DNA from: Isoperla grammatica | Lineage: Eukaryota > Arthropoda > Insecta > Plecoptera > Perlodidae | Assembly (NCBI GenBank): GCA_945910005.1 | Contig: OX246748.1 | Span: 8,595,363-8,659,362, forward strand | DNA: 64,000 nt | Direction of reading: 5' to 3' | Part shown: in pieces, positions 1 through 64,000 of the stretch | Numbering within the stretch: the stretch's first letter is position 1 | How the letters are laid out: each line of letters begins with the position of its first letter | The notes under the pieces: model-generated | Told to the model about the DNA's origin: nothing | Database searches by the model: none | What the model saw: the letters and a program-made list of their open reading frames with translations, nothing else | Made by a program: the position numbers and the translations under genes

Positions 1-954
1 TCAGGGATGTAGGAGGTGCAAGGAGGTCGTTACTTCCGCCACATGGTCGGCCGAGTTGTACACGCCCTCTCTACTGGCGCGAAAAATCGTAGACGCCCCT
101 ATCCAATCACATTCGCTTTACCACCGTCCTATCATAGAGTACTATATGTAATAGTTTTGAATTGCTATTGCCGCTCCAAAGCTTGCAATGCTTCAGACTG
201 TTTCTTTAGGATGGATGAATTGGAAATGATCGTAAACATGCAAAATACAAGGTATATATTAAAATATTATTTATTCAAGTGACAAGTACATTCTCCTCCA
301 AACAGTTTGCTTCATTAACTAGATACAAACAACAACAGCAACAACTGGATTTACAAAGATCCAAGTACAGTAAATGAACACAACAGCATGAGTTGAACAA
401 GTACATGAGAAAATTAGCCCCATTGGGTCACAGAGATGCTCGGCTTGAACAAGTACACGGGAAAGTTGATTGAAGCGCAGCGTTGCATCTCCAGGCCGAT
501 GAGGAAGTGAGTAGTACTTGGTACAGCAGCATCTGATTGGTGCTACAGGCGAGGTCATTGAGTCCAGAAGGCTGAGATACAACATCTTGACAGTAGCGAG
601 CTAAGTGAGAGCAACATTTACAAAAACCTGAAACAGAAGCAGCGGGACATTAGTTAAATAAAGTACAATTACCATCATTTTACCCAAGATTATTATTCAT
701 AACAAGTAGAAATGGAGAGTATGCCCTACTGAGAATGAAATAAATTAAACCAGCGCTATTATGGTACCTAAGGCGTAGAATAAATAAATTATTGTATTGC
801 AAGAGATGGGACGGTCAGCAAGGGTAGTTTCTTTGTTTAGGCGAATATTTGTATGCAAGAATTCTTGTCACTGTGCACTCAGTCACTCATAAAGCTTCTC
901 AAAATCCATCCAATTTATGTTGAGGCCATCTTTATGGTATTTGTATACCTACCG
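1..954. other. stretch without a recognisable gene
   Basis: AT-rich sequence with short open frames on both strands. A frame of about 88 codons on the minus strand around 319-585 shows no domain I recognise and has no flanking splice signals that would make it an exon. I see no repeat family shared with the rest of the window. Confidence 0.5.
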
Positions 955-1400
955 TGCATACATTTTCCAAATTGTAAGGGGTCTCAAATCATCTGATAAT
1001 GAGGCAAATTAGTGACTACATCCATAAGGTGCTAAAATTGTAAGTTTCACATCATACATGTATAACACAGTGCAGGGACACGGGGCATTTTTCTCATTGT
1101 GATTTCAAGCACAAACGTGGATGGATTTTGAACATGGTGCATTTGGATTCCAAAGTACCCAAGATTACAATCTGATGGTAGAAATTCTTAAAATCCAAAA
1201 TAATTATCAATTAGTTTTTACTTTTTAGTGTAAGTATACCTTCCAGAAATTCACAAATTTGCAAGTGGTCTCAAATCTTCTGATAATGGGGCCAATTTGT
1301 GATTACATCCATAACATGCTTAACATAAGTATTTATTACATCACATACGGTGATAACACAGGGCAGGGGCCACTGTTTTGTAACAATTAAAACAATTTTG
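955..1400. repeat. diverged tandem duplication, about 285-290 bp period, two copies
   Basis: The blocks near 966-1,080 and 1,255-1,370 share a run of similar words in the same order (for example GGTCTCAAATC, CTGATAATG, TTACATCCATAA, GATAACACAG/TATAACACAG, GCAGGG). They are separated by about 288 bp and differ at many positions, so this is an old duplication. No coding content is apparent. Confidence 0.6.
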
Positions 1401-1676
1401 TCCACCTTTAGAAACAAATACTACACATTATCTAAATATAACATTATAATTGGTTTATGTCCCGATTTCATTGGATTTATTTTTATATTTCAACCATATT
1501 CCTAGCGTGTGTAATTCACTCAGTCATAGTCAACCAACACTTTAACCAAGCTGAACAAAATAAAACATCAAAATTGAAATGGTGGGGTAAAATCTGCAAC
1601 GTTACAGCCAGGGTAGTCAAAAACTTCCAGGAATAAATGTAGCCTATACACACTTTACTGACGGCAGAGAATTAGG

Positions 1677-1834
1677 GTCAAATGCACAGCCGTTCCTCAC
1701 GTGTTTCCTCAGACTCTCCCAACCACCAATCACAGAGCAGCACTACCAAGTGGTCTTCTCTGTGAAAGGTGGTTGGGTGAGTCTGAGGAAAGGCTGAGTT
1801 GAGGAGCATGTGAGGAACGACCATGCATTTGACT
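1677..1834. repeat. inverted repeat (hairpin), arms about 50-65 bp
   Basis: The left arm (1,677-1,728) carries GTCAAATGCA, CGTTCCTCAC, TTTCCTCAGACTC and CCAACCACC. The right arm (1,768-1,834) carries the reverse complements GGTGGTTGG, GAGTCTGAGGAAA, GTGAGGAACG and TGCATTTGAC in mirrored order. The loop is about 40 bp and itself partly self-complementary. This is the shape of a small foldback element. No target duplication was identified. Confidence 0.75.
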
Positions 1835-2139
1835 GTTAGTTCCACTATTCAAAGTTTAGAACCGCACAATGACGAAGTGTAATTGTTTAATTTGTAATAC
1901 TGTCTCATGAATGCTACACAAAAGTATTCAAAGTGAATGGCAGTAACCTTATGGATTTGACAGCTCGCGCTCACAAGTGCAACTATATATGTTTATTTTC
2001 GCAAAGTTAAGAAATCAGAAGTAAGAAGTGTACCTGCTGCAAAGACCGAATAAAGGTTGTTATTATTATTATCGCTGCCATTTACAAAGGAAAGACTATC
2101 CGTCCTGCGTATAGCTCTTTTATTTATGTCTGCAATACA
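1835..2139. other. no gene seen
   Basis: AT-rich spacer between the inverted repeat and the 93-bp array, without recognisable features. Confidence 0.4.
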
Positions 2140-2815
2140 GTGCAACCACTTGCAGACCTTCCGCACCGGGGGGGGGGGGGGGGGGGGGGGTTATAGCTGG
2201 CCCAAGGTCTACTAGTGCTTACTACACCGATAGAGGAGGTTCAGCGGTATAATACAGGTGTGTAGCACTGCTATGTATACCTGCAATACAGTGCAAGACA
2301 TTTGCTAGTGCTTACTATACCGATAGAGCAGGCTCAGGGGAATAATACAGGTGTGTAGCACTGCTATGTATACCTGCAATACAGTGCAAGACATTTGCTA
2401 GTGCTTACTATACCGATAGAGCAGGCTCAGGGGAATAATACAGGTGTGTAGCACTTCTATGTACATCTGCAATACAGTGCAAGGCATCTGCTAGTGTTTA
2501 CTACACCGATAGAGGAGGCTCACCGGTATAATACAGGTGTGTAGCACTTCTATGTATATCTGCAATACAGTGCGAGGCATCTGCTAGTGCTTACTATACC
2601 GATAGAGGGGGCTCAGCGGTATAATACAGGTGTGTAGCACTGCTATGTATATCTGCAATACAGTGCAAGGCATCTGCTAGTGCTTACTATACCGATAGAG
2701 GGGGCTCAGCGGTATAATACAGGTGTGTAGCACTGCTAGGTATATCTGCAATACAGCAAGACATCTGTTAGTGCTTACTACACCGATAGAGGAGGCTCAG
2801 CGGTAACACGTGGAG
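2140..2815. repeat. 93-bp tandem repeat, about 7 copies
   Basis: The word CTGCAATACAG recurs at 2,281, 2,374, 2,467, 2,560, 2,653 and 2,746, exactly 93 bp apart. An older copy at 2,140 is separated from the next by an extra 48 bp that includes a 23-nt G run. Copies differ by a few substitutions each. The period is a multiple of three, but stops occur in all frames I checked, so I treat it as noncoding. Confidence 0.9.
2168..2190 (+). repeat. homopolymer G run, 23 nt
   Basis: Uninterrupted G tract inside the first unit of the 93-bp array. It is the longest of the G/C runs in this window. Confidence 0.95.
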
Positions 2816-3767
2816 GTTTCCAGTTTGATACTGGTCACCAGCAATAATGATTGGAGGTTTTGCTCAGCCACAAGGAGAACGCTGGGCTAGATTCCTACTA
2901 ACATCCTTAGGATATTCCTTCCTAACTCCTTCCTTACAAATACAGTAATATACCTACAGTTAGTCCCCTGATGAGTGGCACATCTCGTTAAATAGTTTAC
3001 TGCCTACAGAAGGGATTCCTATACAACATTATTACTACATACTATTACTAGCCTACTACAACATATTCAGAATATGCAATTTTTGCCATGTTTCAAATTA
3101 TTCGTGCTCAAATCCTTTCTACACTAAACTTTGAACACTAGTGTGTGTGTGTGTGTGTGTGTGTACAATGTCGTAATATCGTAGTATCGTAATTTTGTTA
3201 TTATTTTATTATAGTAGGATTGACTTCCTGAATACACAAATATTTTATTTAGATGACTTAGAATAAATGTTTATTTAAACATTGCTATTTACACATTAAC
3301 ATGTGTTTATTAATGTTTTAAATGTTTACTAGGCACTGGCATTATGCTTTCATCATTTTTTAGCGTTTTGGTGTACTCATGTTTAATAAAATGGTATTTG
3401 TATTAATTTTGACCATATGACTCCATCCTTATCAAACAAACAAAAAATACCTCCATAGGGGGTATTTTTAAATCATGGTTTTTCCCCTCGAAAATTTATA
3501 AAATTATCAAAATATGAAATGAATTATACATGTACAATTCGACACATATGATAGGGGATGTCAGTTTATTAAAGAATAATAACACTTCCCCCTTCATTTG
3601 TGGTGTCAAAATATAATGTGTGGATTAAATTTATTTAGCATGGATGTGGTCTATCATTGCCACGTTATCAGCCAATTTGGGGTTACATGCAATTTTGAAA
3701 GTTTATGAAGTAGGGTATCAAAACTGACGAAATATTAGGTGTGTGTATTTGTACATAAATAGCTGTG
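2816..3767. other. AT-rich stretch, no gene; GT microsatellite at 3,141-3,164
   Basis: A 12-unit GT dinucleotide run lies at 3,141-3,164. The rest is AT-rich with no open frame of note and no shared repeat. Confidence 0.6.
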
Positions 3768-4002
3768 GCTGGATTCACAAAGATACTAACTCCTACGTTG
3801 TCAAAGTGAAGCAAATCAGAAATTAAATCCTCACTGGGTCTTACTACATATTCAGAAATCAAATATTTTAAGTTTTACGGACAATATTTGACTACATTTC
3901 ATCTCCTCGAGTTTGTAGAACTACATAGATGGCATGGTTTGTATCACGACGATTTGCTTAAAACAAGAAAACTTATGAATAAGGCATCTTTGTGAACCCA
4001 AT
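3768..4002. mobile_element. MITE with 'GGATTCACAAAGAT' terminal inverted repeats, about 235 bp
   Basis: The left end reads TGGATTCACAAAGAT (3,770-3,784) and the right end reads ATCTTTGTGAACCCA (3,986-4,000), its near-perfect reverse complement. The interior is AT-rich without coding potential. A second, much shorter sequence at 17,348-17,435 has the same type of ends (GGATTCACAA), suggesting a family. No clear target duplication was found. Confidence 0.65.
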
Positions 4003-4035
4003 GCCTGAGTTTTACTACAGACTGCTTGCATGTTC

Positions 4036-4200
4036 TGAGCACGTGCTGTATACCATAGTTCCCGTACTTGTATCAGCTGCTCCACGTGCTGGTGTAGTTG
4101 TCTAGAATGGGGTCGTCTGTTCGGGTGTCCAATGCTCCAAGATGCGCTGGATCACTCTGCAGTCGTACGGGTGGTCGACAACGCAAACACCTTCAAACAC
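4036..4200 (-). pseudogene. pum: decayed Pumilio (PUF domain) exon, copy A
   Basis: Read on the minus strand, the sequence encodes recognisable PUF-repeat motifs in more than one frame. VFALST is followed, after a one-base loss, by [10 protein letters not shown] and TPEQT. LHQHVEQL follows after another frame change, then a segment resembling YGNYVIQHVL. In intact Pumilio these belong together ([21 protein letters not shown] ... EQLVQDQYGNYVIQHVL). The minus-strand exon start at 4,200 is preceded by an AG acceptor, as at the equivalent boundary in copy B, so this is a genomic exon copy and not a processed one. The lesions shared with copy B show that decay began before the duplication. Pumilio proteins bind 3'-UTR motifs to repress mRNAs; this copy cannot encode a working domain. 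Confidence 0.75.
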
Positions 4201-4565
4201 AGACAACATGTGGTTAACCCTTTCCGGCTAAACGAGGCTCAACATCACAAGCCCTGCAGTTGCATGCGATTCAAAACTGATATTTTTCTTCAAATTTACA
4301 ATCCTGGTGCGGTGGTGCCCACCTAATTCAGTCCAAAATGTACTTCTTATGAATCAACAATGCCACCAGTAATATTAAACGAAAGAATTTGACTGCAAAG
4401 GGTTATGCCTTCGTCTCCATGTTACTGATTATAATATCCCGGGAAGAGCTTACTCCCGTTTCTATTCCCAGTCTTAGATAAATCATAACCAACTCTCACA
4501 TAGTGACTAAGACTGTTTGACAGATTAAGACAGATTGTTATACAATACTATCCAGCTTTATTGGT
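4077..4565. repeat. segmental duplication, copy A (pair with 7,699-8,702)
   Basis: This segment matches 7,699-8,702 in order and orientation: the Pumilio pseudo-exon, the block with CTTTCCGGCTAAACGAGG, the block CCAAAATGTACTTCTTATGA, and the block ATATCCCGGGAAGAGC, up to CCAGCTTTATTGGT. Copy A lacks two insertions that copy B carries, so it shows the ancestral empty sites near 4,375-4,382 and 4,541-4,550. Divergence is moderate. Confidence 0.85.
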
Positions 4566-4860
4566 AAAAATGTGAACATTGAAATCATTCATTAATACCA
4601 TCAGTAACAACTTACACAAAATAAAACATAATACTATAGAAATCTTATGAAAAAATGTAAGGAGTTGGTGGTAACAAGTTAAATTTACCATTAAATAAGG
4701 TTATATGTTAAATGGAAAATAGTTCAGTCGCTCTAAAAGTGGATGTTCGTATCAAGAGTTCGTTTTTACTTTTTATGGTGAACACCATTAAATCTCCTGC
4801 ATAAAAAACTCTGCAAGCAAATATGTGTTTATTTAATGTCCATCCTATTCAGCTATAAAA
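4566..4860. other. spacer between duplication copy A and the satellite
   Basis: AT-rich, no gene or repeat recognised. Confidence 0.4.
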
Positions 4861-7734
4861 CTGATATTGTATTATTGTGTTACTGATAGGAAGACTTACG
4901 CCTCGTCTGTCTCTGCTCCACGTGCTGGTGTAGTTGTCTAGGATGGACTGATATACTTGTATTATTGTGTTACTGATAGGAAGACTTACACCTCGTCTGT
5001 CTCTGCTCCACGTGCTGGTGTAGTTGTCTAGGATGTACTGATATACTTGTATCATTGTGTTACTGATAGGAAGACTCACGCCTCGTCTGTCTCTGCTCCA
5101 CGTGCTGGTGTAGTTGTCTAGGATGGGCTGATATACTTGTATTATTGTGTTCCTGATAGGAAGACTTACGCCTCGTCTGTCTCTGCTCCACGTGCTGGTG
5201 TAGTTGTCTAGGATGGGCTGATATACTTGTATTATTGTGTTACTGATAGGAAGACTTACGCCTCGTCTGTCTCTGCTCCACGTGCTGGTGTAGTTGTCTA
5301 GGATGGGCTGATATACTTGTATTATTGTGTTACTGATAGGAAGACTCACGCCTCGTCTGTCTCTGCTCCACGTGCTGGTGTAGTTGTCTAGGATGGGCTG
5401 ATATACTTGTATTATTGTGTTACTGATAGGAAGACTTACGCCTCGTCTGTCTCTGCTCCACGTGCTGGTGTAGTTGTCTAGGATGGGCTGATATACTTGT
5501 ATTATTGTGTTACTGATAGGAAGACTTACGCCTCGTCTGTCTCTGCTCCACGTGCTGGTGTAGTTGTCTAGGATGGGCTGATATACTTGTATTATTGTGT
5601 TACTGATAGGAAGACTTACGCCTCGTCTGTCTCTGCTCCACGTGCTGGTGTAGTTGTCTAGGATGGGCTGATATACTTGTATTATTGTGTTACTGATAGG
5701 AAGACTTACGCCTCGTCTGTCTCTGCTCCACGTGCTGGTGTAGTTGTCTAGGATGGGCTGATATACTTGTATTATTGTGTTACTGATAGGAAGACTTACG
5801 CCTCGTCTGTCTCTGCTCCACGTGCTGGTGTAGTTGTCTAGGATGGGCTGATATACTTGTATTATTGTGTTACTGATAGGAAGACTTACGCCTCGTCTGT
5901 CTCTGCTCCACGTGCTGGTGTAGTTGTCTAGGATGGGCTGATATACTTGTATTATTGTGTTACTGATAGGAAGACTTACGCCTCGTCTGTCTCTGCTCCA
6001 CGTGCTGGTGTAGTTGTCTAGGATGGGCTGATATACTTGTATTATTGTGTTACTGATAGGAAGACTTACGCCTCGTCTGTCTCTGCTCCACGTGCTGGTG
6101 TAGTTGTCTAGGATGGGCTGATATACTTGTATTATTGTGTTACTGATAGGAAGACTTATGCCTCGTCTGTCTCTGCTCCACGTGCTGGTGTAGTTGTCTA
6201 GGATGGGCTGATATACTTATATTATTGTGTTACTGATAGGAAGACTCACGCCTCGTCTGTCTCTGCTCCACGTGCTGGTGTAGTTGTCTAGGATGGGCTG
6301 ATATACTTGTATTATTGTGTTCCTGATAGGAAGACTTACGCCTCGTCTGTCTCTGCTCCACGTGCTGGTGTAGTTGTCTAGGATGGGCTGATATACTTGT
6401 ATTATTGTGTTTCTGATAGGAAGACTTACGCCTCGTCTGTCTCTGCTCCACGTGCTGGTGTAGTTGTCTAGGATGGGCTGATATACTTGTATTATTGTGT
6501 TCCTGATAGGAAGACTTACGCCTCGTCTGTCTCTGCTCCACGTGCTGGTGTAGTTGTCTAGGATGGGCTGATATACTTATATTATTGTGTTACTGATAGG
6601 AAGACTCACGCCTCGTCTGTCTCTGCTCCACGTGCTGGTGTAGTTGTCTAGGATGGGCTGATATACTTGTATTATTGTGTTCCTGATAGGAAGACTTACG
6701 CCTCGTCTGTCTCTGCTCCACGTGCTGGTTTAGTTGTCTAGGATGGGCTGATATACTTATATTATTGTGTTACTGATAGGAAGACTCACGCCTCGTCTGT
6801 CTCTGCTCCACGTGCTGGTGTAGTTGTCTAGGATGGGCTGATATACTTATATTATTGTGTTACTGATAGGAAGACTCACGCCTCGTCTGTCTCTGCTCCA
6901 CGTGCTGGTGTAGTTGTCTAGGATGGGCTGATATACTTGTATTATTGTGTTCCTGATAGGAAGACTTACGCCTCGTCTGTCTCTGCTCCACGTGCTGGTG
7001 TAGCTGTCTAGGATGGGCTGATATACTTGTATTATTGTGTTCCTGATAGGAAGACTTACGCCTCGTCTGTCTCTGCTCCACGTGCTGGTGTAGTTGTCTA
7101 GGATGGGCTGATATACTTGTATTATTGTGTTACTGATAGGAAGACTTACGCCTCGTCTGTCTCTGCTCCACGTGCTGGTGTAGTTGTCTAGGATGGACTG
7201 ATATACTTGTATTATTGTGTTACTGATAGGAAGACTTACACCTCGTCTGTCTCTGCTCCACGTGCTGGTGTAGTTGTCTAGGATGGACTGATATACTTGT
7301 ATTATTGTGTTACTGATAGGAAGACTTACGCCTCGTCTGTCTCTGCTCCACGTGCTGGTGTAGTTGTCTAGGATGGGCTGATATACTTGTATTATTGTGT
7401 TCCTGATAGGAAGACTTACGCCTCGTCTGTCTCTGCTCCACGTGCTGGTGTAGTTGTCTAGGATGGGCTGATATACTTGTATTATTGTGTTACTGATAGG
7501 AAGACTTACGCCTCGTCTGTCTCTGCTCCACGTGCTGGTGTAGTTGTCTAGGATGGGCTGATATACTTGTATTATTGTGTTACTGATAGGAAGACTTACG
7601 CCTCGTCTGTCTCTGCTCCACGTGCTGGTGTAGTTGTCTAGAATGGGCTGATATACTTGTATTATTGTGTTACTGATAGGAAGACTCACGCCTCGTCTGT
7701 CTCTGCTCCACGTGCTGGTGTAGTTTTCTAGGAT
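4861..7734 (-). repeat. 90-bp satellite, about 32 copies, derived from a Pumilio exon/intron boundary
   Basis: The word CGTGCTGGTG recurs every 90 bp from 4,921 to 7,711, giving 32 monomers. The stretch 5,390-6,150 is almost perfectly homogeneous. On the minus strand each unit contains an AG acceptor (GTATATCAG), then 48 nt that include a stretch reading LHQHVEQ in one frame (a Pumilio motif), then a consensus donor GTAAGT or GTGAGT. That leaves 42 nt to the next acceptor. In 31 of the 32 units the donor varies only between A and G at position +3; one unit (near 6,151-6,160) has lost the GT. Because 90 is a multiple of three, long minus-strand frames appear (321 codons ending near 6,847). They are cut by a recurring G-to-A change that makes TAA, so I do not call them genes. 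The Pumilio pseudo-exon abuts the array at 7,703. Confidence 0.92.
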
Positions 7735-7816
7735 GGGGTCGTCTGTTCGGGTGTCCAATGCTCCAAGATGCGCTGGATCACTCTGCAGTCGTACGGGTGG
7801 TCGACAACGCAAACAC
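7703..7816 (-). pseudogene. pum: decayed Pumilio (PUF domain) exon, copy B
   Basis: On the minus strand an AG acceptor at 7,817-7,818 is followed by a sequence beginning VFALST. After a one-base loss shared with copy A it continues [10 protein letters not shown] and TPEQT and runs into the first satellite monomer, where LHQHVEQ is readable in another frame. Expected downstream PUF sequence is replaced by the satellite. In gene order on the minus strand it lies downstream of the intact exon at 9,779-9,893, which is the correct order for a Pumilio gene. The exon that should lie between them (containing CVKDQNGNHVVQK) is not visible. I infer a broken 3' part of a Pumilio gene or gene copy. Confidence 0.78.
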
Positions 7817-8034
7817 CTTTAAACACAGACAACATGTTGTTAACCCTTTCCGGCTAAACGAGGCTCAACATCACAAGTCCTGCAGTGACACACATGACAA
7901 ACACATGACACACACATGACACGTGACATGTGATTCAAAACTGATTTTGTTTTCAATTTTCCAATTCTGGTGCCCACCTATTTCAGTCCAAAATGTACTT
8001 CTTATGAATCTACAATACCACCAATAATGTTTAA

Positions 8035-8214
8035 CATTAGGTTTTCAGGACAGAGCACATCTCCTCAGCTGTGCCGCACTTAAATCTGACATTGACGCCC
8101 TGCCAAATAACCTGAGCGGGCCAGAGAAGGAAGAACATATTTAGTGGATAGCTAGGAAGAAAAATGATTGAAAAATCAAACTTTCGGCATAAAAAAAAAA
8201 AAAAATATTTAACG
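8035..8214 (+). pseudogene. 3' end of an unidentified mRNA inserted as a poly-A retrocopy
   Basis: Absent from duplication copy A. The insertion ends in a 15-nt A run (8,190-8,204) followed by ATTTAAC, and the left edge is preceded by GTTTAAC, giving a target-site duplication of at least TTTAAC. In the plus-strand frame it is open from the left edge to TAG at 8,142-8,144, with a sequence containing KSDIDALP and ending PEKEEHI, followed by about 45 nt of 3'-UTR. I do not recognise the source gene. A 5'-truncated LINE or SINE tail is a possible alternative. Confidence 0.6.
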
Positions 8215-8381
8215 AAAGAATTGGACTGCAAAGGGTTAGGCCTTCGTCTCCATATTATTACTGATTATAATATCCCGGGAAGAGCTTACTCCCGTTTCTA
8301 TTCCCAGGCTAAGATAAATCATAGCCAACTCTCACATAGTGATTAAGACTGTTTGACATATTAAGCCATTGTTATACAATA

Positions 8382-8680
8382 GGGAATGTGCAACTGACGT
8401 AACAGCCGAACTACAACAATGGAATAAATGAATTTAACTGGTGGACAAACAACAAGCTGTCAAAGTCATACCTTTGCAAATAATGAGGAGAAACAATTAG
8501 TTGTAACTCGCCAGTTAAAATTTATGTTCAGTAATGGACAGCAATTATCTGAAAGTTTGTAAACATTCTGAACGTTTGTTTTTTCCGACTTCAGAACTTC
8601 ATAATTTTTTTTGACAGCTTGTTTGTCCATCGGTTCAATTTATTTGTTTCATTGTTGTGTTTTGGTGTTGTGCGTACCCT
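8382..8680. mobile_element. MITE, 0.3 kb, about 75-bp imperfect TIRs, empty site known
   Basis: The left end (GGGAATGTGCAACTGACG ... ACAACAATGGAA ... GGACAAAC ... AAGCTGTC) mirrors the right end (GACAGCTTGTTTGTCC ... CATTGTTGTGTT ... GCGTACCC). The target in duplication copy A (4,541-4,550, TACAATACTA) is uninterrupted. The inserted allele repeats TA or ATA on both sides, consistent with a 2-3-bp target duplication. The element has no coding capacity. A Tc1/mariner- or Harbinger-related MITE is possible; the superfamily is not settled by the sequence. Confidence 0.85.
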
Positions 8681-8904
8681 ATACTATCCAGCTTTATTGG
8701 TTCCTATTTCTAGAACGTGTACATGAGAGTGTGAAGTAAGCTTGCTGGAGATGTAAACAGAATGGATACAGACCCTGCTCAAGGTTTGGTTATCTTTGCA
8801 AAGGAATCCCAGAAGGACCAAACGCATCATCAGTCCAGTCAACATTGTCATGTTGTGTTTACATACCAAATTAAACCATTTCCACATCATATGATTAAAG
8901 GCTG

Positions 8905-9350
8905 GTCCACACAGATTTTTAAGACATACGATTTAAGGTTTAACGCGTAGTCGTAAAGTTGAATTATAGGAAACACGTACTGGCGTTCACACAAAGTTTA
9001 GGTTTAAGACGTTGTTTTTATGCGTTATTCATCGTCATAAAGTTGGGCAATATCCAACTTCACGCTTAAATCCTAAAACAAGTTACTTAAATCTCAAGTC
9101 AACGGACCATCTACTTTAATAATACTTACGAATTAATTGTAAGATGTACATGAATTGTTGTAAACAAGACTATTATAATTAATTATTGATAATACAAATT
9201 TCATTTAATTTGTATTGTATCACAATGATGTTTTAACTGAGGATAAAACGTTACAAAGTACTTCACTTTACTATAGGCCTATCTCGGCTAGAGCCCTAAA
9301 AACAACGTCTTAAATACCTTATGCATTATGTCTTAAAAATCTGATATAAT
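8905..9350. mobile_element. putative MITE with nested inverted repeats
   Basis: CAGATTTTTAAGACATA at about 8,914-8,930 mirrors TATGTCTTAAAAATCTG at about 9,327-9,343. A second inner pair, TTTAAGACGTTGTTTTTA near 9,002 and TAAAAACAACGTCTTAAA near 9,297, lies inside. No open frame. The outer limits are approximate. Confidence 0.65.
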
Positions 9351-9623
9351 GAAGATATAATAACAGGTGAACAACTCCTTTTTGTGGCTTTACATCTCAA
9401 GTTGCCCTCCAGACCCTTTCCGCAATTATAATCTATTAATGTATTAATGTATGAGACTTCTGATGTGTAAAGCAAACAACTTGTGCATCTTAGTGCGTGA
9501 ATTTAGTGGTGGTAGATAGCGAAAAGAAAACTTCAGATGAGCTAGAATTGAATTCAAATTTGAACAATGTACGTTAATTGCAATAATACTCGTAAATAGT
9601 TGTAATCTCAGATATCAATTTTG

Positions 9624-9741
9624 AAAATTTGGAATTTATTTCTATCTAAAGTGCCAATATTTGAGTTTGTTTTTTGTATTTAAAATTTGGAATTTATTTC
9701 TATCTAAAGTGCCAATATTTGAGTTTGTTTTTTGTATTTAA
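9624..9741. repeat. perfect 58-bp tandem duplication
   Basis: Two head-to-tail copies begin AAAATTTGGAATTTATTTC at 9,624 and 9,682 and are essentially identical, so the duplication is recent. Confidence 0.9.
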
Positions 9742-9778
9742 CATACAAATATTTGAGTATTATCCCAGATCTGGTGAC

Positions 9779-9893
9779 CGTCAAACTCCCTCACGATCTC
9801 CTGCTGGTGCTCGGGCGAGATGGATTCCAGTGCCTTCTGGATCACGCGGCAGCCGTACATCTGCAGCGCTGGGGGCAGGACGTGGCCTCGGAC
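9779..9893 (-). CDS. pum: Pumilio homology (PUF) domain exon, intact
   Basis: Minus-strand exon of 115 nt. It is preceded by an acceptor (CCCCCGCAG) and encodes VRGHVL, then [15 protein letters not shown] and EIVREFDG. The motif [15 protein letters not shown], containing the base-contacting helix of one PUF repeat, is essentially the canonical Pumilio sequence, and the frame is free of lesions. It begins in phase 0 and ends one base into a codon, immediately before a GT (GTCACC, a weak donor). The block is conspicuously GC-rich against AT-rich flanks, as expected for conserved coding sequence. Pumilio is a cytoplasmic RNA-binding translational repressor. No neighbouring intact Pumilio exons are visible; downstream on the same strand only decayed copies remain (7.8 and 4.2 kb). 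It could be one live exon of a gene with very long introns or a relic of a duplicated gene. The missing downstream exons favour the latter. Confidence 0.85.
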
Positions 9894-10366
9894 CTGCGGG
9901 GGTCACACAAAACAGTTATTTTCCCATAATAATATTAATACATCAACTAACTAATTTTTCCTACTCAGCTAATTCCCAATTGTCAGTAAAAATCTGCAAT
10001 TTTACACACAATTAAATTTTGATTTGTTTTCAACTCATGCTTTCATTGTTGCTGTTTCTTTATATATTTAGCACAGATAGCAAATTGTTTTTAGCATCGT
10101 GGCAATATGCACAATCGAGTTAAGTATGATATATTTTGTTTGTTTTTATTTGGCCCACTTCAAGCATAGATAGCGCTGCTAAGCAACCTCTTTATAGCGC
10201 CATCGATGATTTAACAATAATAAAATAACGTTGAACAATTGACAGCTAAACTCGCCCTATTAATAAATAGTTTATTTTCTTGCCATCAGAATGCATCTAG
10301 TCTATTTTGAGTAGGCAGATAGTGTCTCAATGGGTTGAAGAGCCCCCCATACTTCCCAATATCGTG

Positions 10367-10419
10367 AACATTCTTTATAACGAACTCGAACATAATATTA
10401 TTCGTTTATAAAGAATGTT
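10367..10419. repeat. short hairpin
   Basis: AACATTCTTTATAA at 10,367-10,380 is matched by TTATAAAGAATGTT at 10,406-10,419, a perfect 14-bp stem with a 25-nt loop. Confidence 0.8.
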
Positions 10420-10502
10420 TAATTGTATTATAATCATCGTACATTCTCATTAGAGGTGGCCACGTGACTACCGACTTTTATCGTGATAACACAATAACAA
10501 TA

Positions 10503-10924
10503 AAGGGTTACCAGACGTCCCGAAAAATGCGGGACAGTTCCCATTTGACACAAGGTGTCCCGCGGCGAAATGTTTAATTTTGGGACGCTTTTTGTCCTGA
10601 AATTGGTAAATTCACGATTTCTTGGATTTGGGGCTCAAAACTTACAATTTCCAACTAGAACAAAATAAAGAAGAGAAGCGGTCAGTGGTAAATTTATAAT
10701 TCGGCGCGCTGCCACAACTAACACTGTTTGTTGCGTAGAAAGTCTTATTCGCTTGAGACTTGCGCTTCCCTAGAAGAGCGCTAGCGTACAAATGCATCGG
10801 CAAGGTAGGGCTACTGCTACACCTATATTAATATGGAATACAAATTTAAAAAATGTAAATATCTAGTAAGAAAATTTAAATAATTTAGTGTCCCGAAATG
10901 CAGACTTGGCCATCTGGCCACCCT
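10503..10924. mobile_element. hAT-like MITE with exact 9-bp target duplication
   Basis: The left end AAGGGTTACCAGACGTCCCG is mirrored at the right end by CATCTGGCCACCCT, with a further mirrored block (GCGGGACA and TGTCCCG). ATAACAATA stands immediately on both sides (10,494-10,502 and 10,925-10,933). TIRs of the form AGGGTNNCCAG with an 8-9-bp target duplication are typical of hAT elements. The 0.4-kb interior is noncoding, so it must have been moved by a transposase encoded elsewhere. Confidence 0.88.
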
Positions 10925-10965
10925 ATAACAATATCTTCACCACCCACAGCTCTCGTACACAGTTC

Positions 10966-11266
10966 TGTCGTTGTACTGACAGCACTGTTATTTTACCGAC
11001 AGCACTGTCGTTGTACTAGTAGCACTGTCGCTGTACTGACAGCACTGTTGCTGTATTGATAGCACTGTCGTTGTACTGACAGCACCGCCGTTGTACTGAT
11101 AGCACTGTCGTTTTACTGACAGTACTGTCGTTGTACTGACAGCACTGTCGTTGTACTGGCAGCACTGTCGTTGTACTGGCAGCACTGTTGTTATATCGAC
11201 AGCACTGTCGTTGTACTGACAGCACTGTCGCTGTACTGATAGCACTGCCGTTGTACTGGCAGCACG
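10966..11266. repeat. 20-bp minisatellite, about 15 copies
   Basis: Unit AGCACTGTCGTTGTACTGAC repeated every 20 bp with scattered substitutions. The two minus-strand frames of 69-85 codons here are by-products of the repeat (three units make a 20-residue period in every frame). Confidence 0.93.
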
Positions 11267-11352
11267 ACGTTTAATTAATTGTCTTAATTAGTTGTCAGCT
11301 ACGTCGATTGAGAGGACGCAAAGAAAACGGTTATAATTTGATGCAGGCTTAC

Positions 11353-11379
11353 CTGAACATGATATGAGCGGCGGCACAT
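11353..11379 (-). CDS. possible alternative first coding exon ahead of the Pumilio exon
   Basis: On the minus strand an ATG at 11,379 starts a nine-codon frame ending CATGTTCAG at a strong donor (GTAAGC). It ends in phase 0, exactly what the Pumilio exon 1.5 kb downstream needs. Upstream (11,380-11,450) the sequence is CpG-rich and contains TGACGTAG read on the plus strand, resembling a CRE site. This is consistent with a promoter and short 5' exon, but a nine-codon match of phase alone is weak evidence. Confidence 0.25.
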
Positions 11380-12004
11380 CCACCTCCTGCTATGCACTGA
11401 GCGCGACTGACTGACTGAGTCATATCGCGCGAGTGACGTAGTGGGGCTCTAGGGGGTGGGGGTGTGAGGGGGGGATTGATAGTAGCAGGGTTCAACGGGT
11501 ACACATACTCCTGTATATATGCGAGGAACAGTAATTTAACAAATTCACGTTATTTAAAATAATTTTCAGTTGTAATGAAATTAATTCTGAAGTAAATTTA
11601 CTACGAATTGTGGACATAGTGCAGCGGAGAAAGCAATCAACTTGTTTGTCTTGAGAAATATAAGTATTCATAGAATCTAGTAAGAATTGTAATAAGGTTC
11701 GTGGATCGAACCATGGAATGAGCGATTTGCGATTTGGATGTCTAAATAAAAATGATAAAAACAGTACATGGCTTGTGATTGGCTCTCGTCGCTGACAGCA
11801 GTCTTGTAGCACAAGGTCCCCTTCTTATGGCCGGTTGACAAGCTCCAAGTTCTTCATGTCATGTTGAAAATATTAATCTCTAATGTCTTCAACTGGAAAT
11901 CGGTTCTGATATAGGCAACCCAAGACTACCTTACATGCTTCATCACAGGCGTGGCACTCGTAGCCAATCAGCGAACCACACAGGACGCGCTGTTGAGGGT
12001 GCCT
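11380..12004. other. no gene; CpG-richer block then AT-rich sequence
   Basis: The first 100 bp are CpG-rich and could hold a promoter on the minus strand. The remainder shows only a chance minus-strand frame of 106 codons (11,492-11,812) without a recognised domain. Confidence 0.35.
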
Positions 12005-12021
12005 CCCCCCCCCCCCCCCCC
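12005..12021 (+). repeat. homopolymer C run, 17 nt
   Basis: Uninterrupted C tract. Confidence 0.95.
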
Positions 12022-12567
12022 GTTGTATCGAGCGTGAAGCCAGTTTCACTACATTTTATCTTGTGATAATTCCTACATCCCCACACGCACACCACCCTTC
12101 TAAAATATGTTTCTTGCTACGCTACTGACAAACATAAATAGATTGTCGGAATAAAAACTATTGTGTAAGGGAACATCGGTTGGTCTCTTATAGGTGTACG
12201 TGTCTAAAGGTAGTTGGGAATGAATGTCCAAGGGAATGTCCAAGGGCTGATACTAATGAAGAACGACTCAATCCCAGCACTTGTTTTAATACTGAGGAGA
12301 ACCAACCCTAGGACTAACTACATCGACAACAATGAATAACTATTAGAACAGATGATTTTGTATGCATCAAATTATCTAAATATTTGAATACTAGGTTAAG
12401 GGTAAATTGTTATGCATTGTTGTCATTGAAAAAGACTGTGATTAACTCTGGATGGAATGTAGTGTACTAGATCATTTTGGCAGTATAGCTGGCGTCGAGA
12501 AATGTATCCGCGACTTTTTAAACACAAACATAGGAGTGATGGAGCCGTCGAGGCTTGCTAAACACTT

Positions 12568-12581
12568 GCGCCATCTGTTGG
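12568..12581 (-). promoter_or_regulatory. possible CTCF-like motif
   Basis: GCGCCATCTGTTGG resembles the reverse complement of the CTCF core (GCGCCNNCTNGTGG type). This is a single-site resemblance only, in a gene-poor stretch. Confidence 0.25.
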
Positions 12582-13262
12582 CGTGATCCGTAACCGCGCT
12601 AGAGTCGAGCTAGTTCTGACGGTTGCTACTAGGTAGCGCTAGAGCGGGCGCCGGAGCGTGGCATCTGGATTTTAAAATATTTAAAATTTAGTTTTAACCA
12701 TTATTTATTGATTAATGTCATAAACAAATTAATTAATCATGTAGCAATAGTTAATATCAGTAATGTAGATACAAAAAATTGAACAAATGTATGTAAACTA
12801 CATATTTGTGAGCATTTTAGAAAGTTAGCGCTCGGCTTTCCGATAGTGACGCGTTTTCATGACTGGGCCTAATAACACGGGGAAAATTTAGCTTTGCGCA
12901 GTGGCAATATCGTAACCAATGAGGTCTATCCGAGGTGCGATTATTGCTAGTTGAAAACTTATACCAATACCCCGCCATGAGGACGTGAAATACCGTCCTC
13001 TACGGCAATTTTTGGAAACCCCTACGGGGGTCAAAAAACTTTGTGAAACTGGAAGGAACAATTTCAGGAAAAGAAACTTGAAAAAGTTTATTCTTTAAAA
13101 AATACCACTTTTAAAATGGTCTAGGACTGAATTAGTTACGGTCCTCTTGTGTTGGTCTTATATGACAACAATTGTCGAGGTTAATTAATGCAAACAATAT
13201 CATTATTTACATATTATATTAACCTAGATTTTAAAATTTTAATTGTTGTAATTTAACTAGTA

Positions 13263-13308
13263 TTCTCCATGGAAACAACGCTTTTGATTGGTTGTTGCCG
13301 TGGAGAAA
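13263..13308. repeat. short imperfect hairpin
   Basis: TTCTCCATGGAAACAAC (13,263-13,279) mirrors GTTGTTGCCGTGGAGAA (13,292-13,308), 15 of 17 positions pairing. Confidence 0.7.
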
Positions 13309-13689
13309 ATAAGTTAGTCCCGAGCTAATTTAGCGGGCCTAGGGGACCGCAATTAAAAAGGGTCCTAGATCATTTTGAAAATGGTATTTTGAAGAATTGT
13401 AAATAAGGTTGATAGACATAACAATATAGACATTTCAATTCACTTTCATAAGCATTTTATTCTCATAATATTCAGGTACATTGATCGTTTACAATTTAGA
13501 TATAGGCCTACAATGATACACAGATAATACATACAATTACAACACATTAGATATACAATATGTATTATATTTTACATATATAAATCTTATTCATAAACAT
13601 GATACATACACCTTCACCTGCAAAAACATAAACAAATAAACGTGAGAAGCCCGCGTAAGGAAAACACATTTGTTTGCGGGCTGCTCATT

Positions 13690-14380
13690 TACAACAAAAT
13701 ACAAGTCTTTACAGGCAACCACAAACAGTCGAACAAAGTTACTAGAACCAAAAATACACAAGCAAGATTAGGGCTTATCTCAATTAGAATATTTGACCTG
13801 CTGTGGGAACTGCTTTACCAACTAACGTAACAATTAGTGACAATTGATTACAACAATTATTAATTGTTGCTGTTAGTCATTGAAGTAGGCGAAGCAGGCC
13901 AAATATTCGAATTGAGATACACCCTTAGTATTACATTTAACATTTATTATTCGTCAAAATTCAACAAAATACAAGTTTTGGGTAGTTTACAGGCAACCAC
14001 ACAATATAAACAACACAGTTGAACAAAGAAAGTAACTAGAACCAAAAATACACAAGTAAGATTAGTATACTAATAAATACAAATTTAATAATAATAATAA
14101 TATTTCTATTCATTTTTTACTATTATTACTAAATATAACAATGAACATGTAAAATCATATAATAACAAAATACAAGTTTTGGGTAGTTTACAGGCAACCA
14201 CAAACAGTTGTACAAAGTAACTAGAACCAAAAATACCCAAGCAGGATTAGTATTACATTTAACAGTTATTATTCGTTTATTCAGGCTAATAAATACAAAT
14301 TTAATAATTAAATATTTTTATTCATTTTTTACTCTTTCTTACTATTTAAACTTTTACTAAATATAGATATGAACACATAA
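13690..14380. repeat. irregular tandem triplication, units of about 200 bp
   Basis: The succession CAAAATACAAG, TTTACAGGCAACCACA, AACTAGAACCAAAAATAC, GATTAGTATTAC and TAATAAATACAAATTTAAT recurs three times, starting near 13,695, 13,968 and 14,166. The first unit is enlarged by a MITE insertion at 13,771. Confidence 0.8.
13771..13924. mobile_element. Harbinger-like MITE, 154 bp, TTA target duplication, empty site known
   Basis: Ends GGGCTTATCTCAATT and AATTGAGATACACCC are mirrored over about 32 bp, continuing with AATATTTG and CAAATATT. TTA stands on both sides (13,768-13,770 and 13,925-13,927). The sister repeat unit has the uninterrupted site GGATTAGTATTAC at 14,244-14,256. TTA/TWA duplications are characteristic of PIF/Harbinger elements. 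No coding capacity. Confidence 0.88.
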
Positions 14381-14755
14381 AATCATACAATAAAACCTGG
14401 AAAAGATAATGGTTACAAGGTAATCCACACAATACGACAACCTTAAATAATTAAATATACAAAGTAGACAACAAGAGTTACAAAGATGTAATGAATAATA
14501 TGATTATGCAAGAAAAACTATGAATGGAGACAACAAGAAGTAATTAAAATATTATATGTTTAAACAAAGTAGAACTCTATGAATAAAACTGTAATGCTGT
14601 TTAAGGTCCTAGATTTTTTGCAAATTGTCGATTGTAATAACTCGCCCGAAAGGGAATCGAATTCAGATAAACCCAAGCGACTCAGGTCCAATTTCAGGTG
14701 AATGCAAACATCCCTTATTAACATAATCTCCCATAATATATATTACTGAATATTA

Positions 14756-14770
14756 ATAATAATAATAATA

Positions 14771-14807
<37 letters not shown>

Positions 14808-14808
14808 A
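14756..14808. repeat. ATT/AAT trinucleotide microsatellite, palindromic
   Basis: A run of AAT units passes into TTA units, so the tract can fold on itself. Confidence 0.9.
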
Positions 14809-14826
14809 TGCATATGGCTGTGAACG

Positions 14827-14880
14827 TTTGCCCCCACCGGGAATCGAACCCGTGTATCCGGTTTTAACCGATGCTCTCTA
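14827..14880 (-). pseudogene. tRNA 3' two-thirds fragment (tRNA-like)
   Basis: On the minus strand the sequence has a canonical T arm (CGGGTTCGATTCCCG), which also contains the RNA polymerase III B-box form GGTTCGATTCC. It is followed by an acceptor 3' strand GTGGGGGCA and preceded by a stem ATCGG/CGGAT around TTAAAAC. No matching 5' acceptor strand or D arm is present upstream, where the sequence turns AT-rich. It is therefore a truncated tRNA pseudogene or the relic of a tRNA-derived SINE. Confidence 0.6.
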
Positions 14881-15061
14881 TATTAATACAAATAACATAT
14901 TCAAGCCACTTCCCCAAATAGATTTGATAAATCCACACAAAGCTGTGCTTGGTGCAACCAGTAACACAAGCGTTGATCTACTAGTAGAAATTAGTTGTCG
15001 TGCTAGTAGTGTTTATGCATACACTGAAAATTTATGTCTTAGTTAGACAAATTAAATTAGA

Positions 15062-15566
15062 TATTATGGTCGGCCCACTCGAATGCAGGGCGTGGTTTTG
15101 CGATGCGGGAATTGTACTGTTTAGTGATATAATGTTTATCATGTAGCTCGTTGCTCTGATTGCTGTTAATTCAAGAGCGTGAGGATGTAATGTGTCTGTT
15201 CGTATCTTTATAACATTTAAAATAGAAATCGTGGATAAATAGAACCGCAGGATCTACAGAACAGATAACGAAAACAAAACATGCAAAATCCATAATACGT
15301 TTTAACATGACATTGTATTATCGTATCCAAACGTAACATATTTTGTATTTATAATTGTTTTCGTTATCTCTCTACACCCTGCTAATATCTGTCTTGTGTA
15401 TTTTTTCGATTTTAAAAGCTGTTGTTTTAGAGATAAGAACAGAAAATTCTCACTGCCTGCTGCCGCAGACTCAAAGCAACGAGCTACATAATAAACTGTA
15501 CCACCCCCCCCCCCCCCCCCCCCCCGGAAACCATTACCTGCATTCGAGTGGGCTGACCATAATATA
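15062..15566. mobile_element. inverted-repeat element, about 0.5 kb, 29-bp ends
   Basis: TTATGGTCGGCCCACTCGAA at the left mirrors TTCGAGTGGGCTGACCATAA at the right with a single mismatch, extending through GCAGG/CCTGC. The interior includes a 22-nt C run and blocks also found at 17,540-17,720 (CGTATCTTTA, CAGATAACGAAA, CGATTTTAAAAG). Confidence 0.75.
15504..15525 (+). repeat. homopolymer C run, 22 nt
   Basis: Uninterrupted C tract inside the inverted-repeat element. Confidence 0.95.
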
Positions 15567-16309
15567 TAATCGCATTTATCCAACTGAGCCAGGTTACTTC
15601 TTATAGGACATTAATTTTCAGTGCATGCATAAACGGAAGACCTATAAAAACCACTACTAGCAGATCAACTCTTTTAGATTGTATTTAAATATAGCCACAA
15701 GACATCAGACCAAATCGGGAATTGTAGGCCCGGTTTCAAATTTGCATTAACGATGTTTACCATAATGGCAGAGAGATGAAACCCACGCTTGGTGAGCATC
15801 TTATGTTCAGTGCGTGGGTTTCAATGGAACGGGTCTACTCTAGTCTCACGTTTTCTAAAATATGGTCAAAATCAACCATTATTTATATCTTGACATTGAA
15901 ATCTCGTCCTAAAACATAATCGAGAATGTAATTTGGAATTTATTTTTTTGAGCGAGCATACGACAAATAATATACTTCGTCTCAAATAATTACTTGAACA
16001 TTTATTTATTACCCTAATATTTCCTGGAAACTAATGGAGATTGATTTTGCGTACGGTTGGATAGACTATAAGGTTTTTCTTCAATGGGCTAGCCGGTATT
16101 TTTTTCTAACTTTGTACCGAAAAACGAGAAATTCATACTGAAATCACAACATCACTTGTAGTATAGACGTAGGTAAAATCAGTTTCCATCATTGAATGGT
16201 ACTTACGCTGAACTGGAAATAAAAAGTTATGTTCGAGACGCAATATTTGCGGTGTGCTCGCTCGAAAAAATGTTTCGATAATGTTTGACGACCAGAATTT
16301 GTTATTATG
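15567..16309. other. no gene; one perfect 11-bp hairpin at 15,778-15,832
   Basis: GAAACCCACGC (15,778-15,788) and GCGTGGGTTTC (15,822-15,832) pair perfectly. Otherwise AT-rich sequence without features. Confidence 0.5.
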
Positions 16310-17245
16310 TCAAACCCTAGCTATAACTCCCACTCCCAGAACACCACCCTAACTACTCTCCACCCCAGAATACCATGCACCCAGACTATCCCCACTCCCA
16401 GAATACCATCCTTACTACTCTCTACTCCCAGAATACCACCCAAACTACTCTACCCCCAGAATACCATGCATCCACACTACTCCCAGAATACCACCAAAAC
16501 TACTCTACCCCAGAATACCATCCTTACTACTCTCTACTCCCAGAATACCACCCAAACTACTCTACCTCCAAAATACCATGCACCCAGACTAATCTCCACT
16601 CCCAGAATACCAAAGTTACTACTCCCTACTCCCAGAATACAACCTAAACTACTCTATTTCCAGAATACCATGCACCCAGACTAATCTCCACTCCCAGAAT
16701 ACAATCATAACTACTCTCCACCCCAGAATACCACCCAAACTACTCTACCCCCAGAATACCATGCATCCACACTACTCCCAGAATACCACCAAAACTACTC
16801 TACCCCAGAATACCATCCTTACTACTCTCTACTCCCAGAATACCACCCAAACTACTCTACCCCCAGAATACCATGCATCCACACTACTCCCAGAATACCA
16901 CCAAAACTACTCTACCCCAGAATACCATCCTTACTACTCTCTACTCCCAGAATACCACCCAAACTACTCTACCCCCAGAATACCATGCATCCACACTAAT
17001 CCCAGAATACCACCAAAACTACTCTACCCCAGAATACCATCCTTACTACTCTCTACTCCCAGAATACCACCCAAACTACTCTACCTCCAAAATACCATGC
17101 ATCCAGACAAATCTCCACTCCCAGAATACCAAAGTTACTACTCCCTACTCCCAGAATACAACCTAAACTACTCTATTTCCAGAATACCATGCACTCACAC
17201 TGATCTCCACTCCCAGAATACCAACCCTAACTACTCTTCTCACAA
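16310..17245. repeat. minisatellite with 112-bp higher-order unit built from CCAGAATACCA
   Basis: The core CCAGAATACCA recurs every 20-30 bp. A larger unit recurs exactly every 112 bp, with CCATGCAT near 16,759, 16,871, 16,983 and 17,095. Frames of 90-191 codons rich in Tyr, Thr and Pro are open on the plus strand. Because 112 is not a multiple of three, the same words are read in every frame, and no start context, signal peptide or splice signal supports a gene. Confidence 0.92.
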
Positions 17246-17347
17246 TACTCAAACAGTAATACTCAAACACAATACTCATACTTCACAGCCGCAGTCGACG
17301 ACGATTCAACCACGTTTTGAATCTTATTCAAACTGATATTGAAACTT

Positions 17348-17435
17348 GGGCTTGGATTCACAAGCGGTCCTAAGTCTGTTTCTGGCCTTACTTGTAAGAC
17401 CAGCCTAACATTAGACCTATTGTGAATCCAGGCCC
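17348..17435. mobile_element. mini-MITE with GGATTCACAA ends
   Basis: GGGCTTGGATTCACAA mirrors TTGTGAATCCAGGCCC, with only 56 bp between the arms. Related ends occur at 3,768-4,002. Confidence 0.65.
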
Positions 17436-17465
17436 ATTCCGTATCAGGTTCATAAAATATGTAAA

Positions 17466-18123
17466 ACGCGTGTATGGAACGGCTTTAAGAGTCTACGGCA
17501 GTCACAGCTCACAAAGCGTCAGAATTTACGGTTTTCTTTTCGTATCTTTAAAACAACTTTTAAAATCGCATTTGTCGGTAGATAGATACCGCAGATAGAT
17601 GTTATCAGAGTGTCTACAGATAACGAAACAAAATAATACATGCAAAATTCATTGCGTGTGTATTGAATCTTATCTTTAGAATTTGATAATATTTACCTGG
17701 GGTATCTACCCACAATTTCGATTTTAAAAGTAGTTTTATTTATTTATTCAATATTTCACATACATCGTATTCTGCCATTTGGCGTGAAATAATAAACATA
17801 ACAATTAAAACACAGAAACAAGCACAACGAACACACATTACACATGTGTTTGTCACAATACTACATAAAATAAGTACAATAACAAAAACAAACAAAGTAC
17901 AAAAAATTCCAGTGAAAGAGACAATGCGCACAATGAAGTTAAAAACATGTTAAAAGAGTGTTAAAAACACAGGCAATAATTTCTTAAAGGTTTTTACTCA
18001 AGGTCTACTAGATCGCTTGTAGCGCGCTGCGCGCGCGTTTCGCAATTACTCCGCTAGGAGTAAATCCAGTAGACCTTGGTTTTTACTGACTGCCGCGGAC
18101 TCTTAAAACGAACAGCGTGCGTC
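17466..18123. mobile_element. putative inverted-repeat element, about 0.66 kb
   Basis: TTTAAGAGTCTACGGCAGTCA at the left mirrors TGACTGCCGCGGACTCTTAAA at the right, with further imperfect pairing outward. A nested mirror, AAGGTCTACT (about 18,000) and AGTAGACCTT (about 18,068), encloses a very CG-rich core. The interior shares blocks with 15,170-15,440. Confidence 0.55.
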
Positions 18124-18371
18124 TGTTTAGGAAGAGGTCCGGCTGAGTTGTTTGGACAGGAACAAGTCAAAGAACATGGATACTACGACCGCAAGCTGTG
18201 TCGTGTAGAGTGACAGCCTTGTACACACGGTTGGAGATAAACCGAACTAGAACCGCGTGCAGTTATGTTTAGATAATCTTATCTCGAGATTGATACACAC
18301 GCCAAATCGGAGAAGTTGACTACTCAGCCCCCCGCAAAGAATTTTACTTTTTAAATTATATCTCAAGAACG

Positions 18372-18470
18372 GATTGATTGATTGATATTTGGGCTAAACG
18401 TATCATATTTTTGCAACTTGGCTAATCGAGACGATGAGTGGGTGAAACGGACTATGAAATTGAAAATCTG
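18372..18470 (-). mobile_element. SINE tail fragment, type H1
   Basis: First of the dispersed copies. GATTGATTGATATTTGGGCT is followed by the hairpin region (stem weakened, CGTATC against GAGACG) and GATGAGTGGGTGAAA. Confidence 0.75.
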
Positions 18471-18684
18471 AATCGACAGCGCATTGTGTTAAATTCTAAT
18501 TTATTAACACTAATTATTGATCTAATAATCAAAATAACAATGCTAAAGGTTATTATAATATTTCATTCGGTCTGTAGAGCTCAACAAAACACAGTTCGAT
18601 GTTAACTTAGAATTCCGATTTCGAAAGTAGCATTCTTGAAATATAATTATTAAAAAATGCAAATTTTCTGCGCTTTTTGACGTA

Positions 18685-18750
18685 GATTGATTGATACTTG
18701 GGCTAACCGTCTCATATTTTTGCAACTTGGCTTATCGAGACGATGACGTA
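18685..18750 (-). mobile_element. SINE tail fragment, type H1
   Basis: GATTGATTGATACTTGGGCT, then CGTCTC ... GAGACG, cut off after GATGA next to the ATGT microsatellite. Confidence 0.75.
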
Positions 18751-18775
18751 TCCTTCGCCATTAAAAAGTGTAATC

Positions 18776-18834
18776 ATGTATGTATGTATGTATGTATGTA
18801 TGTATGTATGTATGTATGTATGTATGTATGTATG

Positions 18835-18864
<30 letters not shown>
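18776..18864. repeat. ATGT tetranucleotide microsatellite, about 22 units
   Basis: Perfect ATGT repeats. The Cys/Tyr/Val/Met-rich and His/Tyr/Ile/Thr-rich frames on the two strands are artefacts of it. It abuts the truncated 5' end of the LINE. Confidence 0.97.
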
Positions 18865-18865
<1 letters not shown>

Positions 18866-21706
18866 TCTTTATTCACTACAGGGCATACGCGCCACACAAG
18901 TGGAATACATATTAAATACAAACCGACAAACAAATTATATAATTTGCAGGGGTATCAAAAAATATCAAAACAAAGAATAAACAGAATAGGTGGTGGCATA
19001 CTTATATTTGTTAAAGAAACATTAAAATTTGCTGAAATTAACGTTGATTTTTTGAATGCAGAAGCGCTTTGTGGTACTATTTATCTTAATAACACATGTG
19101 TTCATTTGTTAGCTTTGTATCGTCCTCCTAACTTAAGTCGTTTAAACTTTATTGAAGAACTAGATGTGTTTTTAGGGAAATGTTTTGGCATTAATGGGAT
19201 CATAGTTGGGGACGTCAATATTAATTTACTTGATACTTTGGACAGATATACTGTTATGTATGAAGATGTGTTGGCCGCACACGGTTTTAGTAAATGCATT
19301 ACTAAAAGTACACGCGAAGAGTATATTTCTGGTAGGTTTGTGTCATCTTGTATTGATCACATTTTTTTGCGTGGAAGTTTCTCGTCATGTGAATCCGCTA
19401 TCCTTACCACTAAAGTCTCTGACCACTATATGGTGCTTACTTGTTTAGGGTTTATAGGAAAGTCTCTCAACGTTAATACGCATAATAATCATTCTAATGA
19501 CAATAATATCTCTGTCGCAATTACGCTTAACGAAAGAAAATTAAAGCATAACTTGTCTAATATTAACTGGAACTTAGCTTGTGATGCCGATGATCCAGAA
19601 GAAATATACACTATAATATCTAGACAGTTTACAGAAGCTTATGACAGTTCTATCTTCAGGGGGAATAAAATACCTAAGTCAAGAGATAGACCTCGCAAAA
19701 TATGGGTGTCTGACGAACTTGTTATTATGACGAAAGTTAGAGATAGACTTTTTAAAGATTGGAAAAACTGTATCCTTGGTGAAAAGAAAACCCGTCTTAG
19801 AACGGAGTATAATGCGTACAGGAATAAAGTTACAAAAGCTATAAACAAAGCAAAGATAAAGTTTTATCGCGAGTTAATTCTAAACGCACGAGGGGACTTA
19901 AAAGAGACGTGGCAAATTATCAACCAGATCACTGGAAAAAAGAAACGAATGTCAGTTGATGACGTAATCAATAAATTTTTGTGTAAAGACGTAGATGTGA
20001 ACCTAGTTGTAAACAATTTTGTGAATTCATTTGTTGACGAAATAAGTACGTTGAAACATGATTGTGACGTTGTTACATTGCAGCGAGCTCAGAATGTCAA
20101 TATCCCAGTGAGTCAATCGTTTTTCATGAAACCAGTTACTCTTCCAACTGTTAGGGAAATGATCGACTCACTTAATGTAAATAAACAGCCAGGTGTAGAT
20201 AAGATACGTGTTCAAGACCTGCAATTTGTCAAGGACTCTATTGCTCCTGTACTAGTCGTGTTAATAAACAAATCGATGGAGACCGGTATCATCCCTAAGC
20301 GCCTCAAAAAATCAATAATTAAACCAATATATAAGAAGGGTGACCATACGCTTTACTCTAATTACAGACCTATTGCAATATTGCCAAGTATTGAGAAACT
20401 TTTAGAAAGACATGTTGCTAACAACTTGATCGAATACTTAAATAAATACGGGATTATAAATAGTAAACAATTTGGTTTTCAAAAAGGAAAGAGTACCTCC
20501 ACACTGTTATTAGAGTTCTCCAATTACGTCAATTCTAAACTTAACGACAATATGCAAGTTTTGGCATTATTTGTAGATTTCAGTAAAGCATTCGATACCC
20601 TCAACCATCAGAAACTATTACGAGCTTTAGAGTCAATTGGCATCCGTGGAATTGCGTTAGACTGGTTTAAAAATTATTTAACTAATAGATTTATGCAGGT
20701 TAAAGTCAACGGCCAATCAAGTGAAGAAAGACCTTGTGATTCTGGGGTCCCACAAGGGTCTATTTTGGGACCGACTCTATTTTTGATTTATGTTAATTTT
20801 ATGTCCAAATGTCTTATTTTTTGCATTATTTTATCTTATGCTGACGATACTGTCTTACTTGCCGTGCATTCAGATATTCGTATTGCACAAGAAATGTTGC
20901 AAACTGATTTTAATAACCTTCTGCGTTGGAATCACGATAATGAATTAGTAATTAACTCGTCTAAAACTAAAGTTTTACATATTTCTTCTCCCCATAATCG
21001 TGAAAGAGACTTTCCTATAAATATCATTTATCATGATTTTAATTGCCTTCATAATGTGGATGAAGTGACATATTGTGATTGCAGTTTAAAAATAGAATGT
21101 GTGGACGAGTATGAGTACCTGGGCGTAATTGTTGATCGTAACTTTTCTTGGAGAAATCATATTGATAAACTATGTAATAAACTACGCTCATGCTCTTCTC
21201 GATTGTATGCACTTAAATATATTCTGCCCTTTACATTATTTAGAGCCGTTTATCAATCTATGGCCGAATCATTAATTTTATATGGCATTCTAGCTTGGGG
21301 CAATGCTTCGCGGTGCCATACGCAAAGGGTTGAAGACCTACAAGTTAGAATGCTAAAAATGGTAATATGCGACATCAAAATCGATACTACACTTTCTAGA
21401 AAACAAATATTTTCATTTTGTAATATACTGCCAATTTATTCTTTATTCGTATATAGATTTTTGTTGTACTTTTATTTTAAACCGGATTTTAAGATCCCTA
21501 TGGACACCTGTAAGGAGACAAGGCTCAAAGTGGCGGGCACCTTACAAGTTCCTAATTATACTAACAAATATGGCCAACGCTCTTTGTCTTACTCTGTGCC
21601 AACTATATTTAATATGCTACCATCCTCACTTAAAACCCTGTCGTCTATTTCTAAAATTAAATCTGAACTAAAAACACATCTACTTTCTGACACCTTTTTA
21701 CTGTGA
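18866..21706 (+). CDS. LINE ORF2-type protein: APE endonuclease (partial) and reverse transcriptase
   Basis: The frame is open from a TAA at 18,863 to TGA at 21,704-21,706, about 946 codons. There is no convincing ATG start, because the 5' end is truncated. Counting from codon 18,944 (920 residues), endonuclease motifs appear as GGGILIF (about 16), YRPPN (59), GDVNINLL (89), SCIDHIF (135) and SDHY (158); the N-terminal catalytic Asn/Glu segment is missing. The reverse transcriptase shows SNYRPIAILP, motif A FVDFSKAFDTLNH (about 543), motif B SGVPQGSILGP (600) and the catalytic YADD (632). The usual Asp after motif B (YVND) is replaced by Phe. The C-terminal region is typical of CR1/Jockey-like LINEs. 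The absence of any internal stop suggests a young insertion, but without the full endonuclease it could not make its usual nick unaided. Confidence 0.93.
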   Translation, partial: SLFTTGHTRHTSGIHIKYKPTNKLYNLQGYQKISKQRINRIGGGILIFVKETLKFAEINVDFLNAEALCGTIYLNNTCVHLLALYRPPNLSRLNFIEELDVFLGKCFGINGIIVGDVNINLLDTLDRYTVMYEDVLAAHGFSKCITKSTREEYISGRFVSSCIDHIFLRGSFSSCESAILTTKVSDHYMVLTCLGFIGKSLNVNTHNNHSNDNNISVAITLNERKLKHNLSNINWNLACDADDPEEIYTIISRQFTEAYDSSIFRGNKIPKSRDRPRKIWVSDELVIMTKVRDRLFKDWKNCILGEKKTRLRTEYNAYRNKVTKAINKAKIKFYRELILNARGDLKETWQIINQITGKKKRMSVDDVINKFLCKDVDVNLVVNNFVNSFVDEISTLKHDCDVVTLQRAQNVNIPVSQSFFMKPVTLPTVREMIDSLNVNKQPGVDKIRVQDLQFVKDSIAPVLVVLINKSMETGIIPKRLKKSIIKPIYKKGDHTLYSNYRPIAILPSIEKLLERHVANNLIEYLNKYGIINSKQFGFQKGKSTSTLLLEFSNYVNSKLNDNMQVLALFVDFSKAFDTLNHQKLLRALESIGIRGIALDWFKNYLTNRFMQVKVNGQSSEERPCDSGVPQGSILGPTLFLIYVNFMSKCLIFCIILSYADDTVLLAVHSDIRIAQEMLQTDFNNLLRWNHDNELVINSSKTKVLHISSPHNRERDFPINIIYHDFNCLHNVDEVTYCDCSLKIECVDEYEYLGVIVDRNFSWRNHIDKLCNKLRSCSSRLYALKYILPFTLFRAVYQSMAESLILYGILAWGNASRCHTQRVEDLQVRMLKMVICDIKIDTTLSRKQIFSFCNILPIYSLFVYRFLLYFYFKPDFKIPMDTCKETRLKVAGTLQVPNYTNKYGQRSLSYSVPTIFNMLPSSLKTLSSISKIKSELKTHLLSDTFLL

Positions 21707-21953
21707 ATGTTCCGTTTATATTTTAATTACTGTAAACAAGTAAATTCTGCATTTGTATTGATTTTTGTAAAGTTCACTTTCTTAGTAGTTTCAAGTATTT
21801 AGTTCTATACATTATTTTGTTATTGTAAATACATGTTCCGTTTTCTGTTCTGTTCTGTCACTATGTATAATATTTTTTATTATGTACCACAGTTAAGCCA
21901 AGTCTTGGCTTTGTGGGTTCTTGGAGTCATAAATAAAAAAAAAAAAAAAAAAA
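18866..21953 (+). mobile_element. 5'-truncated LINE (CR1/L2/Jockey-like) with poly-A tail
   Basis: A single long frame for endonuclease and reverse transcriptase is followed by a 0.2-kb 3'-UTR that contains the small hairpin AGCCAAGTCTTGGCT, the signal ATAAATAAA and an A run ending at 21,953. The element begins abruptly next to the ATGT microsatellite, inside the endonuclease domain, as expected of incomplete reverse transcription. A further 0.26 kb ending in a second A run follows. Confidence 0.9.
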
Positions 21954-22217
21954 AATATCATACCATGTATTTAACATAATTTTAGAAAAATAGATATCAT
22001 GTAACTAAATTAAGCATATCATTTAGATATTACTTTAAAGAACTAGCCTGTACCAGTCTACCTGCATGTTCGAACAATGACATACTTATGATATGTATTT
22101 GTCCTCGTACTGCTCACTTGGTCAGAATATTCATGTTGCTCGCTGTATTATTAATCGAAAGGATTGAATGTGCCTAGAATAAAGAGGTTAAGTGAAAAAA
22201 AAAAAAAAAAAAAAAAA
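21954..22217 (+). other. segment behind the LINE ending in a second poly-A
   Basis: After the LINE poly-A comes 240 bp of unique AT-rich sequence, then GAATAAAGAGG (a polyadenylation-type signal) and a run of about 22 A up to 22,217. AATCATGT occurs directly after this A run and also at 18,772-18,779 just before the ATGT run at the LINE 5' end. If that is the target duplication, the LINE transcript read through its own signal and carried this flank along (3' transduction). A separate retrocopy is the alternative. Confidence 0.45.
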
Positions 22218-22660
22218 TCATGTCATAATAATGTTTTATGTATCGTATCATGTTATTTGTAACAGTGTTGAGTCGGTAATACTCGTCCCCCACATTAACA
22301 TATCTTGGTTTACTTGAGAACATAACCTACGTGTTTTGACACACGTCAACGTAATTACTAATAAGCGGATAATATTATGGAGCGCGTTGTTTCCAATCAC
22401 GATTGAAACCACTTGTTTATAGTGTAAGACAAGAATATAATCAGTGACGTGTGAGTCGTTGAACTGTTAAATGTATTATTTAAATGAAGCAGTTAAACGA
22501 GTCTTCAGATTAAGTGGAGTGACGTGGTAATTACACGGACATGCATATTACAGAGTATAAACGTCAACCGTCTCGATGCATTTTTATTGTGGATTATAGT
22601 TAGCATTTCAATATTACACTTACACCATTACCTATATTACATAACATCTGTAAGAAAGGT
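22218..22660. other. no gene
   Basis: AT-rich, no repeat recognised. Confidence 0.4.
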
Positions 22661-23280
22661 GGCTGTGCGGGCACGGTTTTTCAGTTTTCTAAAATATGTA
22701 CAACGTACCCAAGTTAAGCTTTGAAATTGAAACCAGGACTTCTGAAAGTTACATTTTTTTTTTTCGTAATTTTGTTTGTACCGGTACCGTAGATATTGCT
22801 AGATGTACACCGCTTCATTAAAAACATAACTTTGCCCAGAAATACACATTTGTGAGAGTTAACTTTTATTGTTGTTAATGTACATACTTTATTCTATCAG
22901 GTGAGGAATTTTCAGTTTGTTATCTTAAATGGTATGTGTGCTATGATTTTTCTCATCTACCGGTACAAATGAGCTATTTTGGACGAGCTATTTTGGACCG
23001 GTAGATGAGAAAAATCATAGCAAGATAACGAACTGAAAATTCCTCACCAGATAGAACAAAGTATTTACATTAACTACAATAAAAGTTAACTCTCACAAAT
23101 GTGTATTTCTGGGCAAAGTTATGTTTTTAATGAAGCGGTGTACATCTAGCAATATCTACGGCACCGGTACAATCAAAATTACGAAAAAAATAATTTTGTA
23201 ACTTTCAGAAGTCCTGGTTTCAATTTCAAAGCTTAACTTGGGTACGTTGTACATATTTTAGAAAACTGTGCCCGCACAGT
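22661..23280. repeat. 0.62-kb near-perfect hairpin (long inverted repeat)
   Basis: The left arm 22,661-22,964 and right arm 22,997-23,280 are mirror images over almost their full length, with only scattered mismatches. A gap of about 12 nt exists on the right where the left has AAATGGTATGTG. Matching words include GTGCGGGCAC, TTTCTAAAATATGTACAACG, CTTCTGAAAGTTAC and CCGGTAGATGAGAAAAATC. The loop is about 32 nt. The right end runs directly into a SINE H1 tail that lacks its first bases (CTTAACGTCTCA). It has no coding capacity. A foldback element or a replication-generated inverted duplication are both possible. Confidence 0.93.
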
Positions 23281-23608
23281 CTTAACGTCTCACATTTTTG
23301 TAATTTGGCTAATCGAGACGATGAGTGGGTGAAATATGAAGATGAAATCAGAGTGTGTTTGGAGAAACGTAGGAGGGCGGGGAGAAAAAAGGAAAGGGTA
23401 AGATTTGGACTGCATTTCGTCTGACTTCTCCCCCTCGACCTGTCCGGCTAGGGTGGCCCCATGATCTAATAATATCTCTCGTAACGAGAAATACTGTTAG
23501 ATCATGGGGTGGCCCAACCAGAAGCATAAGCTTCCGCCGGCATAGCTCTCGGGTTCATCAAAGCACGCAAACCTGCCCACCACGATAAGGTAGCAGTCCC
23601 TGGGCAGG
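23281..23608 (-). mobile_element. SINE, H1 tail plus head A, carrying a palindromic micro-insertion
   Basis: H1 hairpin (CGTCTC/GAGACG), purine-rich body, then head A (TTTCGTCTGACTTCTCC ... ACGATAAGGTAGCAGTCCC). Head A is split at 23,456-23,513 by a small palindrome. The tail start is missing because the copy abuts the long hairpin. Confidence 0.85.
23453..23517. repeat. 47-bp palindrome flanked by a 9-bp duplication
   Basis: GGGTGGCCC stands on both sides of a near-perfect palindrome running from CATGATCTAA to TTAGATCATG with the centre TCTCGTAACGAGA. All other head-A copies have a single GGGTGGCCC here, so the palindrome is an insertion. Confidence 0.85.
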
Positions 23609-23671
23609 AGGTGTTCGGAGGAAAGGGACAAGAAGGATGGCGGGGAGGATAGGGGAAGGGGGAGGAAGAGA

Positions 23672-23820
23672 TTTATTGATTAATATTTGGGCTTAACGTC
23701 TCATATTTTAGCAACTTGGCTAATCGATACGATGAGTGGGTGAAATACGAAGATGAAATCGGAGTGTGTTTGGAGAAAAAGGGAAAGTAAGAGGGCGGGG
23801 AGGAAAAAGGAAAGGGGTAA
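23672..23820 (-). mobile_element. SINE fragment, H1 tail plus body
   Basis: ATTGATTAATATTTGGGCTT, then CGTCTC ... (ATCGATACGATG, outer stem weakened) and a purine-rich body; head absent. Confidence 0.8.
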
Positions 23821-23821
23821 A

Positions 23822-24206
23822 TTGATGATTAATGGGGCTTAACGTCTCATATTTATGCAACGATGGCTAATCGAGACGATGAGCGGGTGATAATGAAGAT
23901 GAGGAAGATGATAATGAAGAATGAAGAATAAAGCCACATCCGAATCAGATCCATTGTACGTCGCGTGAGTCGTCATACGGGAGTCTAGAAAGGGAGGGCA
24001 GGGCCAAGTGGGAGGAGGAATATTCAATGGGACAGTGGGGGGGAAAGGGGATTGGGGTGTGGACTGCACTTCGTCTGACTTCTCCTCCTCGACCAGTCCA
24101 GCTTGGGTGGCCCTACCAGAAGCATACGCTTCCGCCGGCATAGCTCTCGGGATCAGCGAAGCACGCAAACCTGCCCACCACGATAAGGTAGCAGTCCCTG
24201 GGCAGG
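23822..24206 (-). mobile_element. composite SINE, H1 tail, module B, G run and head A
   Basis: TTAATGGGGCTTAACGTCTC with the loop variant TTATGCAACGATGGC, then module B (CAGATCCATTGTACGTCGCG ... GCCAAGTGGGAGGAG), a short G run, and a complete head A ending GTCCCTGGGCAGG. This is one of the fullest composites. Confidence 0.88.
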
Positions 24207-24425
24207 GAAAGGGGTAAAATTTGGACTGCATTTCGTCTGACTTCTCCCCCTCGACCTGTCCGGCTAGGGTGGCCCCATGATCTAATAACATCTCTCGTAA
24301 CGAGAAATACTGTTAGATCATGGGGTGGCCCTACCAGAAGCATACGCTTCCGCTGGCATAGCTCTCGGGTTCATCAAAGCACGCAAACCTGCCCACCACG
24401 ATAAGGTAGCAGTCCCTGGGCAGGG
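24207..24425 (-). mobile_element. SINE head A duplicate with the same palindromic insertion
   Basis: Nearly identical to 23,395-23,608, including the 47-bp palindrome (24,276-24,322), its 9-bp duplication and the diagnostic TTCATCAAAGC. The two arose by local duplication and not by two separate insertions. Confidence 0.85.
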
Positions 24426-24585
24426 GGTGTTCGGAGGAAAGGGACATGTAGGACGCAAATAGGAGGATGTAGAGTACATTTTGTCTGGCTTCTCCCCCTC
24501 GACATGTCCGTCTAGGGAGGCCTTATACCGCCGGCATGGCTCTCAGGATCAGCAAAGCACACAAACCTGCCCACAACGATAAAAG
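24426..24585 (-). mobile_element. diverged SINE head A fragment
   Basis: Contains TTTTGTCTGGCTTCTCC, CCGGCATGGCTCTC and AAACCTGCCCACAACGATAA, all recognisable but mutated or shortened. Confidence 0.75.
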
Positions 24586-25145
24586 ATAATTCACAATCAG
24601 TTGTAAATCGTATGGTTTATGGAATAAGGCGAAAGAAATGTCAAAGCATTGAAAGTCTTACGCCTTACTACGTGTTCTGAACAGTTGCATTGCAATATTA
24701 AACCATACGTCTTACGCCTAAAGCCAGACAGATAGTGAATGATCCTCAAGAAGCAGTTCCTGGGAAGGTGTGAACCCAAAGAAAGTGCGATTGAGGAATT
24801 GATACAGACGGAACTTTGGAAAGCTAGGAGAAAGACATGGCACTGTGTATTCCGCACATCTTCCAGAAGTTTTTTTTTTTGAAGAGTGTTTTGCCAAGAA
24901 CTATATCTAAGATCAAGATGATGATAACATGGCGGACGTGGGAGCAGTGGGGCAAGACAGGCTTCTGTCTTTCATCGCCTCCTACAGACAACAATAACAC
25001 ACGTTTCCTGTGTTTCTAGATTGTATAACTGATAAACAGACATTCTGCGTTACTCTCGCCGAACTTGTAAATCAGTTTTAAATACATTTGTGTTGATAAT
25101 TTATGGCATCCTGTGTATTTCTGATTCGTAGAAAGTGTACTGGGT
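24586..25145. other. unassigned stretch with a short ATG frame
   Basis: Not SINE-like. On the plus strand an ATG at 24,931 opens a 22-codon frame starting MADVGAVGQDRLLSF in a CpG-richer block, which resembles a protein N-terminus. It is closed by TAA after RQQ and has no clear donor. A broken first exon or chance are both possible. Confidence 0.25.
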
Positions 25146-25149
25146 GATG

Positions 25150-25215
25150 ATTGATTTATGGGTTTAGGGCGCTTAAAACAGCGAGGGTTATTCGCGCCTC
25201 CAAGATGTATATAAC
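25150..25215 (-). mobile_element. SINE tail fragment, type H2
   Basis: GATTGATTTATGGGTTTA followed by the hairpin GGGCGC ... TCGCGCC with loop words ACAGCGAGGGTTAT. Confidence 0.75.
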
Positions 25216-25317
25216 CAGTATATTTTGAAAATGTACTGGGATATATAAATAAAAAACATTAATTGTTAGGGTATTGTTATTTTTTTAGTTCCGCTTATTT
25301 CATATTTTATTGTTTAA

Positions 25318-25361
25318 ATAATAATAATAATAATAGTAATAATAATAATAATAATAATAAA
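25318..25361. repeat. AAT trinucleotide microsatellite
   Basis: Run of AAT units directly preceding a SINE tail. Confidence 0.9.
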
Positions 25362-25440
25362 TAATTTGGGCTTAACCTTTTATATTTTTGAAACTTAGCT
25401 AATCAAGACGATGAGTGGGGGATAATGAAGATAAAATACC
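25362..25440 (-). mobile_element. SINE tail fragment, H1, A-T stem variant
   Basis: AATTTGGGCTTAACCTTTTA ... AATCAAGACGATGAGTGGGG. The stem uses TT against AA where most copies have TC against GA. Confidence 0.7.
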
Positions 25441-25493
25441 ACCACCTCCAAGAGCCCCCAATTTTGTTTTATTGTTTCATTGGAGAATATTGC

Positions 25494-25612
25494 TTGATCG
25501 ATATTTGGGCTTTACGTCTCATATTTGTGCAACTTGGCTAATCGAGACGATGAGTGGGTGAAATATGAAGATGTTTGGAGGTAAGGGAGGAAAATGGAAA
25601 GGGGAGGAATAA
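25494..25612 (-). mobile_element. SINE fragment, H1 tail plus short body
   Basis: GATATTTGGGCTTTACGTCTC ... GAGACGATGAGTGGGTGAAA, then purine-rich sequence; no head. Confidence 0.78.
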
Positions 25613-26150
25613 GTAGTTACAAAAATTAAAGTGATGTTACACAGCTCCATTTTTAAATGTCCTATTGATTATGTTTAAATAAAACAATATGTTTAAGTAA
25701 AATTACAATCATCATTTTCTGGTGGACTCGAACTTCTATCATAGGACCGAAAATAAATACATTCAAAATTCCCCGTATTTTCCTATTCAGTATTTGGCAA
25801 CCCTACATCGAGGCTTAAGAGTGTCTGAAGGAATACAGATTTTACAGAAAAAAAAAAAAAACACATCTTAAGAGATCCCCAGTGTGAGGCCAACAATTAC
25901 CAACGCCGGGACTGGGAGGAAAGATTCACACCGAGCTGCCCGTTATTAATGGTTGGTACACGTTGTTGCAGACTACGCGGTGCGTTCGGAAAATGCAAGG
26001 AAAAAATACAAGGCCTTCATTGCCGAGATATTAAAAGGCCGGAGATATTTCGGGGAGGAGCTTCCCGCCAAATAGCCATGATTTGGAAAAATGGGTTCGT
26101 TTCTTTAAAGTATTTATTATTTGATGTTTTTAATTTGCTTTATTTTTTAT
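25613..26150. other. no gene
   Basis: AT-rich with a 15-nt A run near 25,849; no feature recognised. Confidence 0.4.
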
Positions 26151-26156
26151 TATTGG

Positions 26157-26204
26157 TAGTGTTTAACGACGTACTCGGCAGCTTAGGACATATGACGTCT
26201 TCCG
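26157..26204 (-). mobile_element. SINE tail fragment, type H3
   Basis: GTTTAACGACGTACTCGGC ... TAGGACATATGACGTCTTCCG: the intact H3 hairpin GACGT/ACGTC, directly followed by an H1 copy. Confidence 0.8.
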
Positions 26205-26300
26205 ATTGATTGATGGGCTTAACGTCTCATATATTAGCAACTTGGCTAATCGAGACGATGAGAGGTGAAATATGAAAATGATATGAAGATGAAATAGGGG
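26205..26300 (-). mobile_element. SINE tail fragment, type H1
   Basis: GATTGATTGATGGGCTTAA, CGTCTC ... GAGACGATGAG, then diverged sequence. Confidence 0.78.
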
Positions 26301-26415
26301 CTCAGATCAGATCCATCTACATCGTCATTCACATCTCTCTCTCTCTTACCTTTCCTAACGATAACACACTTGCGTTAGGAGCAGTTGTGTATTGCTACCG
26401 TCCAATTCTACCCCC

Positions 26416-26660
26416 ATTGATTGGTGGAGTTTAACGACGTACTCGACAGCTTAGGGCATATAACGTCTCCCGAATCAGGTCCATCTAAATCGTGGGAGTC
26501 GTCATAAAGGGAGTCCAGCAAGGGAGGGCAGGGCCAAGTGGGAGGAGAAATCTTCAGTGGGACAGTGAGGGGGGGGGGGGATGGAACAGGGTCTCCTTTC
26601 GTCGCCTCTTACGACTAGCAGGGTCACTCTGGGCCTATTCTACCCCGGGCCGAGACGGGT
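26416..26660 (-). mobile_element. SINE, H3 tail, module B, G run, head C
   Basis: Tail GTTTAACGACGTACTCGAC ... ATAACGTC; module B (GAGTCCAGCAAGGGAGGG ... AGTGGGAGGAG); G run; head C (TCGCCTCTTACGACTAGCAG ... CTATTCTACCCCGGG). The left breakpoint of the 2.24-kb tandem duplication lies in module B at about 26,515. Confidence 0.88.
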
Positions 26661-27136
26661 CAGTTGGGTTTCGATTTTGCACAAAACGGGCCAAATCGAA
26701 ATATTCCTCGGCAAATTGTGCAACGCAAAGGAGTGTCCAAGCCTTATTTAAAGAGCTATATTCGCTTTTTTATTTGGCTGCAGACAAAGGTTACAGCCAA
26801 ACTCTGAAGTTTCATGTGCAACAAATGAATGCTTCTCAAAAGCCAACACAGAGAAAGGGTTATCTAGAGTCCTACGGGTGGACCTAATCAAAGAATATCA
26901 GTGAATGGATAAGAAGAACGTCACGAGTTAAGGAAGTAAAGTCCTGTAAACGAAGGTCGGAAGACCTCCGGAAGGCCCTAGAAGGCCTCGAGTACGCAGA
27001 CCTAAAGACCCTAGTGAAGACACATGTACAGACTCCGGCAATAAAAGCCAGTTATCGTGTCGCTAGGGACAACGTGGCGTGTACAGGGGCCAAAAAGGGC
27101 CCAGCGGCCACAGGACTGTCAGCCAATTTGAAGTGA
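26661..27136 (+). pseudogene. unidentified possible coding remnant, unit 1
   Basis: The plus-strand frame running from the SINE to TAA at 26,885 continues in the same frame for another 82 codons (26,888-27,136), with sequence including EDLRKALEGLEYADLKTLV and ASYRVARDNVAC. The single TAA is shared with unit 2. In unit 2 the frame is broken by indels and another frame is open for about 89 codons. I recognise no family. A decayed gene or chance openness in GC-richer sequence are both possible. Confidence 0.3.
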
Positions 27137-27842
27137 AAGAGTTCGACGATGAGTAAGCCAAGTACAACACATCCCATAAATTGGTTTTGTCATGTTTAGT
27201 TGTTAAATTTGTTGCGGATCTGTACAATTGTTAATATGTATACTGTATATTTTATGTTTGAATGGTCACGCATATTGGCATAAAACGCTGTAGTGTCCAT
27301 TTAATTATAAATAATTGTATAGGAATATTTGGAGGTATTTGTATAGGATTTTTAAAATTATTTACATTTTTGTATAATTTCGTTCATTCTTCAATGGTAG
27401 TAGTGCAGAATGAGATAAGTTAAAACCTTCCCGAGACATGTGTGTAAGTAATTGTGTGTGTAGGCGTACACATGCATAGGCCAGTGTGTACGTGAGTACA
27501 CACATGATATCCCTCGTACACGACATGTCGACAATTGACGTCTTTATATCACCGATATATAAAATGAAAACGAACGTTTTGTGACAGTTTTGAAAGATTT
27601 ATTCCCGCCTATTGAATCGCTAACATGCGCTTCTCGCCTCAAGACGCAGGTTCGCCAACACTTGTACGTTTTAGACGAGAAAAAAAATTGATGCCCACTT
27701 ATTTCAGTGTGCATAATTAGAATACCCGCAGTCTTGAAGATGATCAGTACACAGATAACATGCAATATTTATATTTTTAAACATTATAATTTATAACCTC
27801 CCATAAAACCACGTGTCCATAATTAGTCTTGATTACTTGTTT

Positions 27843-28070
27843 TATTAACGACGTAGTCGATAGCTACGTTATATGGCCTGTTACGAATCAGATGCATTAG
27901 ATATAAGCGGGGGTCGTCATAAGGAGAGTCCAGCAAGGGATTGCAGGGCCAAGTGGAAGGTGATCAATGGGACAGTGGGGGGGGGGGGGGGGGGGGGGTT
28001 GGGTTCTTTTCGTCGCCTCTTACGAAAAGCAGAGTCGCTCTGGACCTATTCTTCCCCGGGCCCAGACGGG
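27843..28070 (-). mobile_element. SINE, degenerate H3 tail, module B, 22-nt G run, head C
   Basis: TTAACGACGTAGTCGATAGC, then CCAGCAAGGGATTGCAGGGCC, G run at 27,977-27,998, TCGCCTCTTACGAAAAGCAG and CCCCGGGCCCAGACGGG. Confidence 0.85.
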
Positions 28071-28351
28071 TTCACATTTTTCGGTACCTTTTATACGCCA
28101 CAATAAATTAACAACAAATCCTTAAATTACAGAAACATTCAAGAAATTATCACCTCAATCCTCACCTAAGGCACCAGTGGGAAATACTACACAGTCACTG
28201 TACCTGAGTATAACACACAGTATTTTCATACTAGCATCGACGACACTACTATACTTACCTACCTACATAAGCCTTTTATCTCTTACCATCGGCAATGTGA
28301 ATGTATTGTATAATGTTTCCAGGTATTGACAATAAATAATAATGATACTAA

Positions 28352-28437
28352 AGATAGATGGATAGATATTTGGGCTTAACGTCTCATATTTTTGCAACTT
28401 GCCTAATCGAGACGATGAGAGGGTGAAATATGAAGGT
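28352..28437 (-). mobile_element. SINE tail fragment, type H1, with GATA-type tail
   Basis: The tail repeat is GATAGATGGATAGATATTTG instead of GATTGATT; hairpin CGTCTC/GAGACG intact. Confidence 0.78.
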
Positions 28438-28700
28438 TAATTTAAAATCTCGAACACGAGATTACCATATAATATGACAACATTGGCTGTCCAGTTAGAA
28501 TGTAATATAATAATAATAATTCTTTAATAGTAATGTACATTAATATACATGTACTCTTAGTGCTAGAAGCACTACACCCACGAAGCAACAGCAATATGTT
28601 GCTGTATGTATGTATGTATGTATTATTTATTAATTAATTAATTTATTTATTAATTTTATTTTAAAGCTGGTGGAGCAACTGAGTTGAGGCAAGAGTTTTG

Positions 28701-28908
28701 ATTAATTGATTATTTGTTGTTTAACGACGTACTCGACAGCTTAGCTTCCTCATCAGGGGTGTCCAGCAAGGGAGGGCAGGGCCAAGTGGGAGGAGAAATC
28801 TTCAGTGGGACAGTGAGGGGGGGGGGGATGGAACAGGGTCTCCTTTCGTCGCCTCTTACGACTAGCAGAGTCACTCTGGGCCTATTCTACCCCGGGCCGA
28901 GACGGGTC
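28701..28908 (-). mobile_element. SINE, truncated H3 tail, module B, G run, head C
   Basis: GATTAATTGATTATTTGTTG, GTTTAACGACGTACTCGACA, then directly module B without the second stem half (deletion), G run, head C. The unit 1/unit 2 junction is at 28,763 in this copy. Confidence 0.85.
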
Positions 28909-29395
28909 AATTGGGTTTCGATTTTGCACAAAACGGGCCAGGTCGAAATATTCCTCGGCAAATTGTGCAACGCAAGGGTGTGTCCTAGCCTTATTTAAAA
29001 AGCTATATTCGCTTTTTGGATTGCCTGGGGGACAAAGGTTACAGCCAAAATCTGAAGTTTCATGTGCAACAAATGAATGCTTCTCAAAAGCCAACACAGA
29101 GAAAGGGTTATCTAGAGTCCTACGCGTGGACCTAATCAAAGAATATCAGCGAATGGAAAAGAAGAACGTCACGAGTTAAGGAAGTAAAGTCCTGTAAACG
29201 AAGGTCGGAGGACCTCCGGAAGGCCCTAGAAGGCCTCGAGTACGCAGACCTAAAGACCCTAGTAAAGACACATGGACAGACTCCGGCAATAAAAGCCAGT
29301 TATATCGTGTCGCTAGGGACAACGTGGCGTGTACAGTGAGGCCGAAAAGGGCCCAGCGGCCACAGGACAGTCAGCCAATATGAAATGAAAGAATT
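28909..29395 (+). pseudogene. unidentified possible coding remnant, unit 2
   Basis: Paralogue of 26,661-27,136. One plus-strand frame is open for about 89 codons (containing SKYSSANCATQGCVLALF and RVLRVDLIKEYQRMEKK) up to TAA near 29,179. The frame that was open downstream in unit 1 is here shifted by a 2-bp insertion at about 29,304. An 85-codon minus-strand frame overlaps. Function unknown. Confidence 0.28.
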
Positions 29396-30110
29396 CAACG
29401 ATGAGTAAGCCAAGTACAACCCATCCCACAAATTTGACCATGTTTAATTGTTATCTACGTAATTTTGATGCGGATCTAAACAATTGTTATTATATATAAT
29501 AAAATGTATTTTTTATGTTTGAATGATCACGAATATTGGCATAAACTGCTTTAGAGTCAATTTTATAATAAATAATTTTATATGATACAAAACTTAACTA
29601 ATTGTTTTGAATAATTTCCACTATTTCTAAAATTATTCACACTTTTGGGTAATTTAGTTCATTCTTCAAAAATGGTAGTGCAGAAAGAGATAAGTTAAAA
29701 CCTTCCCGAGAGCTGTGTGTAAGTATGTGTGTAGGCGCACATATGCGTAGGCCAGTGTGTACGTGAGTACACACATGATATCCCTTGTACACGACATGTC
29801 GACAATTAACGTCTTTATATAAAATTAAATTGCAACGCGCTTCGAACGTTTTGTGACAGTTTTGAAAGATTTATTCCCGCCTTTCGAATCGCTAACATGC
29901 GCTTCTCGCCTCAAGACGCAGGTTCGCCAACACTTGTACGTTTTAGACGAGAAAAAAAATTGATGCCCACTTATTTCCGTGTGCATAATTAGAATACCTG
30001 CGGACTTGAAGATGATCAGTACACAGATAACACGCAATATTTATATATTATAACATTATAATTTATAGCCTCCCATAAAACTACGTGTCCATAATTAGAC
30101 TTGATTACTT

Positions 30111-30325
30111 GTTTATTAACAACGTACTCGACAGCTACGTTATATGGCCAGTTACGAATCAGATGCATTAGATATCGCGGGGGTCGTCATAAGGAGAGTC
30201 CAACAAGGGATTGCAGGGCCAAGTGGAAGGAGATCAATGGGACAGTGGGGGGGTTGGGTTCTTTTCGTCGCCTCTTACGAAAAGCAGAGTCACTCTGGAC
30301 CTATTCTTCCCCGGGCCCAGACGGG
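30111..30325 (-). mobile_element. SINE, degenerate H3 tail, module B, G run, head C
   Basis: Unit 2 counterpart of 27,843-28,070, with the G run reduced from 22 to about 10 nt. Confidence 0.85.
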
Positions 30326-30602
30326 TTCACATTTTTCAGTACCTTTTATACGCCACACTAAAATAACAACAAATCTCTGAATTACAGAAACATTCGAGAA
30401 AGTATCACCTCAATGTTCACCTAAGGCACCAGTGGGAAAGACTACAGTCACTGTACCTCAGTATAACACACAGTATTTTCAAACTCGCATCGACGACACT
30501 ACTACACCTACCTACCTGCATAAGCTTTTTATCTCTTACCACCAGCAATGTGAATGTATTGTTTAATGCTTCCAGATATTGACAATAAATGATTATGATA
30601 CT

Positions 30603-30605
<3 letters not shown>

Positions 30606-30633
<28 letters not shown>

Positions 30634-30690
30634 TTTGGGCTAAACGTTTCATATTTTTGCAACTTGCCTGAAGGTGAAATATAAAGGTTA
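30606..30690 (-). mobile_element. SINE tail fragment, H1, decayed, with GATA repeat
   Basis: Seven GATA units, then TTTGGGCTAAACGTTTC; the second stem half is lost by a deletion relative to unit 1. Confidence 0.7.
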
Positions 30691-30929
30691 ATTCAAAATC
30701 TCTAACATGATATTACCATTTAATATGACAGCATTGGCTGTCCAGCTAGAATGTAATATAATAATAATAATTCTGTTATGTTTTTGTTTGAAGCACTAGT
30801 TCACCCACGAAGCAACAGCAATATGTTGCTGTATGTATGTATTATTTATTTATTAATTAATTAATTAATAATTTATTTATTAATTTTATTTTAAAGCTGA
30901 TGGAGCAACTGAGTTGGGGCAAGAGTTTT

Positions 30930-31110
30930 GATTAATTGATTATTTGTTATTTAACGCCATACTCGACAGCTTAGCTTCTTCATCAGGGGTGTCCAGCAAG
31001 GGAGGGCAGGGCCAAGTGGGAGGAGGCATCTTTAGTGGGGTAGTTGGGTCTCCTTTTGGCGCTTCTAAACGACTCGCAGTCATCCCGAGCCCAATTCTAC
31101 CCCGGGCCCA
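30930..31110 (-). mobile_element. SINE, H3 tail fragment, module B, degenerate head C
   Basis: TTTAACGCCATACTCGACAG, module B at 30,993, head region recognisable only by CAATTCTACCCCGGGCCCAG. Start of the third duplication unit. Confidence 0.75.
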
Positions 31111-31139
31111 GAAAAATTGGAAAAATGTTCACAGTTTTT

Positions 31140-31195
31140 TTACCCTCCATGTCACACCTTCCCCGCAGAGGAGCAGAACCAAAAGAGACTTCTTC
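31140..31195 (+). repeat. isolated fragment of the 134-bp satellite
   Basis: TGTCACACCTTCCCCGCAGA and GGAGCAGAACCAAAAGAGAC match the satellite monomer of 33.2-36.4 kb, 2 kb upstream of the array. Confidence 0.8.
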
Positions 31196-31381
31196 CTTAT
31201 TTTCACAGAAAAAGGTAGGAAAAATTATCACAGTTTTATTATAAAAGTTCTGTACACGACTGTGAATCCTTGACAGTATTGACAGAACACCAACAACTAC
31301 ACTTCTTAGTTGTCTAAACCCCAGACAGTACGACCAAAACGCCGTCTGAACCACTCACTATCTCCGTCATCTGTCGACTAC

Positions 31382-31560
31382 CCCTCGTAACGGCGCCCAA
31401 CCCCGGATAATTCATGCCCAACCCCGGACAATTCACGCCCAACCCCGGATAATTCACGCCGAACCCCGGACCCAAGCTCGGCCATCCGTCAGCCGTTAGT
31501 CCATCGTACTCCGGACTCAACATGATCAGAGTCGTGGTATGGCTTAGCAGTCCCAAACTT
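31382..31560. repeat. short minisatellite (21-bp unit) and duplicated flank
   Basis: Units of the type CCCAACCCCGGATAATTCA occur four times, followed by a block ending TCCGGACTCAACA. The whole is repeated, diverged, at 32,309-32,450. MITE and SINE lie between the two copies. Confidence 0.8.
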
Positions 31561-31567
31561 TTACTAC

Positions 31568-31999
31568 GTATACCACGCACTTCAAATCGGTTTAGCCATG
31601 TCGATTTGACTTCAAGTCGGTTTGAGAACTGTGGTATACGTGTCTTCAAATCGATATGAAAATGTTTTCCAAATCAGTTTCTGAATTGATTTGGAACTAG
31701 TCAAATCGATTTGACAACTGTGGTATACACTCCAATCGATTTGAGAATCCACTGCAGTGCGATACCAACTACAACAACAACGATCTAGCAAGCGGTGATT
31801 GAACAGCTGTGTTGCTGTCACAGTTATACGTGATTTTATCGAGTTGTATCTTTGATTGTTCCATTCGACGTTCAACAACAACTGCCGTGGTTTCGTGGCG
31901 GTTTGGCGAAGGCGATTTGAGATTTTGTGATATACGTGTACTTTTCATTGCGACTTGAGGTCAAATCGACACGGCTGTGATGGTTTGAAGTGCGTGATT
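31568..31999. mobile_element. MITE, 0.43 kb, about 48-bp TIRs with internal AAATCGATTT repeats
   Basis: The left end (TACCACGCACTTCAAA ... GTCGATTTGACTTCAAGTCG) mirrors the right end (CGACTTGAGGTCAAATCGAC ... TTTGAAGTGCGTGA). The interior repeats CAAATCGATTTG-like words several times, which would bind a single factor repeatedly or add foldback. No coding capacity. Confidence 0.8.
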
Positions 32000-32000
32000 T

Positions 32001-32308
32001 ATTTATATATTTGGGCTTAACGTCTCATATTTATGCAACGAGGCTAATCGAGACAATGAGTGGTTGATACATGAAGATGAAATATAGGGCTCTTTGGAGG
32101 AAAGGGGCAAGTAGAAGGGCGCGTGAACAAAGGGGAAAGGGGAGGAAAGGGGTTGGGGGTGTGGACTGCACTTCGTCTGACTTCTCCTCCTCGACCAGTC
32201 CGGCTAGGGTGGCCCTACCAGAAGCATACGCTTCCGCCGGCATAGCTCTCGGGATCAACAAAGCACGCAAACCTGCCCACCACGATAAGGCAGCAGTCCC
32301 TGGGAAGG
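32001..32308 (-). mobile_element. near full-length SINE, H1 tail plus head A
   Basis: TTGGGCTTAACGTCTC, loop TTATGCAACGAGGC, GAGACAATGAG, body, then head A to CAGTCCCTGGGAAGG. Lies directly beside the MITE end. Confidence 0.88.
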
Positions 32309-33170
32309 TCACGGCGCCCAACCCCCGATAATTCATGCCCAACCTCAGATAATTCACGCCCAACGCCCGGACCCAAGCTCGGTCATCCGTCAGTCTATCG
32401 TACTCCGGACTCAACAATATCAGTCCCGTAATATGGCTTAGCAGTCCAAAATTGTGTCTTATAAAAATTAGCCAACTCCCATATTACTCTATGGAGTCAA
32501 AATTACTCATCACTTGTAACCCTATTGGCCAAAGAATAAGATACCACTAGGGCTTATTACCCATCACTTAAAGCCGCGTGGAATTAGCATTTATTCTCTT
32601 TAGTTTAGCGTGTAAGGACCTGTTCTAAAAAATGAAGCATTACTAGTTTTAAAAAGGCAACATTTTAATATTAATGTTTTTATTTGAAATCGGGGTTTTA
32701 GCACCAAATTATTAAGCAAGGACCAAAAATTGTGATAAATAAGTATGTTTTGATTGAGATTGGTCACTGACACTATGGATGCAATAAAAACTAAAATAGG
32801 TGTAGTAATAGTGGAATGGAATGTTCAAGATAGCGACAAAAATGTATTTCGCATTTTTAACGATTGTTGCTTAAACAAGATAAAATTCTCCGTAATTAGC
32901 TCGAATTAGTGTATTTCGCACTTATCGCATGAAATGGAGTTTTTTTCTTGAATTCCCCAGAAAAAAAAGCTTTTATTAGGGGCATAACCCTACCAAAGTT
33001 CGAGAAATTTATTAAAAAATACGTTTTTCACTTTTCGCTTCTATAGCTGCGAAATTCTCGGGGCTCAACAGATCATCAGTATCAGGAGAAGTCTTCAGAA
33101 TCAAGGCCAACCTTAGGCAATCCCATGACGAGATATTCCATTATTTACATACAAATGAACTCGTTTCACA
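32309..33170. other. duplicated flank (to 32,450), then AT-rich sequence without a gene
   Basis: 32,309-32,450 repeats the 31,382-31,560 block. From 32,450 to 33,170 I see no gene or shared repeat. Confidence 0.5.
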
Positions 33171-36100
33171 TCTTCCCCGCAGTAGAGCAGAACCAAAAGC
33201 GGGTTTTCTCTCAAAAGAGAGCCTCTGATGCTCAGGCCCTTGCGAGGACATGAAACAAGATCTAACCTCCCAAGGAATCAACATCGCAGACCTCCGTCAA
33301 GTCCTTCGCCGAGATGACTCTCCACGTCACACCTTCTTCGCAGAGAAGCAAAGCCAAAAAGAAACTTCTCCCTCTCAAAAGAGAGCCTCTGATGCTCTGT
33401 CCCTTGCGAGGACATCAAACAAGATCTGACCTCCCAAGGAATCAACATCGCAGACCTCCATCAAGTCCTTAGCCGAGATGACTCTCCATGTCACACCTTC
33501 GCAGAGAAGCAAAGCCAAAAGATACCTCTCTCAAAAGAGAGCCTCTTCTTCTATGTTTCTTGGAGGACATCAAACAAGATCTGACCTCCCAAGGAATCAA
33601 TACCTCCACCTAGATGACTCACCACGTCACACCTTCTTCGCCGAGTATCAAAGCCAAAAAGAGACTTCTCTCTCTCAAAAGAGAGCCTCTTCTCCTATGT
33701 CCCTTGGAGGACATAAAACAAGATCTGACCTCCCAAGGAATCAATACCTTCATCTAGATGACTCACCACGTCGCACCTTCCCCGCAGAGGAGCAGAACCA
33801 AAAGAGACTTCTCTCTCAAAAGATGAGCCTATGTCCCTTGGAGGACATCAAACAAGATCTGACCTCCCAAGGAATCAAAACCTCCATCTAGATGACTCAC
33901 CACGTCACACCTTCTCTGCAGTAGAGCAGAACCAAAAGAGACTTCTCTCTCAAAAGATGAGCCTATGTCTCTTGGAGGACATCAAACAAGATCTGACCTC
34001 CCAAGGAATCAAAACCTCCATCTAGATGACTCACCACGTCACACCTTCCCCGCAGAGGAGCAGAACCAAAAGAGACTTCTCTCTCAAAAGATGAGCTTAT
34101 GTCTCTTGGAGGACATAAAACAAGATCTGACCTCCATCTAGATGACTCACCTCGTCACACCTTCCCCTCAGAGGAGCAGAACCAAAAGAGACTTCTCTCT
34201 CAAAAGATGAGCCTATGTCCCTTGGAGGACATGAAACAAGATCTGACCTCCCAAGGAATCAATACCTCCATCTAGATGACTCACCACGTCACACCTTCCC
34301 CTCAGAGGAGCAGAACCAAAAGAGACTTCTCTCTCAAAAGATGAGCTTATGTCTCTTGGAGGACATCAAACAAGATCTGACCTCCCAAGGAATCAATACC
34401 TCCATCTAGATGACTCACCACGTCACACCTTCGCCGCAGAGGAGCAGAACCAAAAGAGACTTCTCTCTCAAAAGATGAGCCTCCTCTCCTGTCCCTTGGA
34501 GGACATCAAACAAGATCTGATCTCCCAAGGAATCAATACCTCCATCTAGATGACTCACCACGTCAGTCCTTCCCCTCAGAGGAGCAGAACCAAAAGAGAC
34601 TTCTCTCTCAAAAGATGAGCCTATGTCCCTTGGAGGACATCAAACAAGATCTGACCTCCCAAGGAATCAATACCTCCATCTAGATGACTCACCACGTCAG
34701 TCCTTCCCCTCAGAGGAGCAGAACCAAAAGAGACTTCTCTCTCAAAAGATGAGCCTATGTCCCTTGGAGGACATCAAACAAGATCTGACCTCCCAAGGAA
34801 TCAATACCTCCATCTAGATGACTCACCACGTCACACCTTCCCCTCAGAGGAGCAGAACCAAAAGAGACTTCTCTCTCAAAAGATGAGCCTCCTCTCCTGT
34901 CCCTTGGAGGACATCAAACAAGATCTGACCTCCCAAGGAATCAATACCTCCATCTAGATGACTCACCACGTCAGTCCTTCCCCTCAGAGGAGCAGAACCA
35001 AAAGAGACTTCTCTCTCAAAAGATGAGCCTATGTCCCTTGGAGGACATCAAACAAGATCTGACCTCCCAAGGAATCAATACCTCCATCTAGATGACTCAC
35101 CACGTCAGTCCTTCCCCTCAGAGGAGCAGAACCAAAAGAGACTTCTCTCTCAAAAGATGAGCCTATGTCCCTTGGAGGACATCAAACAAGATCTGACCTC
35201 CCAAGGAATCAATACCTCCATCTAGATGACTCACCACGTCGCACCTTCCCCGCAGAGGAGCAGAACCAAAAGAGACTTCTCTCTCAAAAGATGAGCCTAT
35301 GTCTCTTGGAGGACATGAAACAAGATCTGACCTCCCAAGAAATCAAAACCTCCATCTAGATGACTCACCACGTCACACCTTCGCCTCAGAGGAGCAAAAC
35401 CAAAAGAGACTTCTCTCTCAAAAGATGAGCCTATGTCCCTTGGAGGACATCAAACAAGATCTGTCCTCCCAAGGAATCAATACCTCCATCTAGATGACTC
35501 ACCACGTCACACCTTCCCCTCAGAGGAGCAGAACCAAAAGAGACTTCTCTCTCGAAAGATGAGCCTATGTCCCTTGGAGGACATCAAACAAGATCTGACC
35601 TCCCAAGGAATCAATACCTCCATCTAGATGACTCACCACGTCACACCTTCCCCTCAGAGGAGCAGAACCAAAAGAGACTTCTCTCTCGAAAGATGAGCCT
35701 ATGTCCCTTGGAGGACATCAAACAAGATCTGACCTCCCAAGGAATCAATACCTCCATCTAGATGACTCACCACGTCACACCTTCCCCTCAGAGGAGCAGA
35801 ACCAAAAGAGACTTCTCTCTCGAAAGATGAGCCTATGTCCCTTGGAGGACATCAAACAAGATCTGACCTCCCAAGGAATCAATACCTCCATCTAGATGAC
35901 TCACCACGTCACACCTTCCCCTCAGAGGAGCAGAACCAAAAGAGACTTCTCTCTCGAAAGATGAGCCTATGTCCCTTGGAGGACATCAAACAAGATCTGA
36001 CCTCCCAAGGAATCAATACCTCCATCTAGATGACTCACCACGTCACACCTTCCCCTCAGAGGAGCAGAACCAAAAGAGACTTCTCTCTCGAAAGATGAGC

Positions 36101-36440
36101 CTATGTCCCTTGGAGGACATCAAACAAGATCTGTCCTCCCAAGGAATCAATACCTCCATCTAGATGACTCACCACGTCACACCTTCCCCTCAGAGGAGCA
36201 GAACCAAAAGAGACTTCTCTCTCGAAAGATGAGCCTATGTCCCTTGGAGGACATCAAACAAGATCTGACCTCCCAAGGAATCAATACCTCCATCTAGATG
36301 ACTCACCACGTCACACCTTCCCCTCAGAGGAGCAGAACCAAAAGGCACTTCTCTCTCAACAGAGAGCCTCTACTCTGTCGATTTGAGTCACACGATTGTA
36401 GCATGAAACGAGATCTGATCTCCCAAGGAATCAACATCGT
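33171..36440 (+). repeat. 134-bp satellite, about 24 copies
   Basis: The unit GATGACTCACCACGTCACAC ... CAATACCTCCATCTA repeats every 134 bp from about 33,780 to 36,300. The first monomers (33,171-33,780) are longer (about 158-164 bp), containing an extra AGACCTCC(G/A)TCAAGTCCTT segment, and are more diverged. The last units (35,500-36,300) are almost identical. Each monomer can pair CCTTGGAGG with CCTCCCAAGG. Frames of 64 codons repeat in every unit but end at the same TAG and shift with the period, so they are not genes. Confidence 0.95.
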
Positions 36441-37555
36441 AAGTAACTCGTTCACCGAGGCGACACTCACGTTTGAACTTTACCGCGGCCAGGCAGGTCC
36501 ACGGCAATGCCAGCAGCTTGACCACTCGTCGGCATTCTACCATCTACGCCAATGACATGTTCCAAAACGACAAGGACATACACCTCGGTGTATGACTCCA
36601 ATGCACACTAGCTCCACATGGGGGGGGCAGGAATATCTAGTATGTTCTGCCCGACGACCGAATCATAAGGTTCGTTCATTTGTCTAGTTCGTAACTGTTC
36701 GGTAACAAGTTGGGACACAGCGGAAACGCGTCATCGAACAGGAAGTTGGCAGAGTCTAGTACGAAAAAACATGTGTTCTGCCTTCACACAAATGAACGCC
36801 AATCTAGTCAGAGACACCTGTTAAACCTAACCTCTAGCTATATCTGGCAATGTCTAGCTACCTGGCTAACTCAAGCTTGTTCTGGCTGATACTTGCTATA
36901 GTAACCTCTAGCTATATCTGGCAATGTCTAGCTACCTGGCTAACTCAAGCTTGTTCTGGCTGATACTTGCTATAGTAACCTCTAGCTATATCTGGCAATG
37001 TCTAGCTACCTGGCTTACTCAAGCTTGTTCTGGCTCTTCCTAGGCAAAATCTTACAAAGATGTTCCGAGAAATTGTTACAATTTTAAACAGGGTGGTCAT
37101 CTCGTTTAAAACCTTTCAGAACACATCAGAACCGTCACCATCACCTGATGTAACTAATTAAGATTCTGCGGCGCACTTTGTTTTGTCAGTTTCTACCTAT
37201 ATTATCAATATTTGTGTCATAATTTCCTATAGTTCTCTTATAATGTCATGTATTTGTATCTAGATTTTTAGTACTAGTTGTTATTAAAATGTATATAACA
37301 AGAGGTATTTTATGTATATGCTCAAATAATTTTGTCTATTCTATATGGGTGCTCAACAATCGTCTAATTCCAATGTTTTATAATTAACACAATGCCAATA
37401 AAAACACCGCGCTCTCATAACAGATGGAACAGAAACACATTAACTCTCATTTAAACCCATCATTACCATCCTCGCAATCCTAAAACTCTGGTTTTTATCA
37501 TTTGGTGTTTCACCGTTTGGAGGAAAGGGACAAATATGAATACTAATATTCAATA
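36441..37555. other. no gene; three 74-bp tandem units at 36,829-37,040
   Basis: AACCTCTAGCTATATCTGGC recurs at 36,829, 36,903 and 36,977. The rest is unremarkable AT-rich sequence. Confidence 0.7.
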
Positions 37556-37770
37556 GATTGATTGATATTTGGGCTTAACTTCTCATGTTTTTGCAACGTG
37601 GCTAACCGAGACAATGAGTGGGTGAAATATGAAGATGATAGGGGGGGGGGGGGGTGGTGCAGTGGTAAAGGGCCAGTAGGAGGGCGGGTTCAGGGAGAAA
37701 AGAGAAATAGGAGGACCACATCTCGTCCCCACTTACGCCTCGCAGAGTCACACTGGGCCAAATTCTACTA
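37556..37770 (-). mobile_element. SINE, H1 tail, G run, degenerate head C
   Basis: GATTGATTGATATTTGGGCT, hairpin region, 16-nt G run near 37,641, then ACTTACGCCTCGCAGAGTCAC and GGGCCAAATTCTAC. Confidence 0.8.
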
Positions 37771-37920
37771 GATTGATTGATATTTAGGCTTAACGTCCCA
37801 TATTTTTGCAGTTTGGCTTATCAAATATGAAGATGATAGGGGGGTGTTAAGAGGTAAAGGGCCAGTAGGAGGGCGGGGAGAAAAGGTAAAAAGGAGAATG
37901 TGGGCTGCATTTCGTCTGAC
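37771..37920 (-). mobile_element. SINE, H1 tail with truncated head A
   Basis: GATTGATTGATATTTAGGCTT ... body ... GCATTTCGTCTGAC. The hairpin's second half is deleted. Confidence 0.8.
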
Positions 37921-37984
37921 GGGGTGGTGAATCTGATTAGCATCCTCAAAGCTCTGCTTTCCAATCCCAACAATGGTTAAACCG

Positions 37985-38230
37985 GAGCTACTATTGCTGA
38001 AGTGAACGCCAATCAATGTGCCAATCGGCGTAAAACAGCGGAGCTCATCCATCTCCAAGCTATACAAATAGTTCTCACCAATGAAACCTTTCTCCTTCCC
38101 TCTGACAACTGGTCCATCCCAGGCTTTCAAATTATCCGCAATGATCATCTCACTGAAGTAAGCGATACTATGGCGGTCGCTGCCCAGGAGCCCTTTCATC
38201 GCAATCGAACCACCACCATTGCAATCTTCG
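37985..38230 (+). pseudogene. fragment of a LINE endonuclease domain
   Basis: The plus-strand frame from about 37,999 to TGA at 38,233 reads NANQCANRRKTAELIHL, then VLTNETFLLPSDNW and IPGFQIIRNDHL. This matches the N-terminal pattern of LINE APE-type endonucleases (N-A-N start, catalytic ...NET/SETWL..., then IPGY..xRxDR). It is exactly the part missing from the 18.9-kb LINE, but nothing shows they are the same family. Truncated on both sides by SINEs. Confidence 0.6.
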
Positions 38231-38310
38231 ATTGATTGATTGATATTTGGACTTAACGTCTCAGATTTGTGAAACTTGGCTAATCGAGACGAAGAGTGGG
38301 TGTAACATTA
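38231..38310 (-). mobile_element. SINE tail fragment, type H1
   Basis: GATTGATTGATTGATATTTG, CGTCTC ... GAGACGAAGAGTGGG. Confidence 0.78.
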
Positions 38311-38410
38311 AACCCCCTCATGTTCCGATGAGATGGATACACAACACACCACGCAACCTACTCCACACCAAATACAATCTTCAATGGCAATGACTTAAAC
38401 TCCCTCGAGT

Positions 38411-38585
38411 GATGAATATTTGGGCTTAACGTCTCATATTATTGCAACTTAGCTAATCGAGACGATGAGTGGGTGAAATATGAAGATGTTTGGAGAAAAA
38501 GGGCAAGTAGGAGGGTTGGGAGGAGAAGTGGAAGGGGAGGAAAATGGAAAGGGGAGGAATAAGGGGGATGCGGACTGCATATTTT
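38411..38585 (-). mobile_element. SINE, H1 tail plus body
   Basis: GAATATTTGGGCTTAACGTC ... GAGACGATGAGTGGGTGAAA, purine-rich body to GCGGACTGCAT. Confidence 0.8.
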
Positions 38586-39354
38586 ATTTGATTTTTGTCC
38601 TGGACAAACACCCAACATGGAGCTAAGAATACAGCAACACCCGAGGACTTAGAGCGAGTTACAAGGTCACGTCCACCAGTTTCAATCTCAACGACACTGG
38701 GGCCGTTGATGCAACATATCACCATCATAACAACACCCGAGGACCTGGAGCAAGTTACATCACGTCCACTAGCTTCAACCTCAACGACACTGACATCAAC
38801 GACTTGAATATCAACTGAACATCAACCGAATCATCAAAAACATCAACATCAACATCAACTGTTGATGCAACATATCACCTCTTGATGTCCTCAATATTGC
38901 CATGATACGTAACATCCATGGCTACAATGACTTCAAAATATTGAATTGAATATAGGACATTAACTCTTGAACTACTACTAGGGAAATACAAGCGAAGTAA
39001 AAAATCTTATGTGTATTACCTGTTTGTATTGTATTTTAAACATGAGTAAAAAGAGTAGTAGTAAAAGTTTATGTTGTACTAGTGATGATATGCTTTATTG
39101 TAACCCTTTATACAAAAATCTTTCATGAAAATGAGAGGAAAAGCTCTCAACTCTCACATACCATGAACTATATCTGGCCAATATCGGCCAAAAATAAAAA
39201 AGACCACCGCCCCTCACGGAAGGAGGATGGCATTTAGTACCCCTGACGAAGCATTAAGCTATCTCCAGAAGTATTCCCAATTCACCAGTTCCAGGAGAAC
39301 CGAATTTGGATTGGACAATGAAAAAACATTTTCACAACTTAAAGAGTTTATTTG

Positions 39355-39410
39355 GTTTAACGGCGCTTCTACTAGTTATAGGTCATTTTGCTCCACCGAG
39401 ATTTTGTTTG
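39355..39410 (-). mobile_element. SINE tail fragment, type H4
   Basis: GTTTAACGGCGCTTCTACTA ... TAGGTCATTTTGCTCCACCGAG: loop conserved, second stem half mutated. Confidence 0.6.
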
Positions 39411-39773
39411 AAGCAAGTGGCAGTCTACAAGAAAACGAAAACTAACACAACATGACTAAACGTCAGTAAAAATATAAAGTGAAATTCAGCGAAGTACAAA
39501 ATCTTATGTGTATTTACTGTATGCTTTGTATTTTAAACATGAGTTATAAGAGTAGTAGTAAAAGTTTATGTTGTACTAGTGATGGTATGCTTTATTGTAA
39601 CCCTTAATACAAAAATCTTTCATGAAAATGGGAGGAAAAACTCTGAACTCTAACGTACCATGCAAAATATTTAGCAGAAGCCATCTACAGAAGTATTCCC
39701 ATTCCACCAGTTCTAGGAAAACCAGATTTGGATTGCAAGATGAAAAAACATTTTCACAACTTAGAGAGTTTAT

Positions 39774-39835
39774 TTGGTTTAAGGGCGCTTTTCAATAGGT
39801 CATTTTGCGCAACCGAGATTTTGTTTTGCAAATTT
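39774..39835 (-). mobile_element. SINE tail fragment, type H4
   Basis: GGTTTAAGGGCGCTTTTCAA ... TAGGTCATTTTGCGCAACCGAG. Confidence 0.6.
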
Positions 39836-40987
39836 ATTATTGAAATAACTAGGGGGTTAATATCAATGTTTGAATGTCATCATCATTTAAATGTATATGT
39901 TCAAAAGAATATTGTAATGCAGGAAGCATATAAGCATTTAAATTAATATCCATTTATTGATTGATTGGTCTGATTGTGGAGATAGCTTTTTATTGCAGTA
40001 TGTAGACTTATTGCGATCTCAGGATTAAATGAAGAATTAACTTATACCCACGTCTTTGTCTGAATACTTAGAATTCCGTATAATTTTTATGATTAGCAGT
40101 CTTGCTCATGGTCAGTTTACAGATAATAGAAAAAACTCGTTATTTTATGGGATCCTAATTGTTACACAAGTATAAATCATTACCCACGCTTTAGAGTGCA
40201 TTATCTTTTATGAGCAGCTGTCTTAGAGATAGTCCAAGAGATATAACCACATCAACCATATTTGTTGAAGCAATTAGCAGTCTACAAGAAAAAAAACTAA
40301 CACAACATGACTGAACGTCACTAAAAATATTCAGAACACTTCATTACGTACTGTAAGAATTTTTAGGAGGGTTTAAACAACCCAACACAATAAACTGAAC
40401 TAAAATTCAAGACGAGGTAATAAAAGCGATGTTGAAATTGGCAAAGATCCCACAACAACACAAAAATTTGATAGTTATCTTGAAATCAAATTCCTTCCAC
40501 GTATGTGGCCTGGGAAAATAATATAACTATCCAATTGAAATTCTAGTCTGGGTCTCGTGGTTGGTAGGTCGTGGTATTTACATAGCAATAACTTTTCCAC
40601 ATCTAATTCCTACGTAGCTATACACAGAACAGTGACTTGCGAATCAACAATAGCGAATGGTAATTGGTAACTAGACCATGGCTATATAATAGTACACATC
40701 ATACGACTTAATTGTTTGTTTACTATAGAATTATGGAAATTGACAAGGCCACAACTGCAGAAGAAAGTGATTTGCCAAAACTTCAGTTCCCATGTGCAGC
40801 AAGTTAACTTTTGTTGGTTGTTTGCGTTCATAGACTTTACTTTAGACATAACTGAACATGGTACAGCTGTGGTGGACATCAGAGATTTCCCTCAGAGTGC
40901 GCGGTTCTGGTTCCCGCCGTCAGGCGTACATATTATTATGATGATTAATAAACTGCTATTAAACAGCTAAACGACGTATTCGATTGT

Positions 40988-41275
40988 TGTTGTTTAATGG
41001 GGCTTAACTTCTCAATTTTTTGCGACAATGGCTTATCGAGACGATGAGCGGGTGATACTGAAGGTGAGAAAAATGATGATGCAAAACGAAGCCACATCCG
41101 AATCAGATCTATTGTACGTCGCGTGGGTCGTCATACGGGAGTCCAGCAAGGGAGGGCAGGGCCAAGTGGGAGGAGAAATATTCAGTGGAACAGCGGGGGG
41201 GGGGGGGGGGGGGGAAGGGACAGGGTCTCCTTTTGTCGCCTCTTACGACTAGCAGAGTCACAACTATGATTATAC
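40988..41275 (-). mobile_element. composite SINE, H1 tail, module B, 20-nt G run, head C
   Basis: TTTAATGGGGCTTAACTTCTC, module B (CAGATCTATTGTACGTCGCG ... GTGGGAGGAG), G run 41,195-41,214, TCGCCTCTTACGACTAGCAG. Confidence 0.86.
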
Positions 41276-41440
41276 GACGTCGAGGGTGTTGTAGTATGAG
41301 GTGTTGTAGTATGAGGTGTTGTAGTATGTATGAGGACAACTAGATTAAAGCCATGTGCGCGTGTGTTTTGTTTATGTGTGTTTAGGTCAAAAGAGAAAGA
41401 AGAGGACATTTTATCGCCTCTCACGACTGGCAGAGTTATG

Positions 41441-41587
41441 ATTGATTGATATTTGGGCTTAACGTCTCATATTTCTGCAACGAGGCTAATCGAGACAATG
41501 AGTGGGTGATATATGAAGATGAAATATGGGGCTGTTTGGAGGAAAGGGGCAAGTAGGAGGGCGCGTGAGGAAAGGGGAAAGGGGAGG
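41441..41587 (-). mobile_element. SINE, H1 tail plus body, head lost
   Basis: GATTGATTGATATTTGGGCT ... GAGACAATGAGTGGGTGATA, body to GGAAAGGGGAGG, joined head-to-tail to the next copy. Confidence 0.84.
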
Positions 41588-41889
41588 TTGATTGATATTT
41601 GGGCTTAACGTCTCATATTTTTGCAACGAGACTAATCGAGACAATGAGTGGGTGATATATGAAGATGAAATTAGGGGCTCTTTGAAGGAGAGGGGCAAGT
41701 AGGAGGGCACGTGTGGAAAGGGGAGTAAAGGGGATTGGGGTGTGGACTGCACTTCGTCTGACTTCTACTCCTCGACCAGTCAGGCTAGGGTGGCCCTACC
41801 AGAAGCATACGCTTCCGCCGTCATAGCTCTCGGGATCAAAAAAGCACGCAAACCTGCCCACCACGATAAGGTAGCAGTCCCTGGGCAGG
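41588..41889 (-). mobile_element. near full-length SINE, H1 tail plus head A
   Basis: TTGATTGATATTTGGGCTTA ... body ... head A to GTCCCTGGGCAGG. With the preceding copy it forms a tandem pair. Similar sequences on either side (GGTCAAAAGAGAAAGAAG and a head-C piece at 41,355-41,440 and 41,890-42,025) show that the pair lies inside a local duplication. Confidence 0.88.
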
Positions 41890-42025
41890 TTATGTGTTTT
41901 GTTTACGTGAGTTTTGTTTATGTGTGTGTAAATAGGTCAAAAGAGAAAGAAGGACATTTTATCACCTCTTACGACTGGCAGAGTTACCCTGGGGCAAATT
42001 CTACCCCCGGGGCCCAGGCGGGGAA
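41890..42025 (-). mobile_element. SINE head C fragment
   Basis: ATCACCTCTTACGACTGGCAG, GGGGCAAATTCTACCCCCGG, GGCCCAGGCGGG. Confidence 0.7.
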
Positions 42026-42041
42026 AGTGATCAAGAACGTG

Positions 42042-42112
42042 ATATTGATATTTGGGCTCAACGTCTCATATTTTTGCAACGAGGCTAATCGAGACAATGA
42101 GTGAGAAATATT
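42042..42112 (-). mobile_element. SINE tail fragment, type H1
   Basis: ATTGATATTTGGGCTCAACG, CGTCTC ... GAGACAATGAGTG. Confidence 0.76.
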
Positions 42113-42376
42113 GTGATTCTTTCTATGCGGGCACCACGAGAAGACGAACCCAACTCGAACAATAATCGAACACGAATCGATCAGCAGGTAATCGAAGTGC
42201 AACACCGCCTTCTAATAAAGGACCTACGCCCCTTGGATCCCGCAGTGCACCAAGACAATCGATAATAACCCGGACGTTGTGGTGCATCGGTGTAGACTAC
42301 TAGGTCAACGATCTCGGCGGTAAGAGTCGAGGTGTAAGAGCTACAACACCATCCAATTCACGGCTAACAGATCACG
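42113..42376. other. no gene
   Basis: GC-intermediate sequence with no frame or repeat recognised. Confidence 0.35.
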
Positions 42377-42682
42377 ATTGATTGATATTTTATTGATATT
42401 TGGGCTTAACGTCTCATATTTTTGCAACAATGGCTAATCGAGACGATGAGCGGGTGAAATATGAAGATGTTGAAGAGAATCCCTTTCAATAAGATGTATG
42501 AAGAAGTAACAACACATTCCTAAGCTTCATAGCCAGGAGGACGGATACATTTTCAAATAAAAATAAATAAATTTAAATGTTATTTAAATTAAATACATTT
42601 TTGAGGAAAGGGGCAAGTGGGAGGGCGGGGAGGATAGGGGAAGTGGGAGGAAAAGGAAAGGTGAGGTTGTGAACTGCATTTA
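42377..42682 (-). mobile_element. SINE, H1 tail and body interrupted by AT-rich sequence
   Basis: Tail 42,377-42,475 with CGTCTC/GAGACG. Body words AGGAAAGGGGCAAGTGGGAG to GTGAACTGCATTT resume at 42,601-42,682. Confidence 0.7.
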
Positions 42683-43170
42683 AACAGAGGCCAATCACTT
42701 TTGTCCTCCACCCCCCACAAGCTCGTATCATAGAATAAGAACATTCCGGGGATGTTTGGGGATCCCGGAAGACGAGTGCATTTGGAATGAGGCAGTATAT
42801 CCGTCTCAAAAGGTACTCGCAGCCTGTCACGCTGCTCTGTCAGCCAGCTTTCTCTTGACATCGCTCGAGGGTCTCATGTGAACGTCAACCTTTTCCAAAA
42901 TATCTTACTTCTCCTGAGAGGGGCAGAAATGAATCATTTGCTCCTGATAGATGAGTTTCTCTTTTCAAAATACCCAGAGCTCCTCAGGATAAGGATTGTC
43001 AGAGATAATTTACTTCGGTACAAATGAATGAATTTATTGGGTCAACCAGTTAGGTCATTTTGCGCCACCAAGATGGTGTTTTGCAAGCTAAGTAATTAAG
43101 GAACTATGAAAGTAGTAATTATGTTTTAATTTTATATGAATTTAATTTATATTATTTTGTATCGGTACAA
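42683..43170. other. no confirmed gene; decayed H4 tail near 43,035-43,090
   Basis: CAACCAGTTAGGTCATTTTG followed by CGCCACCAAGATGGTGTTTTG is shared with 52,220-52,285. The rest is unassigned. Confidence 0.5.
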
Positions 43171-43173
43171 ATG

Positions 43174-43300
43174 ATGATAGTTGGGTTTTACGTCCTCCCA
43201 TAGTTTTGCATCTTGGCTAATCGAGACGACGAGTGGGTGAAATACGAAGATGGCGGCGAAAAAACGCCTCAGGTGCGAATCAGATCCAGCAAGGGAGGGG
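43174..43300 (-). mobile_element. diverged SINE tail, type H1
   Basis: TTGGGTTTTACGTCCTCCCA ... GGCTAATCGAGACGACGAG, then GCGAATCAGATCCAGCAAGG. Confidence 0.65.
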
Positions 43301-43390
43301 ATTGATTGATAGATTTATGGGTTTAGGGCGCTTGGAACAGCGAGGGTTATTCGCTCCTCCAAGATGTATATTACTAGTATATTTTGAAAA
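43301..43390 (-). mobile_element. SINE tail fragment, type H2
   Basis: ATTGATTGATAGATTTATGG, TTTAGGGCGC ... TTCGCTCC. Follows the same AAGATGTATATTACTAGTAT flank as the 25,150 copy (AAGATGTATATAACCAGTAT), so these two share more than the tail. Confidence 0.75.
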
Positions 43391-43681
43391 CAGTTAAATA
43401 AGAGCGATAGTTGGTGTCCCAAAACATTGCCCAAGTCGACATATTATGTAGATCATCATAGTCATTAAAACATAGCCATGGTCGATATATGGGAATCATT
43501 TAATCGTTGTACCATTAAAACAGTTCGTTAGTCGTCATATTGAGTAATTGAATCGTATTCCGCAGAACATAGCAAGGGTCGGCATAGTGTGGGGATCAAT
43601 GTTAAGATAAACAACACGAAATATTTCTACACATATTATCACAAGCGTTCAACATGCCAGTGAGAATTTTGAAAAAGTTTT

Positions 43682-43790
43682 GGTGGGGGGGGGGGGGGGG
43701 GGGGGCAAGTGGGAGGAGAAATCTTCAATTGTGCAATGGGATGATAAGGACAATGTCTCCTTTTGTCGCCTCTTGCAGCAAGGCGAATTT
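43682..43790 (-). mobile_element. SINE fragment, 21-nt G run and module B/C remnants
   Basis: G run 43,685-43,705, CAAGTGGGAGGAGAAATC, TCTCCTTTTGTCGCCTCTTG. Confidence 0.65.
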
Positions 43791-44420
43791 GGCGCTAGCA
43801 AATAACTTTTTCGAATTTTCGACCACAGAACCCAGCAAACGTGGCTTAAGGGCGATATCTGAGAATACCTTCAACGAAGACTTTTTTAAAGATGCTGAAG
43901 ACCCGCCGACCCGACTAACGTTGGAAACAGACGTGTTGAAATATATTATTTATATTGTTATTATTTTTCTATTATTATAAGTATCAGTATCAGTATTATT
44001 ATTATTATTATTGATCATGAGACGTTAGTCGCGTCATATGACAGGCAATTATAAAAGTAAAAAGGTTTCTATTTATTTGTGATTTTTCAATCTCAAAATA
44101 AAATGTTCACTATACAATTGGAAATTAATGCTTATGTATATATAGTTGATGGATACTGATATAAAACAAACATCGTAAACTATAAGAAACGAATATGACA
44201 GTTGAAAATGCCCGCGAAGATGAAAGTGGTATTCAGGCTGGGTTGAGTACATTATACATGTTTATAAAAAGTCGGATAAACGATTAAAATATCTGGAAAT
44301 GTACATTTTATATTCTGGAAATTGTATCAGTTTTCGACTGTGAAAAAATGACTTTATAAAAAAATACGCTTAATCTGCAACATGGCTTTTGAATATGTGA
44401 GATCATTTGCGTTACGAGAA
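43791..44420. other. no gene; small ATT microsatellite near 43,990
   Basis: AT-rich, nothing recognised. Confidence 0.4.
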
Positions 44421-44540
44421 TTGATTGATATCTGGGCTTAACGTTTCATATTTTTGCAACTTGGCTAATCGAGGCAATGAGTGGGTGAAATATGTTGATG
44501 GAATAGGGGGCTGTTTAGAGGAAAGGGGCAAGTAGGCGTG
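44421..44540 (-). mobile_element. SINE tail fragment, type H1
   Basis: TTGATTGATATCTGGGCTTA, CGTTTC ... GAGGCAATGAGTGGG, short body. Confidence 0.76.
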
Positions 44541-44899
44541 GTGCGTATACTGTGATGGACATTTAATATGGCCAGGCTAAACGTAAAAATAAAACTATTC
44601 CATGATTGATTCAACTAATTATTCCTATGAGTCTTAAACCACGCCAAAGTACCATTTAAATAGATCTCGTGGGTTGGTGTCATTTAAAACCTTGTTGCAG
44701 AAAAACACGAGTGGGTTTATTTTTATTTGATCTCGTCAATCTTTGCGAGTCGTTTTCAATTCTACTTTTATGCCACTTGTTGCTTTTTTTGTTCGCTTTT
44801 TCTTTCTCTATACCTTTCGAAAGAAAAATCTAATCGATTTTAAATTTGGATCATCTACAAGCTTCGATGTGCATTGAACGTTTTAACGTTCATTCAACT
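44541..44899. other. no gene
   Basis: AT-rich, nothing recognised. Confidence 0.35.
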
Positions 44900-45440
44900 C
44901 AGGGCTGCCACTGCATGACACTTTCAAAAACAGTTGCTTTAGTTGCCTATAATGTTTAAAAAAGTTGCTTTTTAGTTGCCAAAATGCAATTAAATAGTTG
45001 CCCAAAAGTTGCTTATGCAGCCAAATTCCAAACGATTTTTTGGGGGGAAAGTTGGTGATTACCAACATAATAGTGAGATTCTTGAACACTTGACAATACA
45101 CTTTACAAATGGTTCACTTTACAAATGGTGCCAACCTAAATGACTCTAAAAGTTTAAAATATACAAGGCTGTAAAAGGATTCAGATTCACAAAAAAAATT
45201 GTAGATTTTTTATTATGTCATAAAAATTGCATAATTTTTGTATTTAACGAAAAAACAAGATTTAGGTTTTTTGGTAAAATCTGCACTTTGGCATTTAATG
45301 TATGTACAAAACACATGTGAAGGTAGAAATAGTTGCTTAATAGTTGCTTTTAGGGTTGTTTGCCCAAAATAGTTGCTGATTAGTTGCTTTCTTTAAAAAA
45401 GTTGCTAAATAGTTGAAAATAGTTGCCAGTGGCAGCCCTG
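44900..45440. mobile_element. hAT-like MITE, 0.54 kb, CAGGGCTGCCACTG ends
   Basis: CAGGGCTGCCACTG (44,900) mirrors CAGTGGCAGCCCTG (ending 45,440). Inside both ends are clusters of AGTTGC and TAGTTGCTTTT words, repeated many times. AACGTTTT occurs directly right of the element and 15 bp left of it, so a target duplication is possible but not clean. CAGGGCTGCCACT ends with AGTTGC subterminal repeats fit hAT elements. Confidence 0.8.
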
Positions 45441-45567
45441 AACGTTTTGCGACAAAATGGTCAGAAAGTTACTTCGTTTCTCGACTTAACAACTTCCATG
45501 TATTATTCTTCAGCATCTTATTTTACAACGCTTATATTAGCTTGCCTTAATTGTTTGTCTGAACGGA

Positions 45568-46460
45568 ATCTTTGAATCGATATTCCATCTACTTCTAGAT
45601 GTCCGATCAAGCTGAAATGTTTTACACATACGTATTCCTGATGACAATACATGAATCAACTGTTATATTTACTAAATTGTCAATTAATTCATCATAATTA
45701 ATTAATTAATGTTTTACATGGAAATCGATGAATCTTTGAATCGATATTCCACCTACTTCTAGATGTCCGATCAAGCTGAAATGTTTTACACATACGTATT
45801 CCTGATGACAATACATGAATCAACTGTTATATTTACTAAATTGTCAATTAATTCATCATAATTAATTAATTAATGTTTTACATGGAAATCGATGAATCTT
45901 TGAATCGATATTCCACCTACTTTTTAATGTCCGATCAAGCTGAAATGTTTTACACATACGTATTCCTGATGACAATACATGAATCAACTGTTATATTTAC
46001 TAAATTGTCAATTAATTCATCATAATTAATTAATTAATGTTTTATATGGAAATCGATGTTTAACCCACTTTCCAACGTCAAATCGAGTTTAAAGTTTTCA
46101 CACAGACGAATCAATTGTCATATTTACTAAAGTTTTAATTAATTCATCATAATAATTTAATTAATGCTTTACATGGAAATCGATGTTCAAACCACTTCCC
46201 AACGTCGAATCGAGTTGAAAGTTTTCACACAGACGTATTCTTAATGACAATACACGAATCAATTGTCATATTTACTAAATAATCAATTAAGCCATCATAA
46301 TTAATTAATTGATGTTTTATATGGGGATCGATAAAACACTCACTTTCGAACGTCGAATTGAGCTGAAACACAGAGGTATTCTTAATGACAATACATGAAT
46401 CAATTGTCATATTTACTAAATAATCAACTAAACCATCATAATTAATTAATCGATATTCGA
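45568..46460. repeat. 164-bp tandem repeat, about 5 copies, decaying rightward
   Basis: ATCTTTGAATCGATATTCC recurs at 45,568, 45,732 and 45,896. Further copies near 46,060, 46,180 and 46,330 keep CATGAATCAA, TTTACTAAAT and ATAATTAATTAAT but have indels. The first three are almost identical. Confidence 0.9.
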
Positions 46461-46575
46461 TATATATTCGATTGCAAGATTCTTTAAGACTAAAAAGTAT
46501 AAAATAATATTAGATGAAAAAAATATTTTTTTTTAAATTTCTCTCTTCATTTAACCAAAAAACTAGAATATTACG

Positions 46576-46740
46576 TGTTTAACGACGTACTCGACAACTG
46601 GGTGATAAAATGTCGCCGGAGATTGGAAGAGAATGATGAGTATGAAAGGAAAACTAAAGAAAAACGCGGTGAGAGGGTGGAATGGGGAAAACAGAGAACC
46701 TCATCGCGTCGAAGACACTCTGGGCAAAATTCTACCTAAC
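46576..46740 (-). mobile_element. SINE, H3 tail with degenerate head C
   Basis: GTTTAACGACGTACTCGACA ... AAAATGTCGCCGG: stem CGACGT pairs with ATGTCG (one G-U). Ends GACACTCTGGGCAAAATTCTAC. Confidence 0.75.
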
Positions 46741-47539
46741 CTTAAAAAATATAGTTATACATGATTTAATAACAATGATAATGACTACAATAGCAATAAT
46801 AGCTACAAAAAATAAAATAATAACAATAATAATGAAAATATAACGATGATGATAGTAATAATAACAACAATCAGAAAAGTGGCGTCAGGTAATGACATGA
46901 GCCAAAAACTCATATCCGTGGGCGAAAAGGTAATTCGATACCCTTGACATTGTTAAACCTATTAAGTAATAAATGCTCTCTCATTCGTCGAATGGTGCAT
47001 TCCGAAATAGGCAAGACAAGTAATTATAAAACTACAACACGATATTCACCAAGTTTGGCTAGTTGCCCTGTCAAACAACACCACTAGGAAGAAACAAATT
47101 GCTTCGAAGCAACTCTACTCAACGCTTTAACAGGTTGCGGTAGGAGTGAGTGTGAGTGTGTATATATATGATGCATCTATACGTGATAAAATAATTGACA
47201 ACTAATTTAAATCAAAGAATTTTATAGCTATGTCTGAGTGCGAGTGGGGGTATTTCATGGTTGAAGGTTATGGCCGAAATGACTTTGAACTGTGGATGCT
47301 TCTTGCAAGCAATGTTTACACATGCTTTTATCGCCCACGGTTATAAAACACAGTGTCCATAGAATGAAACGTTAGATTGTAAAGAGAGATTCTTCTTAGT
47401 TTTATTATGGGCTCTATCGTTCACAATGGAAGGTCTGACAAAGACAAGAAATTGTTGGAAAATGGCCGCCCAAAAAAATGGAGATTTTGTTTGGTTTGTC
47501 GAGATGTTAGTATCGAGCAGGGGTGGGTAAACTGTTTGA
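46741..47539. other. no gene
   Basis: AT-rich with AAT-rich low-complexity sequence near 46,760-46,870. Confidence 0.4.
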
Positions 47540-47672
47540 TTTGATTATTTAATGCGTAACGACGTACTGCTCGACAGCTGTTGGTCATATAAAATCTGGG
47601 GAGGGGGGGGGGGGTCATTTTGTCGCCCCTTACCACTGGCAGAGTAGTCACCCGGAGCCCAGATGGCGAACG
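47540..47672 (-). mobile_element. SINE, H3 tail, G run, head C
   Basis: TGCGTAACGACGTACTGCTC, TTGGTCATATAAAATC, G run near 47,600, TTGTCGCCCCTTACCACTGG. Confidence 0.76.
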
Positions 47673-47713
47673 TTGGCTTGGAAACCAATTGCAACAGATA
47701 ATTAGCAATAGAG

Positions 47714-47876
47714 ATTGATATTTGGGCTCAACGTCTTATATTTTTGCAACTTGGCAAATCAAGACGATGAGTGAAGATGAAATTGGGAGATCATCGGAGG
47801 AAAGGGGCAAGTAGGAGGGCGGGTAGGAAAGGGGATAGAGAAGGGAGTGGAGAGGGTGTGGACTGCATTTCGTCAA
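47714..47876 (-). mobile_element. SINE, H1 tail with A-T stem variant, truncated head A
   Basis: CGTCTTATATTTTTGCAACT ... AAATCAAGACGATGAGTG: stem CGTCTT/AAGACG. Body and GGACTGCATTTCGTC. Confidence 0.82.
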
Positions 47877-47969
47877 TACATTTTGAAATGTTCACACATA
47901 ATATATGACTCGGATATTGATCGAATTGTCTAGACGAACAGCGGTGGGCAAACTTATTGAACCAAAGGA

Positions 47970-48045
47970 AATTGATGATGATGATTGGTATAGTGTTTAA
48001 GGGCGCTTCGACAGCGAAGATCATTCGCGTCAAGACAATTTTAAT
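47970..48045 (-). mobile_element. SINE tail fragment, type H2
   Basis: GTTTAAGGGCGCTTCGACAG, GATCATTCGCGTCAAGAC: stem GGCGC/GCGTC with one G-U. Confidence 0.65.
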
Positions 48046-48200
48046 GAAGGCCATACGTAAAACAATCATTTCCATTGAAATCATTGCCACGGTCGACATA
48101 GAGAAAACAGATGAATGCCAAGAACGATACAGCAGCGTCGTAGTGCTGTCGACCACCTAGTGCGTTTGGAGACCATCCACGAAGGCTTTGTTGCCAAAGG

Positions 48201-48310
48201 ATTGATTGATATTTGGCATAAACGTTTCATATTTTTGCAACGAGGCTAATCGAGACAATGAGTGGATGAATTATGAAAATAATGGGGGTTGTTAAGAGGT
48301 AAAAGGCCAG
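48201..48310 (-). mobile_element. SINE, H1 tail plus short body
   Basis: GATTGATTGATATTTGGCAT, CGTTTC ... GAGACAATGAGTGGATGA, GTTAAGAGGTAAAAGGCCAG. Confidence 0.78.
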
Positions 48311-48606
48311 TAGATAGATATTTGGGCTTAACGTCTCATATTTTTGCAACGAGGCTAATCGAGACAATGAGTGGATGATATATGAAGATGAACTAGGGGG
48401 GTGTTTGGAGGAAAGGGTCGGGAGAAAAGGGGAAAAGCGAGGCAAGGGAGTGGGGAGGATGTGGACTGCATTTTGTCTGACTTCTCCTCCTCGTCCTGTC
48501 CGGCTAGGGTGGCCCTACCAGAAGCATACGCTTCCGCCGACATAGCTCCAGGAATCATCAAAGCGCACAAACCTGCCCACCGCGATAAGGTAGAAGTGCA
48601 TGGGCA
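48311..48606 (-). mobile_element. near full-length SINE, H1 tail plus head A
   Basis: GATAGATATTTGGGCTTAAC ... body ... head A (TTTTGTCTGACTTCTCC ... CACCGCGATAAGGTAG), ending TGCATGGGCAAAGG. Joined directly to the preceding copy. Confidence 0.86.
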
Positions 48607-50189
48607 AAGGAACTTGCTAAAGTAAATACTTCGGCCTCGGAACCAATTGCTATTACTACCCTTCAAGTCAATCCGGTGTTTCCAACATACAATAAACTCC
48701 AGAAGAGGTACCGTACACAGGGAAACACATGAATACCACTGTAGTATTTCAATTGTGGTCTATAGGCACCGTGTGTTAGTACATACAGCGCTATATGTGG
48801 CAAAATTTAGCAACTTATTGGTTGAAGATTTCATTCCGCGAAAATAGTGCGGATATTATTGTAAAATATCTTGTTTTTTGTATTTTGTTTGTTAGTTCTT
48901 CTTGTTGTTTTTATCTACTTTGTTTTGTTGTTGTGTTTGTTTTTCATTGTCTTGTTTTGTTTGTAAGTCTTGTTTGTAAGTCTAAAACGTGTCCTGATTT
49001 AAATGGCACCTTGCATTTTAAGGTGGACTGATAGTATTCATAATCTGCCCAAAACTTTTAAAAGCCGTATTTAATTAAACAACTTTCAAAATTTGCCGTT
49101 ATGCCGTTATAGACGTAGGAAGATCGACGCTGCTTTAAGTGACATTGCCACATGAGCGCTTGTTTTCACTAGCGCCCTCAGTGGCCAAACTAGGCGCCCT
49201 ATAATCAAAACACGAAAAAGTTATAACCAGAAGTACACAATAATTTGTTTATATTAATGTGGCAGTGAGTTTCTATGGTAATTTCTTTGTGTGTTTTAAT
49301 GAATCTTGAATAGCATAAGACATCGCCCACCGCCACACTGGATAAAATGAAGCGATATTCGATGGGGGTAACCGAAAAATGTTGTCTTGATTTTCAGAGC
49401 GGATCTCTCAACAAAAAATAGTTTGCTGTATCACCCCACCCCCCTCCAACAGACACACACAGCAAGATAAGCACTAACTTTCTTGGACACGCATTAATTA
49501 ACATTAATTAATTAATTAATTAAACAAACAATGTTATTCATTCAGCGGGGCATGTGTAACTGTTCTCTGTAAAAGTAAGTTCTGTAAAAGTAAAAGTTCT
49601 GTAAAAGTAAAAGTTCTGTACAAGTTATCCACGTTGTAATTTCTTTTTCTTTTCAGAATTGAAAACATCTGTCAGCACAAATGACTTCTAAGTTCAATCG
49701 AATTCCACATTTTGCGTCGAATTTAATTTCTCCAACAATCAAAATTTTATTTAAATGGAACAAAATATATATTTATGTATCTGCCTTATCGTGTTATAAA
49801 ATGATGATTGTAACTCTGTACTTTAATATTTTCTGAAGTTTAATACAGTTTTTGAAATTTAATTTCGTTCCTAATTCATTTATTCAGCTAGGGGCTTTTT
49901 TCAAATTAATCGCCAGTAATAATGATAAATACACTAACTAATGAACAGCAATAAGTACATTATGGTTAAACCAACAAATAATTAATTAATATATTTATTA
50001 TAAAACAATATAATTTCACAACAATATCAATTACAATATATATATATTTATATTGATTACACCCTAGTTCACTAGACCTCTGTGGTCATCCAGTGTTCAT
50101 TGGTGAACCATCAGTTTTTGTCAATAAAGGTTAATTTTCTTTTTGTGTACATGGAACAGTGCTAATTCCTCGAGTGGGTATGCGGATTC
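48607..50189. other. no gene; possible CTCF-like motif at 49,172
   Basis: AT-rich. GCGCCCTCAGTGG at 49,172-49,184 resembles the CTCF core on the minus strand. An 18-bp unit (GTTCTGTAAAAGTAAAA) repeats about three times at 49,560-49,622. Confidence 0.35.
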
Positions 50190-50292
50190 TAGTTACTTAT
50201 AAAAGTAATTCCGTTACAGTTACATTAAAATGGAAGTAATTGAAATACTCAAAAAGTAACTAATTACTTTTACTCAGTTACTTCACAACACT
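50190..50292. mobile_element. end fragment of a hAT-like MITE
   Basis: AAAAGTAACTAATTACTTTT, then ACTCAGTTACTTCACAACACTG. The TTACTTNNACAACACTG type of end is common in hAT elements. No matching left end was found. Confidence 0.45.
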
Positions 50293-51334
50293 GAATCCTG
50301 GTAAGATGGTTGGGTCGTAAAGAGGGGCGGAAAGTACGAAGCAGAATAGCTTGAAAGAGAAACACTAGACAAGAACCCTGCTTGCGAGCACTGGTCACCA
50401 CGAGAAGGTGCGCTCACCACCAAAGAATGTAAACAAATCCACATTTTGGTCACTTATATGGTAGTTGTGACGTCAAACAAATCTCCCCTACAGCAGTCCA
50501 GTATTTAAGGATAACAACTCTCCTTTTTACACAATCTGTTTATAATTATGATTCATGCTGATGTTCAGAAGATGCCAAAAATCATCCGAAGGTTTTTCTA
50601 TGGAGTTTTTTTTAAACCTCGTCGCACTCTCTATTGAAATGTGCGCGGTATAAATACGCCCATTTTACTGTTAGTTTTGCCGGAGAATTCCTCCCAACTT
50701 AATTCGCTATACAAGTTATTGCGGTTTTGCTTGGAGCGTCGATGCATCTTTCAAAATATGAATATGAAATATACACTTTTTGCAATGATACTGTTTTTAC
50801 TTGGCAATGTAAGGTACGTGCACTCTTGCACGAATGATCAAGTATAATATATATTTCTTAATTATTCTGTAGATTGGTTTGTAACAGGTTAACTACACTA
50901 TTTCCTCTAACCTTCAAGTCATTTTATACCACAATATCCAATACAACGGATTATTCCAGATGACATGTTGCCTCGTGCACTCACTAGGAACCAATTAACT
51001 ATATATTTGAAATGTATTGTATAACCTGTTTGACAAAAATAAAACTTTCAACTTTCAACTTTCAAGTATATTACAACCTCAGTCTGACTATACGACTTCC
51101 CACAAAATATCCAAATATTCCTACAAACCATTCAGACGAATTAAGGAAGAATTATATACATCATATATCTTCCTGATAAATCTGTATTGTTTGGTTTGAT
51201 TATCAATTGTTTAAACGCAATAGTATTTTCTCTACTTATAACAACAAATACATAATATAGCATCGACGGAGTAACAATCTTTACTCATAACCGGGGTGGT
51301 TATAAGAAACATCCAGTTGAATATTTCTTTTTGC
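50293..51334. other. no gene; retroelement-like 3' tail near 51,025-51,066
   Basis: TTTGACAAAAATAAAACTTT is followed by three TCAACTT units, a pattern seen at the 3' ends of some LINEs/Penelope-like elements. No coding part precedes it. The frame at 50,641-50,847 shows a hydrophobic stretch (YTLFAMILFLLGNVRYV), but it has no support as a gene. Confidence 0.4.
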
Positions 51335-51354
51335 GGGGGGGGGGGGGGGGGGGG
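51335..51354 (+). repeat. homopolymer G run, 20 nt
   Basis: Isolated uninterrupted G tract, not inside a recognisable SINE. Confidence 0.95.
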
Positions 51355-51388
51355 TTCAGATAATAAAGGAGGCCGGCAAGTGTAAGGG

Positions 51389-51487
51389 AGACTTAACGTC
51401 TCATATTTTTGCAACTTGGCTAATCGAGACGATGAATGGGTGAAATATGAAGATGAAATTGGGGGCTCTTTGGAGGAAAGGGGCAAG
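51389..51487 (-). mobile_element. SINE, H1 tail plus body, truncated on both sides
   Basis: ACTTAACGTCTCATATTTTT ... GAGACGATGAATGGG, CTCTTTGGAGGAAAGGGGCAA, joined to the next copy. Confidence 0.82.
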
Positions 51488-51676
51488 ATTGATTGATTGA
51501 TATTTGGGCTTAACGTCTTATATTTTTGCAACTTGGCTAATCAAGACGATGAGTGGGTGATAATGAAGATGAAATTGGGGGCTCTTTGGAGGAAAGGGGC
51601 AAACAGGAGGGCGCGTGAAGAAAAGGGAAAGGGGAGGAAAGGGGATTGGGGTGTGGACTGCATTTCGTCTGACTCT
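51488..51676 (-). mobile_element. SINE, H1 tail with A-T stem variant, truncated head A
   Basis: ATTGATTGATTGATATTTGG, CGTCTT ... AAGACGATGAG (compensated stem), body, GGACTGCATTTCGTCTGACT. Confidence 0.86.
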
Positions 51677-52199
51677 GTAACAAATCGTGATTTGTAATTT
51701 CTCTCTAAACAAACATCTAGAATCCCTCAAAGCTTCTTATTTCTTATATCGTGCACCACAAATACCCACACACAGTTGACTATTGTGGAAACAAAGTGAT
51801 GGCGGCAAAATACCCTCTACACAATCGTGAAGGTAAATCGTTCATCTTGAAGCTTTACCAATAAATAACGTCAAGATTTACAATATATTTCTCGGGTATC
51901 AAATTAGCAAACAAAGCAGAGCATAAATACAACTAATGAGCCGGTTATCTGAAGTACAAATGTTTCGCGTACGATGCTATAAATATCGGTATTACCTGTG
52001 GGTAAGAGGGCGTTGAAACATAAATACTACTTACGAAAGAGACTGGTGAACCATTTCAATCAGGTGAGGTCAGGGATCGTTGTTAGTTACACATTTTAAG
52101 AACGCTATGCGACATTGATACTGTGGATATCGGGAAGTTAATTTATGAACTGACATTTCCTGATTTTTTAAATATGTACTTACTCTTTACTTTGCAGAA
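51677..52199. other. no gene
   Basis: AT-rich, nothing recognised. Confidence 0.4.
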
Positions 52200-52290
52200 A
52201 GTTTGAAATTTATTGGATTTAAGGGCGCTTCAACCAGTTAGGTCATTTTGCGCCACCAAGATGGTGTTTTGCAAGCTAAATAATTAAGTA
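52200..52290 (-). mobile_element. SINE tail fragment, type H4
   Basis: GATTTAAGGGCGCTTCAACC, AGTTAGGTCATTTTGCGCCA: intact stem GGCGC/GCGCC. Followed by AAGATGGTGTTTTGCAAGCT as at 43,070. Confidence 0.75.
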
Positions 52291-53198
52291 ACCATGAAAG
52301 AGGTCATCAATGTTTTGATTTTATTTGAATGAAATTTAATTAATTTTATATTTAATATTGGTTGTATTGATTTTTTTTTATATGATATTGTTATCGTAGT
52401 TCTTACTTTGAAGGGTTCCATTTCAATCTTAAGGAATCATTTTATATGAAGTGAACACAATATAAATAAAGTCAGAACATAAATATATCTCGTACAAGTT
52501 CAATATCAATATTTTATTTTATTTAATAATGTGATTATTATTTTGTTTACTGTGTAATATTGGGAACCTTCAATAAGGCATAAATTTTAATTAATGAAGT
52601 ATTCTACTATAGTAAACCCGACCAGTCGACTCTTAATCGCTGTCGGCAAGTTGTGTTTTATCAAAAGAACGTCCCCAAGAAATCTTGTCTGATCTCCGTA
52701 TAAGTTTAACCTCCTGTGATTAAAAAATCGAGACAACTTTTTACGTTGGAAAATCAAGCACTGAAAGAAAAAACCTTCCTGTGATTAAAAAATCGAGACA
52801 ACTTTTTACGTTGGAAAATCTAGCACTGAAAGAAAAAACCTTCCTGTGATTAAAAAATCGATACAACTTTTTAATATCTTGAGAAATTTAATCAATTATT
52901 AATTGTTCGCGCCAAGTATTCAAATACATTTCCGTTTCCCCTCATTTTAGTATCTTCTCCTAGTTCCCCACCTTCAACCCCCGATTCACTGTCAGGGAGC
53001 TGTCGACCGGACTTGTATCGGTCTCTCTCGCCGGTGATCGCTCACGGACTGCACAACGACGAGTGTCTCCACACTTGTCGTGTTTCGTTGCCCTCGTATT
53101 CGAGACGAGGCAAAAGTGTTTACTTCGCCATCCTCAAAGTGTTTCTTTTTATTCTTGTATTTCTTCACGTAACTCTACTTATTAACTGTGCATACGTG
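52291..53198. other. no confirmed gene; 65-bp tandem repeat and a GC-richer block
   Basis: CCTGTGATTAAAAAATCGA recurs at 52,713, 52,778 and 52,843. 52,980-53,130 is CpG-richer than its surroundings and could be a promoter/first-exon region of the gene at 54.4 kb, but no splice donor or conserved frame proves it. Confidence 0.4.
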
Positions 53199-53211
53199 TG
53201 CTTTGTGTTAA

Positions 53212-53467
53212 GATTGATTGATTAATGGGGCTTAACGTCTCATATTTATGCAACGATGGCTAATCGAGACGATGAGCGGGTGATAATGAAGATGAGAAAG
53301 ATGATAATGAAGAATAAAGCCACATCCGAATCAGATCCATTGTACGTCGCGTGAGTCGTCATACGGGAGTCCAGCAAGGGAGGGTAGGGCCAAGTGGGAG
53401 GAGAAATATTCAATGGGACAGTGGGGGGGGAAAGGGGATTGGGGTGTGGACTGCACTTCGTCTGACT
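53212..53467 (-). mobile_element. complete SINE insertion with 13-bp target duplication
   Basis: TGCTTTGTGTTAA stands on both sides (53,199-53,211 and 53,468-53,480). Between them, read on the minus strand, the copy starts AGTCAGACGAAGTGCAGTCC (5'-truncated head A). It continues through the pyrimidine-rich body and module B to the H1 hairpin and ends in a TTAATCAATCAAT tail. The duplication proves target-primed retroposition and fixes the sense strand of the whole family. Confidence 0.93.
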
Positions 53468-53946
53468 TGCTTTGTGTTAATTTTCAATCATACTTCAACC
53501 GCGACTAAACTTTACTCATCTTCGTCCACCACGGCCTCGTTCGCAACATTAATTAAGTGCAAGGCGTAGCAATGGATAATATGTTTACCTTTTTTTTTAG
53601 ATTGTACAACCATGAAGTTGTCTATACTTATTTTTCTACATATTCACAGTATTGTTAATACGTTAAACTACCTACCACATTTAAGCACATACAGATGGAA
53701 AGTGGCGATATACATTCAAACCACATTTAACCAAAGAAAAATCAACTTGTACATGGCAAGCAATTCTTAAATCTCGTATACATCTGCGCTGAATTTAATA
53801 TTGAAAATACAAAATGTTTTTGTACAAATATCCCTTGTCAATTGTTTTTAATCTTTAGTAAATATAGATTTTATCATAATTTTTTTAAATTACTTTTGCA
53901 AAACCTTTATCTTTTTTTAGAATTTGTTTCTTTTACTACGCACTTA
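53468..53946. other. no gene
   Basis: AT-rich sequence right of the SINE, nothing recognised. Confidence 0.4.
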
Positions 53947-53949
53947 TAG

Positions 53950-54072
53950 ATTGATATTTGGGCTTAACGTCTCATATTTTTGCAACGAGGCTAATCGAGA
54001 CAATGAGTGGGTGATATATGAAAATGAAATAGGGGGGGGGGGGGGGGGGGGAGGGCAAATAGGAGGGCGGGT
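53950..54072 (-). mobile_element. SINE, H1 tail plus 20-nt G run
   Basis: ATTGATATTTGGGCTTAACG ... GAGACAATGAGTGGGTGATA, G run 54,032-54,051, AGGAGGGCGGGT. Confidence 0.83.
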
Positions 54073-54358
54073 GCAAGTGTATGTGTACATGATTATCAAC
54101 TACATTTATTGTTCAGTTGTGAGTAGATGTTAATTAGCAATTATTTTACTTATAGCATAGGCAGGCCTATGCCTGAAACATGAATTCTGAATAGCTAGGT
54201 GGACTAGGCCACGCTATAGACTTTGTAATTGTTGTGTAGTTTTTAGCCTAGATTTATGTTGTAGGTAGTAAGTATTACAACAATATTTAGCAGAATTAAA
54301 TCAAGAGACAATTGTAATGTTAGTCATATGCTCAAGATTTTGTTGTTGTTTGCTTCAG

Positions 54359-54418
54359 ATGATGAAGAATTTGAATTGTCAGTTCTCCGCTGTTGCGTGG
54401 AAGTGGAAAGCCTTCAAG
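54359..54418 (+). CDS. exon A of an unidentified gene
   Basis: 60-nt exon between an acceptor (TTTGCTTCAG) and a donor (CAAG|GTAAGA). In the frame that joins the next exon it reads DEEFELSVLRCCVEVESLQ, acidic and without stops. It enters two bases into a codon and ends one base into a codon. The next exon starts with the two bases needed, so the phases fit. The upstream exon was not found. An alternative ATGATG-initiated reading (MMKNLNCQ) is also open, but it is less well supported by the substitution pattern of the duplicated exons. Confidence 0.55.
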
Positions 54419-54488
54419 GTAAGAATGTATACATATTACATTAAGACACAATTGTATTTCACACAAACGCTTGTCTGGTTGTTTGTAG

Positions 54489-54564
54489 GCGTTGCGGGGC
54501 CGTCGACGGCCTCTAAGCCCACTCAACCCGCCGCAGCCTCCCCTGCCGCCAATGGCGCAGACTG
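54489..54564 (+). CDS. exon B, first of a duplicated pair (unidentified gene)
   Basis: 76-nt GC-rich exon with acceptor TTTGTAG and donor CTG|GTATGT. Joined to exon A it reads GVAGPSTASKPTQ, then PAAASPAANGAD, and ends two bases into a Trp codon: an Ala/Pro/Ser-rich linker-like segment. Compared with exon B' the differences in this frame include three silent third-base changes and conservative replacements (V/I, A/T), as expected under coding constraint. The other open frame would require harsher replacements. Confidence 0.62.
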
Positions 54565-54891
54565 GTATGTAAACAAATATAATGATATTATTATTATTAT
54601 AATATAATTTATAATGAATGTGGAATTTCACTTGTACACTGACGCTTGTCTCGTTGTTTGTATAAATTAATTGTATATATTAATTTATAATGAATGTGGA
54701 ATTTCACTTGTACAACTAACGCTTGTCTCGTTGTTTGTATATATTAATTGTATATATTAATTTATAATGAATGTGGAATTTCACTTGTACACTAACGCTT
54801 GTCTCGTTGTTTGTATATATTAATTGTATATATTAATTTATAATGAATGTAGAATTTCACTTGTACATTAACGCTTATCTCGATGTTGTAG
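54565..54891 (+). repeat. intronic tandem repeat of the exon's acceptor region, 76-77 bp units
   Basis: TTTCACTTGTACA ... CGCTTGTCTCGTTGTTTGTA recurs at 54,629, 54,705, 54,782 and 54,859. It resembles the tract before exon B (TTTCACACAAACGCTTGTCT). In the first three units the terminal GTAG has become GTAT, so they are acceptor look-alikes without AG. The last unit still ends in GTAG and serves exon B'. Confidence 0.85.
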
Positions 54892-54967
54892 GCATTGCGG
54901 GGCCGTCGATGGCCTCGGTGCCGACTCAACCCGCCACCGCCTCCCCTGCTGCCAATGGCGCAGACTG
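54892..54967 (+). CDS. exon B', duplicate and probably mutually exclusive alternative of exon B
   Basis: 76 nt, same acceptor type (GTTGTAG) and identical donor (CTG|GTATGT). Reads GIAGPSMASVPTQ, then PATASPAANGAD. Because 76 is not a multiple of three, including both B and B' shifts the frame, while either alone joins exons A and C in phase. This is the classic arrangement for mutually exclusive exons. Alternatively one copy is a non-functional duplicate. Confidence 0.6.
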
Positions 54968-55335
54968 GTATGTAAACAAATACTTAATCAAAATTTGCTG
55001 GTATTAGACAACACCATTTCTACATAATAAATGGTTAAATAAATAAATAAATAAAATAATTAAGTACTTTATTTAGAAGATAGAAGGAAGTGGACAAGTA
55101 CGATGATTCAAATTCAAAAGGGTTCAGAAGAGGAAAAGGGAAGGGAATTGTAACGTCATTTAGACGCCTTTTATACACCCGGTCGAGTCACCCTAGACAA
55201 TGTTCGATAATTGTGGTTGTTTTACAACGTCCATACGGTCAAATGCCGCTATTGGAAAACACCGTAAGTCACTATTATGTATGGGTTTTAGTTACCACAA
55301 TTTGTCATACAGTATTTGTATGCGTGCATGATCAG
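54968..55335. other. intron before exon C, with a degenerate SINE head
   Basis: Around 55,130-55,200 GGGAATTGTAACGTCATTTA, GACGCCTTTTATACACCC and GAGTCACCCTAGACAATG resemble a worn head C. Otherwise AT-rich. Confidence 0.45.
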
Positions 55336-55507
55336 GAAGAATTTCTACAAACAAAACAACCAAGAAACACAATTGATTGCTGCCGTGGAGAACGAAGAAG
55401 CCCTGTATAAGTATGACGCAAGTATGCAAACAGTGCAAGTGTACCAAATACTTGCTTGGAAGGGAGTTGCAACTATAGTTGGAGGCAAAATAACTACCAT
55501 GGGTTAA
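55336..55507 (+). CDS. exon C, probable terminal exon of the same unidentified gene
   Basis: Acceptor GCATGATCAG. The first base completes the Trp codon left by exon B or B'. The frame then reads KNFYKQNNQETQLIAAVENE, continues with EALYKYDASMQTVQ and ILAWKGVATIVGG, and stops at TAA 55,505-55,507. A canonical AATAAA lies at 55,675-55,680, giving a 3'-UTR of about 190 nt. No domain is recognised. The gene product is unknown; the context (Ala/Pro linker followed by a charged amphipathic segment) gives no reliable hint. Confidence 0.58.
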
Positions 55508-55674
55508 CTTTTACTTGATTGATTAATTAACATTTGGGCAACGGTATTTGATTTGGGCTTTGATTGTGTTTGATCGACTGACATCTCTTTGTATATCAAT
55601 GTTGTTTATTCTTTGTTTTTATTATTCACTGTTTTTCCTTCTTCTCTGGTGGGATCTACTTTTTAATCATTACA

Positions 55675-55680
55675 AATAAA
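55675..55680 (+). terminator. polyadenylation signal AATAAA
   Basis: Canonical hexamer 168 nt after the exon C stop codon, just before the next SINE. Confidence 0.5.
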
Positions 55681-55696
55681 GTAATGATAAAAGGTT

Positions 55697-55772
55697 TGAT
55701 TGATTGATATTTGGGCTTAACGTCTCGTATTTTTGCAACTTGGCTAATCGAGACGATGAATGGGAGAAATAT
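55697..55772 (-). mobile_element. SINE tail fragment, type H1
   Basis: TTGATTGATTGATATTTGGG, CGTCTC ... GAGACGATGAATGGG. Confidence 0.8.
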
Positions 55773-55956
55773 AGATTGATTAATATTTGGGCTCAACTTC
55801 TCATATTTTTGCATCTTGACTAATGGAGACGATTTTGATTGATTGAATAGATGAAATATAAAATGAAATAGGGGGCTGCTTGAAGGAAAGGGGCAAATAG
55901 GAGGGCGGGGAGGAAAAGGGAGTGGGGACGATGTGGACTGCATTTCGTCTGACTTC
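55773..55956 (-). mobile_element. SINE, diverged H1 tail, body, truncated head A
   Basis: ATTGATTAATATTTGGGCTC, decayed hairpin, GGGGCAAATAGGAGGGCGGG, GGACTGCATTTCGTCTGACT. Confidence 0.8.
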
Positions 55957-56191
55957 TTGATGTAAGGGGACTAGTATAAAGACGATTTGGCTCATTTTTT
56001 CATTTTCACGGCAGTAGTATACAAAGGACTAAATTGTGCTTGAACAGACAGAGTATTTACTGTGTCTATACAACTAGGTAAAATATTATGGCCAAATCAC
56101 ACATCGCTGGGGTTGTTATAAAGGGAATCCATTTGGGAGGTTTGTGGGCGTCGGAATCGCAAAGAGGGCAGACAAGGATGAAGAAGATTTG
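55957..56191. other. no gene
   Basis: AT-rich; GTTATAAAGGGAATCCA near 56,115 may be a scrap of module B. Confidence 0.3.
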
Positions 56192-56262
56192 CGATTGATT
56201 GATTCATGGATTTAGGGCGCTTTGAACGGCGAGGGTCATTCGCGCCTCAAAACGGACATAGG
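56192..56262 (-). mobile_element. SINE tail fragment, type H2
   Basis: GATTGATTGATTCATGGATT, TAGGGCGC ... TCGCGCCTC: intact stem GGCGC/GCGCC with loop GAACGGCGAGGGTCAT. Confidence 0.8.
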
Positions 56263-56372
56263 AAACAAAATAAAATTAAACCAATTAATTTTGAAGATTT
56301 GCGAAACCAGAAAGAGAAGGAATGATGAAGTCATGAGTTCTTCAAAATTCTCTCTTGCCATACTTAAGTTAA

Positions 56373-56746
56373 TGATTGATTGATTAATGGGGCTTAACGT
56401 CTCATATTTATGCAACGATGGCTAATCGAGACGATGAGCGGGTGATAATGAAGATGCGAAAGATGATAATGAAGAATAAAGCCACATCCGAATCAGATCC
56501 ATTGTACGTCGCGTGAGTCGTCATACGGGAGTCCAGCAAGGGAGGGCAGGGCCAAGTGGGAGGAGAAATATTCAATGGGTCAGTGGGGGGGGGGGGATTG
56601 GGGTGTGGACTGCACTTCGTCTGACTTCTCCTCCTCGACCAGTCCGGCTTGGGTGGCCCTACCAGAAGCATATGCTCCCGCCGGCATAGCTCTCGGGATC
56701 AACAAAGCACGCAAACCTGCCCACCACGATAAGGTGGCAGTCCCTT
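56373..56746 (-). mobile_element. composite SINE, H1 tail, module B, G run, head A
   Basis: ATTGATTGATTAATGGGGCT, CGTCTC ... GAGACGATGAGCGGG, module B, G run, head A up to GTGGCAGTCCC. Close relative of the 53,212 and 23,822 copies. Confidence 0.88.
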
Positions 56747-57100
56747 TTAATTTTAGCAGCTAAGATTAGGTGCGATTCACTCCACCAATCCTCCTCTATG
56801 GCAGACATGTAAATACTGGCATTGTAGGTCGAAGTTTACATCTACCCTGTTGGTGACTTAAGACCATTCATTCTAAGAAACGTCTAGTGAGTATTACTGA
56901 CGTTTATGATGATGCTTTACACTATACATGCAGCGATAGATAAATGAAGCCCAAAATAACTATCTTTGTAAATTATTTTTATGTTTAAATATTTGCCTCT
57001 TAAAATTGGTAAAGCTAGGTTGTTATTTTGACGTGTATATATGCCTATACTGTAGCATTATTCATTAGGACAATGTCTACAAGACATGTCTACAAGTGTA
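56747..57100. other. no gene
   Basis: AT-rich, nothing recognised. Confidence 0.4.
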
Positions 57101-57112
57101 GTATGCCACTAT

Positions 57113-57418
57113 TTGATTATTTGGGCTTAACGTCTTATATTTTTGCAACTTGGCTAATCAAGACGATGAGTTGGTGATAATGAAGATGAAGTTGGGGGCT
57201 CTTTGGAGGAAAGGGGCAAGTAGGAGGGCGCGTGAGAAAAGGGGAAAGGGGAGGATAGGGGATTTGGGTGTGGACTGCACTTCGTCTGACTTCTCCTCCT
57301 CGACCAGTCCGGCTAGGGTGGCCCTACCAGAAGCATACGCTCCCGCCGGCATAGCTCTCGGGATCAACAAAGCACGCAAACCTGCCCACCACGATAAGGT
57401 AGCAGTCCCTGGGCAGGT
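57113..57418 (-). mobile_element. full-length SINE with 12-bp target duplication
   Basis: GTATGCCACTAT stands on both sides (57,101-57,112 and 57,419-57,430). The 306-bp element, read on the minus strand, begins CCTGCCCAGGGACTGCTACC (full head A). It runs through a pyrimidine-rich body to the hairpin GTCTTGATTAGCC ... ATATAAGAC (compensated A-T variant) and ends GTTAAGCCCAAATAATCAA. It defines both ends of the H1/A subfamily. The head shows no obvious A box/B box or 5S-like sequence. Confidence 0.94.
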
Positions 57419-57584
57419 GTATGCCACTATAATCAACGTGTTTGTTTGTTTGCTTCAAGAACTCGATACTGTTGTACAAAGAAAGTCTTCAGTTTACGTA
57501 TTTTACTTGAAATATACACTGTAATATTATCATCAATATTAATTGAAGATCTTATACTACTATAAGTTGAAAAGATTTTTGTTT

Positions 57585-57776
57585 CAACGACTCGACAGGC
57601 TGTCATATGACGTCTTCCGAATCAGATCCATTATTTAAGTGCAGTAAAGAACGGCAGGGTCAAGTGGGAGGATAAATCTTAAGTAGGACAGTGGGGGGGG
57701 GGGAGGGTCTCTTTCTTTCGCCTCTTACGACTGGCATAGTCACCGTGGGCCTATTCTACTCCGGGCCCAGACGGGT
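57585..57776 (-). mobile_element. SINE, truncated H3 tail, G run, head C
   Basis: CAACGACTCGACAGGCTGTCA, ATATGACGTCTTCCGAATCA, G run near 57,692, TCGCCTCTTACGACTGGCAT, CTCCGGGCCCAGACGGG. Confidence 0.82.
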
Positions 57777-57795
57777 CATTATTAACTTGTATTGT

Positions 57796-57990
57796 TTGAT
57801 TGATTGATTGAATAACGTTTTTTTTTTTGCAACTTGGCTAATCGAGACGATGAGTGGGTGAAATATGAAGATGAAATTAAATATGAGGCTGTTTGGAGGA
57901 AAGGGGTAAGTAGGAGGGCGGGAAGGGAAGGGAAATGGGGAGGAAACGGGAGTGGGGAAGATGTGGACTGTATTTCGTCTGACTTGTAAT
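57796..57990 (-). mobile_element. SINE, diverged H1 tail, body, truncated head A
   Basis: TTGATTGATTGATTGAATAA, hairpin first half lost, GGCTAATCGAGACGATGAGT, body, GTATTTCGTCTGACTT. Confidence 0.8.
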
Positions 57991-58200
57991 AATATTCTAC
58001 TTGACATGTATAACTGTCATTGTGCTATGGATCAAGTGTGTAAGAAAATAACTATCGTGTACTGGCACAGATACCCAAGCCATAGTAAATGTTGAGGTCG
58101 ATGGTCGACGTACTCGACAGTTATAAGAACTACTATACATGACGGTCTAACCAGCCCAACCAAAACCATCATGACCCATCGCACCGGGAGACTGATAAAC
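57991..58200. other. no gene; isolated H3 scrap near 58,109
   Basis: GGTCGACGTACTCGACAG is a partial H3 tail without second stem half. Confidence 0.4.
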
Positions 58201-58204
58201 GATG

Positions 58205-58208
58205 ATTA

Positions 58209-58263
<55 letters not shown>

Positions 58264-58264
58264 G
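58205..58264. repeat. ATT trinucleotide microsatellite, 20 units
   Basis: Perfect repeats directly before the next SINE tail. A second ATT run lies at 58,573-58,609, at the other end of the same SINE. Confidence 0.95.
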
Positions 58265-58573
58265 ATTGATTAATGGGGCTTAACGTCTCATATTTATGCA
58301 ACTAAGGCTAATCGAGACATTGAGCGGGTGATAATGAAGATGAGAAGATGATGATGAAGAATCAAGCCACATCCGAATCAGATCCATTGTACGTCGCGTG
58401 GGTCGTCATACGGGAGTCCAGCAAAGGAGGGCAGGGCCAAGTGGGAGGAGGAGTATTCAGTGGGACAGTGGCGGGGGGGGGGGGGGGGGGGGGAGGGACA
58501 GGGTCTCCTTTTGTTGCCTCTTACGACTAGCAGAGTCACTCTGGGCCTATTCTTTCCCGGGCCCAGACGGGCC
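58261..58573 (-). mobile_element. composite SINE, H1 tail, module B, 21-nt G run, head C, flanked by ATT runs
   Basis: ATTGATTGATTAATGGGGCT, CGTCTC ... GAGACATTGAG, module B, G run 58,473-58,493, head C (TTGTTGCCTCTTACGACTAG ... CGGGCCCAGACGGG). ATT microsatellites stand on both sides, suggesting insertion into an ATT run. Confidence 0.9.
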
Positions 58574-58610
<37 letters not shown>

Positions 58611-58611
58611 A

Positions 58612-58690
58612 GATGCTTATAACGACGTGCTCAACAACATAGGTCATATGACGGCGGAGGCGACTGGAGGAAAGGTGGAAGGCGATAAAA
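58612..58690 (-). mobile_element. SINE tail fragment, type H3
   Basis: ATAACGACGTGCTCAACAAC, TAGGTCATATGACGGCGGAG. Confidence 0.7.
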
Positions 58691-59261
58691 GATATACACG
58701 AGAGCCCTCTGTGCGGACACTAAGTCCGAATTCATAGTCGTCCCCTACACCAAGGGGTGCCCGTTGTTGCTAGATGACATTTTCATGCACGTTATCCATA
58801 TATAGAAAATAAATCCTACTAGGGTGAAAAGATGATCATAAATTCCGGCTTGAGGAAGGACCACCAAGTAGCTCTAGTTCCCTATGTCGCCGCCTCCCGC
58901 CTCAGCGCTAAAAGCAACAGGGCTCGTCCACTAACCCTTGACCCGAGCACGTGTGGGAGATGATTCTTGAATAAATTACCTTTAAGAGGCGAGGCGCACA
59001 CACACCGGTCATTTCCTTTTCGTGCATTTTTATTTGTTTTCGTTTTTCGCTCACGCCCTATTTATTTAGATTCCGTTTAGACGTTATTATTCTTTAGAAT
59101 TGCGTAGAATGTTTGTGCGGAGGGATCATCCGAAAATCTAGAGACGTTTTAACAGCATCAATATGAGGACTATTATTAAAAGCATCCACGCCCAATTCCA
59201 TTGTGTTATTATTATTTTGTTTCGTTGTCATGTTGGCGCGCATGGGTTTGGAACATTTGAA
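58691..59261. other. no gene
   Basis: Mixed base composition without a frame or shared repeat. Confidence 0.35.
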
Positions 59262-59500
59262 TTATTTGGAGTTTAACGACGTACTCGATGATGTTGGGAG
59301 TGTTTGGAGGAAAGGGACAAGTAAAACGTTAAAAGGGAGGAAAAGCGAAAGAGGAGGAAGTCGACTGTATTTCATTTGGCTCATCAACCTTGACCTGTCC
59401 AGCCAGAAGCATACGCTTCCAATAGCATAGCACTCGGGATATCTCCAAAGCACGCAAACCTACCCACCACGATAAGGTAGCAGTCCACAGGCCGGAGGGA
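59262..59500 (-). mobile_element. chimeric SINE, H3 tail with head A
   Basis: GTTTAACGACGTACTCGATG (H3, second stem half lost), body GTTTGGAGGAAAGGGACAAG, then head A (CTGTCCAGCCAGAAGCATAC ... ACGATAAGGTAGCAGTCC). Shows that H3 tails can be joined to the head normally found with H1. Confidence 0.82.
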
Positions 59501-60116
59501 ACAGGAGAAGAGGAGATTACAAGGGAGGTAAATGGGAGGAAAATGGAAATACGAGGACCCGCATTCGTGGAGTTTACGACTTCAAGAGCCACGCTGGACC
59601 CAGACGGGGAGAAAATGAATTTTCTATCATATTGATCCTTAAAAATGTAAACCCGACGCTTCACTCTTTACGCATCACAAATATAATATGAGGTCTTTAT
59701 TAAATTGAGATAGAAAATACGTCACGCTAATCCATAGTCAAATCTCAACTTATTTCCACTATAATTACAAATCCTATATCAACACCAAGATCCCATGATA
59801 GGTCGTTTAATGATTGCGTAAATCAATTGACCAACCTATTAATAATTATCCTTAACGAAAGTCTTTATCTAAGTGATCATAAATCAAAGTTAAATTAGGC
59901 GGGGCACACTTATGAGTGTAGTTAAACCTTCCTTATTTAAAAAGCAGTTTTATAGATAATTTGTGCAGATTGCGTGATGTGGATCATGTTAAATATATGC
60001 GAGACGATGAAAATGTAAATGTTTAATTCATGGAATAATCTGCTCATAAATCACAAACGTTCCACAAAATGTGCTGCAGCAAAATGCAGACTTAAGGTTA
60101 TAGATATATTAATAAT
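59501..60116. other. no gene; 60,081-60,116 is duplicated at 63,841-63,876
   Basis: A last SINE scrap (GACCCAGACGGGGAGA) is near 59,598-59,613. The block AAAATGCAGACTTAAGGTTA immediately left of the palindromic element recurs at 63,841 (one copy has T for G and A for G). Confidence 0.6.
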
Positions 60117-60964
60117 AGTCCTTTGCATAACGCTCGAAAAAGGCCTGGTCGGTATAAAATTTGGGTCAAAGGATGACATATATCAAATGAAAGCTTGAGA
60201 TGAGTACTTTTCAAAAAACCATGATATACCTCTGACAAATCCAGCTTTCTATGTCAAAACCAGGGTCAAAGGTCAAATTTGTAATTTTTTAAATAATTTT
60301 TGATTAAATAACGAAAAATGTTTGCAAGTTTAAAAATACTCTTTTAGTAAGATAAATGTATAAAGTTTACTAAAAAAAAAATTAAATTACCTATCTACCT
60401 TTTTTGACCTTGATTGGGGTCAATTTCCTCAAAATGGGTAATTTCTAAAATGTTCTTCGATTTATTGGCCAATATTCATTATATCAACGTACTTCCTCAT
60501 TAATACGTTAAAATAAATAGTTCTTATTGTTATCACATTGTTTCCACGGTATTCATTCAAAATGGCGGTCAAAGGTCAATAGGTAAGTATCGTCAAACTA
60601 GGTCTAGTAACTAAAATATTACTTGTGGGTACTCTAAAGACGCAGAATTTTAACTGCAATTACAATAACGAATAATTATATCATGTTTTAATCGTAAGAG
60701 AATGTAATTATCATATAACTTATAAACTACTTAAGATTGTTACTGATCTTCTAATTATAATGTCCTCAGACATAAGGGTATTCTTGAATGGGTGTGCAAC
60801 TGCAACAAAATACATTTTTAGAAAAGAGCATGACCATGCTGAGATACGTGATATGATAGTATGATATGATATCTGTCCTAGCAGTCACTGTCTAGTCGTC
60901 AAATTAATCAAAATTCAAATAAGTCAAAATCATTCAAAATTGAAGTCGTCAGATTAATCACCTT

Positions 60965-61290
60965 CTGATTGACTGGAATTCTCATGCTGGGTACCGATAT
61001 TTGGACAGTCCTTCAGCTTACACGCGTGGGTACACTTTTATTGATTGGCTAAACACTCACATGTCGGCATCTTGCAAACACGGCAACAGTTAGAGGCTAG
61101 GAGATCCATAACGGTCAAAGGTACTGGAGTTCCAATCATCCACTCGTTGCTCAGATCTCCTTCTGCCGTGGTTTCCCATCCATAGCCGCGCGGATCAGGA
61201 TTATGGTTGGCGTCCAAACAACGTATCCAGACCGCTGTTTGGTGGTTAACTCGCAGCCGCAGGATTTGAAGCATTAGACAATCGTTTCAA
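60965..61290 (-). pseudogene. inverted 3' fragment of the CxC-domain protein gene
   Basis: On the minus strand the frame reads LRVNHQTAVWIRCLDAN, PRGYGWETTAEGDLSNEWM, VPLTVMDLLASNCCRVCKMP and TCECLANQ, then TAA; the continuation KCTHACKLKDCPN lies in frame beyond the stop. It agrees closely with the plus-strand copy at 61,860-62,213 but has a different disabling stop, so the two arms decayed independently after the palindrome formed. Confidence 0.75.
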
Positions 61291-61414
61291 GGTGGTAGCT
61301 GATTAGACTAAATATCATCACATTTACTTTTAAAAAACTCTTAGGGCAGCTGGTTGACGCTTGACTACCAAAAATTAAACACACTTCGAAGATGTGTAAA
61401 AACTAGCGAGTTCG

Positions 61415-62213
61415 TTGGGATTCGAAGTATGTAATACCCTCCCTGACCTCCATGCACTGGTTGGGACAAAGGTTGGAATTCATAGTCGGCCACTTCACCT
61501 AGAGGCACCCAATGTTGCTATGGGATATGTTTTCTATATGGGAAATGACTTGTATGAAACTGTTACCTTGTTAACAACGGGCTCATCTATAGGTGTAGGG
61601 GACGACTATGAGTTCCAACCTGAGTGAGCTCAGTCAGTGGTAAAGGAAAAAAGAGAACTTTGAATATCATGAGAAAAACTCGCATTTCTGTGTCAAGCTA
61701 AGCAAGATGGGTCACGACTAGAGAGTTTCTATCGATGTCATCAAAAAAACTCGAAGAGTTTGTCTGTAAACTCAGCTCTTTGACCACGACTCTGTCATGC
61801 GTCAACCTTCTGCGCTACGAGCTTTTTAGAAGTGTGATGATATGAAGTCTAATCAGCTACCACCTTGTAACGATTGCTTATACTGCTTCATATCCTGCGA
61901 CTGTGAGTTATCAACCAAACACAATCTATTGTTACGTTGCTTGGAAGCCAACCCTGATGTTCCTGATCTTTGTGGCTATGGATGGAAAACCACGGCAGAA
62001 GGAGATCTGAGCAACGAGTAGATGATTGGAATTCCAGTACCTTTGACCGTTATGGATCTCCTAGCCTGTAACTGTTGCCGTGTTGCATGCAAGATGCCGA
62101 CCTATGAGTGTTTGGCCAATCAGCTGAAGTGTACCCACGCGTGTAAGCTGAAGGACTGTCCAAATATCGGTACCCAGCATGAGAATTCCAGTGACTCAGA
62201 AGGTGATTAATCT
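61415..62213 (+). pseudogene. decayed gene for an invertebrate repeat-family protein with a C-terminal CxC domain
   Basis: Plus-strand remnants appear in order. The first is FEVCNTLPDLHALVG (61,418), resembling the motif LPALHAxTGCD found in a large family of uncharacterised invertebrate proteins. A decayed middle part follows. Then come RCLEANPDVPDLCGYGW, TTAEGDLSNE (stop in place of Trp at 62,020), PLTVMDLLACNCCRV and a cysteine-rich tail (KMPTYECLANQLKCTHAC, KLKDCPN) ending in TGEGD-like acidic residues and TAA. In that family the tail has the pattern CxCxxxCxxxxCxCxxxxLxCTxxCxCxxC, probably zinc-binding. Family recognition is from memory of its motif pattern; the link to a mobile element is what the present context shows. 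Confidence 0.68.
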
Positions 62214-63033
62214 GACGACTTCAATTTTGAGTGATTTTGACTTCAATTTTGATTAATTTGACGACTAGACAGTGGCTGCTAGGACAGATATCATATCATA
62301 CTATCATATCACGTATCTCAGCATGGTCATGCTCTTTTCTAAAAATGTATTTTGTTGCAGTTGCACACCCATTCAAGAATACCCTGATGTCTGAGGACAT
62401 TAATTAGAAATTCAGTAACAATCTTAAGTAGTTTTTATATGATAATAAAATTCTCTAACGATTAAAACATTATATTGTTATTCGTTATTGTAATTGCAGT
62501 TAAAATTCTGCGTCTTTAGAGTACCCACAAGTAATATTTTAGTTAGGCCTACTAGACCTAGTTTGACGATACTTACCTATTGACCTTTGACCGCCATTTT
62601 GAATGAATACCGTGAAAGCAATGTGATAACAATAAGAACTATTCATTTTAACGTATTTATGAGTAAGTACGTTCATATAATGAATATTGGCCAATAAATC
62701 GAAGAAAATTTTAAAAATTACCCATTTTGAGGAAATTGACCTCAATTAAAGTCAAAAAAGGCTATATGGGTACTATAATTTGTTTCTAAAGAAACATAAT
62801 TCATTTACTTTACTAAAAGTGTATGATTAAACTTGCAAACATTTGTCATTATTTAATTAAAAATTATTAAAACAATTACAAATTTGACCTTTGACCCTAG
62901 TTTTGACATAAAAAACTGGATTTGCCAGAGGTATATCATGGTTTTTTGAAAAGTACTCGTCTCAAGCTTTCATTTGATATATGTCATTCTTTGACCCAAA
63001 TTTTATACCGTCATTCTCGTTATGCAAAGGACT

Positions 63034-63162
63034 ATAATTACAGTTAAGAATTAAAGCATAACAAAATATTCAACAGGCAAAAGTAACCTATATATACATA
63101 TATATTCGTGACACAGCATTAACTCAATGATCAATTTCGTTTTAAAAATATCATTTTGAGTT
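63034..63162. repeat. duplicated flank of the palindromic element (pair with 63,872-64,000)
   Basis: AATTAAAGCATAACAAAATA, CAACAGG and TATACATATATATTCGTGAC recur in order at 63,872-64,000. With 60,081-60,116 this shows that the palindrome split one copy of a duplicated sequence. Confidence 0.9.
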
Positions 63163-63355
63163 TTACGTCGTACTCGATATCAAGGTCATGTGACGTCGGC
63201 AGAATCAGATCCATCACTCGAGTCCATTTAAGGGTTGGAGGACTTATATTTGAAACTTGTAATGGGAGGATGGGGAAAGTGGGAGACTGCATTTTCTCGC
63301 CTTTTACGAACGGCAGAGGTAAACGCTGGGCCAAATTCTACCCCGGGCCCAGACG
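63155..63355 (-). mobile_element. SINE, diverged H3 tail and head C
   Basis: GAGTTTTACGTCGTACTCGA, AAGGTCATGTGACGTCGGCA, body, TCGCCTTTTACGAACGGCAG, TTCTACCCCGGGCCCAGACG. A further head-C scrap (TTCTACACCGGGCCCAGACG) lies near 63,491. Confidence 0.8.
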
Positions 63356-63681
63356 TCGCAATAATGGGAAGATAACCTAGAAATAAATTAATATGGCAAA
63401 AATGCACGAAAAAGCCAAAAAAGCCCCCAAAAACGGGACAAGAAACATCCAAAATAAAATGAAGAAGGCAACAACGTATGAAAAACCAAAATTCTACACC
63501 GGGCCCAGACGGGGCAGAGTGGAATGAGATCTCGGATATAAAATTAAAAAGGCAACGATGTATGAAAAAGACAAGACAAATCGTGAGTTTTTTTTTTTTT
63601 TTTTTTACTGTAATGGATGTGAGCAATTTGTTGTTATAAAATCTATGCGTGTTTTATTAAAATATATTTTTTGTGTGTGTT

Positions 63682-63740
63682 TAGACGTACTCAACAACTG
63701 TCATATGCCGTCGGAGGGGATGGGGGGGGGGGGGGGGGTG
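63682..63740 (-). mobile_element. SINE tail fragment, H3, followed by 18-nt G run
   Basis: TTTAGACGTACTCAACAACT, GTCATATGCCGTCGGAGG, then a G run to about 63,738. Confidence 0.72.
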
Positions 63741-63840
63741 AGACCCAGGAAAGTGTTAATTAGGGGAACTTATATTTTAGCTCATTTTCTTAACTCTGAA
63801 GATCGGCAAAGAAATACTCCGCTTCTGTTTTCTACGGGAC

Positions 63841-64000
63841 AAAATGCATACTTAAGATTATAGATATATTAATAATTACAAATATGAATTAAAGTATAAC
63901 AAAATATGCAACAGGAATAAGTAACCTTTATATACATATATATTCGTGACACAGCATAAACTCAATGATCAATTTCGTTTTAAAATTATCATTTTGAATT
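63841..64000. repeat. empty-site copy of the palindromic element's target
   Basis: Continuous counterpart of 60,081-60,116 plus 63,034-63,162, with ATAAT once. The match runs to the end of the window, so the duplication is probably longer. Confidence 0.9.

Follow-up and report, generated by a model that had tools for sequence, protein, structure and literature searches.

The 64-kb window, by which we mean the whole stretch of 64,000 nucleotides of Isoperla grammatica DNA analysed here, contains a 2917-bp mobile element (60117-63033) that is a palindrome: both of its termini are copies of one 3' end, and between them it holds only the 3' part of a gene of the family that includes the proteins named Tesmin/TSO1-like CXC, once in each orientation, with the joint of the two copies inside the coding sequence. 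The element is inserted in host DNA of which an un-inserted copy is present, and it is decayed and non-autonomous. It probably derives, in a 3'-3' arrangement, from a DNA transposon in which the last gene codes for a nuclease of XPG/FEN type ending in a CXC tail, the parent being most likely of the AcademX type. Its features are the following.

60112..60116: left target-site duplication ATAAT in the 5-bp parse (in the 3-bp parse, TAA at 60113-60115)
60117..60132, + strand: left terminal inverted repeat AGTCCTTTGCATAACG, an exact inverted match to 63018-63033
60117..61366, - strand: left arm, the 3' end in inverted orientation with its terminus, non-coding subterminal stretch and 3' coding part, 89% identical to the right arm
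60164..61121, + strand: four GGTCAAAGG motifs of the left arm, at 60164, 60264, 60567 and 61113
60954..61364, - strand: mirrored 3' part of the predicted XPG-CXC gene, a pseudogene, up to the mirrored stop codon; family matches in frame -3
61367..61469, + strand: beginning of the sense fragment of the gene, as far as LHALVG, joining the left arm at about 61366/61367; frame +2
61470..61621: 152-bp insert with 35-bp inverted-repeat ends, within the LHALTGCD motif
61622..62207, + strand: sense gene fragment with the GKGKK region, the LPP..W region and the CXC tail; frames +1 and +3
61794..63033, + strand: right arm, aligned to the left arm
62040..62896, - strand: three GGTCAAAGG motifs of the right arm, at 62040, 62584 and 62888, in the same orientation relative to the end
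62208..62210, + strand: the gene's stop codon; the element's end is 823 bp away
63018..63033, - strand: right terminal inverted repeat, an exact inverted match to the left end
63034..63038: right target-site duplication ATAAT
63840..64000, + strand: un-inserted target copy, the second unit of a host tandem duplication, which runs off the window

The boundaries of the element are fixed to within 2 bp because an un-inserted copy of its target exists. Specifically, the flanks read ..TTAATAAT (element) ATAATTACA.., and the tandem host copy at 63840-64000 reads TTAATAATTACA without the element; 63840-63876 aligns with the left flank (37 bp, 95% identity) and 63872-64000 with the right (129 bp, 91%), and ATAAT is present in single copy at the junction. 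This empty site, which the first-pass annotation had already placed at 63.84-64.0 kb, lies in the paralogous unit of a tandem duplication (about 838 bp per unit) and is not the allele. The same annotation had described a unit of about 2.9 kb with perfect 16-bp ends, and it was right in both respects, since the two ends are exact and a scan of the window for AGTCCTTTGCATAACG with up to 3 mismatches returns these two sites only. The 5-bp ATAAT duplication that it had also proposed stands in so far as ATAAT occurs on both sides, but 5 bp is one of three parses of the junctions, namely AGTCC ends with the 5-bp ATAAT, TAGTCC ends with a 3-bp TAA, and ATAGTCC ends with 1 bp.

The host DNA at 60080-64000 is tandemly duplicated, with copies of the unit of about 838 bp that are 91-95% identical, which is why the window contains the un-inserted target. 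Repeats of other kinds are found elsewhere in the window, including a 90-bp tandem array at 4867-7737 (31.9 copies at 98%), in which the unit length, a multiple of 3, keeps minus-strand frames of 455, 119 and 323 codons open, and a 268-bp (2 x 134) tandem array at 33551-36369 (10.5 copies at 93%). Moreover, a 946-aa open frame at 18866-21706, with an RVT_1 match (E 3.7e-34) and a weak endonuclease match, marks a non-LTR retrotransposon whose long frame is intact.

The two arms (60117-61365/6 and 61794-63033), described at first sight as 1.25-kb mirrored copies, indeed align at 89% identity over 1266 columns, gaps included, with 104 mismatches among 1224 aligned bases and 12 indels. Their divergence is uneven, amounting to 1-6% in five bins of 100 columns (60516-61009) and to 7-21% in the other eight, an unevenness matched by none of 5000 permutations; arm-to-arm gene conversion would be the simplest cause of the low divergence in mid-arm. 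The direct repeats listed inside one arm are short (31 nt at most). In the predicted fold of a transcript of the element, 1138 of the 1276 pairs join arm to arm, and the MFE is -1931 kcal/mol, whereas 8 length-matched random windows give -578 to -868. That the palindrome arose by chance was rejected in view of about 1.25 kb of similarity at 89%, the arm-to-arm pairing and the low MFE.

The gene inside the element was recognised through its relatives. The family query was a consensus of the suspected family, which returned 248 proteins at E<=10 among 492 candidates (best 4e-80); membership of the family rests on these real proteins and not on the consensus. The best 120 of the 248 were compared with the window by tblastn (E<=0.01), and the 357 matches obtained are all within the element, with none elsewhere in the window. 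On the minus strand, all of these best 120 match in frame -3 (best E 2e-30, 44% identity); 105 of these 120 matches start within 61358-61364, 7 start lower and 8 run past the joint, and the eight commonest end points, shared by 94 of the 120, lie between 61029 and 60933. On the plus strand, 31 of the 120 proteins match in frame +2 upstream of the insert, 28 of them starting at 61358 or 61367, and the fragment at 61622..62207, which contains one in-frame TAG (62019-62021), is matched by all of the best 120 in frame +3 and by 86 of them in frame +1.

The joint of the two gene copies is thus inside coding sequence at about 61366/61367, placed to some 10 bp, and the spacer between the arms consists of about 275 bp of gene and the 152-bp inverted-repeat insert. 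Since the sense similarity starts within about 10 bp of the end of the left arm, the element represents the 3' end of a larger element, tail to tail. The plus-strand family similarity ends 7 codons short of the stop, which the two arms share. Moreover, the differences between the arms in 61830-62207 are spread evenly over the codon positions (12 of 124, 12 of 123 and 16 of 122), so that no coding constraint is seen after the palindrome had formed, and the element was, or became, non-autonomous. The insert has a 76% relative at 58728-58816, about 2.7 kb upstream, and represents a nested MITE-like family.

These results bear out the earlier proposals of a mobile element with definable ends that carries a gene of this family, of the decay of that gene and of the widespread nature of the family, and of the inverted 3' coding part in the other arm: the ends are exact, the empty site is present, and the 120 listed real proteins match on both strands, all of them in frame -3 on the inverted side. 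Of the proposed LHALTGCD motif and CxC tail, the tail lies in the sense fragment matched by the family, and the HxxTGCD motif is broken in the element, where it reads LHALVG and is then cut by the insert at 61470-61621.

Among the matches listed, proteins named 'Tesmin/TSO1-like CXC domain-containing protein' come from crabs, fish and a beetle, and hypothetical or uncharacterised ones from a snail, hagfish, lamprey, an anemone and a coral; some of the family clusters listed are large, such as P0026 with 523 member sequences. The Pfam model TCR (PF03638) scores E=0.017 and 15.9 bits on the CXC tail of the element, below its cut-off of 23.5, and of 10 intact relatives scanned, five give it 14.5-16.1 bits and the other five show no row for it. 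KDZ transposons with CxC clusters are expected to match KDZ transposase or CxC models; hmmscan of 10 family proteins and of contig JAJRVU010000273.1, an absence from which is not exclusion, gave no Pfam match to either kind of model. Protein searches with the window's own pieces returned 0 of 49 candidates at E<=0.001 and, in a second search, 0 of 5 at E<=10, for which decay is the likely cause because the database contains the family. Four window pieces had no match in NCBIfam, and window pieces compared by sequence with solved structures gave only weak unrelated rows (best E 0.25 and 0.077).

The function class of the family is suggested by its predicted structure. By Foldseek, the model of the central domain resembles the FEN1/EXO1/XPG nuclease fold, and the family is accordingly predicted to have a FEN-type fold and to belong to the XPG/FEN nuclease superfamily. 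The identity of the predicted domain to EXO1 and human FEN1 is 11-13%, the TM-scores, at 0.30 or less relative to query length, are modest, and rows of the unrelated SUMO E1 appear among the hits from E=0.0075. A family profile searched by sequence against solved structures returned no XPG/FEN chain and two unrelated rows (best 0.039). From the rest of the XPG/FEN1/EXO1/XRN 5'-nuclease superfamily, this putative branch would differ in its fusion to a CXC tail and a large N-terminal region, and in a kinship that the sequence profile does not detect.

Relatives were also sought in genome contigs, where 1 of 49 stretches held one: contig JAJRVU010000273.1 (6512 bp, cut at its 5' end) encodes a 1466-aa intronless family member with a long extra N-terminal region. 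An ORF that runs for 1466 codons with no intron is what one expects of a transposon gene, and is uncommon among host genes of that size in animals. DUF6589 matches the N-terminal region weakly, below its cut-off; no Pfam model reaches its cut-off over the 1466 residues, the protein has no match by sequence among solved structures, and the predicted model of its putative transposase region is poor (mean pLDDT 42.5). The window terminus is absent from this contig at up to 3 mismatches. The matches between the non-coding arm and the 3' region of the contig were not counted as homology, being short (the best, E 0.001 for 24 bp, in opposite orientation). A single exact GGTCAAAGG lies in that region, with the orientation to the gene that it has in the element, which is no evidence, since 1.46 are expected by chance at one mismatch and only one is seen. 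The contig is a eukaryote-like transposon contig in a Planctomycetota MAG, likely a contamination of a public bacterial genome. Viral contigs held no relatives (0 of 74 stretches, and 0 of 31 in another search), and five viral stretches had one match each to the terminus, with no pair.

Within the 64-kb window, GGTCAAAGG occurs 7 times, always within the element, four times in the left arm and three in the right in mirrored orientation, and one of the four left-arm copies is in coding sequence. Among 1000 dinucleotide shuffles of the left arm the motif was absent from 993 and present once in 7, four copies never being reached. It was chosen after being noticed, and some 9-mer occurs at least 4 times in 19 of the 1000 shuffles, so the general motif signal is modest. 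These motifs could be candidate binding sites of the transposase.

A palindrome of this kind would arise by aberrant repair or replication, in which an inverted copy of the parent's 3' end, spanning from the inside of the gene to the terminus, would be joined to a slightly longer sense copy, leaving a loop of about 275 bp. The product would have the same working terminus twice and no 5' end, and a transposase from an intact parent would then have cut it and pasted it into the present site, leaving the target duplication. Having two working 3' ends, the palindrome would have been mobilised in trans, and the gene probably belonged to the parent transposon. Against this explanation count the 8 of 120 minus-strand matches that extend past the joint and the fact that no complete element with both ends was seen.

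The AcademX identity of the parent, taken by itself, has about an even chance of being correct; AcademX is known here by description. Its hallmark is reportedly an XPG nuclease together with a DDD/E transposase of Academ type, and the family shares with it, by predicted fold, the nuclease. The first-pass suggestion of an 'unrecognised transposon class' is not supported as stated, because the nuclease domain has the predicted XPG/FEN fold that AcademX is said to contain. In the accessible part of one paper (PMC10045372), target duplications are of 3-4 bp for AcademX, compatible with the TAA parse, and of 9-10 bp for AcademH, and are attributed to the encoded nuclease or helicase. Conversely, a duplication of 5 bp, if that parse is the right one, would not fit AcademX, and this copy differs in being a palindrome of one end. 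Academ is almost restricted to bivalves among the molluscs studied, according to the accessible part of another source (PMC10294476), whereas the present family, among the matches listed, is wider and includes a snail, crabs and fish, which was counted against AcademX.

The family may instead come from an undescribed transposon superfamily or lineage that ends in AGTCC..GGACT and duplicates 5 bp of its target. The junctions fit 5 bp as well as 3 bp, the 1466-aa relative has no Pfam match above cut-off, and the papers covered by the literature search include none joining at least three of TSO1-like CXC, XPG, transposase and Academ; however, a nuclease and 3-4-bp duplications are already known for AcademX from the part of the source cited above, and a 3-bp parse is available, so that an unrecognised class, though conceivable, has a lower probability than a superfamily that is known but little studied, and is on the whole unlikely. 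Less credible still is the capture of a 3' fragment of a host XPG-CXC gene by an unrelated transposon, whose end would then have been mirrored together with the fragment. Capture is favoured by the 823 bp of unknown origin between stop codon and terminus and by the lack of an intact element, but the fragment reaches the stop codon common to both arms, 7 codons past the last plus-strand similarity, the listed family members occur in crustaceans, fish, a snail, cnidarians, hagfish and others, in some cases in many-membered clusters, and the relative is intronless over 1466 codons. The first pass had left encoding by a transposon and capture side by side; a transposon-encoded gene fits better, because the copy runs through the shared stop to the terminus on both sides and because of that intronless relative.

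Lower again in our ranking stands an ordinary long-inverted-repeat (foldback) family, in which 1.25-kb gene-end inverted repeats would be the normal state and not a one-off palindrome. The inverted repeats of such a layout are present and motifs recur within the arms, but the spacer is coding sequence rather than non-coding and, with coding sequence on either side of the joint, this layout would cost an autonomous element its gene. Tetris foldback transposons, as far as the accessible part of their description goes (PMC4079207), have 8-10-bp duplications and internal repeats of about 220 bp, vs at most 31 nt for direct repeats in the arm here; they share with this element the long inverted repeats, the non-autonomous state and a target duplication, and differ from it in that the latter carries part of a gene in both arms, with the two copies meeting within that gene. 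The palindromic 3'-3' derivative remains the preferred reading.

Mu killer is an inverted duplication of part of the maize MuDR transposon, including transposase gene sequence, and its transcript is a hairpin. The present element resembles it as an inverted duplication of part of a transposon with a hairpin transcript (here as a predicted fold only), and differs in that its host is an animal and silencing is only a possibility. By this analogy, transcription of the palindrome would yield a long hairpin, antisense to the gene of the parent, that could trigger silencing of the latter. KolobokE and KolobokP, the latter from animals, are likewise DNA transposons with an extra nuclease, their nucleases being Lambda-exonuclease-like and His-Me finger ones in the accessible part of the source (PMC9587614), and not of the XPG type. 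The most speculative reading, which we hold improbable, is that the animal-wide 'Tesmin/TSO1-like CXC' proteins are themselves transposases with a built-in XPG/FEN nuclease, forming a new lineage with 5-bp duplications and AGTCC..GGACT ends, in which palindromes would arise as that nuclease processes ends and would act as hairpin silencers of the parent.

The literature search, with subscription journals mostly outside its scope and thus no proof of absence in print, listed no work that visibly ties the CXC family to transposons. The 'Tesmin/TSO1-like CXC' proteins are spread through animal genomes and are easily mistaken for host genes; the element gives them a mobile context with ends that can be written down, and their predicted fold places them in a function class, that of FEN/XPG 5' nucleases, so that both their transposon origin and their superfamily become testable by genome search. 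The 3'-3' layout implies that one transposon end, used twice, is enough for transposition, and the whole suggests that a little-known gene family belongs to DNA transposons.
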